A stretch of DNA of 44,677 nucleotides from Blastococcus sp. (lineage in GTDB: Bacteria > Actinomycetota > Actinomycetes > Mycobacteriales > Geodermatophilaceae), in contig JAOPWH010000188.1 of assembly GCA_025965795.1 (NCBI GenBank), positions 1 through 44,677 on the forward strand, written 5' to 3'. The position numbers were made by a program, and so were the translations under genes. Positions 1 through 44,677 of the stretch are shown piece by piece. Below the pieces are notes generated by a model that was given only the letters and a program-made list of their open reading frames with translations, was not told the origin of the DNA and searched no databases. Position 1 is the stretch's first letter; each line of letters opens with the position of its first letter.

Positions 1-500
1 GTGATGACGTCGCGCAGCAATTCGCCGAGTTGGGCACAGCGCCACAGCGGCGGCAATGGTTCGGTGTTGGCGTTCTGGAACACCGGGACCACCGGAATGT
101 CCATCTCCGGCCGGATCAGGGTCAGCGGCGTCATGAAGGCGTGGTCGATCTTGGGATTCGCGGAAAAGGCGAGGTCGAAGCCGGCAGCCACGCCGTCGGA
201 GAGGAGCTGAGCGGCGAAATCGCCGGCCAACGGTAGTTCGGCGCTGGCCACTCCGCCGTCGCCCCAACCAGTGGCCGTGTCCCCGATCCCGATGCAGATC
301 TGGGGAAAGCTGTCGTAGCCGAAGGAGTTCAGATGCTCGCTGCCGATGACGACGAGCACGTCAGGGGTCAACCGGTCCACCTCGGCGCGCACCTGGGCGA
401 AGGCCGCGTGGATCGCGGCGTGGACCTCGTTGCCCGACTCGAACTTCCGGATGATCATCGCAGTGTGGGACGTCGCGTAGGCGCCCACGAGCCGGCCCAT
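1..500 (-). CDS. LigB-family (class III) extradiol ring-cleavage dioxygenase, C-terminal part outside window
   Basis: The first 166 codons, starting at ATG 500-498, read as the N-terminal part of a LigB-family enzyme; the frame stays open to the window edge. Such enzymes cleave catecholic rings next to the hydroxyls using non-heme Fe(II). Visible family marks are a His near residue 12 (ATSH), the GSEHLNSF segment near residue 60 that carries the second His ligand, and a DHAFMTPL segment further on. The layout resembles 2,3-dihydroxyphenylpropionate-type dioxygenases (MhpB-like), but the substrate cannot be read from sequence. Its start overlaps the stop of the upstream alpha/beta hydrolase by one base (TGATG), so the two are co-translated. 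A LigB-type cleavage enzyme beside a C-C hydrolase fits a meta-cleavage module. Family call good; substrate unknown. Confidence 0.82.
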   Translation of the reverse strand, partial: MGRLVGAYATSHTAMIIRKFESGNEVHAAIHAAFAQVRAEVDRLTPDVLVVIGSEHLNSFGYDSFPQICIGIGDTATGWGDGGVASAELPLAGDFAAQLLSDGVAAGFDLAFSANPKIDHAFMTPLTLIRPEMDIPVVPVFQNANTEPLPPLWRCAQLGELLRDVI

Positions 501-1438
501 CAGCCGGCTCCTACGACGACGTCGTCAACCCGGTTCGCTGCGGCCGACAGGAGGAACCCGTTGACGACCGCGTGGAATTCGGCCGGCTTCTCGAATTGTG
601 GCCAGTGGCCGGCGTCCTCCATCAGGTGGAAGGAGGCGCCGGGGATGAGCTGGCTGGCCGCCGACCCGACCGGCCACGGCATGGTCGGGTTCTGCCGCGT
701 CCACAGCACCAGCGTCGGGCAGCTGATCGTCGCCAACCGTTCGGCGGTCAGCATCTCCTCTGGTCGGGCGCGGGAGGTGAATCCGGCGACCAGGTCACTG
801 GCGATCACGGCGAAGTCAGGGTCGGTGTAGATCCGGTAACGCGTCTCCACCAGTTCGTCGGTGACCACGGCCGGGTCGTGCACCAGCCACTCCAGCCGGG
901 TCCGCACCTTCTCCCGGGTAGGGGCATCCAGGGCCTTGCTGGTGGCAGCGGCCACCTGACGGCCGACCTGCTCGGTCAGCGCGGCACCGTCGGCGTCCAG
1001 TTGCAGGCCTGCCCCGGTGACGCTGACGAAGGAGGCCACCCGGTCGGGGTGGTGCACGGCCAGCCACCCGGCCACCCAGCCACCGAGGGACTGCCCCACG
1101 ACATGGGCCCGGGCCGCGCCGATCGCATCGAGGAAATCCAGCACGTGCTCCCCAAGAGCCCGGATCGAGTAGTCGATCCGTGGCTTGTCGGTGAACCCGT
1201 GGCCGAGCATGTCGATCGCGTGCACCCGGAAGTTCCGGCTGAGCCCGGCGACGTTGCGCACCCAGGTCTCGGCGTGGCCACTCACCCCGTGCAGCAGGAC
1301 CAGCGGCTCGCCCTGCCCCGCCTCGACACTTCTCGTGCGGTAGGTGCCGGCCTGGCGGAACCGGACCTCGGTACCCAGCAGATCCACCCAGAACGACTGT
1401 CCCTGCGACGGGGGTGCCTCTACGTCAGCGGTCGTCAC
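500..1438 (-). CDS. Alpha/beta hydrolase, meta-cleavage product (C-C bond) hydrolase type
   Basis: A roughly 312-residue alpha/beta-hydrolase of the MhpC/BphD class, which hydrolyses ring-fission products to 2-hydroxypentadienoate and an acid. Residues counted from the longer ATG frame (1468): oxyanion region LLHGVSGHAETW at 58-69, nucleophile elbow GQSLGG with Ser127, catalytic His288 in DAGHWPQ. The position where relatives usually carry the acid (Asp after the LW strand) reads LWTRQNPT, an Asn260. I chose the GTG at 1438 because an AGGAG sits six bases upstream (1445-1449); the ATG at 1468 has no visible ribosome site. The 3' end overlaps the LigB start, and the 5' side follows the 104-residue RHO companion gene. 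Probably works with the adjacent ring-cleavage enzyme and feeds the hydratase at 12176. Confidence 0.85.
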   Translation of the reverse strand: MTTADVEAPPSQGQSFWVDLLGTEVRFRQAGTYRTRSVEAGQGEPLVLLHGVSGHAETWVRNVAGLSRNFRVHAIDMLGHGFTDKPRIDYSIRALGEHVLDFLDAIGAARAHVVGQSLGGWVAGWLAVHHPDRVASFVSVTGAGLQLDADGAALTEQVGRQVAAATSKALDAPTREKVRTRLEWLVHDPAVVTDELVETRYRIYTDPDFAVIASDLVAGFTSRARPEEMLTAERLATISCPTLVLWTRQNPTMPWPVGSAASQLIPGASFHLMEDAGHWPQFEKPAEFHAVVNGFLLSAAANRVDDVVVGAG

Positions 1439-1489
1439 GTCGCTCTCCTGTCGGTCCCGGCCGTGCATGGCATACCCGGGTGTGGTCGG

Positions 1490-1804
1490 TCACGGCGGTC
1501 CGAAGGGCTCGGTCAGCAGCGATCGGTAGGCGCTCTCCTCGAGCCAGGTGAGGCTCTCCAGCTGGAGGGCGTCGAAGAAGACCTCGCGTCCGGTGCGCAG
1601 GCTTCGGACGGCGAGGCGCAGGTCGTTGCCGTCACGGTCGACGCGGACGCGTACCCGGGCGAACTCGTTGGTGACGGTCAGCTCGCCGTCGGCAGGCCCA
1701 CTACGAAGCCACGAGCCGGGGTCGGGTGCATCGCCTGCAGCGTCGCCGTCTCGGCTGCCGACGATGTCCTGGCCCTGGAGATCAGAAGAAGATGGAGATG
1801 GCAC
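1490..1804 (-). CDS. Small RHO-associated protein of unknown function (104 aa), paralogue of 43242-43556
   Basis: No catalytic motif is recognised. The last 65 residues form a compact, coding-biased domain that begins GELTVTNEFARVRVRV and ends with DALQLESLTWL and a terminal EPFGPP. The same pattern (NEFAEVRVVRVETRNG, LELEALTW, GNPFGP) is seen in the protein at 43242-43556, also 104 residues and also directly downstream of an RHO beta subunit. The start is uncertain: GTG 1804 gives the matching length and overlaps the beta-subunit gene by 23 bases but has no strong ribosome site. The first 35 residues are low-complexity and may not be translated. Likely an accessory or assembly factor, or a small regulatory subunit, of the dioxygenase; this is inference from position only. 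Confidence 0.7.
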   Translation of the reverse strand: MPSPSSSDLQGQDIVGSRDGDAAGDAPDPGSWLRSGPADGELTVTNEFARVRVRVDRDGNDLRLAVRSLRTGREVFFDALQLESLTWLEESAYRSLLTEPFGPP

Positions 1805-2285
1805 GGGGCAGCACCCGGTGATCGAGGAGCACGGTCCGCTCGGCGATCTTCCAGCCCTCGGCAGAGGTGAGGATCCTGTCGCGTCGGGAGCCGACGAAGA
1901 ATTGCTCGGAGTTGGCCCGACGGGACTGGAAGACGATGAAGTTGGACTCGGCCACCAGGTCGTCATCCGGCCCCGGCGTGACGAGCACGTTGCTGATGAA
2001 GCGGCGAGTCCGTGATCGGGGCTGCTCGGAGTGGGCCAGGCCGCCGGCCAGGCGCTCCATCCGCTTGGCCAGGAAGCGGGAGTCCTCCTCCATGAGGGCC
2101 CATTCCCCTGGGACGTGATCGCGCGGTTGCCGCACCTCCCGTGTCTCGGTGATCGGCATCCAGTAGCGGACGTCCGCGGTGAACAGGGCGAGCCACTCGT
2201 CGTAGCGCTGCTCGTCGAGCATTTTGGCCTCGCGGTAGAGGAAGTCCTCGACGTCGCGGCGCAGGTCGGTCAGGTGTGCCGTCAC
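1782..2285 (-). CDS. Aromatic-ring-hydroxylating dioxygenase beta (small) subunit
   Basis: A 167-residue RHO beta subunit of the NTF2-like fold that supports the alpha3beta3 hexamer and carries no metal. Family features are FLYREAKMLDEQRYDEWLAL near the N-terminus, DVRYWMPI, the SRTRRFISNVLV strand, and a C-terminal AERTVLLDHRVLPRAI helix/strand ending in IFF. Length is normal. It starts with a GTG that overlaps the alpha-subunit stop (GTGA, 2285-2282), so the two subunits are translationally coupled and probably made in equal amounts. The 104-residue gene starts inside its 3' end. Confidence 0.93.
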   Translation of the reverse strand: MTAHLTDLRRDVEDFLYREAKMLDEQRYDEWLALFTADVRYWMPITETREVRQPRDHVPGEWALMEEDSRFLAKRMERLAGGLAHSEQPRSRTRRFISNVLVTPGPDDDLVAESNFIVFQSRRANSEQFFVGSRRDRILTSAEGWKIAERTVLLDHRVLPRAISIFF

Positions 2286-3613
2286 TTCTGCTCTCCTGGG
2301 GTGGTCATGAGCTCGAGCCAGTAGCGGTAGAAGTTGCGGTGGTTCTGTTCCGAGAAGTGCGGCCCCAGGCGACCGGGGTAGCCCTCCTCCTGGATCTCGC
2401 CCTCGTGCCCGAGGCCCATGGCGTAGTTGAAGTCCCGGGTCTGGGAGACGAATCCGCGGGCGGACTCGGTGATCTGCTCGAAGTTCTCACCGTCGTCCTG
2501 GCCGAAGATCCCGGCCGCGGCGTTCTCCTGGGACATCTGGGTGCGGGCGAAGTCCTTGATCGACTGGGGCGCACCACTGTCGAAGAACGCCGTCTGCCAG
2601 ACCTCCATCTCCCCGGGCCCCTTCGGGTGCCACTGGAAGAGACCGAAGACGTGGAAGACACCGAACTTGATCCAGGACAGATTGGGGAAGATGTTGCCCT
2701 CCCCCAGGCCATGCATTTCCGCCTGTAACGGTGAGACCCGGGCCTGCAGTCGCTCGCGGACGGCGGCGACGTACTCGATAGCCTCGGGTCCGAGGAACTG
2801 GGCCATACCGACGTCGTTCTGATAGGCCCGGCCGGGCTTGCTGATGTCGCCCATTCCGTGTCCGTGGTCGAAGTTCGCGATGTAGTCGGCGAGCAGGTCG
2901 TAATCGGGGAGGAAGCCGATCTGGAACGCCGACCCGTGGGTGTAGAGCACGTGGTAGTCGTCGCCGGCGAAGTTCTCCGCGGCCAGCTTCCAGTTGGCCT
3001 TGATCCGGAATTTCATCGTCGGGCCGATCACCTCGAGGCCCCCCAGCGGTGCCTCGAATGCCAGGTCCAGGTACCACAGCTGGTCGGCGCCGAGGTAGTC
3101 CACCAGCGGGATCGCGTCCTCGTCCCAGTTGGCGAAGATGAAGCCCTTGTAGATCTCGACCCGTGGCACGGCCTTGAGGCCGAGCCGGGACTTGTCGAGC
3201 TCGCCGTTGTAGACGGTGTCCGCGCGGGGGACGCCGATCAGATCACCGTTGTTGCTGTAGGTCCACCCGTGGTACGGGCAGCGGAAGAACTTCGACGTGC
3301 CCGCGTCGGTCGTGCACACCGCCATACCCCGGTGGGCACAGGAGTTGAGCATCACCCGGATGCCGCCGTCGGCGCCGCGGGTCGCGATCACCGGGTCCTC
3401 GCCCATGAAGTTGGTCAGGTAGTCCCCTGGTGCGCGCAGCTGCGACTCGTGCCCGATGAACAGCCACGTCTTGGTGAAGATCCGGTCCAGTTCGGTGCGG
3501 TAGATCGCCTCGTCGATGAAGACCGTGCGGCTGACGACGCCCTCGTCGGGCTTCACCAGGTCGTGGAGTCCTGCAGCCGCCGCGTCGACGGGGCGTTCGC
3601 TGATGCTCGTCAT
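2282..3613 (-). CDS. Aromatic-ring-hydroxylating dioxygenase alpha (large) subunit
   Basis: A 443-residue Rieske non-heme iron oxygenase alpha subunit; it would add O2 to an aromatic ring to give a cis-dihydrodiol. The Rieske [2Fe-2S] ligands are Cys92, His94, Cys112 and His115. The mononuclear iron site is in NFAGDDYHVLYTH, with Asp218 as bridging residue and His221 and His226 as ligands; the third ligand is in GQDDGEN (Asp373/374). The start is ATG 3613 with GAGAGGA seven bases upstream; a longer frame upstream has no coding character. The FAGDDYH signature is typical of actinobacterial dioxygenases for polycyclic or carboxylated aromatics, but I cannot name the substrate. No ferredoxin or reductase lies in this operon; the only such pair in the window is at 40968-42421. 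Confidence 0.95.
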   Translation of the reverse strand: MTSISERPVDAAAAGLHDLVKPDEGVVSRTVFIDEAIYRTELDRIFTKTWLFIGHESQLRAPGDYLTNFMGEDPVIATRGADGGIRVMLNSCAHRGMAVCTTDAGTSKFFRCPYHGWTYSNNGDLIGVPRADTVYNGELDKSRLGLKAVPRVEIYKGFIFANWDEDAIPLVDYLGADQLWYLDLAFEAPLGGLEVIGPTMKFRIKANWKLAAENFAGDDYHVLYTHGSAFQIGFLPDYDLLADYIANFDHGHGMGDISKPGRAYQNDVGMAQFLGPEAIEYVAAVRERLQARVSPLQAEMHGLGEGNIFPNLSWIKFGVFHVFGLFQWHPKGPGEMEVWQTAFFDSGAPQSIKDFARTQMSQENAAAGIFGQDDGENFEQITESARGFVSQTRDFNYAMGLGHEGEIQEEGYPGRLGPHFSEQNHRNFYRYWLELMTTPGEQK

Positions 3614-3704
3614 GGTCGGGTCCTCTCGGGGCCGGACAGCGTTCGTGGAGTGAGGTGGGAGAGCCTTCGGAGGCGGGCATCCGGCGAGCCGGCCGCCGTC
3701 GGGA

Positions 3705-4778
3705 TCACTGGGCGACCCCGGTGCTGGCCCAGCTCTTCTGGGCCCCGAGGTTGGCCATGCCGGCGGTGTAGAGGGCTCCCTGTGCGTCGAAGGGCAGGTG
3801 CGCCACGCCGGCTCTCTCGTAGACAGGGGTCGCAGCCTCCAGCCGGCTGTAGATCTCCTCCATGTCCGCGGGGAGCTCGTGGTCCTGCCACGTGGCGTAG
3901 TCCCCATAGCCGTGGTCGTAGTTCCAGTCGGGCACGTAGTAGAGGCGCCCGGATGCCCCCGCGCTGTCCTGCGCGGCGAGGAAGAGCGAGATCGGCAGCA
4001 GGTGCTCGGGAATGGCCGGGCGCATGAAGTAGGCGATGCCCATCTCGTTGAAAGCCCGGGCGGTGGCATCGAACCAGGACGCACGCGTGTGTCCGGGCAT
4101 GATCGCGTTCACCGCGATGCCGTCGCTGCGCACCTCCTCGGCGAGGTAGAAGGTGAGCGCCATGACGGCGGCCTTGGTGGCCTGGTAGGGCATCTCCACG
4201 GTCCAGGGGCGCAGCCCGTGGTAGCCGCCACCGGAGGAGACCGGTAGGACGCCGCTGCTGACGACGTTGACGATGCTGCCGCGATGCTGGGCCCGCATCG
4301 GCTCGATGAACCGGCGGATGGCCTTGAGCGTGCCGAAGACGTTGACACCGAACATCACCTCCCAGTCGCGATCGGTGGTGTCCAGGGTGTTCCGGTGTCC
4401 AGTCGGGGCGAAGAGGGTCTCCGACACCAGCGCCGCGTTGTTGACCAGGACGTCGACTGTGCCGAACCGCTCGAGGACGGCGTCCCGGGCGGCGTCCAGC
4501 GCGGTGTCGTCGGTGATGTCCATGTCGACGGCCAGCCCGTTGTCCTCGGACTCCAGATGCTTGCGAAAGTCCTCGGCCTCGTGCCAGGTCAGGTCTGCGG
4601 CGACGACCTTCGCGCCAGCGCGGAGCAGCCCCTCGCACAGGGAGCGGCCGATGCCGCGGGCTCCGCCGGTGACGACCACGACCCGACCCGCCACGTCGCC
4701 TCGCCACTCGCCCAGTGCCCGCTCGACCAGTTGGCGCTGGCGTGCCGAGGCTGCCGCCCCTACACCTGACTCCGACAT
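3705..4778 (-). CDS. Short-chain dehydrogenase/reductase, candidate cis-dihydrodiol dehydrogenase
   Basis: A 357-residue SDR. The NAD(P) glycine motif TGGARGIG is at 37-44, NNAA at 113-116, the catalytic Ser at 174/175, and Tyr198-Lys202 in MPYQATK. It is about 100 residues longer than classical SDRs: a tail after residue 250 rich in aromatic residues (YYVPDWNYDHGYGDYATW) could be an extra substrate or oligomer element. As first gene of the operon ahead of the RHO subunits, its probable role is rearomatising the dihydrodiol to a catechol. ATG 4778 is preceded by TGAGGAGAAC, a strong ribosome site. A 92-base gap separates it from the alpha subunit. Confidence 0.88.
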   Translation of the reverse strand: MSESGVGAAASARQRQLVERALGEWRGDVAGRVVVVTGGARGIGRSLCEGLLRAGAKVVAADLTWHEAEDFRKHLESEDNGLAVDMDITDDTALDAARDAVLERFGTVDVLVNNAALVSETLFAPTGHRNTLDTTDRDWEVMFGVNVFGTLKAIRRFIEPMRAQHRGSIVNVVSSGVLPVSSGGGYHGLRPWTVEMPYQATKAAVMALTFYLAEEVRSDGIAVNAIMPGHTRASWFDATARAFNEMGIAYFMRPAIPEHLLPISLFLAAQDSAGASGRLYYVPDWNYDHGYGDYATWQDHELPADMEEIYSRLEAATPVYERAGVAHLPFDAQGALYTAGMANLGAQKSWASTGVAQ

Positions 4779-4830
4779 TGGTTCTCCTCACAGCGGGCTG
4801 ATTTTCTGCGCTGCAGTGCGCGCTGCGAGG

Positions 4831-4859
4831 AAGGTATGGCCCTGATCACATACTGTCTA
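4831..4859 (-). promoter_or_regulatory. Predicted promoter of the SDR-dioxygenase operon
   Basis: On the minus strand TAGACA (4859-4854) and TACCTT (4836-4831) are separated by 17 bases, a good match to an actinobacterial sigma-A-type promoter. The transcript would start near 4824, about 45 bases before the SDR ATG. The -35 element overlaps the palindrome TCTATAGA, so the divergent LysR protein could control it directly. Confidence 0.5.
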
Positions 4860-4899
4860 TAGATTGTTTTGGAGCCCTGTTATCCATCAGGGTATAGAT
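4856..4899. promoter_or_regulatory. Putative LysR operator: TATAGAT repeats and palindromes between divergent genes
   Basis: The 131-base gap between the SDR and lysR-type genes holds the 8-base palindrome TCTATAGA (4856-4863), two direct copies of TATAGAT (4858-4864 and 4893-4899, 35 bases apart) and, between them, an imperfect inverted repeat CCCTGTT...ATCAGGG. Divergent placement and sites spaced by about 35 bases are the usual arrangement for LysR regulators, which bind a recognition and an activation site. Assignment is by position and symmetry only. Confidence 0.45.
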
Positions 4900-4909
4900 G
4901 GAGGGTGGC

Positions 4910-5824
4910 ATGGAACTTCGCCAGTTGCAGTACCTCGTCGCGGTCGCGCGCGTCGGCTCGTTCCTCGGGGCTGCGTCCGCGCTCGGCGTGCCACAGCCCT
5001 CTCTATGGCGTTCGGTGAGGGCCCTGGAAGCCGAGCTGGGTGTCGCGCTTTTCGAGCGATCAGGCCGCGGGGTGCAGGTGACCGGTGCAGGTCACCAGTT
5101 GCTCCCCCGCGCCGAGCAACTGCTGGACCGAGCCGGGGCGATCTCACTGTTGGCCGCTGAACTCGCCCATGGCCGGGCAGGGGTCGTCACCGTCGCATGC
5201 GCCCATCCGCATGTCCCACGCTTCCTCGCGCCGCTGATCGGCAGCTTCTGGTCGACCCACCCCGGAGTCCACATCGCTGTCCACGAGTCCTCCGGCCTGC
5301 CGGCGATCGACCAGGTCCTCGACGGCGACGTCGATCTCGTAACCGGCCTTCCACAGGCCGACCCTCGTCTGGCCGGGCATCAGCTCGGCGACGTACGGCT
5401 GGCCGTGGTGACGTCGGACGATCACCCGTGGCGGGGCCGGAACCTGATCCCGACGGCTGAGCTGCGTGGCCAGCCGGTGCTCATCGGGCACGCCAGCAGC
5501 CTCACGCGGCGCCTGCTGGAGCCGGCGCTGCGAGAGGGGGGCTTTGCGCTCGACATCACGATGGAGAGCGGCAACGCCGCCACACTTGTCGCTCTCGCCC
5601 GAGCGGGACTCGGTGTGGCCGTCGTCGCCGACGACAACTTGGCTGTCGACGACTCGACCAGCTGGCCGGCGCTCGTCGACGAGCACAGCCCGATGAGCTC
5701 CCCACTGTGGATCTACTGGTCCCGGGAGCGAGCCCTCGCCCCGGTGGTCCAATCCTTCGTGCGGCACATTCAAGACGCCGAAGGCAACGCGCACCACGAA
5801 GGTGGGAAGAGCAGACCCGGCTGA
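4910..5824 (+). CDS. LysR-family transcriptional regulator
   Basis: A 304-residue LysR regulator: winged helix-turn-helix at residues 3-62 (MELRQLQYLVAVARVGSF, then SALGVPQPSLWRSVRALEAE), followed by a periplasmic-binding-type effector domain (about 90-290). ATG 4910 is chosen over ATG 4898 because GGAGGG (4900-4905) lies just upstream and LysR proteins normally begin with MELRQL. It is divergent from the SDR-RHO operon and probably activates it in response to an aromatic inducer. Confidence 0.92.
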   Translation: MELRQLQYLVAVARVGSFLGAASALGVPQPSLWRSVRALEAELGVALFERSGRGVQVTGAGHQLLPRAEQLLDRAGAISLLAAELAHGRAGVVTVACAHPHVPRFLAPLIGSFWSTHPGVHIAVHESSGLPAIDQVLDGDVDLVTGLPQADPRLAGHQLGDVRLAVVTSDDHPWRGRNLIPTAELRGQPVLIGHASSLTRRLLEPALREGGFALDITMESGNAATLVALARAGLGVAVVADDNLAVDDSTSWPALVDEHSPMSSPLWIYWSRERALAPVVQSFVRHIQDAEGNAHHEGGKSRPG

Positions 5825-5993
5825 GAAGCGGCCCGCCTCGTGGGCAGTGGTGGCATCGTGCGACCCAGCCGGTTGGCCACGCGCAAGGCGCGGCTGCTGT
5901 CGATCCAGCCGATGACGTGGCACTTCTCGCCCCGCGGCCGACCAGGGGACCTTCTCCAGGTCCCGGTCGAGCCGCTGGGCGTCCGGGCTCCCC
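5825..5993 (-). other. Intergenic stretch with decayed or frameshifted coding sequence
   Basis: This 169-base gap lies between convergent genes. Directly after the stop of the class II aldolase (5994), a +1 shift opens a frame with G/C-rich third positions for about 25 codons (containing GSPDAQRLDRDLEKVPW). Then a different frame takes over with the same bias (containing KCHVIGWIDSSRALRVANRL). No single intact frame covers both. This looks like the remains of a longer aldolase C-terminus or of another gene on the minus strand, or a pair of sequencing errors. I see no clear terminator here. Confidence 0.35.
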
Positions 5994-6707
5994 TCAGCCC
6001 AGGCGGGCCATCTCGTGGCGCCACGCCACCCCTTCGTTGAAACCCGGCCCGAGGTCCGGCAGCTCTGCAAGGTCTCCGGGCGGCAGGTCCGCCAGCTCAC
6101 CTCCCGCCGACCTGATCTGCAGGGACAGGCGCGCGAGCGTGTCGACACTGACAGCGCGCAGCACGGCCTCCTGCACCGACCGTCCGCTGCTGGTCAGCCC
6201 GTGGCCGCGAAGCAGCACGACGGGGCGGTCTCCCATCGCTGCCACCATCTCAGCGGCCAGCTCCCGGTTCCGGACGAGCACGCCACGCGGATAGACCGGT
6301 ACCCCACCGACAGCCAGCTTTGCGCCCGGCATGTCGAAGGCGCCGACGATCGGGCGGATGGCCAGGCCGGCCAGGTCGGCAGCAACCACGGCCGGTGGGT
6401 GCACGTGGACGACGGCGGCCACGCTCGGCCGGGCCCGCAGGACCTCGACGTGCAGTGGCAGTTCGTTGGGCGGGGACCACCCCTCGAGCTCTCCGGGAGC
6501 GCCCGGGCGGCCCTGATGGTCGATGAGGTGCACGTCGGCGGGCGTCGTCCAGGCCAGCCCGCGCTCCTGGGGGCCACGGCACCGGACCAGTAGGTGCTCG
6601 TCGTCGACCCGCAGGCTGATGTGGCCGAGAAACCCGTCGGACAGCCCGCGGGCGGCCACCACCCGGCAGGCGTCCGCGATCAGCTGCCGTTCGGCAACGA
6701 ACGTCAC
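5994..6707 (-). CDS. Class II aldolase/adducin-fold protein (aldolase or aromatic-acid decarboxylase)
   Basis: A 237-residue class II aldolase/adducin domain. Metal-site and fold marks are GLSDGFLGHISLRV, VVHVHPP (zinc-binding His pair) and LLRGHGLTSSG (third His). This family includes L-fuculose-phosphate-type aldolases and also, to my knowledge, the 3,4-dihydroxyphthalate decarboxylases of actinobacterial phthalate pathways. In a meta-pathway operon either removal of a carboxyl group or cleavage of a hydroxy-keto acid is plausible. GTG 6707 is chosen because it overlaps the upstream stop (GTGA, 6707-6704). The C-terminus may be truncated by a frameshift (see 5825-5993). Confidence 0.8.
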   Translation of the reverse strand: MTFVAERQLIADACRVVAARGLSDGFLGHISLRVDDEHLLVRCRGPQERGLAWTTPADVHLIDHQGRPGAPGELEGWSPPNELPLHVEVLRARPSVAAVVHVHPPAVVAADLAGLAIRPIVGAFDMPGAKLAVGGVPVYPRGVLVRNRELAAEMVAAMGDRPVVLLRGHGLTSSGRSVQEAVLRAVSVDTLARLSLQIRSAGGELADLPPGDLAELPDLGPGFNEGVAWRHEMARLG

Positions 6708-7045
6708 GACGCCACGGCCCGGGGTCCCAGAGCGGATGTCTCGGACCCCGCGTCGTCGAGCGGCGTGCCGGCGAGCATGACCCGCGGGCAGGTCATCAGT
6801 GCCGCGGGCGTGCGGACCGTGACGGCACCGCGGAGCCGCCGGCTGACGCGGGTGCACGGGACCGCTGCCCGCGTCGATGCCCCGGTCAGCCGGTGCTCGG
6901 TGGCCTGGAGCGACAGGTCGACGATCTCCACCCGGTTCTCCCCTCGGATGTGGTGGTCTCGCGGGTCAAGAGCGCAACGCCAGGTGTGAGCCCCCCGCTC
7001 GCCGCGCAGTGTCGGCCGACGTAGCTCACCCAGGTCATGGTTCAC
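6704..7045 (-). CDS. Hypothetical protein, 113 aa, between two class II aldolase genes
   Basis: I do not recognise this protein. GTG 7045 has GAGGGAA just upstream; the stop overlaps the start of the next gene by four bases. It has His/Arg-rich N-terminal sequence (HTWRCALDPRDHHIRGENR), then a short strand-rich core (VEIVDLSLQATEHRLTG) and Cys residues at PCTRV and MTCPRV. No signal peptide or membrane segment. Third-position G/C bias and the coupling to neighbours indicate a real gene. A role linked to the flanking aldolase-fold proteins is likely but unproven. Confidence 0.65.
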   Translation of the reverse strand: MNHDLGELRRPTLRGERGAHTWRCALDPRDHHIRGENRVEIVDLSLQATEHRLTGASTRAAVPCTRVSRRLRGAVTVRTPAALMTCPRVMLAGTPLDDAGSETSALGPRAVAS

Positions 7046-7064
7046 AGTTCCCTCGCAGAGCCGT

Positions 7065-7763
7065 TCAGCTCGCGGACCGCGGCAGCTGTCGGACCAGGTA
7101 GTCCCAGACCGCGGCGACCGCGCGGTCGTTGTAGATGTGGTCACGCTTGGCCAGCGCCTCTGCCGGCGGCGACCAGCTCGGCCACCCCCCGGCGGAGGCG
7201 GTGAGCAGTTGCTGCTGACAGGCCCGCTCGAGCAGCACCGCCGCGACCGTCGCGGCCTGCCGGGTCTTCCCCACCGCGACGATGCCGGGGTTGACCAGGA
7301 ACACTGCGCGCGCCGACCCGAGGGTGCCCGCCAGGGCACGGCCCAGTTCCCGGGTCAGCACGAGATCGGCAGTGTCGGTGAATCGCGGCACCTCCGGTGG
7401 CACGAAGTAGTTCGCGGCGTGACTGACGGGGCGCAGCGGCTGGCCCGAGGCTGCGAGCGCGACGGCATGGGGCGCGTGCGTGTGCACCACCCCGCCGACA
7501 TCCGGCCGCGCGGCCAGAATCTCGGTGTGGATCGGGTACTCGCTGTGCCGAGGACCGTCCCCGCTGATGACCTCTCCGTCGGGATCGACCAGGTGGACCC
7601 GGTCCGGAGTCACCTCGTCGAGGCCCCACTCGGCCGACTTCATCCAGGCTCCGCGCCCCTCCAGGTCTCGGGCGGACGAGTGACCCCAGATGAGGTCGGC
7701 CTGCCCGGTCATAGCGAGGACGCGGGAGGAGGTGGCGACGAGGTCGCGGATCTCGCTGTTCAC
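7065..7763 (-). CDS. Class II aldolase/adducin-fold protein, second copy
   Basis: A 232-residue class II aldolase domain, distinct from its neighbour at 5994. Visible features are ADLIWGHSSAR, the metal-binding VVHTHAPHAVA and FLVNPGIVAVG. The last of these has Asn-Pro where family members usually keep Gly-His (the other copy has RGHGL), so one metal ligand looks replaced. GTG 7763 overlaps the stop of the aldehyde dehydrogenase (GTGA). Members of this group act on small hydroxy acids or decarboxylate hydroxylated phthalates; the altered His position makes the exact reaction uncertain. Confidence 0.8.
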   Translation of the reverse strand: MNSEIRDLVATSSRVLAMTGQADLIWGHSSARDLEGRGAWMKSAEWGLDEVTPDRVHLVDPDGEVISGDGPRHSEYPIHTEILAARPDVGGVVHTHAPHAVALAASGQPLRPVSHAANYFVPPEVPRFTDTADLVLTRELGRALAGTLGSARAVFLVNPGIVAVGKTRQAATVAAVLLERACQQQLLTASAGGWPSWSPPAEALAKRDHIYNDRAVAAVWDYLVRQLPRSAS

Positions 7764-9187
7764 GGACGGGCCACCGCCATGACGACGGCCTTCGGCTCGG
7801 TGAAGAACTCGCGGCTGAAGTCACCACCTTCGCGGCCCACCCCCGAGTCCGCCATGCCGCCGAAGGGGGCCCGCAGGTCCCGGATGAAGAAGCAGTTGAC
7901 CCAGACGGTGCCGGCCCGCAGTGCGGCCGCGACGCGGTGCGCGCGGGACAGGTCCTGGGTGAAGACCATGGCATTCAGTCCGTACCGGGTGTCGTTGGCC
8001 AGGCGTACCGCCTCGACCTCGGTGTCGAAAGGATGGACCACCACAACCGGACCGAACACCTCCTCCCGGCAGATGCGGTCGCCGTGGCCGGCCCCGACCA
8101 CGACCGTGGGACGCACGAACCAGCCGTCGCCCACTCCGCCGGTGACGGTGAGCCCTTCGACCTCGTCCAGGAAGCCCCGGACCTTCGTGAAGTGCTGCTC
8201 CGACGCCAGCGGGCCGACCTGCGTGCCCGGGTCCCCCGGGTCCCCCACGACGAGAGCGTCAGCGGCCCGGACGAAGCGGGCGACGAACTCGTCGAAGACC
8301 GCGCGAGCTACATAGAGCCGGCTCCCGGCAAGGCACACCTGGCCGGCATTGCTGAAGACGGCCCTGATCGACCAGGCGACTGCGTCGTCGAGGTCGGCGT
8401 CGGCGAAGACCAGGTTGGCGCCCTTCCCCCCGAGTTCCAGACTCACCGGGGTGAGGTTGGCCGCGGCGGCCCGAGCGATCGCCCGGCCCGTGCCCGATTC
8501 GCCGGTGAAGGTGATCCGGTCCACACGGGGGTCCTCGGTCAACGCCTGGCCGACCGCGTCGGGTCCGAAGCCGTGCACCACGTTGAGGACGCCGGGCGGC
8601 AAGCCGGCCTGGACGGCGAGGCAGGCGAGCAGGTGCGCGGAGGCGGGCGTGTCCTCCGCGGGCTTCAGGACGACGGTGTTGCCCCACGCCAGCGCCGGAG
8701 CCACCTTCCAGGACTCGAGCATCAGCGGGAAGTTCCACGGAGCGATCGCCGCCACGACGCCGGCCGGCTCGAATCTGCTGTACGCGTGGTGGCCGGAGTC
8801 CATCGGAAATGCCTGGGCCACCGCAAGCCGCGCGTGGTCGGCGAAGAACCTGAAGTTCATCGCGGCGCGAGGCACGTCCGTCCCGCGGGAGTCCGTGATC
8901 GGTTTGCCCATGTCGCGGGTGTCGGCGCGGCCCAGGTCCTCCGCGTGGGCGAGGAGAAGATCGGCCAGTCGGTGGAGGGCCGCACCGCGCTCGGCGAAGC
9001 CCATACGCGGCCACGGCCCGTCGTCGAAGGCCCGCCGGGCCGCGGCCAGGGCACGCTCCACCTCCGACGCTCCACCCAGTGCCACCTGCGCCCAGGGGCT
9101 GCGTGTCCAGGGATCGACGGTGTCGAACCGGGCTCCACCGGCCGACTCGACCTCCTCCCCGTCGATGACGTGCGGGATCACGGTCAT
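7760..9187 (-). CDS. Aldehyde dehydrogenase, 2-hydroxymuconic semialdehyde dehydrogenase type
   Basis: A 475-residue NAD-dependent aldehyde dehydrogenase; within this operon the expected reaction is 2-hydroxymuconic semialdehyde to 4-oxalocrotonate. The proton acceptor is Glu251 in LELGGKGANLVF and the nucleophile Cys285 in NAGQVCLAG. PWNFP (150-154) and VLKPAE (173-178) form the cofactor site. It starts with ATG overlapping the tautomerase stop (ATGA, 9187-9184). It lies in the oxalocrotonate branch with the tautomerase and decarboxylase, which supports the substrate call. Confidence 0.9.
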   Translation of the reverse strand: MTVIPHVIDGEEVESAGGARFDTVDPWTRSPWAQVALGGASEVERALAAARRAFDDGPWPRMGFAERGAALHRLADLLLAHAEDLGRADTRDMGKPITDSRGTDVPRAAMNFRFFADHARLAVAQAFPMDSGHHAYSRFEPAGVVAAIAPWNFPLMLESWKVAPALAWGNTVVLKPAEDTPASAHLLACLAVQAGLPPGVLNVVHGFGPDAVGQALTEDPRVDRITFTGESGTGRAIARAAAANLTPVSLELGGKGANLVFADADLDDAVAWSIRAVFSNAGQVCLAGSRLYVARAVFDEFVARFVRAADALVVGDPGDPGTQVGPLASEQHFTKVRGFLDEVEGLTVTGGVGDGWFVRPTVVVGAGHGDRICREEVFGPVVVVHPFDTEVEAVRLANDTRYGLNAMVFTQDLSRAHRVAAALRAGTVWVNCFFIRDLRAPFGGMADSGVGREGGDFSREFFTEPKAVVMAVARP

Positions 9188-9378
9188 GGCGCATCCCTCT
9201 CCGCGATGGTCACGCCGCCGGCAGCCCAGTGCGTGGTGGGCACCTCGCGCAGGACCACGCGGATGCTGGCCCGCGGGACGCCGACCGTCTTCTCCACGGC
9301 ATCGGTCAGGGCCGCGATGAGAGCTCGCAGAGTCTCGGGGTCGCGTCCCTCGGTGAGGGTGACGTCGATGAAGGGCAT
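9184..9378 (-). CDS. 4-oxalocrotonate tautomerase-family protein
   Basis: A 64-residue tautomerase whose mature N-terminus would be the catalytic Pro (MPFIDVTLTEGRD). The usual Arg positions (Arg12, and IRVVLREVP around 39-47) are visible. It would convert the enol to the keto form of 4-oxalocrotonate. ATG 9378 follows the decarboxylase stop after one base. Length is typical for the family (60-80 residues). Confidence 0.9.
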   Translation of the reverse strand: MPFIDVTLTEGRDPETLRALIAALTDAVEKTVGVPRASIRVVLREVPTTHWAAGGVTIAERDAP

Positions 9379-9379
9379 G

Positions 9380-10162
9380 TCAGCCGCCTGCCAGGACGAT
9401 GGAGCCCAGGGACGTGAAGTGCGCCGTGACGCTGTGTCCCGGGCCGATGAACACCGCATCCGTCATCCCGCCGGTCAGCACCAGCCAGCCCGGTTCCAGC
9501 GACCGGCCCCGTCGGCTCAGGGAGTTCGCCGCCAGTGCCAGAGCCTCGGCGGGGTGGCCCTGCACGGCGGCCCCGGTGGCGGAGTCCACGACCTGGCCGT
9601 CCACCTCGAGGAGGCAGGCCTCCAGGGAGAGGTCGAGACCGTCCGGCGAACGCAGCACGGGGCCGGTCACGAAGCCGGCGGACGACGCGTTGTCGGCGAT
9701 GACATCGGGAAGAGCGAAGCGGAAGTCCCGGTACCGCGAGTCGATGATCTCGATGCCCGCGCACACGTGGTCCACGGCCCCCATCGCCCCGACCGCGGTG
9801 ATCCCCGGCCCCGCGAGAGCACGGCCGAGCACGAGAACGATCTCGGGCTCCGCGCGTGGGTGGATGAGCCGCTGCTGCGGAACCGGAGCTCCGGCGGGGA
9901 CGACCATTGCATCGGTCAGCCACGCGGTGAGCGGCGCCGCGATGCCCATCCGGTGCTGTTTGGCCCGCGAGGTCAGACCGAGCTTGACGCCCACCAGCCG
10001 CTCGCCCCGTTCCAGCCGCCTGCGGAGCACCTCGTCCTGCACGGCGTACGCCGTCTCGACGTCGAGGTCCGGCCAGTCCTCTGTGATCGGACCTCGGTCA
10101 CGCCGCTCATCCTCACAGCTGAGCAGTTCGGTCGCGGCCCGGTCGACCGTCCAGTCGCTCAC
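9380..10162 (-). CDS. 4-oxalocrotonate decarboxylase (hydratase/decarboxylase family)
   Basis: A 260-residue member of the 2-oxopentenoate hydratase/oxalocrotonate decarboxylase family. Marks: VGVKLGLTSRAKQHRMGI (58-75), HPRAEPEIVLVLG with the metal-binding Glu pair, and IEIIDSRYRDFRF. A paralogue sits at 12176. I assign this copy as the decarboxylase because it lies directly next to the tautomerase and semialdehyde dehydrogenase, and the other as the hydratase because it starts the operon; the two could be exchanged. GTG start coupled to the aldolase stop (GTGA). Confidence 0.85.
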   Translation of the reverse strand: MSDWTVDRAATELLSCEDERRDRGPITEDWPDLDVETAYAVQDEVLRRRLERGERLVGVKLGLTSRAKQHRMGIAAPLTAWLTDAMVVPAGAPVPQQRLIHPRAEPEIVLVLGRALAGPGITAVGAMGAVDHVCAGIEIIDSRYRDFRFALPDVIADNASSAGFVTGPVLRSPDGLDLSLEACLLEVDGQVVDSATGAAVQGHPAEALALAANSLSRRGRSLEPGWLVLTGGMTDAVFIGPGHSVTAHFTSLGSIVLAGG

Positions 10163-11244
10163 CGCGGGTCACCCACGAGCGGCCGCCCCGCCCGCTGCTC
10201 GGCCAGCCCGAGCGCGATGTCGATGATCATGTCCTCCTGACCGCCCACGTAGCCGGCGTCCCCCACCTTCTGCAGGATCTCGTGAGCGGGCACGCCGTAC
10301 CGGGCCGCGGCTCGCTCCGCGTGCAGCAGGAAGCTGGAGTACACCCCCGCGTAACCCTGCACGATCGAGGCGCGATCCATCCAGGGCAGCCGCGGGATGA
10401 ACGGTCGGACGACGTCCTCGGCGGCGGCCGCGGCCGCCTGCGGATCCACGCCGGTGACGACACCCAGGCGGTCGAAGACCGCGGCGAGTACCTCGGTCGG
10501 CGCGTTGCCCGCGCCCGCCCCGAGCGCGCAGAGCGCGCCGTCGATCTGCGTCGCTCCGGCCTGCACCGCCAGCACCGAGTTGGCTATGCCGAGGGAGAGA
10601 TTCTGGTGCCCGTGGAAGCCCACCTGAGCATCCCGCCCGATCTCCGACACGAGGGCCGAGACCCGCATCTGCGCGTCACCCAGCACCAGGGCCCCGGCGG
10701 AGTCGACGACGTACACGCACTGCGCTCCCGCATCGACCATGATCCGCGCCTGCCGGGCCAGTTCGGCCGGCGGCGTCCGGTGGGCCAACATGAGGAAGCC
10801 CACGGTCTCCATGCCGAGGTCACGGGCCGCAGTGAAGTGCTGGATGGATACGTCGGCCTCGGTGCAGTGGGTGGCGATGCGCGCGACAGAAGCGCCGGCA
10901 TCGTGCGCCCGCACGAGGTCCTTGACCGTGCCGAGGCCGGGGAGCAGCAGCACCGCGATCCGCGCTCGCGTGACCTCATCCACCGCGGCGGCGACGAGGC
11001 GGATCTCGTCCTCGAGGCTGAACCCGTAGTTGAACGTGGAGCCGCCGAGACCGTCGCCGTGGGAGACCTCGACGACCTCGACGCCGGCCTCGTCGAGGAC
11101 GTGCACGGTGGAGCGAACCTGCTCCTCGGTGAACTGGTGAGCCATGGCGTGGGAACCGTCGCGCAGCGTGGAATCGGTGATCCGCACGCGGAGACCGGCC
11201 ACCTCGGCGCCGGCTGTCGACACCGGTTCCGACATGCCGGTCAC
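10159..11244 (-). CDS. 4-hydroxy-2-oxovalerate aldolase
   Basis: A 361-residue DmpG/BphI-type aldolase that splits 4-hydroxy-2-oxovalerate into pyruvate and acetaldehyde. [10 protein letters not shown] (24-33) carries the catalytic Arg28 and Asp29. [12 protein letters not shown] holds the metal-binding His pair. The C-terminal domain ([20 protein letters not shown]) contacts the partner dehydrogenase and channels acetaldehyde in known complexes. GTG 11244 overlaps the stop of that partner (11241-12179), the usual aldolase/dehydrogenase pairing. Confidence 0.95.
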
Positions 11245-12179
11245 GGTGTCATCACCGCGTCCTTGCCGGCCTGCTCGCGGGCGATGAGGTCACCCACGCG
11301 CGCGGCGGCAGCGGTCATGATGTCGAGGTTGCCTGCGTAGGGCGGCAGGTGGTCGCCGTTGCCCCGCACCTGCAGGAACACCGCGACCCGGGCACGTCCC
11401 GACCAGCCCGGCTGCGGCTCGTCGAACTGAGGATCCGCTCGCAGCGAGTAGCCGGGGACATAGCCGCGCACCTCGTCCACCATTGCCATGACGGACTCGG
11501 TGACGGCGTCTCGGTCGGCGTCCGGGGGAATTGCGCAGAAGACGGTGTCCCGCATAATCATCGGCGGCTCGACCGGGTTGAGGATGATGATCGCCTTTCC
11601 GCGGCCGGCGCCGCCCACCCGTTCGATGGCCAGAGCGGTCGTCTCGGTGAACTCGTCGATGTTGGCCCGCGTCCCGGGCCCGGCCGAGCGCGAGGCGATC
11701 GAGGCGACGATCTCGGCGTAGTCGACCGGTACGACGCGGGACACCGCGTGCACGATCGGGATGGTCGCCTGGCCTCCGCAGGTGATCATGTTGACGTTCA
11801 GCGCGTTGATGTGGTCCTGGAGGTTGACCACCGGACAGACGAGCGGGCCGAGCATCGCGGGTGTCAGGTCGACCGCCCGGATCCCGGCGGCGGCGTACAG
11901 CGGCGCGTTGGCGGCGTGCGCCTTGGCGCTCGTGGCCTCGAAGACGATCGTCGGCGGATCGGGCCGGTCCAGCAGCCACTGCACCCCCTCGGCGGAGGCC
12001 TCGACGCCGAGTTCGCGGGCTCGACGCAGGCCGGCGGAGTCAGGGTCGACACCCACCATGTAGGCGACGTCCAGATGCGCCGAGCGCTGCAGCTTGGCCA
12101 GCAGGTCCGTGCCGATGTGCCCGGGGCCGACGATGGCGGCGACCGCGCGGCGTCCAGGGGCCTCAGTGGTTCCGGTCAT
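11241..12179 (-). CDS. Acetaldehyde dehydrogenase (acylating)
   Basis: A 312-residue DmpF/BphJ-type enzyme that turns acetaldehyde into acetyl-CoA with NAD and CoA. The nucleotide motif is VGPGHIG at 17-23 and the nucleophile Cys134 in MITCGGQAT. The extended C-terminus ([20 protein letters not shown]) is typical. ATG 12179 overlaps the hydratase stop (ATGA). Partner of the aldolase at 10159. Confidence 0.95.
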
Positions 12180-12970
12180 GAGTCCTCCATCGTGAAACGG
12201 GCGGTCACGGTGCCCAGGCCGGCGAAGGACGCGGACCAGGTCTGTCCGGCGAGAACCGGCTGGGCAGCCGTGATGGACCCGGGCAGGATGACGTCGCCGA
12301 GGTGCAACCCCGTGTCGAACTCGGCCAGCGTGTTGGCCAGCCAGGCCACCGACCGGAGCGGATTGCCGAACGCCGCTCCCCCGGCACCAGTGCCCACCAC
12401 CGCGCCGTCGCGGTAGAGATTGCAGCCGACCAGTCGCAGATCCCGGTCACCCAGCGCCACAGGGGTGTCCCCGAGAACGGCAGCACCAGACGACGCGTTG
12501 TCGGCAATCGTGTCCCCGATGCTGATCCGCCAGTCCTGGATGCGGGAGTCGATGATCTCCAGGGACGGCACCAGGTACGCGACGGCGGCCGCCACGTCGG
12601 CGACGGTGATGCCCGGCCCGGTCAGGTCGCGCCCGAGGACGATCGCGATCTCCGGTTCCACCCGGGGCGCGATGAACGCGCTCACCGCGATGGCCGCACG
12701 GTCAGCGAGCACCATGTCGTCGCGCAGCACCCCGTGGTCGGGTTGGGTGACCTGCATCTGCCGCTGCATGGCGGGAGAGGTGAGGCCGACCTTGCGGCCG
12801 ACGACTCGGCGGCCGTTCCGTTGCCAGGCGTCCACCTGCAGGGCCTGGACGCGATAGGCATCGGCGAGGTCGAGATCCGGATACGCCTCGATGAGCGGTG
12901 CGACCGGCCGGCGGCTGGAGTAGGCCGCCAGCAGGAGATCGGCCGCCGCCTGGTGCTCGGCTCCGATCAC
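12176..12970 (-). CDS. 2-hydroxypenta-2,4-dienoate hydratase (2-keto-4-pentenoate hydratase)
   Basis: A 264-residue hydratase of the DmpE/MhpD family that adds water to 2-hydroxypentadienoate. Marks: [28 protein letters not shown] (metal-binding Glu pair) and [16 protein letters not shown] 12970 has GGGGAGGG just upstream, a very strong ribosome site, and is the first gene of the lower-pathway operon that runs down to 5994. It is a paralogue of the decarboxylase at 9380. Confidence 0.88.
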
Positions 12971-13061
12971 GGGCCCTCCCCGACTGCACGCCGAACCCGC
13001 GCCACCGGTCGCACCGGGGCCGTTCCCCGCCCGGCGATCTCCCGGTGGCGACGTCGAAGGC

Positions 13062-13088
13062 CGTCCGTTCCGCAATTCCGGACGGCTC
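13062..13088. promoter_or_regulatory. Perfect 8-base inverted repeat upstream of the meta-pathway operon
   Basis: GCCGTCCG (13062-13069) and CGGACGGC (13081-13088) are exact reverse complements around an 11-base centre. It lies 92 bases before the hydratase start, a good place for an operator. I see no convincing -35/-10 pair beside it. It also overlaps the edge of an IclR-like gene relic, so it could simply be inherited from that gene. Confidence 0.35.
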
Positions 13089-13170
13089 CGAGGTGGTCTC
13101 GCTCCCCCTCTGCACCGGGATGGGCAAGGCCCTGCTGATGCACTCCCCCCACACCCGTGGTGAGCGGTGG
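13083..13170 (+). pseudogene. Possible relic of an IclR-family regulator gene
   Basis: On the plus strand one frame reads GSEVVSLPLCTGMGKALL followed by MHSP, which resembles the conserved IclR effector-domain segment; the intact IclR proteins here have RIPVHCSSMGKALLAALP and MSMPAHCTSTGKALLAELT. No start, helix-turn-helix or C-terminal half surrounds it. If real, it is a fragment of a former regulator divergent from the meta operon. The opposite strand also has an open frame, so chance resemblance is possible. Confidence 0.3.
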
Positions 13171-13214
13171 TCGCAGGGGTGGTCCACCGACGGGAGGGGT
13201 CCGCCGCCGACGGG

Positions 13215-14066
13215 TCACTGGAGACCGAAGAGTTCTTGGGCGTTGCGCAGCAGGATCTTCTCGCGCAGTTCGGCATCGAATCCCAGCTGCTCGAAATCGG
13301 TCAGCCAGCGTTCCGGCGTGATCACCGGCCAGTCCGAGCCGAAGAGCGCACGGTCCGGAAAGAACCTCTTGATGTTGGTGACCAGCTCGGGCGAGAAGTA
13401 CTTGGGCGACCAGCCGGACAGGTCCATGTACACGTTCGCCTTGTGCCGCAGCAGCGCAAGCTGCTCGTCCTGCCATGGCCACCCCGGATGCGCCGAGATG
13501 ATCGTCAGATCGGGGTGGTCGGCGGCGATGTCGTCGAGGTATGGCAGCGGGGCGGTGTACTTCAGCTTGAACCCGAGCCCACCCCGGGTCCCTGCGCCGT
13601 TGCCCATCATCCCGGTGTGGAAGAGCGGGATCAGACCCAGCTCCGCGGCCAGTGCCCAGATGGGGGTGAACCGTGGGTCGTTGGGGAAGAAGTGCTGACG
13701 GCCCGGATTGAACTTGAGGCCGCGCAGCCCCAGATCCTTGATCCGCTTGATCTCGTCCAGTGCCAGCCGGCCCATCCAGGGGTCCACCCCACCGAATCCG
13801 AGGAAGACGTCGGGATGCTCGCGGACCGCACGGGCGACATGATCGTTCGGCACCGGCGGCAGGCCCGACGACGTCGAGTCGTCCGACGCGAGCAGGACGG
13901 CCATCATCCGGCGCTCGCGGTAGGCGTCGGCCAGGTCGGCCATCGACGTGGCCGGAATGGGTCGGCCGAAGTGCTTCGCCATGACCTCGAGCCGGCCACC
14001 GCCCATCGAGGCGAGGGAGACCTCGTCCCAGGGGTGGACGTGCACGTCGATCGCCCTCAGGTCCAT
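13215..14066 (-). CDS. Amidohydrolase-superfamily protein (ACMSD/LigY-like)
   Basis: A 283-residue amidohydrolase-2 enzyme. The metal site is visible: DVHVH with His9 and His11, His150 in LFHTG, His193 in SAHPG and Asp245 in GSDWP. Family members decarboxylate aromatic acids or, as in LigY, hydrolyse C-C bonds of ring-cleavage products. Its gene lies just after a LigB-like gene (14115-15182) in the same operon, which resembles the LigZ-LigY pairing. ATG 14066, with GGAAG nine bases upstream. Reaction uncertain. Confidence 0.85.
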   Translation of the reverse strand: MDLRAIDVHVHPWDEVSLASMGGGRLEVMAKHFGRPIPATSMADLADAYRERRMMAVLLASDDSTSSGLPPVPNDHVARAVREHPDVFLGFGGVDPWMGRLALDEIKRIKDLGLRGLKFNPGRQHFFPNDPRFTPIWALAAELGLIPLFHTGMMGNGAGTRGGLGFKLKYTAPLPYLDDIAADHPDLTIISAHPGWPWQDEQLALLRHKANVYMDLSGWSPKYFSPELVTNIKRFFPDRALFGSDWPVITPERWLTDFEQLGFDAELREKILLRNAQELFGLQ

Positions 14067-14114
14067 GCCGTCACTTCCGTGCCGGCCTGCCGGTCGTGCT
14101 GCCGCACCATCTGA

Positions 14115-15182
14115 TCAGGCCTCGAACGCCGCGAAGACCTTGTTGGAGTTGAACAGGTCGGTCGTCACGAACTCCGACCACGTCGGTGCAGGCCGGCCGA
14201 GCGCGTGCATGGCACCCAGCAGCGGGAACCAGTTGAGCAGCTCCTGCTGCCCGGCCCCCTCGATCGCGTCCAGGTCGGTGCTGCGCCACGTCTCCAGGTC
14301 GCCACTCACCATGGCGTCGTACAGGCGGCGGTCGGACTCCGTGTCCGGACGCATCCGCCACGTCTTGTCGCAGATGAAGGCATGCGACCAGCTCGACGAG
14401 GCGACGAGTGCGACCCGGTACGGCGATTCGGCGAAGACTTCGCCGATGGTGGCGCCGACGTCGATCAGCCGTTGGGGGGAGGGCGACGGCGGGTCGAGCT
14501 CGCGCACGTCGCCGAAGCGGCTCATGAATCCCTTGTAGCTGATGACCCGTCGGCCGTAGCAGTTGATCGGGAAGGGCAGCACGGGGTAGTCGAAGCCCTT
14601 GCGGTGGTAGTCGAGGTAGAGCACGGCGTTGAGGAAGGCGTGCGGCAGGCCCGGGTGGTGCAGGCCGGTGTAGGCGTAGGCGACGTCGATGCCCCGCTCG
14701 AGCAGCGCACCGGCGAGGTACTTCCCGATGTCGGGGCGGCCCCGCACGGTCATCGTGGTCTCGGCCGGCTCGTTCCAGACGTTGGCGCGGCCCTTCATGT
14801 CAGAGGAGTCCGCAGCGTGCGCCCACGGCTGGATGACCATGTCGTCGTATGCCAGGACGGCGTACGGCGGGATGATGTCCTCTCGGAAGTTCTCGTACTG
14901 GTCGTCGCCCCAGATCAGCACGACGTCGGGTTCGAACGCGTCGAGGGACTCCCGCGCCCGTTCGAATCCCTTGATCAGGCCGGCGCGGTGCTCGGCCGCG
15001 GCGCTGCGACCCTCGTCCGCTCCCCACTCCGATTTCATGAGGGCGGGCCAGTTCGCCGGATCCTTCTCGGCCGGCGGGATCGCAGGGTCCTCCAGGGTCC
15101 GCAGGAGGACGCCGGCCATGTCCTCGTCCCGTCCGCTGAACGGCGGGTAGTGGGACAGACCCAGGCCCAGGACTTCAGCCAT
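14115..15182 (-). CDS. LigB-like (class III extradiol dioxygenase family) protein with altered metal ligand
   Basis: A 355-residue LigB-domain protein. His11 (LSHYPPF), His176 in the GLHHPGLPH region, His267 (WSHAF) and Glu314 (QQELLNW) match LigB positions. The second iron His of LigB (NDH, four residues before a conserved Phe) is Gln95 here (GDDQYENF). It may still be a ring-cleavage enzyme with different coordination, or have another activity. ATG 15182 has GAGGGAGG four bases upstream; a longer frame to 15269 would begin inside the promoter. Operon partner: the amidohydrolase at 13215. Confidence 0.85.
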   Translation of the reverse strand: MAEVLGLGLSHYPPFSGRDEDMAGVLLRTLEDPAIPPAEKDPANWPALMKSEWGADEGRSAAAEHRAGLIKGFERARESLDAFEPDVVLIWGDDQYENFREDIIPPYAVLAYDDMVIQPWAHAADSSDMKGRANVWNEPAETTMTVRGRPDIGKYLAGALLERGIDVAYAYTGLHHPGLPHAFLNAVLYLDYHRKGFDYPVLPFPINCYGRRVISYKGFMSRFGDVRELDPPSPSPQRLIDVGATIGEVFAESPYRVALVASSSWSHAFICDKTWRMRPDTESDRRLYDAMVSGDLETWRSTDLDAIEGAGQQELLNWFPLLGAMHALGRPAPTWSEFVTTDLFNSNKVFAAFEA

Positions 15183-15240
15183 AGCGCCTCCCTCATCGGC
15201 CACGCCGACGGAACCAGATCCGCCGGGAATGTGAGTCGTC

Positions 15241-15269
15241 ACACTAGTTGGAAACCAGAATTTCGTCAA
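15241..15269 (-). promoter_or_regulatory. Predicted promoter of the LigB-like/amidohydrolase operon
   Basis: On the minus strand TTGACG (15269-15264) and TAGTGT (15246-15241) are spaced by 17 bases. A start near 15234 gives a leader of about 50 bases ending in the strong ribosome site of the LigB-like gene. The surrounding sequence is AT-rich compared with the rest of the window. Confidence 0.6.
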
Positions 15270-15304
15270 TCACAAGTAACAAGGACGCACAGTCTCCGTC
15301 GCGG

Positions 15305-16357
15305 TCAGTCGTGGATACCGAAGAGGGAGCGCGCGGTTCCCGACAGGACGGCTGCGGTGGTCGCGGCGTCGAGTCCGGCCGAGTCGACGCCGCTCCCGGC
15401 CGGCCGCTCCCCGATGGGAAACGGATAGTCGGTACCGACCACGACCCGGTCCGCGCCGACCCGCTGCACGAGGGTGGCCACCGTGCCAGGGTCGTAGACC
15501 AGCGAGTCGTACCAGAACCGCCTGACGTAGCTGCTCGGGAGCTGCTCGGGCCCGGTGACTCCGGGCAGCAGTTCGGTGAAACGGTCGATGCGTGGGAGCA
15601 GCGACAGGAATGCCCCGCCGCCATGGGCCAGGACGACGCGAAGTCGGGGATGCCGGTCCAGCACACCTCCGAGGACGAGGGTGGCGGCCGCGGCTGCCGT
15701 CTCGACCGGCATCCCGACCGAGTACATGAGACCGTGCCGTCCCAGTCGCTCCTCCCCCAGCACCTGCCACGGGTGGATGAACAGCAGCGCGCCGCTGTCC
15801 TCGCACGCGGCGTACACGGGCTCGAGTTCGGCCGCGTCGAGGGCGGCACCGTCTACGTTGCTGCCGATCTCCACGCCGTCCAGTCCCAGCTGGCCGACCG
15901 CTTCGGCCACCATCTCGGCGCTCCGGTCCGGCGACTGGAGAGGGACGGTCCCCAGCCCGCGGAACCGGTCCGGGTTCGCGCGGACGAGGTCGGCGATCCA
16001 CTCGTTCTGGAAGCGGGCGAGCTGCTCCACGCCGTCCGCGGGGAGGGAATAGGAGAAGGTGACGGGGATCGGCGACACCACCTGGTGCGAGACACCCTCG
16101 GCATCCATGTCCGCCAACCGGCGGGACGCATCCCAGCACCGGTCGTCGAGGCTGCGGAAGAAGCGCCCGCCCACGGTCAGGCTGCTCGTGCAGGCCCCGG
16201 TCTGCAGGATGTCCGGCCAGTCTCCGGAGTAACGGGCCGCGAGCGCCGGAAGCCGCGGGGGGATCCCGTGCGTGTGCACGTCGATCCTCGGGGCCGGCCG
16301 TTGCGCACCAGGGGGGCCCGGCGCGACGGCCGGTACCTCCGGCGAGGTGGCCCTCAC
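15305..16357 (-). CDS. Amidohydrolase-superfamily protein, ACMSD-type decarboxylase candidate
   Basis: A 350-residue amidohydrolase-2 enzyme: IDVHTH with His28 and His30, His195 in LFIHPW, His245 in VLAHGGG, Asp310 in VVGTDYPFP. This layout is that of aminocarboxymuconate-semialdehyde decarboxylase and related aromatic decarboxylases. The N-terminal 23 residues are Pro/Ala-rich and may be disordered. GTG 16357 overlaps the stop of the MarR gene (GTGA), so regulator and enzyme are coupled. Confidence 0.87.
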   Translation of the reverse strand: MRATSPEVPAVAPGPPGAQRPAPRIDVHTHGIPPRLPALAARYSGDWPDILQTGACTSSLTVGGRFFRSLDDRCWDASRRLADMDAEGVSHQVVSPIPVTFSYSLPADGVEQLARFQNEWIADLVRANPDRFRGLGTVPLQSPDRSAEMVAEAVGQLGLDGVEIGSNVDGAALDAAELEPVYAACEDSGALLFIHPWQVLGEERLGRHGLMYSVGMPVETAAAAATLVLGGVLDRHPRLRVVLAHGGGAFLSLLPRIDRFTELLPGVTGPEQLPSSYVRRFWYDSLVYDPGTVATLVQRVGADRVVVGTDYPFPIGERPAGSGVDSAGLDAATTAAVLSGTARSLFGIHD

Positions 16358-16887
16358 ATCGATGGTGCTCCGGGGCCGGCACGCTCGGCCGCCTCGGCCT
16401 CCTCCACGGACTCGCGAAAGCGTTCGAGCAGGACGGACAGCTGGCGCTGCTCGTCTTCGCCCAGGCCGCCGGTGAGCCGCTTCAGGGTGCGCCAGTGCCC
16501 GGGGAGGAAGTCGGCGAGGAACGCCTCTCCCGCCTCGGTCGTGGCCACGAGGTAGGACCGCCGGTCATCGGGATTGATGCGCCGCTCGATCAGCCCCCGG
16601 CCGGTGAGCGCGTCCACGAATCCGGTCAGGTTGGCCGGCCGCACGGACACAGCCCGCCCGAGCTCGCCCATCGTCAGCGGCCCGTCGACACGGTGGAGGA
16701 CCGTCAGGATGTTGAGGTGGCCCGTCGTCAGCCCGTGCGGCGCCAGCTCCCCCGCCTGCGCGCGGTCGTAAGCCGTCAGCGCCCGATACAGGGTCAGGGT
16801 GAGCGACAGCACCCCGGGGTCGAAGTCGCCGTCCTGACGCGCGCTCTCGCTGGCGACCTGACCCTCGACGGTCGTCCAGTTCTCCAC
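16354..16887 (-). CDS. MarR-family transcriptional regulator
   Basis: A 177-residue winged-helix MarR protein: helix-turn-helix from about residue 60 (GLTTGHLNILTVLHRV, TMGELGRAVSVRPANLTGFV) and the wing DRRSYLVATTEAGEAF. GTG 16887 is chosen because AGGGGG lies six to eleven bases upstream; the frame upstream of it lacks coding character. Likely a ligand-responsive repressor of itself and the amidohydrolase it overlaps. Confidence 0.88.
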   Translation of the reverse strand: MENWTTVEGQVASESARQDGDFDPGVLSLTLTLYRALTAYDRAQAGELAPHGLTTGHLNILTVLHRVDGPLTMGELGRAVSVRPANLTGFVDALTGRGLIERRINPDDRRSYLVATTEAGEAFLADFLPGHWRTLKRLTGGLGEDEQRQLSVLLERFRESVEEAEAAERAGPGAPSM

Positions 16888-17010
16888 CGATCCCCCTGAC
16901 GATGTCCAGGCCGGCGACTGTTCCGGCCCGTGAATGTACAGCCACGGCGCCCCTGATCCGGCGGCGTGCAGCCGCCCCTCCCACCTCGGGAGGAGACCCT
17001 GGGGACCCGT

Positions 17011-17042
17011 GGGTCCGGCCGGCGCTGTCGCCGGCCGGACCC
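17011..17042 (-). terminator. Strong hairpin terminator after the HyuA/HyuB operon
   Basis: A perfect 14-base stem (17011-17024 with 17029-17042) around the loop CTGT starts 11 bases after the stop of the 98-residue CxxC gene. There is no U-tract, as is common for actinobacterial terminators. It separates block D from the MarR gene. Confidence 0.7.
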
Positions 17043-17053
17043 TGGCCGGTTCC

Positions 17054-17350
17054 TCAGACCGAGATCGTCGAGACGTAGGCATCCCCTACCGGTACGACCT
17101 CGGTGTGGAACGCGGTCGCGCAGCCCGGGCAGATGTACTGACGGAAGACCGCGTCGACGTCCACGAAGACCCGCGGGTCGGGGAACACGTGCGGACCCAC
17201 GTCGGACATCGGTGCCTCGTACTTCGGCAGCCGCGTCAGGTAGTCCTTCGGTCCCCCGGCCAGCGCCTCACCGCAGTGCGCACAGGACAGCGACCCGTCG
17301 CTCCTGTGAACGATGTTGGCGTTCAGTCGACCATCGGAACCGCTCATCAC
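17054..17350 (-). CDS. Small CxxC zinc-ribbon protein, candidate gamma subunit of a HyuA/HyuB-type carboxylase
   Basis: A 98-residue protein with two CxxC pairs (Cys23/Cys26 and Cys74/Cys77), a zinc-ribbon arrangement like the gamma subunit of acetone carboxylase and the small subunit of acetophenone carboxylase. It is much shorter than acetone carboxylase gamma (about 170 residues). GTG 17350 overlaps the HyuB stop; an ATG three bases on is equally possible, both served by AGGAG (17356-17360). Last gene of the operon before the hairpin. Confidence 0.75.
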   Translation of the reverse strand: MMSGSDGRLNANIVHRSDGSLSCAHCGEALAGGPKDYLTRLPKYEAPMSDVGPHVFPDPRVFVDVDAVFRQYICPGCATAFHTEVVPVGDAYVSTISV

Positions 17351-19323
17351 GCGTTCTCCTTCACGAGTTGACGACGCCGCTCGCGGAGCGAGCGCCGGTG
17401 TTCCTCGGTCGCGGCGACGTCGACCGTGAGGTCCCCCTGGAGGACGACGCCGTAGATGTTCCGGGCACTGTCCTCCGTGACGCGCAGCTCGGCCACGTCA
17501 TGCGCGACCCGGGCGGGCTCACGGAGCAGCGGGTCGCCGTACCCGCCGCCGGACTGCCAGGTCATGTAATGGACGTCGCCGGGCGACAGGAGCACCTCGT
17601 CCTCGCAGGCGAGGGTGATCCGTTCGCCGTCGATCTCCAGCAGCGAGGAAGGTAGCTGGCCCTGGGCGAACAGCTCCGCGACATTGGCCTGGCGCAGCGC
17701 GATGTCAGCCTGACTGCTCCCCGGGTAGCCCCCGGCGAGGCCGGGGTTCATGGGGATCGACTTCCCAGACCCGGAGACGACCTGCAGCATGGGCACCGGG
17801 GTGTCGTGCGGAACGAAGCACAACGACGCGGTGACACCGCCCCGGTACTGCCCCGGCCCCCCCGTGTCGGGCTCCTCGCGCCGCCAGAGATAGAGCATCG
17901 GCAGCATGAACTCGTTCATCTCGACGTCGGGCATCTTGCCCATCGGGATGAGCAGCAGCCCAGCGGTGTCGACGCCGTCGTGATCGCTGCCCGCCCCGAA
18001 GCCGGCACCCATCGAGTCGGTGATCATCGTGGCAAACGGGTTGCCCCGCTGATCGAGACCGGCCATGACGCAGAGGTCCCACGTGCCGCAGCAGACCGAC
18101 TGGACCTCCTTCTTCAGGGCATTGGAGGTGTCGAGCATCTTGGACAGGCACTCGGTCACCGCGTTCGTCGTGGCCCAGGCCGACGCCACCGATCCCTTGC
18201 CCACCCCGGAAGGGAAGGTGGCGTTGTTCAGCGTGCCCGGCTCACTCTTGAACGACAGGCAGCGCCGCAGCCCTCCGGCGGCCCACGGTATGTCCCCGCA
18301 GAGCACCGGGAGAACCGCCGACATGACGCCGCCGTAGAGCCCGGTGAACGTGCAGTTGATCATGCCGGACTGCGGACCCGTTCCGGTGAAGTCGAACTCC
18401 AGGTCGGTGCCGCGCTTGGTCATGGTGCACACGATCGGGTGAACGCCACGATCGCCCTTCATCGACTGCTCCTGGTAGCTCACCGCCTTCCAGGTGCCGT
18501 CCTCGATCTGCTCGAGCTTGGCCCGCAGCCGGCTCTCCGCGTCGTCGAGCTGCCGGGACATCACGGCCTTGACCGTCTCTGCGCCGTACCTGTCGATGAG
18601 CTGCCTGATGCGCTCGTGACCCACCATGTTGGCGCCGAACTTCGCCCGCAGGTCCAAGGCGACGAGCTTGGGCACCCGGGAGCGCCGCGTGTAGACGTCC
18701 TCGACGTCACGCCGCAACTGGTACTTCTCCGCGATCTTGACGGGCGGGGTGGGCAGCGACTCCCAGAAGACATCCTCCGCGCGGGGGGTCCAGCTTCCCG
18801 GGGAGACGCCGCCGAGGTCCGCCTGGTGTGCGACGGCGCAGGTCCAGGCGAACAGCTTCCCGTCGTGGAACAGCGGCGCGAACAGGGCTACGTCGTTCTG
18901 GTGCAGCCCCCCGCCGACCCAGGGGTCGTTGCACAGGAACATGTCGCCCTCGGCGATTCCGGGGTTCTCCGAGCGGTGCTGGAGGATCCACTTGATCGCG
19001 AGGTCCGTGGATGCGACCAGCTCGGTGTTGTAGGGGCCGACCTGGACCACGTCGCCCACCTCGTCGGTGATGGCCACATCGAAGTCGTTGCAGTCGGTGA
19101 CCACCAACGAGCCGGACATGGCCTTGAGGGCCTGGCCCATCATGTCGGTGATCGCCCACAGCCGGTGCCGGACCACCTCGTAGGTGAGGGGGTCCAGGTC
19201 CGCGGCGGCCTGAGGATCGGCCTGGTGCAGCGTCAAGGAGTCGGGTAGTGAGGACAGGACCTCGTCGCGGGAACGCATCCCACTGGCGAAGACCTCTGAG
19301 CCGGGAACCTGCATGAGTGGCAC
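17347..19323 (-). CDS. Hydantoinase B/oxoprolinase-family protein (HyuB), carboxylase-type subunit
   Basis: A 658-residue HyuB domain covering nearly the whole protein. Marks: DLDPLTYEVVRHRLW at the start, NDPWVGGGLHQNDV, VAHQADLGGVSPGSW and the C-terminal WQSGGGYGDPL. In acetone and acetophenone carboxylases this subunit holds the carboxylation site, while HyuA subunits use ATP; in other organisms the pair hydrolyses hydantoins or oxoproline. The CxxC partner and the alcohol/aldehyde dehydrogenases in the operon favour a carboxylase. GTG 19323 is preceded by AGGAG, which overlaps the HyuA stop codon. Confidence 0.88.
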   Translation of the reverse strand: MPLMQVPGSEVFASGMRSRDEVLSSLPDSLTLHQADPQAAADLDPLTYEVVRHRLWAITDMMGQALKAMSGSLVVTDCNDFDVAITDEVGDVVQVGPYNTELVASTDLAIKWILQHRSENPGIAEGDMFLCNDPWVGGGLHQNDVALFAPLFHDGKLFAWTCAVAHQADLGGVSPGSWTPRAEDVFWESLPTPPVKIAEKYQLRRDVEDVYTRRSRVPKLVALDLRAKFGANMVGHERIRQLIDRYGAETVKAVMSRQLDDAESRLRAKLEQIEDGTWKAVSYQEQSMKGDRGVHPIVCTMTKRGTDLEFDFTGTGPQSGMINCTFTGLYGGVMSAVLPVLCGDIPWAAGGLRRCLSFKSEPGTLNNATFPSGVGKGSVASAWATTNAVTECLSKMLDTSNALKKEVQSVCCGTWDLCVMAGLDQRGNPFATMITDSMGAGFGAGSDHDGVDTAGLLLIPMGKMPDVEMNEFMLPMLYLWRREEPDTGGPGQYRGGVTASLCFVPHDTPVPMLQVVSGSGKSIPMNPGLAGGYPGSSQADIALRQANVAELFAQGQLPSSLLEIDGERITLACEDEVLLSPGDVHYMTWQSGGGYGDPLLREPARVAHDVAELRVTEDSARNIYGVVLQGDLTVDVAATEEHRRSLRERRRQLVKENA

Positions 19324-19332
19324 GGGGATCTC

Positions 19333-21429
19333 CTAGCGGTAGCGGATGACGAGGTTGCCGAGCTGGTCGACGGTCGCCCACGTGCCTGGCGGGACGACGA
19401 CGGTGGTGGTCGGGGCCTCGACGATCGCCGGACCCTCGATTTCGTGCCCCCGGCCGAGGGCGGTGTACTCGTAGATCGAGACGTCCTGCCAGCCGGCGCG
19501 CAGGTCGAGCATCGCCCGGCGGGTGGTCTTGACCGGCGGCTTGCCGTTCCCGTCCGCGGCCATGTGCGGCAGCGTGGGCTTGAAAGGCAGCTTTCCGGTG
19601 CCGAAGACCCGGTAGGTGATGAACTGCATGCCGGCCTCTCGGAAGCCGCTGCCGGCCCCGAACAGGCTGGCGTAGCGCTGCTCGAAGTCGTGCGACACCT
19701 GCGTGACGGCGGCCTCGTCGAGGGGGCCGCCCTTCACCGGCGTGGCCACCTCGAAGATCTGCATCGTGTAGCGGGCGTCGATCTCCCGGCTCATGGTGAC
19801 CTCCTTGAAGTCCACACGCTGCTCGGCCAGTCGGCGGGTGACCTCCTCTTCGAGCTGCCTGAAGTTGCCCTCGACCGTCGCGGCATCCACGGGGAAGTTG
19901 GCCGGGTCGGACAGCTCGGCCGACAGCACCACGTCCGAGGTCGCCAGCCCGTAAGCCGAGAAGGTCGCTGCCGTCTCGCCCAGCGGAACGACGATCTCCT
20001 GGACGCCGAGGTCGGCACCGTAAGCCGCACAGTGCGCGGGACCTCCCCCGCCGAACGCGTACATGGTGAAGTCGCGCGGGTCGTGGCCGGCACCGACGAC
20101 GACCGACCGGACCAGGTCGGCCGTCTGGGAGTTCTGGATCTCGAAGACGGCCGCAGCCGCCTCCTCGGCGCTCATGCCGAGCGGGTCGCCGATGGCGCGC
20201 TGGAGGGCTGCCCGAGCCAGTTCGACGTCGAGCTTCTTCGTCCCCCCGAGGAAGAAGTCCGGGTCGAGGATGCCCAGCACGAGGTTGGCGTCGGAGACCG
20301 TCGGCTCGGTCCCGCCCTGGCCGTAGCAGGCCGGACCGGGTTTGGCTCCAGCACTTCGGGGCCCGACGCGCAGATTGCCACCGTCGTCGAGCCACGCGAC
20401 CGCACCGCCGCCGCTGCCGATGGTCGCGACCTTCATCATCGGCACGGTGATCTGGTACTGGTTCAGCGTCGTCGAGGACTCGAACACCGGCTCGCCGTCG
20501 ACCACCAGGCCGACCAGGAACGTCGTCCCACCCACGTCGGTGGAGATGATGTTGCGGTGGCCGAGCTGCTCGCCCAGGGTGCGGGCGCCGATCACCCCAC
20601 CGGTGAGGACCGAGCCGATGGTGGTGATCGCGTAAGCCGGCGCCTCGTGGGCCGAGACGCTGCCACCCGATCCCTGCATGATCAGCAGCGGTCCCTTGAG
20701 CCCGCGCTTCTCCAGCTCAGCCGACAGCGGGTTGAGGTAGTCGCGCAGGGTCGGGCCGATCTGCGTGCTCATCACCGTGGTCGCACTGCGGGGGTACTCG
20801 CGGATGCGCGGGCTGATCTCGCACGAGAGGGCCACGTACATGTCCGGGTCGATCTCGTGCACGAGCTCGCGCACCCGGTGCTCGTGCGCCGGGTTCCGGA
20901 AGGACCAGAGAAGCGACACCGCGATGGCCTCGACACCGTCCTCGACCAGCTCGCGGATCGAGCTCCGGGTCGCTTCCTCGTCGAGTTCGACGATGACGGA
21001 GCCCTTGTAGTCGACGCGCTCGACGACCTCCTTGACCCTGCGCTTGGGCACCAGGGGCTTGGGCTTGCGCGTGGCGGTGATCGCCTGGATCTCCTCCGGG
21101 CTGAGGCCCGCGTAGCGGCCCTCGATGTTCATGATGTAGATCGAGTCGCGGTGGCCCTTCGTCGTGAGGAAGCCGACCTCGGCCACGTCACCGGTGACCA
21201 GGGCGTTGAGCGACGCCGTCGTCCCGTGACAGATGTAGGCGGTGTCGGCGAGCAAGGAGCCGACGCCTACCCCGATGGTCTCGGCCAGCGCGTCGATCGA
21301 GGCCAGCACGCCTGTGGCGAACTCCGGCGGCGTCGAGGGCACCTTGGCCGAATAGACCTTGCCGCCGTCGTCCGCGGCGAAGGCGTCCGTGAACGTGCCT
21401 CCGACGTCGATCCCGATGATGTATTGCAC
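19333..21429 (-). CDS. Hydantoinase A/oxoprolinase-family ATPase subunit (HyuA)
   Basis: A 698-residue HyuA protein of the ASKHA ATPase type. The N-terminal IGIDVGGTFTD is the first phosphate loop, STDVGGTTFLVGLV the second; GPACYGQGG and YAFGGGGPAH are further family segments. It would activate substrate or bicarbonate by phosphorylation. GTG 21429 is chosen over the TTG at 21444 because GGAGG lies eight bases upstream and homologues begin close to the phosphate loop. Followed by HyuB after nine bases. Confidence 0.9.
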   Translation of the reverse strand: MQYIIGIDVGGTFTDAFAADDGGKVYSAKVPSTPPEFATGVLASIDALAETIGVGVGSLLADTAYICHGTTASLNALVTGDVAEVGFLTTKGHRDSIYIMNIEGRYAGLSPEEIQAITATRKPKPLVPKRRVKEVVERVDYKGSVIVELDEEATRSSIRELVEDGVEAIAVSLLWSFRNPAHEHRVRELVHEIDPDMYVALSCEISPRIREYPRSATTVMSTQIGPTLRDYLNPLSAELEKRGLKGPLLIMQGSGGSVSAHEAPAYAITTIGSVLTGGVIGARTLGEQLGHRNIISTDVGGTTFLVGLVVDGEPVFESSTTLNQYQITVPMMKVATIGSGGGAVAWLDDGGNLRVGPRSAGAKPGPACYGQGGTEPTVSDANLVLGILDPDFFLGGTKKLDVELARAALQRAIGDPLGMSAEEAAAAVFEIQNSQTADLVRSVVVGAGHDPRDFTMYAFGGGGPAHCAAYGADLGVQEIVVPLGETAATFSAYGLATSDVVLSAELSDPANFPVDAATVEGNFRQLEEEVTRRLAEQRVDFKEVTMSREIDARYTMQIFEVATPVKGGPLDEAAVTQVSHDFEQRYASLFGAGSGFREAGMQFITYRVFGTGKLPFKPTLPHMAADGNGKPPVKTTRRAMLDLRAGWQDVSIYEYTALGRGHEIEGPAIVEAPTTTVVVPPGTWATVDQLGNLVIRYR

Positions 21430-21505
21430 GAGTCCGTCCTCCAAGTGGGTGGAACCAGGCAGCTGGGTGGGTCAGGACACCCAGGTCGAACACTCCGACC
21501 CGGGG

Positions 21506-22615
21506 TCAGGGGATGATCACGGGCTTGATCTCGCGCATGGACTCCATGCCCGCGAGGGCCTGCCCGACTTCTTCGAGCGAGTAGCGCGAGCCGAGGAGGT
21601 CGCCGAACGAGAAGCGGTCCTGGTGGTCCCGCAGGAAGGTCAGCGCCCGGTAGTAATGGGGGATGTCGCCGCTCATCGTCCCCGCGACGGTCAACTGGCG
21701 GAGGTTGAAGTACGTCGGGTGGACGGCCGCGGGCCGCGGTTCCGACGCGCCGATGATCAGATAGCGCCCGCCACGCCGGACGAGGTCCATGCCCTCCTCG
21801 AAGGCGGCGTTGGCGCCGCTGCACTCGACGACCAGGTCGGCACCGCGTCCCTCGGTGAGCTCGAGGATCTGCTCACGGCGACCGGCCGCGTCGGTGGCCT
21901 GGACGTCGAGGACGAGGTCGGCCCCCCACCGGCCGGCGATGTCGAGGCGGGCCTCGGGGGCCCCGATCATCACGGTGCGCCGCGCACCGGACTGGATCGC
22001 GAAGGCCAGGGCGTAGAGCCCCACCGGCCCACTGCCCTGGATCACCACGGTCTCGTGGGTCTCGATCCGACCGATCTTCTCGTAGCCGTGGATGATCGTG
22101 CGGAACGCGCAGGTGGCCGAGGCTGCGACGGCCGGATCGAGGCCGTCGGGAACCTTGACGATGTTGCAGCGCGGCATCACGTAGGCGTACTCGGAGAACC
22201 CGCCGGTGATGTATGGCGCTCGGTCGGCGGGACCCCACCCGTACATGCGGGCGTTCTCGCACGCGGTCGGCTGCCGGGCGACGGTGCACCAGAAGCAGCT
22301 GCCGCACCACGCGTAGGACCAGGCAACCAGGTCGCCCTCCGCGAGCGGTCGGTTGAGCGCGTCGACCTTGCGGTCACGACCCAACTCCACGATCCGCCCC
22401 ACGATCTCGTGCCCGGGGACCAGTGGCAGCTTGGACAGCCCTGCTGCGGCGTACTCACCACGCCAGATGTGGACGTCGGTGCCGCACTTGGTGCTCGCCT
22501 CGACCCGGACGATCGCTGCCTGCGACTCGGGATCGGGGATCGGGAGAGAGCGAATCTCCAGCGGCTTCTCGTAGTCCACGAGAACGGCCGCGCGGGTCTC
22601 TGCCGGCTTCGACAT
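21506..22615 (-). CDS. Zinc-dependent alcohol dehydrogenase (MDR superfamily)
   Basis: A 369-residue medium-chain dehydrogenase. Catalytic zinc ligands: Cys44 (TKCGTDVH), His69-Glu70 (PGHEIVG). Structural zinc: Cys104, Cys107, Cys110 and Cys119. The nucleotide fold has QGSGPVGLYA. Of the two adjacent ATGs the second (22615) is best placed after GGAGG (22625-22621). Its presence with an aldehyde dehydrogenase ahead of the HyuA/HyuB genes suggests it makes the carbonyl substrate. Upstream lies an unusual 14-base tandem repeat. Confidence 0.9.
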   Translation of the reverse strand: MSKPAETRAAVLVDYEKPLEIRSLPIPDPESQAAIVRVEASTKCGTDVHIWRGEYAAAGLSKLPLVPGHEIVGRIVELGRDRKVDALNRPLAEGDLVAWSYAWCGSCFWCTVARQPTACENARMYGWGPADRAPYITGGFSEYAYVMPRCNIVKVPDGLDPAVAASATCAFRTIIHGYEKIGRIETHETVVIQGSGPVGLYALAFAIQSGARRTVMIGAPEARLDIAGRWGADLVLDVQATDAAGRREQILELTEGRGADLVVECSGANAAFEEGMDLVRRGGRYLIIGASEPRPAAVHPTYFNLRQLTVAGTMSGDIPHYYRALTFLRDHQDRFSFGDLLGSRYSLEEVGQALAGMESMREIKPVIIP

Positions 22616-22630
22616 CATTGCCTCCAGGGA

Positions 22631-22693
22631 TCGCGGGGTTCGGGTCGCGGGGTTCGGGTCGCGGGGTTCGGGTCGCCGGGTTCGGGTCGCCGG
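22631..22693 (-). repeat. 14-base tandem repeat, four and a half copies, between two operon genes
   Basis: Three identical copies of TCGCGGGGTTCGGG (22631-22672), one copy with one change (22673-22686) and a half copy (22687-22693) fill almost all of the gap between the aldehyde dehydrogenase stop (22695) and the ribosome site of the alcohol dehydrogenase. Such direct repeats can change copy number by slippage and could alter the mRNA between the two genes. Confidence 0.9.
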
Positions 22694-22694
22694 C

Positions 22695-24188
22695 TCAGCG
22701 CAGCGCGATGTTGACGGTCTTGGACTGCGTGAAGCTGAGCAGTTCCTCGATGCCCTCCTCGGAGTCCGTGCCGCTGTTCTTGTGGCCGGAGAAGGGCGCG
22801 CCGAGGAAGTGGCTGCCTGAGCCGTTGATCCAGACGTAGCCGGTGTCGAGCCGGTCGGCGACCGACAGCGCGGTCTGGAGGTCCTTCGTCCACACCGCGC
22901 CGGTGAGTCCGTAGGGCAACTCGTTGGCCTGCGCCACGACGTCGTCGAGATCGGTCCACCGGAGCACCGACAGCACCGGGCCGAAGATCTCCTCGCGGGC
23001 GATGCGCATCGACATGTCGACGTCGGCGAAGACGGTCGGCTCGACGAAGAATCCGTCCTGCAGGGCCGCATCCGACGGCTTGCCCCCGCCGGTGACCAGT
23101 CGCGCCCCGTCCTCGTGGCCCTTGGCGATGTACGAGGTCACCTTGTCGTACTGCGCCTGGGAGACCAGGCAGCCCATCTCGGTCTCCGGGTCCAGCGGGT
23201 GACCGATCCGGATGGTCCGCAACCGCGCGACGAGTCGTTCGAGGACCTCGTCGTGCACCGAGTCGTGCAGGAACAAGCGGGTGGTCGACCCGCACGACTG
23301 GCCCTGGCACCAGTGGCAGTTCATGCCGAAGGCTGCGCCCTCGACGACGGCGTCGAGGTCGGCGTCGGCGCAGACGATCATCGGGTTCTTGCCACCCAGC
23401 TCCAGGCTGACGTGCTTCACCGCGACCTCGGCGGCGGCTCGCTGCACGCGCTGGCCGGTCTCGACGCTGCCGATGAGGGCGATCCGCTTGACCTCGGGAT
23501 GGCGGACAAGCGCGTCACCGGTGACCGCGCCCGTGCCGGTGATGATGTTGACCACGCCGGGCGGGAAGATCTCCTGCACCAGCTCCGCCATCAACAGCGC
23601 CGACAGCGGAGCCTGGTCGGGCGCCTTGAGGACGAGCGTGTTCCCGGTGACCAGCGGGGCGCCCAGCTTGGCGGCCGCGAAGAGGATGGGGTGGTTGTAC
23701 GGAATTATCCGTCCGACCACGCCGTAGGGCTCGCGCCGGGTGAGCAGCCAGCTGCGCGACATCGAGGGCAATGTCGAGCCCTTGATCTCGAATGCCACTC
23801 CGGTCTGGTATTCCAGCCAGCGGGCGGCCAGCGCGACGTCGCCGACCATCGCGGTGACAGGGTTGCCCACGTCCGCGGCGTCCAGCAGTCCGAACTCCTC
23901 AGCGCGCTCGAGCAGCCTGGTCGCGAAACGGCGGATCAGCGCCGAGCGTTCGGTGAGCGGCGTGTCCCGCCAGGCGGGGAAGGCGGCCTGCGCGGCCCGG
24001 ACCGCGGCCTCGACGTCCTCCGGGCCGGCAAGGGGGACATGCGCGAGATGAGTGCCGTCGTAGGGCGCGACGGTCTCCATGGTCTGCCCCGACGTCGCGG
24101 CAACCAGTTCGCCTCCGATGAGCATCCGCCAGTCGCGCTTGAGCAGCACGGCCAGTGCGTTGCTGTTGTCGACGATCGATACCGGCAT
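22695..24188 (-). CDS. NAD(P)-dependent aldehyde dehydrogenase
   Basis: A 497-residue aldehyde dehydrogenase with Glu263 (LELGGKNPMIV) and catalytic Cys299 in CQGQSCGSTTR; PYNHP (163-167) replaces the commoner PWNFP in the cofactor site. ATG 24188 is preceded by GGAGAGAG; longer frames upstream run through the operator region. First gene of the operon that continues with alcohol dehydrogenase, HyuA, HyuB and the CxxC protein. Substrate unknown. Confidence 0.9.
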   Translation of the reverse strand: MPVSIVDNSNALAVLLKRDWRMLIGGELVAATSGQTMETVAPYDGTHLAHVPLAGPEDVEAAVRAAQAAFPAWRDTPLTERSALIRRFATRLLERAEEFGLLDAADVGNPVTAMVGDVALAARWLEYQTGVAFEIKGSTLPSMSRSWLLTRREPYGVVGRIIPYNHPILFAAAKLGAPLVTGNTLVLKAPDQAPLSALLMAELVQEIFPPGVVNIITGTGAVTGDALVRHPEVKRIALIGSVETGQRVQRAAAEVAVKHVSLELGGKNPMIVCADADLDAVVEGAAFGMNCHWCQGQSCGSTTRLFLHDSVHDEVLERLVARLRTIRIGHPLDPETEMGCLVSQAQYDKVTSYIAKGHEDGARLVTGGGKPSDAALQDGFFVEPTVFADVDMSMRIAREEIFGPVLSVLRWTDLDDVVAQANELPYGLTGAVWTKDLQTALSVADRLDTGYVWINGSGSHFLGAPFSGHKNSGTDSEEGIEELLSFTQSKTVNIALR

Positions 24189-24284
24189 GAGTCTCTCTCC
24201 AGCGTGGGACGGGCCGAGATGTCGGGAGCCGCCCGGAGGCGGATCTTCTCTCGGGGGCGGAAACGTATCCTGCATCACAGAACT

Positions 24285-24311
24285 TGTCTAGACACCTGAC
24301 AGTCAAGTCAG
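24285..24311. promoter_or_regulatory. Operator-like palindromes upstream of the aldehyde dehydrogenase operon
   Basis: The perfect palindrome TGTCTAGACA (24285-24294) is followed by the inverted repeat CTGAC-N6-GTCAG (24296-24311). On the minus strand a TTGACT (24308-24303) inside the second repeat could be a -35 element; I see no clear -10. TTGTCTAGACA-like sites are typical of FCD/GntR-type regulators, but no such gene is in the window. The block lies about 100 bases before the ATG. Confidence 0.5.
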
Positions 24312-24331
24312 ACGAATTTTGTGTTTATGAA

Positions 24332-25537
24332 CTAAAAGGGATCGCTTCCACTGCCCCGGTGGCTGTCCCGGGGGTCGGCAGAACCACCGGCGAGACCGAC
24401 CTCGGACAGCACCGACTCGGTGTGCTCACCGAGCACCGGCGGCGCCTGGAGCCCTGACCACGGCGTCTCCGAGAACCGCGCCGGCGGTGCCACGGTCACG
24501 ACCTCGCCCTGGGTCGGATGTCGCAGGCGGAGCTCCAGCCCCAGGTGACGCGCCTGGGGCTCCGCGAAGACCTCGTCGATCGCATTGACGCGGGCATGCG
24601 GCACGTCATGGTCGGCCAGGAGCTGCTCCCAGACGGCGCTCGACCGCCGGGCGAACTCGGCGGCGAGCAGGTCGTGCAGCTCCTCGAAATTCTCGATGCG
24701 CGCCTCGCGGGTGGCGAACCTGGGATCGTCCAGCAGGTCGCGACGGCCGACGGCCGCGAGGAGGCCCTGCCAGAACTTGGGCGGCGACGAGAGGTGCACC
24801 GTCATGACCCGACCGTCGGCGCAGCCGAAGGCGTAGGACTGGCTCAAGCTGGGTCTCCGCCGCGGGCCGCCCCGATCGCCGGTGTGGTGCCACAGTGAGG
24901 CCTCGGAGGCGAGGAAGGCCGCCACGGAGGCGAACATCGAGACGTCGACGTGCTGCCCCGTGCCGATCCGGTCCCGCGCATGCAGGGCAGCGAGCACGGC
25001 GTAGGCCGCGGTCAGCCCGGCGATCCCATCGGCCATGGCCGGCCCGACGATGCGCGGCCGGTCGGGTTCCAGGTTCTGCCCCAGCATCCCGCCCACCGCC
25101 TGCCCCACGGTGTCGTACACCGGCCGGTGCGCGTCGGGACCGTCCTGGCCGAACCCGGTGACGGAGCAGTAGATGAGCCGCTCGTTCCAGGAGCGCACGG
25201 TGTCGTAGCCCAGGCCCAACCGGTCCATCACGCCGGGTCGCGAGTTCTCCACCAGCACGTCGGCGTCCTCGAGCAGTCGGCGGACGGCACGTCGTCCGAC
25301 GTCGTCCCGGACGTCGAGGGCGATGCTGCGCTTGTTCCGGTTGTATGCCAGGAAGTGCGGACCGTAGCCGCCACCGGCGAACGCCCGGAACGGGTCTCCT
25401 CCCTCGGGGATCTCGATCTTCACGACGTCCGCGCCCAGGTCGGCCAGCAGTTGCCCGGCGTAGGGGCCGGCGATGAAGCTGGCGAGCTCGACGACGCGTA
25501 GCCCCGCCAGAGGTCCCTGTCCCGGCGGCCGCGTCAC
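24332..25537 (-). CDS. Family III CoA-transferase (CaiB/BaiF type)
   Basis: A 401-residue formyl-CoA-transferase-like protein. Family marks: LAGLRVVELASFIAGPYAGQ at the N-terminus, NRNKRSIALD (67-76), and the catalytic Asp170 in GPAMADGIAGL. It moves CoA between carboxylic acids. GTG 25537 overlaps the HyuA stop (GTGA), so it is the last gene of the carboxylase operon. A logical role is activating the keto acid made by the carboxylase; the well-known acetophenone pathway uses an ATP-dependent CoA ligase at this step instead. The C-terminal 15 residues (DPRDSHRGSGSDPF) look disordered. Confidence 0.9.
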   Translation of the reverse strand: MTRPPGQGPLAGLRVVELASFIAGPYAGQLLADLGADVVKIEIPEGGDPFRAFAGGGYGPHFLAYNRNKRSIALDVRDDVGRRAVRRLLEDADVLVENSRPGVMDRLGLGYDTVRSWNERLIYCSVTGFGQDGPDAHRPVYDTVGQAVGGMLGQNLEPDRPRIVGPAMADGIAGLTAAYAVLAALHARDRIGTGQHVDVSMFASVAAFLASEASLWHHTGDRGGPRRRPSLSQSYAFGCADGRVMTVHLSSPPKFWQGLLAAVGRRDLLDDPRFATREARIENFEELHDLLAAEFARRSSAVWEQLLADHDVPHARVNAIDEVFAEPQARHLGLELRLRHPTQGEVVTVAPPARFSETPWSGLQAPPVLGEHTESVLSEVGLAGGSADPRDSHRGSGSDPF

Positions 25538-27564
25538 GTCGGCGCCACCGCCGGGTCCGGGCGCTCGATCACGACGTTCCCGGTGGAGCTGCGGACGGCC
25601 GTCCAGCCCCGGTTGACCGCATAGCTGGTGTCGTCGGTCTCGATGACGGCGGGGCCGGCCAGGAAGGTGCCCGGGGGCATGTCCTCCAGGCGCAGGATCG
25701 GCGTGTCCACCACCTGGCCTGCCACCGACCAGCGGATGCCCCGCCGCGCCCGAGGACGCGCGGCCACGCTCGGTCCGTCCTCCTCGACCGGTGTCCACGT
25801 CGGCATGGGCGCGCGCATGTCCAGCACCACGTCACGCAGCCGCGCCCCCGGGTACGCCTCCGCGACACCGGCGCCGGCAGTTCCGTCCGCGTCCCATGCG
25901 ACTTCGAACCGCTCCTCCCCCCGTTCCAGCACGAGCGACCGCGTCGTCCGCACCTCCGCCGGCGCGAACCCCTCCCCCCGCATGTCGAGGGCACCCTGGG
26001 TCTCGAGTGCAGCCATCGTCTCCACGACCCGTCCATGGGTGGAGGGGTCGTCCAGTGCCTGGAAGGCGCTCGAGCCGTACCGGTGCCACACGTCGACCGT
26101 GGAGGAGCCGAAGGCGCTGAACACCGAGCCGTGCGGAAAACCCACCACCCGCCGGATACCCACCTGCTCGGCGATGTCGCAGGCATGCAGGGGTCCGCCG
26201 CCGCCGAAGGCGAACAACGTGAAGTCGGCGGCATCGATCCCGGTGGCGACCACGCGGGTACGGACCTCGTCGGCCATCGAGGCGTTCACCTGCTCGCGCA
26301 CCATGGCGGCGGCGGTCTGCGCGTCGGTCCCCAGTTCCCGGGCGAGCCGGCGTTCGACCACAGCGCGGGCGCGGTCGACGTCCAGTCGCATCCGGCCGCC
26401 GAGGAACGTCTCCGGGTCCAGTAGACCGAGCAGCAGATTTGCGTCCGTGACGGTCGAACGTTGACCGCCCTTCCCGTAGCAGACCGGCCCCGGCGCCGAG
26501 CCGGCGCTCTCCGGCCCGACCTGCAGGCGACCGTCGACGAGCGTGGCGATGCTGCCGCCGCCGGCGCCGATGGACTCGGTCGAGATCACCGGTACGGCGA
26601 TCCGCATTCCCGCGATGACCGGCATGGTGACGACGGTGGGTTCCCGCCCGTCGAGGACGGCGACGTCGAGGCTGGTTCCGCCCATGTCCGCGGTGACGAC
26701 GTGGGTGAGCCCCATCTGCCGGGCGGTGACCGCCGCGCCGTACACCGCTACGGCCGGCCCGCTGCTGAGGGTCTGCACGGCCACCGTCTTCGCGACCCGA
26801 GCCGAGCCCCCGGCGGCGTGGACGATCAACAGGGGGCGTCGCATGCCCTGGGCCCGCGCCAGATCCTCGGCCCGGTAGAGCCCCCTGGCAAGGTCGCTGT
26901 GGAGATAGGCGTTGAGCAGCACGGTGTTGGTACGGGCGTGGTCGTCGTCGCTGGAGGTCACCTCGGACGCCAGCTGCAGGGGCACGGACCGCAGGTAGTG
27001 CACCGGATAGCGCTCCCGTACCAGCTCGCGGACGCGCCGCTCGTGCGCGGGGCTGCGCCAGCTGTTGCGCAGGCTCACCGCGATCATCCGGGCGCCCAGG
27101 GCGACGAGTTCACGGACGGCCCGAAGCACGTCCTGCGACGAGGGCTGATGCACCGAACGCCCGTCGACGTCGGTCTCCTCCTCGATGCCGCGCACCATCT
27201 CCGGGTCGAGGAACGGGACGGTGCCCGCGCCGTCCGCCGCGTAGAGCGAGGTCTCCGCCCCTGAGGTGATCAGCAGGCCCACCTTCGGGCCGCGCTGCTG
27301 CAGCAGCGTGTTGGTCCCGAGCGTCGTCGAGAGCCGCACGACCTGGGTACGGCTCAGAAAGGCCGGCAGCGGGTGATCGAACGCCGCCGCGCCCCGGGTG
27401 AGGCACCCCATGAAGCATTCCGTCAGATCGTGCGGCGTGGTCAGCACCTTCGCGCGGTGCGCGCTGATGCCGTCGGTGAAGAACCCGTCGGTGAACGTGC
27501 CGCCGACATCGATGTCGGCGGTGTACCGGACGCCGTGGGGGTCGTGAACCGCCACGGCGCTCAC
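25534..27564 (-). CDS. HyuA-family ATPase subunit of an acetophenone-carboxylase-like enzyme (second alpha type)
   Basis: A 676-residue HyuA protein (about 70 kDa by length). ADIDVGGTFTDGFF is the first phosphate loop, TADMGGTSLDVAVLDG the second; GPVCYGKGG and FAFGGGGPLHAC follow. Its sequence is clearly different from the other two HyuA proteins here. Acetophenone carboxylase also contains two unequal HyuA-like subunits. GTG 27564 overlaps the stop of the UROD-like gene (GTGA); the long open frame upstream of it is a shadow of that gene. Confidence 0.88.
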   Translation of the reverse strand: MSAVAVHDPHGVRYTADIDVGGTFTDGFFTDGISAHRAKVLTTPHDLTECFMGCLTRGAAAFDHPLPAFLSRTQVVRLSTTLGTNTLLQQRGPKVGLLITSGAETSLYAADGAGTVPFLDPEMVRGIEEETDVDGRSVHQPSSQDVLRAVRELVALGARMIAVSLRNSWRSPAHERRVRELVRERYPVHYLRSVPLQLASEVTSSDDDHARTNTVLLNAYLHSDLARGLYRAEDLARAQGMRRPLLIVHAAGGSARVAKTVAVQTLSSGPAVAVYGAAVTARQMGLTHVVTADMGGTSLDVAVLDGREPTVVTMPVIAGMRIAVPVISTESIGAGGGSIATLVDGRLQVGPESAGSAPGPVCYGKGGQRSTVTDANLLLGLLDPETFLGGRMRLDVDRARAVVERRLARELGTDAQTAAAMVREQVNASMADEVRTRVVATGIDAADFTLFAFGGGGPLHACDIAEQVGIRRVVGFPHGSVFSAFGSSTVDVWHRYGSSAFQALDDPSTHGRVVETMAALETQGALDMRGEGFAPAEVRTTRSLVLERGEERFEVAWDADGTAGAGVAEAYPGARLRDVVLDMRAPMPTWTPVEEDGPSVAARPRARRGIRWSVAGQVVDTPILRLEDMPPGTFLAGPAVIETDDTSYAVNRGWTAVRSSTGNVVIERPDPAVAPT

Positions 27565-28385
27565 CGGCCGGTCCGGAGCGGTGCGCCACCGAACAGTTCC
27601 ACCCACGCGGTCACGGTCTCCGGATCGGCGTCGGCGGGCACCTCGCCCGCCGTCAGGAGCAATCCGCGCCCCGCGGTCCGGCGTTCTTCCGCGGTGCCGT
27701 CCGGCTGCTCCGCGAACAGTTCCGGGGGCAGCGCCTCGTCGGCGGGGAGCACCAGGTCGACCGGTCCCGCGGGTTCGTCCCCTGCTGGCGCGAGCAGGAT
27801 GCTCGCGACGTTGTAGAAGCGGCAGATGTTGGCGAGCTCCGTGAGGACGCGGTCGCGGCCCGCCACTCCGGCGGCCGCGGGGGCCTCCGCCAGCAGCACC
27901 CCGGCGACACCGGCCTCGGCGTACCGGCGGGCGAGCACGGCGTAGAGCTCGGCCACTCCCTCGAGATCGCCGCCTCGAAGGCCGGCCAGAGTGGCCGGCC
28001 CGGTGAGGACGCCGAGCACGGGCGCCGTGCCACGCAACTCGCTGGACAGCCGCGCCGCCACGTCGGTCGCCGCCTGCAGGAGCGGGGCATCCGCGACGCC
28101 GGCCGACAGCTCGGCCGGCCGCGTTTCCCCGTCGAGAGGCAGGCCCCGCCCGTCCCGTGGGAGAGGTGCGCCGAGCGCCTCGAGCTCCAGTCCGAGCTGG
28201 AAGTGGTTCACGACGACGGGCAGGCCGAACAGGCCTTGAGCGCTGCGCAGGACGAACGCCGCCGTGGCCGCGTCCTGGAGCATCTCCTCGAGCTCGACCT
28301 GCTCCAGCCGGGCGGCCAGCCGGTAGACGATGGGCGCGACGACCACCGGCCCGGCGCCCCGGACGGTGGACAGAAGAGTGCTCAC
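27561..28385 (-). CDS. Uroporphyrinogen-decarboxylase-like protein, candidate fifth subunit of the carboxylase
   Basis: A 274-residue protein whose N-terminal half (VVVAPIVYRLAARLEQ, then PVVVNHFQLGLELEALG) resembles the UROD/methyltransferase TIM-barrel family. It is shorter than true UROD (about 340-350) and I see neither its substrate-binding motif nor the Cys/His zinc motif of methyltransferases. Acetophenone carboxylase has a loosely bound fifth subunit of roughly 30-35 kDa; position between HyuB and the second HyuA makes this protein the natural counterpart. GTG 28385 overlaps the HyuB stop. Confidence 0.65.
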   Translation of the reverse strand: MSTLLSTVRGAGPVVVAPIVYRLAARLEQVELEEMLQDAATAAFVLRSAQGLFGLPVVVNHFQLGLELEALGAPLPRDGRGLPLDGETRPAELSAGVADAPLLQAATDVAARLSSELRGTAPVLGVLTGPATLAGLRGGDLEGVAELYAVLARRYAEAGVAGVLLAEAPAAAGVAGRDRVLTELANICRFYNVASILLAPAGDEPAGPVDLVLPADEALPPELFAEQPDGTAEERRTAGRGLLLTAGEVPADADPETVTAWVELFGGAPLRTGR

Positions 28386-30511
28386 TCGAACTGCCCCCAG
28401 AACGGCTTGGTGTAGCTGTCGACGTTGGGTTCCGGCCACGAGCCGTAGTAGGTGAGCTTGTCCTCGCTCGGGCGTAGCTGCGACCACTCCTCGACGAAGG
28501 CATCGAAGGGCTTCCCGCGGGAGAGCCGGTCCTGCCGCGCCGCCTGTCGTTCCGCGTCGGTCGCCGCGACGTCGACCGTCAGCAGCTCCTCGTCGAACAC
28601 GACGCGGTAGACATCGCGCGCCACGTCCGCCGAGATGATCTGGTCGCGCAGGTCGTCCATGACCGACTCCGGCGCCCGTTCGAGCACGTCGCCGTAGCCG
28701 CCTCCGCCGCCGGCGCTGTCGATGAACAGGTCGCCCTCGGCGAAGTCCTCGGTGGCCTTGCTGGAGTAGTCGAAGTGGTAGTCCCCCTCGAGCGGCCTGT
28801 TGCGCGCGAGGTTGTACTGGGTGAGGACGAGGTCCTGCGCACCGCTCTGCATCTGCCGGAAGACGTCGGCGCCGCGGATCACGAAGCGAGGGTTGGGCGG
28901 TCCGGCATAGCCGCCGAAGATCCCCGGGTTGTGACTGAGCCGGTCGCTGGCCCCCCGGGTGGTCAGCTGGCAGCCGGCCTTCGGCGCGGAACTGATCTCG
29001 ACGGACGGGACACCGCCCCGGTGCATGCCGAACCCGTGGAAGTCCTTGTCGATCGTCCGCGCCAGGGTGACCACGGGCAACCGGGTGTCGGACTCCTCCA
29101 CCTCGCCCGCGTCGGTCACCGACGCCCAGTAGAAGCCGCTCGCGTGCTCGCCGTCGAGGTCGAACCGTGCACCCTGTCCGGCCAGGTTCTGCGTGCCGGT
29201 GAAGTTGGCGGTGCGATACCCGTAGCTGTTGGTACCCGAGTAGACGTAGATCATCAGGTTGCGGGAGAACGGCGCCGACACCGAGAGCCGGTGCTCGCTG
29301 TCGAACAGCATCTTGGAGCCGATCACGTGCAGGTTCTGCACGTTCATGGCGGAGATCGTCGTCCCCTCCCCGTGCGCGACCTCCGCGCCGCAGTTCGCCA
29401 CGGAAGGGCCTTCCACCAACACCTTGATCGGTTCCAGCAACCCGATGTTCGGCGCCAGCCCGCGGAAGAAGTAGGTGAAGAGGTAGACGCCCATCGACGC
29501 CCGCATCAGGTGCCAGGTGCAGTGCTGCGGCCCCTTGTCGTTCTCGGGGGAGACACCCTGGTTGATGACGACCATCTCGTCGCCCTGCTTGATCACGGTG
29601 GTGGGCAGCCGGACGAGACCGCTCTCCTGGCCGACCCCGTCGTTGAACAGCACGCAGCGGTAGATGCCGTCGTTGATCTTGCTGATCCGCTGACGGGACA
29701 GCTCGCCGCTGACCGCAAGGATCTTCCGCAGACCTCCGGCGACCCCGGCGGCGCCACGCCGCTCGCACTCCCGCAGCACCCGGTCCCGGATCCGCTTGCA
29801 GGTGGCGACCCGGGCCTTCAGGTCGCTGGCGAAAACGAAGGGGTTGCGGACCGAATTGAGCATGAAATCGAGGATGTCCCGGCGCAGCTCCCAGCCGTCG
29901 GCGATGCGCATCCCGTGGATGTGCAGGCCTTCTTCCCACCGGGTGGTCGCCCGCGGGCTGAAGCCGCCGGGCGAGATCGACCCGCACTCACCCTGGTGGC
30001 CGCCCACCTCGGCCCAGCCGACGAGGACGCCCTTGTAGAAGATCGGTGCCGTCACGAACATGTCGAAGGTGTGCACGCCGCCGCAGGTCGGGTCGTTGAA
30101 GAAGTAGACGTCCCCGTCCTGCAGCCCGACCGTCGGGTCGTCGCGGTAGTACTTCATGACGTACTTGACCTGCCCGTAGTTGAGCAGGGTGTGGAAGTAG
30201 ATGCCGGTGGCGACGACCGCCGGGTCGCCTTCGGGCGTGAAGACGCTGGCGTTCATGTCGCCGGTGATGATTCCTTCGGAGATCGAGAGCGCCATGTAGA
30301 CGTCGCGGGCCTCCTCGACGATCGAGGTCATCTTGTGCTGAAAAACCTCGAGCTCCAGGAGGGACATCTGCTCCATCCCCTCGAGCTCGAGCTCCGACGG
30401 CGGCTCGATGCCGCGGGTGAGGAGTTCGGGATCACGTCCGGGCGCCTTGCCGTAGGGATGCCGGTCGTAGACCAGTCCCTCGTGCAACTTGATGCGGTCC
30501 ATGAGGCTCAT
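28382..30511 (-). CDS. HyuB-family subunit of an acetophenone-carboxylase-like enzyme
   Basis: A 709-residue HyuB protein, only distantly similar to the HyuB at 17347. Marks: MTSIVEEARDVYMALSISEG, FFNDPTCGGVHTFDMF, VGGHQGECGSISPGG and the C-terminal SAGGGGGYGDVLER. The Gly-rich and His/Asp motifs form the presumed carboxylation site. ATG 30511 overlaps the HyuA stop (ATGA); MSLMDRIKLHEGLVYDRHPY at the start and YYGSWPEPN at the end are beyond the simple HyuB core and suggest a carboxylase-type subunit. Confidence 0.88.
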   Translation of the reverse strand: MSLMDRIKLHEGLVYDRHPYGKAPGRDPELLTRGIEPPSELELEGMEQMSLLELEVFQHKMTSIVEEARDVYMALSISEGIITGDMNASVFTPEGDPAVVATGIYFHTLLNYGQVKYVMKYYRDDPTVGLQDGDVYFFNDPTCGGVHTFDMFVTAPIFYKGVLVGWAEVGGHQGECGSISPGGFSPRATTRWEEGLHIHGMRIADGWELRRDILDFMLNSVRNPFVFASDLKARVATCKRIRDRVLRECERRGAAGVAGGLRKILAVSGELSRQRISKINDGIYRCVLFNDGVGQESGLVRLPTTVIKQGDEMVVINQGVSPENDKGPQHCTWHLMRASMGVYLFTYFFRGLAPNIGLLEPIKVLVEGPSVANCGAEVAHGEGTTISAMNVQNLHVIGSKMLFDSEHRLSVSAPFSRNLMIYVYSGTNSYGYRTANFTGTQNLAGQGARFDLDGEHASGFYWASVTDAGEVEESDTRLPVVTLARTIDKDFHGFGMHRGGVPSVEISSAPKAGCQLTTRGASDRLSHNPGIFGGYAGPPNPRFVIRGADVFRQMQSGAQDLVLTQYNLARNRPLEGDYHFDYSSKATEDFAEGDLFIDSAGGGGGYGDVLERAPESVMDDLRDQIISADVARDVYRVVFDEELLTVDVAATDAERQAARQDRLSRGKPFDAFVEEWSQLRPSEDKLTYYGSWPEPNVDSYTKPFWGQFE

Positions 30512-32658
30512 CGCTCCGCCTTCCTGCGCTCGAGCCATCCGACCCGGCGTCCGTCGAGGTAATAGGTCCAGCCGGGGGGCACCACGCAGACGGTGTCGGT
30601 GCTCTCGATGAGTGCTGGGCCGGTGAGCACCAGATCGCTGGGCAGCCGGTCTCGGCGGTACACCGGGGTGTCGCGCTCGCCGTGCTCGAACCCCCAGTAC
30701 GCCACCCGGTGACCGAAGGGCTCGGGATCGGTGTCCTCCACCGGCCCCGACAGGCCGCTGCCTGGTGGCTGGGCCACCTCACCCACCGCGCTCAGCCGCA
30801 CACCCATCACCTCGACCCCGGCCTCGAGGAACACCGCCCCCTTGCCGTAGGCGTCGCCGTAGGCGGTGACGAAGCGGCCGACGAGCAGCTCGATCTGGGC
30901 AAGGTCACGTACCGGCTCCGCGGCGAGCGGGATGGGCAGCGTGTGCCGTTGCTGTCCGAAGCGGAGCAGCACCTCGAGTTCGAATCTCAGTGCGGAGAGG
31001 TCGAACCCCTCCTCCTCCATGTCGCGGCGTGCCTCGGCGAGCAGCACTTCGATCGCCTCGTTGAGCGGGGCGATGGCCTCGGCGCGGTAGGTGCCCCCGT
31101 CCGCCGCGGAGAACAGGATGTCCGAGTGCGTGCGCTCGTAGGTCTGGGCGACGTCCAGGCTCAGCGTGCCGAACGCGCACCCGACGCTCCCGAAGTCGAA
31201 GGTCGCGACCCGGGAGACGTCCGCGGCGTCGGAGTAGCCCGCCGCGTGCACCGGGCCGGCGCCGCCGTAGGCGAAGGCGACGAACTCGCGCGGGTCCAGT
31301 CCGGACATCTGGGCCGCGATGCGGTACATCTCCTGGCCCATCATCCCGTCGACCAGACGCTTGATGCTCCACGCGGCCTCGTGAGCCGTGACCCCGAGCG
31401 GCTTGGCGATGTGATCGGTCACGGCCGCCTCGGCGCGGTCGCGGTCCAGCCGCACCCGACCACCCAGGAAGTAGTCGGGATCGATGTAGCCGAGCACGAC
31501 ATCCGCGTCGGTCACGGTCGGTTCCTCGCCACCGCGTGCGTAGCAGGCCGGTCCCGGCAGGGAGTGCGCGCTCTGCGGACCGACCTTGAGGATGCCGTCC
31601 TGAAGGTGCGCAATGCTGCCGCCGCCGGCTCCGATGGACCAGTGGGCGACCAGCGGCACCTGGACCCGCCAGCGGTCGATGACCGGGTCGTACTCGTAGG
31701 TGCGCTCGTGGCCTTCCAGCACGAGGCCGAGGTCGAAGCTGGTGCCACCCATGTCGGTGAGGAACACGTTGGGCAGCTCGTAGTGGCCGGCCAGGGCCGC
31801 CGCGCCCACGATCCCGGAGACCGGTCCGCTGCCGAACAGATGTATCGGCCTCGTGCGTGACGTCGACGACGCCCCGCCGGTGCACTTGGCAATCAGCAAC
31901 GGCTGGGAGTAACCGCTGGTGCGGAGGTCGTCCTGGAGCGCGACGAGGTGCTCCTCGGTCTCCAGCCGCAGGAAAGCGTCGAGGATGCAGGTCATCGTGC
32001 GGCGGTACTCGCCCATCTGCGGGCTCAGCTCGCTGGAGAGGAACACCGGCATGTGACCCAGGTACACGTCTGGGTACTGAGCCCGGATCAGGTCACGGAT
32101 GCGCTGCTCGTGGGCCGGGTTGGCGTAGGAGTACAGCAGGACGACCACGAAGCCCCGGACCCCCTGATCGACGAGCATCTGGACCTGGGTCAGCACCTCC
32201 TCGTCGCGCAGCGGGAGCACTACCTCGCCCTTGCTGTCCATCCGCTCGCGCACCCCGACGACTCGCTGACGCGGGATCAGCGGCTCGGGCCGGACGGCGC
32301 GACCGCGGTCGTAGCGGGCCTCGATCGACAGCCCGTCGGCCCAGTTGCGACCGCGCCCGATGAGCATCGTGTCCTCGAACCCGTGCGTCGTGATCAGGCC
32401 CAGCACAGGCCCCTTGTGCTCCACCAGGGCGTTCGTGCCGACGGTCGTGGAATAGACCACCGAGTCCGCGTTGCCGAGCAGCCCGGCGGAGGAGGTCGAG
32501 ATGCTCTGCGCGACGACCTCGAGGGCGTTCGCGACGCCGACCCTGAGGTCGTAGGCGGTCGTGTCGGCCTTGCCGTGCGTGATCGTCCCGTCGATCGCGA
32601 CCACGACATCGGTGAAGGTGCCCCCGACGTCGATGCCGATGCGCGCGCGGCCGCTCAC
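30508..32658 (-). CDS. HyuA-family ATPase subunit of an acetophenone-carboxylase-like enzyme (first alpha type)
   Basis: A 716-residue HyuA protein. IGIDVGGTFTDVVV near the N-terminus and LTDMGGTSFDLGLVLEG are the two phosphate loops; GPACYARGG and FAYGGAGPVHAAG follow. GTG 32658 overlaps the stop of the CxxC gene (GTGA), and its own stop overlaps the HyuB ATG. In acetophenone carboxylase each reaction consumes ATP in such subunits to activate substrate and bicarbonate. Confidence 0.9.
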   Translation of the reverse strand: MSGRARIGIDVGGTFTDVVVAIDGTITHGKADTTAYDLRVGVANALEVVAQSISTSSAGLLGNADSVVYSTTVGTNALVEHKGPVLGLITTHGFEDTMLIGRGRNWADGLSIEARYDRGRAVRPEPLIPRQRVVGVRERMDSKGEVVLPLRDEEVLTQVQMLVDQGVRGFVVVLLYSYANPAHEQRIRDLIRAQYPDVYLGHMPVFLSSELSPQMGEYRRTMTCILDAFLRLETEEHLVALQDDLRTSGYSQPLLIAKCTGGASSTSRTRPIHLFGSGPVSGIVGAAALAGHYELPNVFLTDMGGTSFDLGLVLEGHERTYEYDPVIDRWRVQVPLVAHWSIGAGGGSIAHLQDGILKVGPQSAHSLPGPACYARGGEEPTVTDADVVLGYIDPDYFLGGRVRLDRDRAEAAVTDHIAKPLGVTAHEAAWSIKRLVDGMMGQEMYRIAAQMSGLDPREFVAFAYGGAGPVHAAGYSDAADVSRVATFDFGSVGCAFGTLSLDVAQTYERTHSDILFSAADGGTYRAEAIAPLNEAIEVLLAEARRDMEEEGFDLSALRFELEVLLRFGQQRHTLPIPLAAEPVRDLAQIELLVGRFVTAYGDAYGKGAVFLEAGVEVMGVRLSAVGEVAQPPGSGLSGPVEDTDPEPFGHRVAYWGFEHGERDTPVYRRDRLPSDLVLTGPALIESTDTVCVVPPGWTYYLDGRRVGWLERRKAER

Positions 32659-33017
32659 GGCACCGTCGGAGACGTCGTGTCCTCGGGGACCTCACGGTGG
32701 GTGCGCTCGAATGCGTCGAGATCGAGGTCGATGTCCCAGGTCAGCGGGTGCCCCGGCGGGAGGTACTCGTTCTCGACCATCGTGCCGCAGCCCGGGCAGT
32801 AGAACTCCACCAGCCGGACCCACTCCGGATCGAAGGAGAAGTTGAACTCCTCGTCGGCCGCGAGGACCGGATGGACCTCCCGGGGATCGCGGTTGGCGAT
32901 CAGGCAGCCCTCCTTGTACGGCCGCTCGGCCGGCCCCAGGTCCCGCCCGCACCGGTTGCACGACCACCGTCGTTCCGGGATGGCGAGGTCGAGGTACTCG
33001 GTGACCCTGACTCTCAT
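32655..33017 (-). CDS. CxxC zinc-ribbon small subunit of an acetophenone-carboxylase-like enzyme
   Basis: A 120-residue protein (about 14 kDa by length) with two CxxC pairs (Cys20/Cys23 and Cys74/Cys77) plus Cys38, acidic at the C-terminus. Size and cysteine pattern fit the 15 kDa subunit of acetophenone carboxylase and the gamma subunit of acetone carboxylase. ATG 33017 overlaps the IclR stop (ATGA) and has AGGAG about ten bases upstream. Confidence 0.82.
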   Translation of the reverse strand: MRVRVTEYLDLAIPERRWSCNRCGRDLGPAERPYKEGCLIANRDPREVHPVLAADEEFNFSFDPEWVRLVEFYCPGCGTMVENEYLPPGHPLTWDIDLDLDAFERTHREVPEDTTSPTVP

Positions 33018-33880
33018 CGGCTGACCGCTCCTGTCCGTCGTGATTCGTCTCGTCCGTCCGGCGCCGGCGGCTCCAGGCGGCCCAGGTGTCGGGAGATGGC
33101 GGCACCTGCCGCGAGGACCGCGGGGGCGACGTCGCACTCCAACTGCTGCACGGAGACCTCGGCGGCGGAGACCGCCACATTCACGGCCGCGGCCGGGCGT
33201 CCCGCCGCATCGATGACCGCGACCGCGACGGATCGCAGTCCGAGTGCTGTCTCCTCGTCGTTGATCGCGTAGCCGAGCGACCGGATCCGCTCGAGGTCGG
33301 CCGTCAGCCGCGGCAACGAGGTGATGGTGCGGGGAGTCCAGGGCTCGAGCGACTGCCGTCCGATCAGGTCCGCGCTCTCGTCCGCTGGAAGGGCAGCAAG
33401 CAGGGCCTTGCCCATCGACGAGCAGTGCACCGGGATGCGGGTGCCCACGTGGACGTCGACGTTGACACTGATGCGGCGCTGGCTGATCCGCTCGATGTAG
33501 AGAGTCTCGCCGCGGTCGAGCACGGAGAGGCTGACGCTCGCACCGGTGAACTGCTCGGCGAGTTCACGCATGTACGGCAGCGACAGCTCGCGAACGCCCA
33601 GCCGCGCAAGGGTGGCGAAACCGAGATCGAGGATGCGCAAGCCGAGCGTGTAGCTGCGGGTCGCAGGATCCTGCGTCAGGTACCCCGCCTCGACGAGCAC
33701 CCGGGTGAGCCGGTGCACCGTGGCCTTGTCCAGCCCGGAGCGCTGGGCGAGTTCCGACAGGCCGAGAGGCGCGCCTTCGCGGCCGAGACAGGTCAGCAGG
33801 TGCAGGCCCCGACGCAGCGAACCGGGCTGAACCGGAGCAACGCGGTTCTCATACCGATCCGCCGGATCAGTCTGGCCCAT
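33014..33880 (-). CDS. IclR-family regulator heading the carboxylase operon
   Basis: A 288-residue IclR protein: winged helix-turn-helix (GLSELAQRSGLDKATVHRLT) and effector domain with RIPVHCSSMGKALLAALP and NDEETALGLRSVAVAV. I place the start at ATG 33880; a GTG at 33901 lies upstream of the predicted -10 element, and the predicted transcription start falls on the ATG itself, suggesting a leaderless mRNA. It is the first gene of a seven-gene chain, so the regulator is co-expressed with the enzyme it presumably controls. Confidence 0.87.
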   Translation of the reverse strand: MGQTDPADRYENRVAPVQPGSLRRGLHLLTCLGREGAPLGLSELAQRSGLDKATVHRLTRVLVEAGYLTQDPATRSYTLGLRILDLGFATLARLGVRELSLPYMRELAEQFTGASVSLSVLDRGETLYIERISQRRISVNVDVHVGTRIPVHCSSMGKALLAALPADESADLIGRQSLEPWTPRTITSLPRLTADLERIRSLGYAINDEETALGLRSVAVAVIDAAGRPAAAVNVAVSAAEVSVQQLECDVAPAVLAAGAAISRHLGRLEPPAPDGRDESRRTGAVSR

Positions 33881-33887
33881 GGGCCGA

Positions 33888-33917
33888 AACCTATGGTCCA
33901 CGTCACGCTGTTGACAA
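33888..33917 (-). promoter_or_regulatory. Predicted promoter of the IclR-carboxylase operon
   Basis: On the minus strand TTGTCA (33917-33912) and TAGGTT (33893-33888) are separated by 18 bases. The expected transcription start, six to seven bases further, is at about 33881-33880, i.e. at the A of the IclR ATG. Confidence 0.5.
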
Positions 33918-33943
33918 GTACTTCAGGAGAAGAAAGATTCTTC
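33916..33943. promoter_or_regulatory. Operator-like palindromes between the IclR operon and the alcohol dehydrogenase gene
   Basis: Two perfect palindromic elements sit side by side: AAGTACTT (33916-33923), touching the -35 element, and GAAGAA-AGA-TTCTTC (33929-33943). The location between divergent genes suggests one IclR protein controls both the carboxylase operon and the alcohol dehydrogenase at 34050. Confidence 0.5.
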
Positions 33944-34049
33944 CCAACAGAAGACCTCTCCGCAGACGCGCCGACCAGCGCCGTGATCCGAAGGGCCATC
34001 CGCGTGAGAATGTCCCCGCCGTTGCGAGGCGTCCGGCAGCGAGGCGTGC

Positions 34050-35153
34050 ATGGCCGCCGCTGAGGTCGAGGCCATGCTCCTCACCGAGGAGCGGACCTTC
34101 CGACCACAGCGCTACCCCGTGCCGCAGGTGGCGGACGACGACGGGCTGCTGGAGGTGGAGCTGGCCGGGATCTGCCACACCGACGTCGACATCCTGGCCG
34201 GCACGTTCGCCACTCCGCTCCCCTTGGTGATGGGCCACGAGATCGTCGGCCGCATCCACGACATCGGCTCGCGGGCAGCCCGACGGTGGGGCGTGGGACC
34301 GGGTGACCGTGTCGCGGTCGAGCCCATGGCCGGCTGCGGCACGTGCCACTACTGCACGTCGGGGAAGACCCGCTTCTGCGCCGATGCGATCGGGTACGGC
34401 ACCTCCACGTCCGCCGAGCGGCCGCCCCACCTGTTCGGTGCGTACTCGCCCCTCATGTACCTCGCTCCCGGCTCGCTGGTGCACCGCCTGCCGGCGGACA
34501 TGTCGGCCGAGACCGGCATGCTCTGCACCGTCGCGATCTCCAACGGCATCCAGTGGACACTGGCCCGGGGTGGCGCCCGGCAGGGCGACCGGGTGGTGGT
34601 CCAGGGCGTCGGTCCGATCGGCTTGAGCTGTGTGGCCGCGGCTCGGGCCGCCGGTGCGCGCACCGTCGTCGCGACCGGCCTCTCCCGTGACGTCCGGGGA
34701 CTCGAGCTGGCGCCTGCCTTCGGTGCCGATGTCGTCGTGGCAGTCGACGAGGACGACGTCGTCGACGTCGTGACGCGGGCGACCGAGGGCGAGCTGGCCG
34801 ACGTCGTCGTGGACACCACCGGCAGTCCCCGGGCCGTGCGGACGTCGCTGGACCTGGTGCGCAAGACCGGCACCGTCGTGAGCGCAGGGGTCACTGGGAA
34901 GGACACGTTGACCCCACTGCCCCTGGACCTGCTGCTGTTGAAGGAGATCCGGCTGCAGGGGGTCTTCAGTTTCGACAGCGAGGCAGTTCGCCGAGCGATC
35001 GCGCTCGCGTCCTCGGGCAGATTTCCGTTCGAGCAGCTCATCACACACCGGTTCGACCTCGCCGAGGCCGAGCGTGCGCTGCAGCTCGTTGCCGACGGCG
35101 CATCCGGCGACCGACTCAAGGTCGTGCTCTGCCCTCCGGCCGTCGACCGCTGA
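34050..35153 (+). CDS. Zinc-dependent alcohol dehydrogenase (MDR superfamily), second copy
   Basis: A 367-residue enzyme with catalytic zinc ligands Cys42 (ICHTDVDI) and His63-Glu64 (MGHEIVG), structural zinc Cys96, Cys99, Cys102 and Cys110, and nucleotide motif QGVGPIGLS. Divergent from the IclR-carboxylase operon and sharing its operators, it could oxidise a secondary alcohol such as a 1-arylethanol to the ketone that the carboxylase uses; this is inference. ATG 34050 follows GAGGCGTGC; a second ATG at 34074 is possible. Confidence 0.88.
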   Translation: MAAAEVEAMLLTEERTFRPQRYPVPQVADDDGLLEVELAGICHTDVDILAGTFATPLPLVMGHEIVGRIHDIGSRAARRWGVGPGDRVAVEPMAGCGTCHYCTSGKTRFCADAIGYGTSTSAERPPHLFGAYSPLMYLAPGSLVHRLPADMSAETGMLCTVAISNGIQWTLARGGARQGDRVVVQGVGPIGLSCVAAARAAGARTVVATGLSRDVRGLELAPAFGADVVVAVDEDDVVDVVTRATEGELADVVVDTTGSPRAVRTSLDLVRKTGTVVSAGVTGKDTLTPLPLDLLLLKEIRLQGVFSFDSEAVRRAIALASSGRFPFEQLITHRFDLAEAERALQLVADGASGDRLKVVLCPPAVDR

Positions 35154-35227
35154 AGCACCCCCGCGAGATCACCGCCCGCACGAATGACGACCGGATCCAC
35201 CGGGAGTCCCCGGGAGAGGAGCACGTC

Positions 35228-36211
35228 ATGGTGAAGGTGCTGGTGACTGGAGGTCTGGGGGTCAATGGCTCGTCGGTGACCCGCCGACTGCTCGAACTCG
35301 GCCATCTGCCGGTCGTCCTCGAGAACCGCCCCGACCACTCGCTCACGCGGGACATCGAGGGCCAGTTCCCCGTGTGCGTCGGCGACGTGACCGACCTTTC
35401 CTCGCTGGTCGCGGCGGCGACCGAGCACGGGGTGGAGCGGGTGGTGCACATGGCCGCCCTCATGCCGGGCCAGGTACAAGCCGATCCACTCTCCGGTTTC
35501 CAGGTCAACGCGGTGGGGACGGTCAACGTCTGCGAGATGGCCCGCGTAGTGGGCCTGAGCCGTGTCGTCTTCATGAGTTCCAAGGCCGCCTACGGTGAGA
35601 TTCGGGCGCCCGAGAACCGGCATCCGACCTACCGGCCGATCACCGAGGACGAGCCGTGCAATCCAGTCCTGGTGTACGACGTCTGCAAGGTCGCCGCCGA
35701 GGGAATGGGACGCAACTACCGGCGTGACCACGGCATCGAGTTCGCCGCCCTACGGTTCGGCACCATCTTCGGCCCGGGAAAACTCATCCGGCACGGCAAG
35801 GTGTCCATCCTCAGCCAGATCATCGAGAACGCCATGGCCGGCGTGCCGACGACGGTGGAGCGGGGCGGCGAGCAGCAGGACGACATGCTCTACGTCGAGG
35901 ACGTTGCCGAAGGCGTCGTCGGCGCCACGCTGGCCGACCGGCTGGACCATCCGGTCTACAACATCGGCAGTGGGCGCGGGTCGACCCTGCACGACTTCGC
36001 GGCCGCTGTCCGGGAGTCGCTACCCGGGGCCGAGATAGAGATCGGCCCGGGCTTGGACTTCCTCCAGATGGGCGTGAACTACTACTCGGTCTTCGACATC
36101 GACCGGGCGCGCCAGGACTTCGGCTACGCGCCGCGTTACTCGCTCGCCGACGGCGTCAGGCACTACCTGCAGACCATGAACCGGCTCGGCCTGGATCCCC
36201 AGAAGAGCTGA
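35228..36211 (+). CDS. NAD-dependent epimerase/dehydratase-family (extended SDR) protein
   Basis: A 327-residue extended SDR: VTGGLGVNGSSV (Rossmann glycines), MSSKAAYG, catalytic Tyr and Lys in VYDVCKVAAEG, RFGTIFGPG and NIGSGRGSTL. ATG 35228 follows AGAGGAG. Most relatives act on nucleotide sugars; in a catabolic island it may instead reduce or isomerise a small carbonyl compound. It lies 74 bases after the alcohol dehydrogenase on the same strand, probably the same transcript. Confidence 0.85.
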   Translation: MVKVLVTGGLGVNGSSVTRRLLELGHLPVVLENRPDHSLTRDIEGQFPVCVGDVTDLSSLVAAATEHGVERVVHMAALMPGQVQADPLSGFQVNAVGTVNVCEMARVVGLSRVVFMSSKAAYGEIRAPENRHPTYRPITEDEPCNPVLVYDVCKVAAEGMGRNYRRDHGIEFAALRFGTIFGPGKLIRHGKVSILSQIIENAMAGVPTTVERGGEQQDDMLYVEDVAEGVVGATLADRLDHPVYNIGSGRGSTLHDFAAAVRESLPGAEIEIGPGLDFLQMGVNYYSVFDIDRARQDFGYAPRYSLADGVRHYLQTMNRLGLDPQKS

Positions 36212-36251
36212 GCGGAGGTCGTCGAGCGCTCCGCGGGCTCGTCAGACGGTG

Positions 36252-36264
36252 GACCCGCCGGGTC
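36252..36264. terminator. Weak hairpin between convergent genes
   Basis: GACCC-GCC-GGGTC (36252-36264) lies in the 57-base gap between the convergent ends of the epimerase and the decarboxylase-like gene. The stem is only five pairs; it could serve both transcripts but is not strong. Confidence 0.3.
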
Positions 36265-36268
36265 GCTG

Positions 36269-37255
36269 TCAGACCTTGGCGTCGGTGAGCGTCGACGGCA
36301 CGAACACGTCGGCCGGCTCCAGGGGCTTGGCCGTGAGTCCTTGGTCGTAGGCGTAGCGGAGCACCGCGTGCAGCGCGGCCGCGTTCGCCTCCACGCCATA
36401 GGCGAAGGCGTCACCCAGCAGCGCGACCTCCTCGTCGGCATAGTCGGCCTCCCACACGAGCGAACTGCTGCACACCGCCCCGTCCCGCAGCTGTGGCAGC
36501 GCGCCGGCCCGCGCCGCCTCGAACGCGAGGCGCAGGTTGTTCGCGACCCATGGGTGCTGCCGCAGAAGCGCTCGGCGCAGCACGACCACGTGCATGATCG
36601 GGACGACTCCCGACCTGCTGAAGTAGTTCCGCTCCTCGGCCCTCGGGTCGGCGAACAGGCGACGCAGGCTCCCGTCCCCTGCCAGGAACCGCCGCGGCGG
36701 TCGGGCCGTGATGACCGCGTCCAGTCGTCCCGCCGCCAGTTCGTCGGTCAGGGTGGCATCGGCAGCCAGCGGCCGGACGGAGAACCGCTCGGGCGGCCGC
36801 ACCGTGGACTTCTCCTGACGTCCGGCCTGCTCGAGGCCGCCGGTGCGCCACTCGATCGCGGTGAGGTCGACGCCGTAGTGCTCACCCAGGATTCCCCGCA
36901 CCCACAAGGAGCCCGTCATGCTCCACTCGGGCGTGCCGACCCGGCCTGCTGCGAGGTCCTCCGGCGCATGGAACGGCGAGTCTGCCCGCACGTAGACGGC
37001 AGAGTGCCGAAAGGCCCGGGACGGGAAGACCGGGATCGCGTCGAAGAGCCGGTCAGGGTCCTCGACCCCTGCGAGGAATGCGCCGAACGAGTACTCGGCT
37101 GCGTCGAACTCTCCGTAGCGGCCCTGGCGCCAGAACAGTTCCTCGACACTCGTCCGCAGGTAGCGGAGGTCGATGCCCTCGGCCCGGACCTCCCCGTCGT
37201 AGAGCGCCCGCGTGCGGTCGTAGACCATGCCCGCGTAGGTGACGGGAACGTCCAT
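36269..37255 (-). CDS. 4,5-dihydroxyphthalate decarboxylase-like protein (periplasmic-binding-protein fold)
   Basis: A 328-residue protein beginning VPVTYAGMVYDRTRALYDGE, followed by EFDAAEYSFGAFLAGVEDPD, the pattern of the 4,5-dihydroxyphthalate decarboxylase (Pht5) family, which shares the fold of ABC substrate-binding proteins. There is no signal peptide, so a cytoplasmic enzyme is likelier than a transport receptor. GGAG lies six bases before ATG 37255. No other classical pht genes are next to it; substrate unproven. Confidence 0.8.
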   Translation of the reverse strand: MDVPVTYAGMVYDRTRALYDGEVRAEGIDLRYLRTSVEELFWRQGRYGEFDAAEYSFGAFLAGVEDPDRLFDAIPVFPSRAFRHSAVYVRADSPFHAPEDLAAGRVGTPEWSMTGSLWVRGILGEHYGVDLTAIEWRTGGLEQAGRQEKSTVRPPERFSVRPLAADATLTDELAAGRLDAVITARPPRRFLAGDGSLRRLFADPRAEERNYFSRSGVVPIMHVVVLRRALLRQHPWVANNLRLAFEAARAGALPQLRDGAVCSSSLVWEADYADEEVALLGDAFAYGVEANAAALHAVLRYAYDQGLTAKPLEPADVFVPSTLTDAKV

Positions 37256-37317
37256 GGATGCTCCGGTGGGGTCGGTGGCCCGCTACGGGCTCACGGAAGT
37301 GGGGGTGTCGCACGCGG

Positions 37318-37434
37318 TCACGCCGCGGTGGCATCACCGAGTCGGGGCATGACCCCCCGGCCGGAGCCTTCGATGTCCGGAACCGGGTCCGGGATGTCGA
37401 GCAGGGCGCCGTCGATTTCGACCGCGCTGCCGGC
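37318..37434 (-). other. Coding-like in-frame extension after the isochorismatase stop codon
   Basis: Immediately after the TGA of the isochorismatase gene (37437-37435) the same frame stays open for 38 codons, ending at TGA 37320-37318. About 30 of 38 codons have G or C in third position, and the translation is protein-like (GSAVEIDGALLDIPDPVPDI). There is no start codon near its beginning. It may be a lost C-terminus after a recent stop mutation, a readthrough product, or chance. The rest of the gap to 37255 holds nothing else I can name. Confidence 0.35.
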
Positions 37435-38088
37435 TCATCCGGCGGACACTCCGCCGAGGTAGGCCAGCGTCTCGTCGAGGCTGACCACGTCCCCGTACTT
37501 GGCATCGATGTCGAACAGACTGGCGGCGTGCGGCAGCGCCGCACGGTCGCCGACTGCCTCCTCGACCACGATGGTGTGGAACCCGAAGGAGCAGGCATCG
37601 ACGGCCGTCGCCCGGACGCAGCCGCTGGTCGTGCATCCGGTGATGATCACCGTGTCCACCCGACGGGAGACCAGCCGCGCCGCGAGATCGGTGCCGAAGA
37701 AGCACGACGCGTACTTCTTCACCAGCGTGGTCTCGTTCGGCCGCTGCTCGAGGCGCTTGTCGACCTCGACCCATTCGCTGCCCTCCACCAGCCACCTGTT
37801 GGCCGGGATCTTCCGCACCCAGATCCCCGCCTCCTGCAGCTCGGCGTCGTAGGCGACAGTCGAGAAGATGATCGGGATACCGGCGGCCCGTGCCGGCTCC
37901 AGCAGCCGGTTGGTCGCGGCGAGCTGCGCGTCCAGCTCGCCGGCCAGCGGCGAGCGCAGATCCGTGAAGCCGGTGATGAAGTCGACGGCGAGCAGGGCCG
38001 GCCGCTGCCCGAAACCGACCCGGCTGCCGAACCCCTTGGCACGAAACTCCTGCCTGAGCCGGTCGTACTCGGCCAGGACGTCGCTCAC
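37435..38088 (-). CDS. Isochorismatase-fold cysteine hydrolase (amidase)
   Basis: A 217-residue cysteine hydrolase with the triad Asp36 ([10 protein letters not shown]), Lys124 ([11 protein letters not shown]) and Cys157 (TTSGCVRAT), as in N-carbamoylsarcosine amidase and maleamate amidohydrolase. It would hydrolyse a C-N bond of a small amide. GTG 38088 overlaps the stop of the deacetylase-fold gene (GTGA). A coding-like stretch continues past its stop codon (37318-37434). Confidence 0.87.
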
Positions 38089-38975
38089 CGCTGGTCCGTT
38101 CCCGCTGGCCGGTCGATGCCCCGTTGCTCGCGGTAGGCGGCGGCGATCTCATCGGACGTTGTCAACCACACGCCTTCGTGGCCGGCAATGTACTGGAGGG
38201 CCTGGTCGAAGTACTTGTGTCGGAAGGGCTGGTTGACGCTGAACGGGTGGACGCACAGGGCCATGACCCTGCCGCTGTCGGCCGAGTCGGCGTAGATCTG
38301 GTCGAGCTGGTCCTTCACCGCTTCGAGGAACTGCGGCCCCGTGTAGCTCTTGGAGACGAAGAGCGTGACGTCGTTCATCTCGATCGAGTAGGGGACGCTG
38401 AGCATGCCGGGAACCGAGAGCTCGTACGGCTGGTCGTCGTTGGTCCAGTCCAGGGTGTAGCCGAGACCCAGCTCCGCCAGCAGGGACGGCGTCTCGAACG
38501 TCTCGGTCAGTGCAGGGCCCAACCAGCCCTGCGGACGTCGTCCGGTCGCCTTCTCGATCGTGGTCACGACCTCGGTGAGGTATGCGCGCTCCTCGTCCCG
38601 GCTCATGCCCGCCTGGAAGGTCGAGTTGTCCCGCCCGTGGGCCAGCCAGGCCCAGTTCCGGTCCAGGCCCGCCCGCATGATCTGCGGGTAGCGTGCGCAG
38701 ACGTCGGAGTTGAGCAGGACGCTGGCCGGAACGCCGTGTCGGTCCAGACTCTCGATCAGCCGCCAGATGCCCACGCGAGGCCCGTAGTCCCGCCATCCGT
38801 AGTTCAACGGGTCCGGGGCGAGCCCGGCGGTGCCGCCGAAGATGCTCGTGGACGGCCTGTCCACCTGGTAGTGCTCGATGTTGAGACCCAGGTAGAAGGC
38901 CACTCGGGCTCCGCCCGGCCACTGGATCGCTGGGCGCTCCGTGATCGGCGAGTAGGGAAAGAGTTCGTTGTCCAC
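38085..38975 (-). CDS. Polysaccharide-deacetylase-fold hydrolase (PuuE-like)
   Basis: A 296-residue NodB-fold protein most like the allantoinase/cyclic-amide branch ([59 protein letters not shown]). It lacks the classical TFDDG metal motif of sugar deacetylases, as is usual in this branch. Coupled to an isochorismatase-fold amidase, it may open a cyclic amide or deformylate a nitrogen compound. GTG 38975 with AAGAGAA upstream. Confidence 0.82.
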
Positions 38976-39032
38976 GGCGTTCTCTTTTCAGGTCCTGAGC
39001 ACGTGACGGTGCGGCCCACTCGGCATCTCTGT

Positions 39033-39049
39033 GCAGAGCCCGGCTCTGC
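39033..39049. terminator. Hairpin between the transporter and deacetylase-fold genes
   Basis: GCAGAGCC (39033-39040) and GGCTCTGC (39042-39049) are perfect complements around one base, so about a 7-pair stem with a 3-base loop can form. It lies 53 bases beyond the stop of the EamA transporter and 58 bases before the deacetylase-fold start; it may end the first transcript or act in the leader of the second. Confidence 0.4.
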
Positions 39050-39060
39050 TGTCCGGAGTT

Positions 39061-39085
39061 TCCTGACCACGCTTCAGGATGTCAA
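39061..39085 (-). promoter_or_regulatory. Possible promoter/operator of the deacetylase-amidase operon
   Basis: A consensus -35 TTGACA is present on the minus strand (39085-39080), followed by the inverted repeat TCCTGA-N7-TCAGGA (39061-39079). The expected -10 region reads GAAACT, a weak match, so the promoter would need help from a bound regulator. Confidence 0.35.
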
Positions 39086-39101
39086 TGGACTCCGGCGTCA
39101 C

Positions 39102-40013
39102 TCAGGTCAGAACGAGGCCCGCCACTCCTGCCAGGACCAGTACAGCGCCGACCGCAGTCGTGACCCCGACGGCTTCGGTGCGGCGGAGGAACAGCACGCT
39201 CACCGGAAGCAGCACGACCGGGACGGCGACCGAGATGACTACCGCGATCGCCACCGGGATGTACAGGGTCGCGGCGATCAGGCAGGTCTGAGCGGCGATA
39301 CCCAGCAGCCCCGAGAGCAGCCACAGACGACGACCCACGGGATCGGCTGCGCGCAGCGCCCCGGCCAGCTTGCGGACGTCGGTGTTGACCAGGGCGTAGG
39401 CGAGCAGGCCCGCGACCGCGCCGATCAGGCTGCCCATGATGGGCGCCTGCCAGTCGCGCACGCCGGCCCCCCGGGCCACGTTTCCCAGTCCGTAGGCTGC
39501 CGCCCCGAGCAGCCCCGGGCCGAGCTGCGCCGGCGACAGGGCCCGGTGGCCGAACCGCGCCAGAACCGCCCGGTGGGCCCCCGCCGGGCGGGACGTCAGA
39601 TACACGCCGGCCAGGACGGCGACCCCGCACAGAACGGCCGCGGGACCGAGGGCCTCGCCGAGCAGCAACCAGCCCGCCACCGCGGCGAAGAAGGGGTTGG
39701 TGAGCTGCACGGCGCTCGCGCGCGTCGGACCGATCGAGAGGAGCGAACCTGTGTAGAACCAGCGCCCCAGGTACGAGGTGAGCAGGCCACCGACGGCGAA
39801 CATTCCGACGGCGTCCCATTCCAGCGGTGCGCCGGGCCCGCCGAGGACGTATTGGCCCGCGACGACCACGGCGCCGAGGAGCACATTGCTGGCCAGCGCC
39901 AGCAGAAAGCCGAGGTCTTGCGGCAGCCGCCGCGCCGCAGGACCGACCACGAGCACGTTGGCGCTGAACAACAGCAGCGACGCGACGGCCAGGACCTCAC
40001 CGAGCGGGCTCAT
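39102..40013 (-). CDS. EamA/DMT-family membrane transporter
   Basis: A 303-residue inner-membrane protein with about ten hydrophobic helices in two EamA repeats (roughly 5-145 and 165-300). RASAVQLTNPFFAAVAGWLL in repeat 1 and VISVAVPVVLLPVSVLFL in repeat 2 are the typical fourth-helix segments. Such proteins export or import small metabolites. ATG 40013 has no strong ribosome site. Substrate unknown. Confidence 0.87.
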   Translation of the reverse strand: MSPLGEVLAVASLLLFSANVLVVGPAARRLPQDLGFLLALASNVLLGAVVVAGQYVLGGPGAPLEWDAVGMFAVGGLLTSYLGRWFYTGSLLSIGPTRASAVQLTNPFFAAVAGWLLLGEALGPAAVLCGVAVLAGVYLTSRPAGAHRAVLARFGHRALSPAQLGPGLLGAAAYGLGNVARGAGVRDWQAPIMGSLIGAVAGLLAYALVNTDVRKLAGALRAADPVGRRLWLLSGLLGIAAQTCLIAATLYIPVAIAVVISVAVPVVLLPVSVLFLRRTEAVGVTTAVGAVLVLAGVAGLVLT

Positions 40014-40068
40014 CGGGGCACTCGCCGACCGCCGATGGGCGCGCTCGGGCGCAGGGCGTCGGGGCGAG

Positions 40069-40857
40069 CTACAACAGGAGGTGGTCCAGTTCGTCCGCGG
40101 CCTCGGTAAGCCGGCCGAGGACCGCCTCCTGGGTGACGTCGGTCATCCGGTTGACCGGGACGGAGACGTTGATCGCCAGGCGGGGCGAGCGCGTCGAGTG
40201 CAGGGCCACAGCCACGGAGCTGACGCCCTCCTCCGCCTCCTCCATGCTGCTGGCGTAGCCGCGGGCCCGGACGTCGGCCAGCGTTGCGAGGAGAGCCGTG
40301 CGCGTCCCGATCGAATGAGGCGTGAGCTGGACCAGATCCTCGTCGGGATAGACCCGGAGCAGCTCGTCCTCGGTGAGCTCGGCCAGCAGCGCCTTTCCCG
40401 TCGACGTGCAGTGGGCCGGCATCGACATCCCGAGTCGTCCGCCGACCCGCAGCGCCCGCGCGCTCTCGAGGGAATCGATGAAGTGCACGCTGCCGCCCTC
40501 CAGCCGGCCCAGGTGAACGGTCTCGCCGAGATCGGTGTTCAGCCGCTCCAGCACCGGGCGGGCCCGCGTCCGTACGTCGAGGCGGCGCAGCACGCCGAAG
40601 GCCAGGCCGTCCAGCGTGGGGCCCGGGACATAGCTGCGCGTGGCTGCGTCCTGCCGGACGAAACCCCGGTACTGCAGCATGGCCAGCAGCCGGTGCGCGG
40701 TGGACGAGGCCACACCGAGATAACGGCTCACGTCCGTCAGTCGCAGCTTCGGCTGCTCCCCCAGCAGGAGGAGGACTCGTAGCGCGTTGTCGACGGACTC
40801 GATCGGGTACTGGGGCGAATCGCCATAGTTGGGCGTCGGCGGAAGAGCTTCGGTCAC
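40069..40857 (-). CDS. IclR-family transcriptional regulator, second copy
   Basis: A 262-residue IclR protein: helix-turn-helix (RLTDVSRYLGVASSTAHRLL), wing (FVRQDAATRSYVPG) and effector domain with MPAHCTSTGKALLAELTEDE and EEAEEGVSSVAVAL. GTG 40857. About 45 bases upstream is an IclR-type symmetric site, TTCC-AC-GGAA (40905-40914). It follows the second dioxygenase operon on the same strand and may regulate it and the transporter. Confidence 0.9.
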   Translation of the reverse strand: MTEALPPTPNYGDSPQYPIESVDNALRVLLLLGEQPKLRLTDVSRYLGVASSTAHRLLAMLQYRGFVRQDAATRSYVPGPTLDGLAFGVLRRLDVRTRARPVLERLNTDLGETVHLGRLEGGSVHFIDSLESARALRVGGRLGMSMPAHCTSTGKALLAELTEDELLRVYPDEDLVQLTPHSIGTRTALLATLADVRARGYASSMEEAEEGVSSVAVALHSTRSPRLAINVSVPVNRMTDVTQEAVLGRLTEAADELDHLLL

Positions 40858-40967
40858 TCACTGAGCGTACGTGTGATCTGCCCTGCAGAGAGAGGGCATT
40901 GCTTTTCCACGGAACGGCACAGGTCGAATGGTCAATACCCTCGTGGCGATCTGATGGCGCGGCGCTC

Positions 40968-42227
40968 TCAGGCACGCGCGCCGGCGACCGGCTCACCTGC
41001 GGAGCGACCGGAAGGAGGCGTCAGCGCCGACACCTTCGCGAGTGCATCATCGAACGGGGCGCCGTCGGTCACCAGCCGCCGGCACTGCACCAGCGCCTTG
41101 GGCCAGTTCACGGTCACCGCCCCACAAAGGCGTCCCGTCTCGTCGGTGTAGAGGACGGCGGCACGCGGGTTCCCTGCTGACAGGCTCCCGACGGTCTCGT
41201 GCCTGGTGCCGTGGTTGGGCCGGCCCACGATCTGGGCCTTCCAGTCGTACTGGTCGCTCCACACGTACTCAACGGGGCGGTAGGCGCGCAGGTCGTCCGG
41301 ATTGGCGATGTTGTGCGCCGCACACGCCCCCTGCTCCACCGCGTTCGTCCAGTGCTCGACGCGGACGTACTCCCGATGACCGGGATGGAACCAGCGGGCG
41401 ACGTCGCCGACCGCGTAGACGTCGGGCGCATCGAGCGCACGGGAGTACTGGTCGCACAGGACACCGTTGTCGATGGGCAGACCCGAGTCGGCCAGCCAGC
41501 CGTCGTTCGGCACCGCACCGATGCCGACGACGACCGTGGCCGCCTGCAGCTGGGTCCCGTCGGTGAGCCGGACGCGGAGGTCGCCGGCCGCTCCCTCGAT
41601 CGCCTCCACGCCGACGCCGAACCGGGTCACGACGCCGTGCCGGTGGTGCAGTTCGGAGAACAGCCGCCCGATCTCCGGGCCGACCACGCGGCCGATCGGC
41701 GTGGGCAGCGGGTCGACCACCGTCACCTCGTGCCCGAGGGCGCGCGCGCTGCCCGCCACCTCGGCCCCGATGAAGCCGCCACCGACCACGACTACGGGAC
41801 CACCATCGCTGAGACGGGCCTGCAGCCGCCGGCTGTCATCCAGCGTGCGGACGACATGCACGCCCGACTCCGGCCGCCAGGGGGACGGTCGCGCCGACGC
41901 CCCGGTCGCGATCACTGCGCTGTCGTACTCGAGGCTGGCGCCGTCGGCCAGCAGGACCTGGCGGGCGGCGATGTCGAGGCGGGTGGCCGGGACACCCAGT
42001 CGCAGTTCGATCGAGTCCTTGTCGGCCTTCTCCTCGGTCAGCAGCAGGACACGGTCGACATCCCACTGACCGGTGAGGAACTGTTTGGACAGCGGAGGCT
42101 TGTCGTAGGGCAGTTGCGCCTCCTCGCCGACGAGGACGACGCGCCCGCCGAACCCCTCGCTGCGCAGCGCCTGGGCTGTCCGGACCCCGCCGATCGAGGA
42201 GCCGATGACGACGACCGTGCGCGTCAT
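40968..42227 (-). CDS. NAD(P)H:ferredoxin reductase of the ring-hydroxylating dioxygenase (BphA4-like)
   Basis: A 419-residue FAD enzyme passing electrons from NADH to the ferredoxin. FAD site VVIGSSIGGVRTAQAL (the middle Gly replaced by Ser), PYDKPPLSKQFLTG, NAD site VVVVGGGFIGAEVA and the second FAD contact VYAVGDVARW. Length is typical. ATG 42227 overlaps the ferredoxin stop (ATGA). This is the only such reductase in the window. Confidence 0.93.
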   Translation of the reverse strand: MTRTVVVIGSSIGGVRTAQALRSEGFGGRVVLVGEEAQLPYDKPPLSKQFLTGQWDVDRVLLLTEEKADKDSIELRLGVPATRLDIAARQVLLADGASLEYDSAVIATGASARPSPWRPESGVHVVRTLDDSRRLQARLSDGGPVVVVGGGFIGAEVAGSARALGHEVTVVDPLPTPIGRVVGPEIGRLFSELHHRHGVVTRFGVGVEAIEGAAGDLRVRLTDGTQLQAATVVVGIGAVPNDGWLADSGLPIDNGVLCDQYSRALDAPDVYAVGDVARWFHPGHREYVRVEHWTNAVEQGACAAHNIANPDDLRAYRPVEYVWSDQYDWKAQIVGRPNHGTRHETVGSLSAGNPRAAVLYTDETGRLCGAVTVNWPKALVQCRRLVTDGAPFDDALAKVSALTPPSGRSAGEPVAGARA

Positions 42228-42421
42228 GCGTCCTCGATGGTCAGGGCACTGACCGGGCAGCTACGGGCAGCCTCCTCGATGCGCGGCCGCTCCTCGTCGG
42301 AGATCTCCGCCTTCAGCAGCACGACGACACCGTCGTCGTCGATGTCGTACACCTCAGGGGCTGCGTCGACGCAGTTCGCGTAGCCCTGGCACGCCTCGAA
42401 ATTGGCCTTCAGTACCGGCAC
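42224..42421 (-). CDS. Small ferredoxin ([3Fe-4S] or [4Fe-4S]) of the dioxygenase system
   Basis: A 65-residue ferredoxin with FEACQGYANCVDAAPEV and a terminal ARSCPVSAL: Cys-x5-Cys ... Cys-Pro, the pattern of single-cluster ferredoxins in which one ligand position is Tyr. It would shuttle electrons from the reductase to the Rieske centre. Dioxygenases with this ferredoxin type, instead of a Rieske ferredoxin, are known from actinobacterial PAH systems (PhdC). GTG 42421 follows GGGAG six bases upstream. Confidence 0.9.
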   Translation of the reverse strand: MPVLKANFEACQGYANCVDAAPEVYDIDDDGVVVLLKAEISDEERPRIEEAARSCPVSALTIEDA

Positions 42422-42441
42422 TTCCGGCTCCCATCTCTGGA

Positions 42442-43245
42442 TCAGGATCGTTTCTTGGCGGAGGAGATGCCTGCTCCGCCGTCGGGATGGACCGCCGTGC
42501 CGGTGATGCCGCGCGACCGCTGCGACGCCAGGAATACGTAGCTCCACGCCATGTCCTCGGCCGACAGAGCCACTTGGAGGGGGACCCGGGCGGCCATCTC
42601 GGCGGCACGGTTGGGCGAGTCGCCCAGGCTGCGGTCGGCCAGGCCGAGACTCGGCAGGCCGCGCAGATCGGTGTTGAGCGTGCCGCCCGGCGCGACCCCG
42701 TTGACGCGGATCTCCGGAGCCAGGTCGTGGGCGAGCGCGGTCACCAGGCCGCGAACGGCGAACTTGGAGGCCAGGTACAGCACTCCCCCACGCCCGGGGT
42801 AGTAGCCCGACGTCGACTCCGTCAGGACGACGGAGCCGCCGCCCGACTCCTTCAGTGCCGGCAACGCGGCCTTCACCGAGTGCAGCAGGGACTTCACGTT
42901 CGTGGAGAACATCTCGTCGAAGGCGGTGTCGAGCAGGTCGGCATCGAGGTCCTCGATGCTGCGGTAGTAGTCGAAGATCCCGACGCAGCTCACGAGGACG
43001 TCCAGCCCGCCGAAGGCCTCGACCGCGGCGGCCACCGCCTCTTCGTTGGCGGCACGGCTCGTCGCATCCCCGACCGTCACCGGGACCTGGGGCAGGGCCT
43101 CGGAGAGCGCAGTGCACTTGCCGGCGTCCTTCTCCAGCACCGCCACCTGCGCCCCCTCGGCGAGGAACACGTCGACGACGGCGCGTCCAATGCCCGAGCC
43201 GGCGCCGACGACCAGCGCCCGGCGCCCGCTCAGCCAGCCGCTCAC
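42442..43245 (-). CDS. cis-2,3-dihydrodiol 2,3-dehydrogenase (BphB-like SDR)
   Basis: A 267-residue SDR: ALVVGAGSGIGRAVVDVFLA (cofactor motif), VSCVGIFDYY where other SDRs have NNAG, VLTESTSGYYPG with the catalytic Ser, and YLASKFAVRGL with Tyr and Lys. The GI(F/W)DY segment and YLASK(H/F)A helix are typical of biphenyl/toluene dihydrodiol dehydrogenases. GTG 43245 overlaps the stop of the 104-residue gene (GTGA). It should oxidise the product of the neighbouring dioxygenase. Confidence 0.9.
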   Translation of the reverse strand: MSGWLSGRRALVVGAGSGIGRAVVDVFLAEGAQVAVLEKDAGKCTALSEALPQVPVTVGDATSRAANEEAVAAAVEAFGGLDVLVSCVGIFDYYRSIEDLDADLLDTAFDEMFSTNVKSLLHSVKAALPALKESGGGSVVLTESTSGYYPGRGGVLYLASKFAVRGLVTALAHDLAPEIRVNGVAPGGTLNTDLRGLPSLGLADRSLGDSPNRAAEMAARVPLQVALSAEDMAWSYVFLASQRSRGITGTAVHPDGGAGISSAKKRS

Positions 43246-43556
43246 GAGCCTTCCTCGTCCTCCGGCACCAGCGGGCCGAAAGGATTCCCCACCATCGCGG
43301 AGAAGGTGGCCGTGTTCTGCCAGGTGAGGGCCTCGAGCTCGAGCGGGCACAGGGCCACCCACTGGCCGGACTTGGGCGACTCGATCAGCAGCCGCGAGCC
43401 GTTGCGGGTCTCGACCCGGACGACGCGCACCTCGGCGAACTCGTTGCCGATCGAGAGGGGCGCGCCCGTGGTGTGCTCGAGCAGGCCGGCCCGCTCCGCG
43501 GCGGCACGCTGCGCGGCTCGCGCGTCGGCGTCCTCACCCTCCCAGCCGATGGTCAT
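43242..43556 (-). CDS. Small RHO-associated protein of unknown function (104 aa), paralogue of 1490-1804
   Basis: A 104-residue protein with an Ala/Glu-rich N-terminus and a strand-rich core (LSIGNEFAEVRVVRVETRNG, CPLELEALTW). ATG 43556 has GGAGGG upstream. It sits directly after the beta subunit and before the dihydrodiol dehydrogenase; its paralogue occupies the same place in the left-hand operon. No cysteine cluster or catalytic motif is visible. Probably an accessory factor of the dioxygenase; function unknown. Confidence 0.82.
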   Translation of the reverse strand: MTIGWEGEDADARAAQRAAAERAGLLEHTTGAPLSIGNEFAEVRVVRVETRNGSRLLIESPKSGQWVALCPLELEALTWQNTATFSAMVGNPFGPLVPEDEEGS

Positions 43557-43581
43557 CGCGGACCCTCCCCTCCTCGTCCAG

Positions 43582-44214
43582 TCACAGGAAGATCGCCAGG
43601 TTCTGCATGCGGATCACCGCGTCGTCCACCATGATCGTCCGCCGGGCCAGCTTCCAGCCCTCCGGGGTCCGGCGCAGCAGGTCCTCACGACCGGCCGACA
43701 CGAACGCCCCTTCCCGCACGTCGCCGCGGCTGCGGAACAGCAAGGTCCCGGAGTCCACCACGAGGTGGTCGGCGTCCTCCGTGGCGAACGTCCGCACGTT
43801 GCTCAGGTGATGCCGCAGCCGCGACGGCGGATCCTCCGTCCAGGCGTGCTCGGTCATGAACCGCGCCACGCGCCGGGACAGCGAGTACTTGTCCTCGTCG
43901 AAGTGGGCCATTCCGGGCGACGTGTCGTACCCCGCCCCGAGCGCCGTGGTCACCCGCACCGGCATCAAGTAGTGGATGTCCTCGGTGAGCAGCTGAAGCC
44001 ACTCCTCGTAGGCCTGAGCGTCGAGCAGCCAGGCCTCGTCGACCAGCCACTGGTGGGCGGTCAGGTGGCGCTCGTCGTTGAACGGGAGCGTCCTGCCGAC
44101 GCGCAGCTGCCGTGGTGCGTTCTTTCCCAGGGCCGAGCGCTCCGAGTGCAGCTGCACGGGGGTGACGTCGCGGGCCGCCGGCGAGCTGACCGGGGTCTGC
44201 GGGATGGCGGTCAC
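43582..44214 (-). CDS. Aromatic-ring-hydroxylating dioxygenase beta subunit (BphE/TodC2-like)
   Basis: A 210-residue RHO beta subunit with an N-terminal extension of about 45 residues. FLYREA of other members is replaced by WLVDEAWLLDAQAYEEWLQL; IHYLMPVRV, SRLRHHLSNVRTF and the C-terminal RTIMVDDAVIRMQNLAIFL are typical of the biphenyl/toluene group. GTG 44214 overlaps the alpha-subunit stop (GTGA). Confidence 0.93.
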   Translation of the reverse strand: MTAIPQTPVSSPAARDVTPVQLHSERSALGKNAPRQLRVGRTLPFNDERHLTAHQWLVDEAWLLDAQAYEEWLQLLTEDIHYLMPVRVTTALGAGYDTSPGMAHFDEDKYSLSRRVARFMTEHAWTEDPPSRLRHHLSNVRTFATEDADHLVVDSGTLLFRSRGDVREGAFVSAGREDLLRRTPEGWKLARRTIMVDDAVIRMQNLAIFL

Positions 44215-44677
44215 GACTGAGCCCCGAGCTGGTCGGCGGGCTTCGGAGCCGCGGCACGTCCGCTGGTGTCGGCTCCCTGCTGGCCGAGCTCGACCTGCCG
44301 GCCACCGCCGACCTCGAGCGTCGAGGCGGCCTGCATCGGCGCTTCGATGTCATCGGCCCAGCGGTTGAGCAACTCGCGCTGGTTGTACTCGCCGTAGCCG
44401 GTGCGCGCGACGCCGGGGCCGTGGAACTGCTCGCTGGTGAGCGCCGGGACGACCTCGGTGCCGTTCTCGAGCAGCCCCATCCGGCTGTTCAGGAGGAGGC
44501 GCCTGGCCATGGAGCCCGCTGCGGTGTTGGTGAGGGAGACCCAGTTCTCGACGTCGTCCTGCTCGAACATCCCGGTCGAGCCGAAGCACATCAGGTAGGC
44601 CTTGTACGACAGGGCCTTGAACTCCTCGGGCGCCTCCGCGTCGACGGCGAACCACGAGAGCACCTCGGTCTCGTCCT
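44211..44677 (-). CDS. Aromatic-ring-hydroxylating dioxygenase alpha subunit, C-terminal part only (BphA/TodC1-like)
   Basis: The last 154 residues of an RHO alpha subunit; the Rieske domain and the His ligands lie outside the window. GMFEQDDVENWVSL contains the carboxylate ligand of the catalytic iron, in the form found in biphenyl/toluene dioxygenases. The tail (LEVGGGRQVELGQQGAD and onward) is longer than usual and looks disordered. Stop overlaps the beta-subunit GTG. Confidence 0.88.
   Translation of the reverse strand, partial: DETEVLSWFAVDAEAPEEFKALSYKAYLMCFGSTGMFEQDDVENWVSLTNTAAGSMARRLLLNSRMGLLENGTEVVPALTSEQFHGPGVARTGYGEYNQRELLNRWADDIEAPMQAASTLEVGGGRQVELGQQGADTSGRAAAPKPADQLGAQS

Follow-up and report, generated by a model that had tools for sequence, protein, structure and literature searches.

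Rieske oxygenase systems are usually described as an oxygenase together with its electron carriers. The window, i.e., the whole stretch of 44,677 nucleotides analyzed here, contains two oxygenase (RHO) operons, both on the minus strand, each of which holds one further small gene, and the question raised by this locus is what the encoded protein contributes. In the following, X denotes the small protein family that contains both window copies (the PhtU family). Our preferred answer, to which we assign a little less than an even chance, is that X is a dispensable accessory protein that acts on the oxygenase, via coupling or assembly.

Two small genes behind two different oxygenases

In the left operon, an SDR dehydrogenase (3705..4778, assigned by sequence and by synteny with Rhodococcus sp. 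p52) is followed by the RHO alpha subunit (2282..3613, 93% identical to the alpha subunit encoded on p52 pDF02), the beta subunit (1782..2285; PF00866, E 1.1e-36), the left copy of X (1490..1804, 104 aa, supported by BLASTP, the p52 homologue and an AF2 model), an alpha/beta hydrolase downstream of X (500..1468, again by sequence and synteny with p52) and an extradiol dioxygenase (3..500, assigned by sequence) that is truncated at the contig end. The same gene order is present on pDF02, where the small ORF after the beta gene is recorded as 'hypothetical protein'. The last 127 nt of another stretch of the same genome (contig C229, locus L112) are identical to positions 1-127 of the window, which likely represents an assembly overlap. 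The left operon continues on C229; as this contig encodes a 3Fe-4S-type ferredoxin, both window operons have one.

The right, phthalate-type operon starts with the C-terminal 154 aa of an RHO alpha subunit (44211..44675), the remainder being cut off by the contig end, and continues with the beta subunit (43582..44214; PF00866, E 1.3e-42), the right copy of X at the phtU position (43242..43556, 104 aa; BLASTP, AF2 model), an SDR dehydrogenase (42442..43245, with a chosen GTG start that overlaps the X stop by 4 nt), a 3Fe-4S-type ferredoxin (42224..42421, CX5C...CP, start also chosen), an FAD/NAD-dependent ferredoxin reductase (40968..42227) and an IclR-type regulator (40069..40857), the latter two being read from the sequence.

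In agreement with the earlier sequence-only reading of this DNA, the two small ORFs proved to be real and homologous (24/62 identical positions, E 6e-14, BLASTP), and both lie directly after the beta gene of two different RHOs. With the right copy as query, matches in the window's own genome were confined to the two places in the window (E<=0.001; assembly 88% complete). The left copy has a GTG start inside the beta gene with an overlap of 23 nt, as annotated likewise for the Rhodococcus p52 homologue, and the right copy has an ATG 25 nt past the beta stop that is preceded by a GGAGGGGAGG-like ribosome site. For left X vs. the p52 homologue dN/dS was 0.20 (overlap with beta excluded), for right X it was 0.15 vs. 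another genome and 0.11 vs. A. keyseri, values indicating that both window copies are under purifying selection.

The core of X reads NEFAxVxV..V.TRNG.RL.I.SP..G....LDPLELEALTWQ...P.GP, and nine positions are invariant in an alignment of 59 sequences. Of the shared motifs proposed earlier, the second one needs correction to L(E/Q)LE(A/S)LTW, the left copy having LQLESLTW. Equal length, 104 aa, is true of both copies but looks coincidental, with relatives ranging from ~66 to >140 residues (starts chosen by the analyst) and a variable N-terminus. The distance of 42 kb between the copies applies to the window, at opposite ends of whose 44.7-kb contig they are located, but elsewhere the spacing differs: the same two operons occur in Rhodococcus p52 with X genes ~8 kb apart, and a further genome (G550:C138) has two X matches at a distance of 8 kb. 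Rearrangement or a circular element may possibly account for this difference.

Distribution, gene neighborhood and recorded names of X

Profile searches for X and PF00866 were performed in a sample of 296 genomes of the phylum that had been drawn without regard to gene neighbors and included the window. The X profile matched at 34 places in 24 genomes and PF00866 in 41 genomes; 49 of the 68 PF00866 places (39.9 bits or more) entered the count, 19 weaker or short ones being omitted. Of the 34 X domains, 29 immediately follow an RHO beta gene on the same strand; they comprise 25 genes, two of them from the window, and 4 further domains that are the second ones in fused genes. Three further domains are located 0.9-3.5 kb from an RHO beta gene, one of them divergently, and the two remaining matches are very weak (20-22 bits) and have no RHO beta gene near. 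In total, 32 of 34 domains have an RHO beta gene next to them or close by, and the family is not one found mostly away from RHO genes.

Seen from the oxygenase, 25 of the 49 beta genes in the phylum sample are accompanied by X, and a conserved extra protein at this frequency would change the reconstitution of such systems for bioremediation and biocatalysis; the 24 beta genes without adjacent X were counted against the accessory reading. When the window copies are left out, 27/32 X domains are adjacent and 23/47 beta genes have X. Within the window's family, an X match was obtained for 24 of 112 genomes.

A wider scan of contigs covered the best 80 of 218 relatives at 79 loci in a single motif scan. 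The conservation of place that had been postulated from the two window copies was apparent here as well, 74 of these 80 X domains being adjacent to beta, 4 nearby, i.e., with a beta gene within the examined stretch at <=3.5 kb, which need not mean one operon, and 2 at contig ends. The hosts include Actinomycetota, Deinococcota, Bacillota, Chloroflexota, Acidobacteriota and Thermomicrobiota and, among Archaea, a haloarchaeon and two Nitrososphaerota MAGs, in one of which X sits on a contig of only 4 kb that shows no RHO. No X from Proteobacteria was found among the rows listed and in partial tallies. Fused double-X proteins follow beta in L178, L179, L181, L209 and L229 (Natrinema, haloarchaeon). 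Interpretation of X as a chance ORF is ruled out by dN/dS, wide distribution and conserved neighborhood.

On annotated plasmid stretches, 11 of 14 X genes directly follow beta and three open the gene row. The order X-thiolase-OB-alpha-beta occurs in L230, L231 and L233, where X was confirmed by its profile at 47-65 bits; these rows stem from Rhodococcus and Streptomyces plasmids, and their RHO context is rich in CoA-type genes. Other orders are beta-alpha-X (L055) and X-one ORF-alpha-beta (L060). X could in principle act as a scaffold, holding the oxygenase and the enzyme that follows it, a dihydrodiol dehydrogenase or hydrolase, together and thereby channeling unstable diols. Such a role would agree with the frequent location of X between oxygenase genes and an SDR-type dehydrogenase, e.g., in the right operon of the window, and a fused double X could bridge two partners, but the gene after X differs between clusters (ferredoxin, monooxygenase, hydrolase, enoyl-CoA hydratase) and the constant neighbor is the oxygenase, so that we regard a scaffold as distinctly unlikely.

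With regard to existing names, X gave no significant match in Pfam or NCBIfam (best Pfam hit CsrA, E 0.014, in 5/59 members), and a sequence search of the PDB yielded no significant match and no chain at E<=10. The description of the family as unnamed therefore holds for Pfam and NCBIfam, but the copy in the phthalate operon matches phtU by position. In the pertinent passages of three papers (PMC10134610, PMC10434107, PMC4964388) phtU is described as an ORF that follows phtAb and has no known function; in the order phtBAaAbUAcAdCR given for these clusters, the ferredoxin gene comes next. Right X shares the phtU place, being the ORF immediately after phtAb in a phthalate 3,4-dioxygenase operon; left X belongs to a different operon. 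Right X most resembles ORFs that neighbor RHOs on plasmids of Pseudarthrobacter and Arthrobacter, including the A. keyseri 12B cluster that is listed as phthalate dioxygenase in the relevant part of PMC2358900. The A. keyseri ORF at the phtU place is 71% identical to right X, and we equate X with PhtU on the basis of position. One of the three papers states, in the passage concerned, that the A. keyseri phthalate cluster differs by being without phtU; contrary to that statement, A. keyseri pRE1 has X at the phtU position (L023 4001-4339).

Given phtU, the X gene is not wholly new. The passages cited place phtU in phthalate clusters, whereas X also occurs beside many other RHOs, including those of Archaea, and no description of the wide distribution, the fused double forms or a weakly PC4/PUR-like predicted fold was found in the open-access literature searched. 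In records from Thermus and R. opacus (L024 4998-5252; L028 4965-5237), X carries the name 'dihydrodiol dehydrogenase', likely a misannotation of proteins of 84 and 90 aa, as no dehydrogenase domain was found in the family; X was rejected as a dehydrogenase. Several X clusters hold enzymes named for poorly soluble substrates. They would suit a protein that binds substrate or product and serves the delivery, sensing or solubility of aromatics; this is nevertheless very unlikely, as X is also present in phthalate clusters and in clusters rich in CoA-type genes.

Oxygenases and electron donors beside X

A tree (FastTree) was derived for 107 alpha subunits, i.e., 99 rows kept of 124 after removal of near copies, together with 8 references from plasmids; of 137 beta loci, 13 had been dropped because they offered no alpha subunit of 300 residues, and long branches were flagged. 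The X label is clustered on this tree, in which many rows were picked for having X (0/500 shuffles as low), and the label requires at least 6 changes among alpha subunits that are deeply different. The main clade of 77 rows has X adjacent in 68 cases, near in 6 and lacking in 2, plus Natrinema, which is unlabelled and has a double X. The two main-clade loci without X in the examined stretch were likewise counted against an accessory protein. The left window oxygenase is among other X-bearing groups that fall outside the main clade. In a hand count of rows from the phylum sample, X was adjacent in 13 main-clade rows, near in 2 and lacking in 2; the corresponding figures outside the main clade were 8, 1 and 11. 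No X was present in the stretches examined for benzoate-type, biphenyl-type and proteobacterial references.

Electron donor genes were searched within 5 kb (phmmer, ten seeds, E<=1e-5), a procedure that misses remote forms and cut genes. Among 79 non-redundant loci with X, a 3Fe-4S-type ferredoxin was found in 27 and none of the sought types in 52; one of the seven 'near' loci has a 3Fe-4S type and one (L060) a Rieske type, and the 13 loci without X comprise two with a BenC-type reductase, one with a 3Fe-4S type and 10 with no recognized donor. Fisher tests of X vs. donor type gave p 0.02 without the X-less references and 3e-5 with them, figures that are not true probabilities, the rows being related, and the contrast including the references is biased as these were chosen by name; the link of X to donor type is weak. 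As described in the part of PMC2358900 devoted to them, type V RHOs often have their carriers encoded apart, and much of the donor pattern at X loci appears to fit this type.

The X-containing cluster of R. opacus 3D has a rubredoxin gene at 4.4 kb from beta, which the donor search missed because the gene was truncated at the locus boundary. A possible counterpart of X is NidF of Rhodococcus opacus TKN14. According to a citing passage in PMC5209329, an RHO of this strain was reported to depend crucially on a 'hypothetical protein', together with rubredoxin, for the oxidation of o-xylene.

Predicted fold and candidate roles of X

AF2 predicted an N-terminal helix, four strands and helices for the right copy (mean pLDDT 87.6) and, after ~40 poorly predicted residues, four strands and two helices for the left copy (mean pLDDT 79.2). 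In comparisons with VIA-align, the top 8 rows for the left model were all PC4/Sub1/Pur-alpha (Z 5.8-5.3; next row 4.5), and for the right model Pur-alpha reached Z 5.1 and PC4 4.3, the latter equalling the unrelated YpmB (4.3); all these values are below the mark of 8, in the noise range of the tool, and may reflect merely a common arrangement. Foldseek vs. PDB gave no match at E<=0.001. The models are suggestive of a weakly PC4/PUR-like fold, a four-stranded sheet plus helices. A possible likeness to PC4/Sub1 and Pur-alpha would consist in the predicted four strands and helix (Z 4 to 6) and, for Pur-alpha, in the presence of two repeats per chain in some X proteins; on the other hand, X differs from PC4 and Pur-alpha in being acidic, without sequence signal and in an enzymatic operon context. 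Membership in the PC4/Sub1 family by sequence was rejected, with PF02229 absent from the 8 families listed for the 59 X members (Pfam, E<=1) and an hhalign probability of 0.2% for X vs. 10 bacterial PC4 proteins.

Such a fold would be compatible with a nucleic-acid-binding regulator of the own operon, a proposal to which we give a slim chance. Apart from PC4/Sub1 and Pur-alpha leading for the left model and Pur-alpha, with PC4 behind, for the right one, four basic positions, each shared by 55 to 59 of the 59 members, would speak for it. X is, however, acidic over its whole length in 59/59 members and in the core in 56/59, the fold scores remain under 6 and unaccompanied by any PC4 sequence signal, and the right operon already has its IclR-type regulator.

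No Cys or His is invariant among the 59 members, one column being Cys in 28/59 and Asp in 31; together with the acidic character this speaks against a role as redox carrier and, with less weight, against the binding of nucleic acids. An electron carrier or RHO ferredoxin with cluster-binding Cys or His was accordingly rejected for X, and neither a Rieske or catalytic domain nor a Ring_hydroxyl_B domain was matched in Pfam or NCBIfam. A fixed subunit was also rejected: PDB entries 2b1x (alpha 1042 bits to the alpha subunit beside X in R. opacus 3D) and 9jp5 (alpha 826 bits to the A. keyseri alpha subunit) are solved relatives, with matching beta chains in both cases, and no PDB chain matches X, not every chain of those two entries having been listed.

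According to PMC11176777, NarAaAb and NarA2B2 of Hydrogenibacillus, which its authors place in type V, enabled E. coli to degrade PAHs when combined with PhdCD or PhtAcAd. In a related species, H. schlegelii, X is located 1 kb after beta (L036). The biphenyl dioxygenase of JF8, the cluster of which contains X, is cited as working with host electron carriers, in a construct that may have included X. The nahAcAd of Geobacillus JF8, reported to be inactive in E. coli for causes that its authors see elsewhere, was not counted as support for X. Since oxygenases called type V act in E. coli apparently without X, i.e., from alpha, beta, ferredoxin and reductase, X is no obligate subunit, and the term 'component' chosen in the sequence-only reading goes too far, also in view of the PDB result; basic catalysis can probably proceed without X. 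The same observation, as well as the fact that X is unnamed or misnamed in records, could be taken to mean that it is a non-functional hitchhiker of the operons, but dN/dS of 0.11-0.20, the invariant positions and its retention in Bacteria, Archaea and rearranged operons render this exceedingly improbable.

We return to the dispensable accessory protein, for which conserved place, selection and persistence through rearrangement tie the role to the oxygenase. The participation in coupling or assembly, the binding to the oxygenase and the dimeric state are inferred. X would be made together with alpha and beta in a broad class of two-subunit Rieske oxygenases that includes users of 3Fe-4S ferredoxins or of shared, unlinked donors. 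As a small acidic protein with a four-stranded sheet and helices, probably dimeric and in some lineages fused from two copies, it would bind the alpha-beta oxygenase transiently and not as a fixed subunit, and would help the oxygenase either to assemble or to couple productively to its electron donor, itself carrying neither electrons nor metal. X might then explain the weak activity of some Rieske oxygenases in foreign hosts.

MmoB, DmpM and TmoD are small, cofactor-free, operon-encoded proteins that bind diiron monooxygenases and tune electron transfer. They work in a way that may be analogous to that of X, albeit with another oxygenase class; none of them appeared among the fold matches listed for X, though they may still be related to it. 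By this analogy, X might be the effector (coupling) protein of Rieske oxygenases, a counterpart of MmoB and TmoD that would dock as a PC4/PUR-fold dimer on alpha-beta and control how electrons enter from 3Fe-4S or shared donors. It would do so in roughly half of the two-subunit RHOs in the phylum sample, as well as in thermophiles and Archaea, a specific proposal that we consider speculative and on balance unlikely. A hint at a working dimer is provided by the fused double-X proteins.
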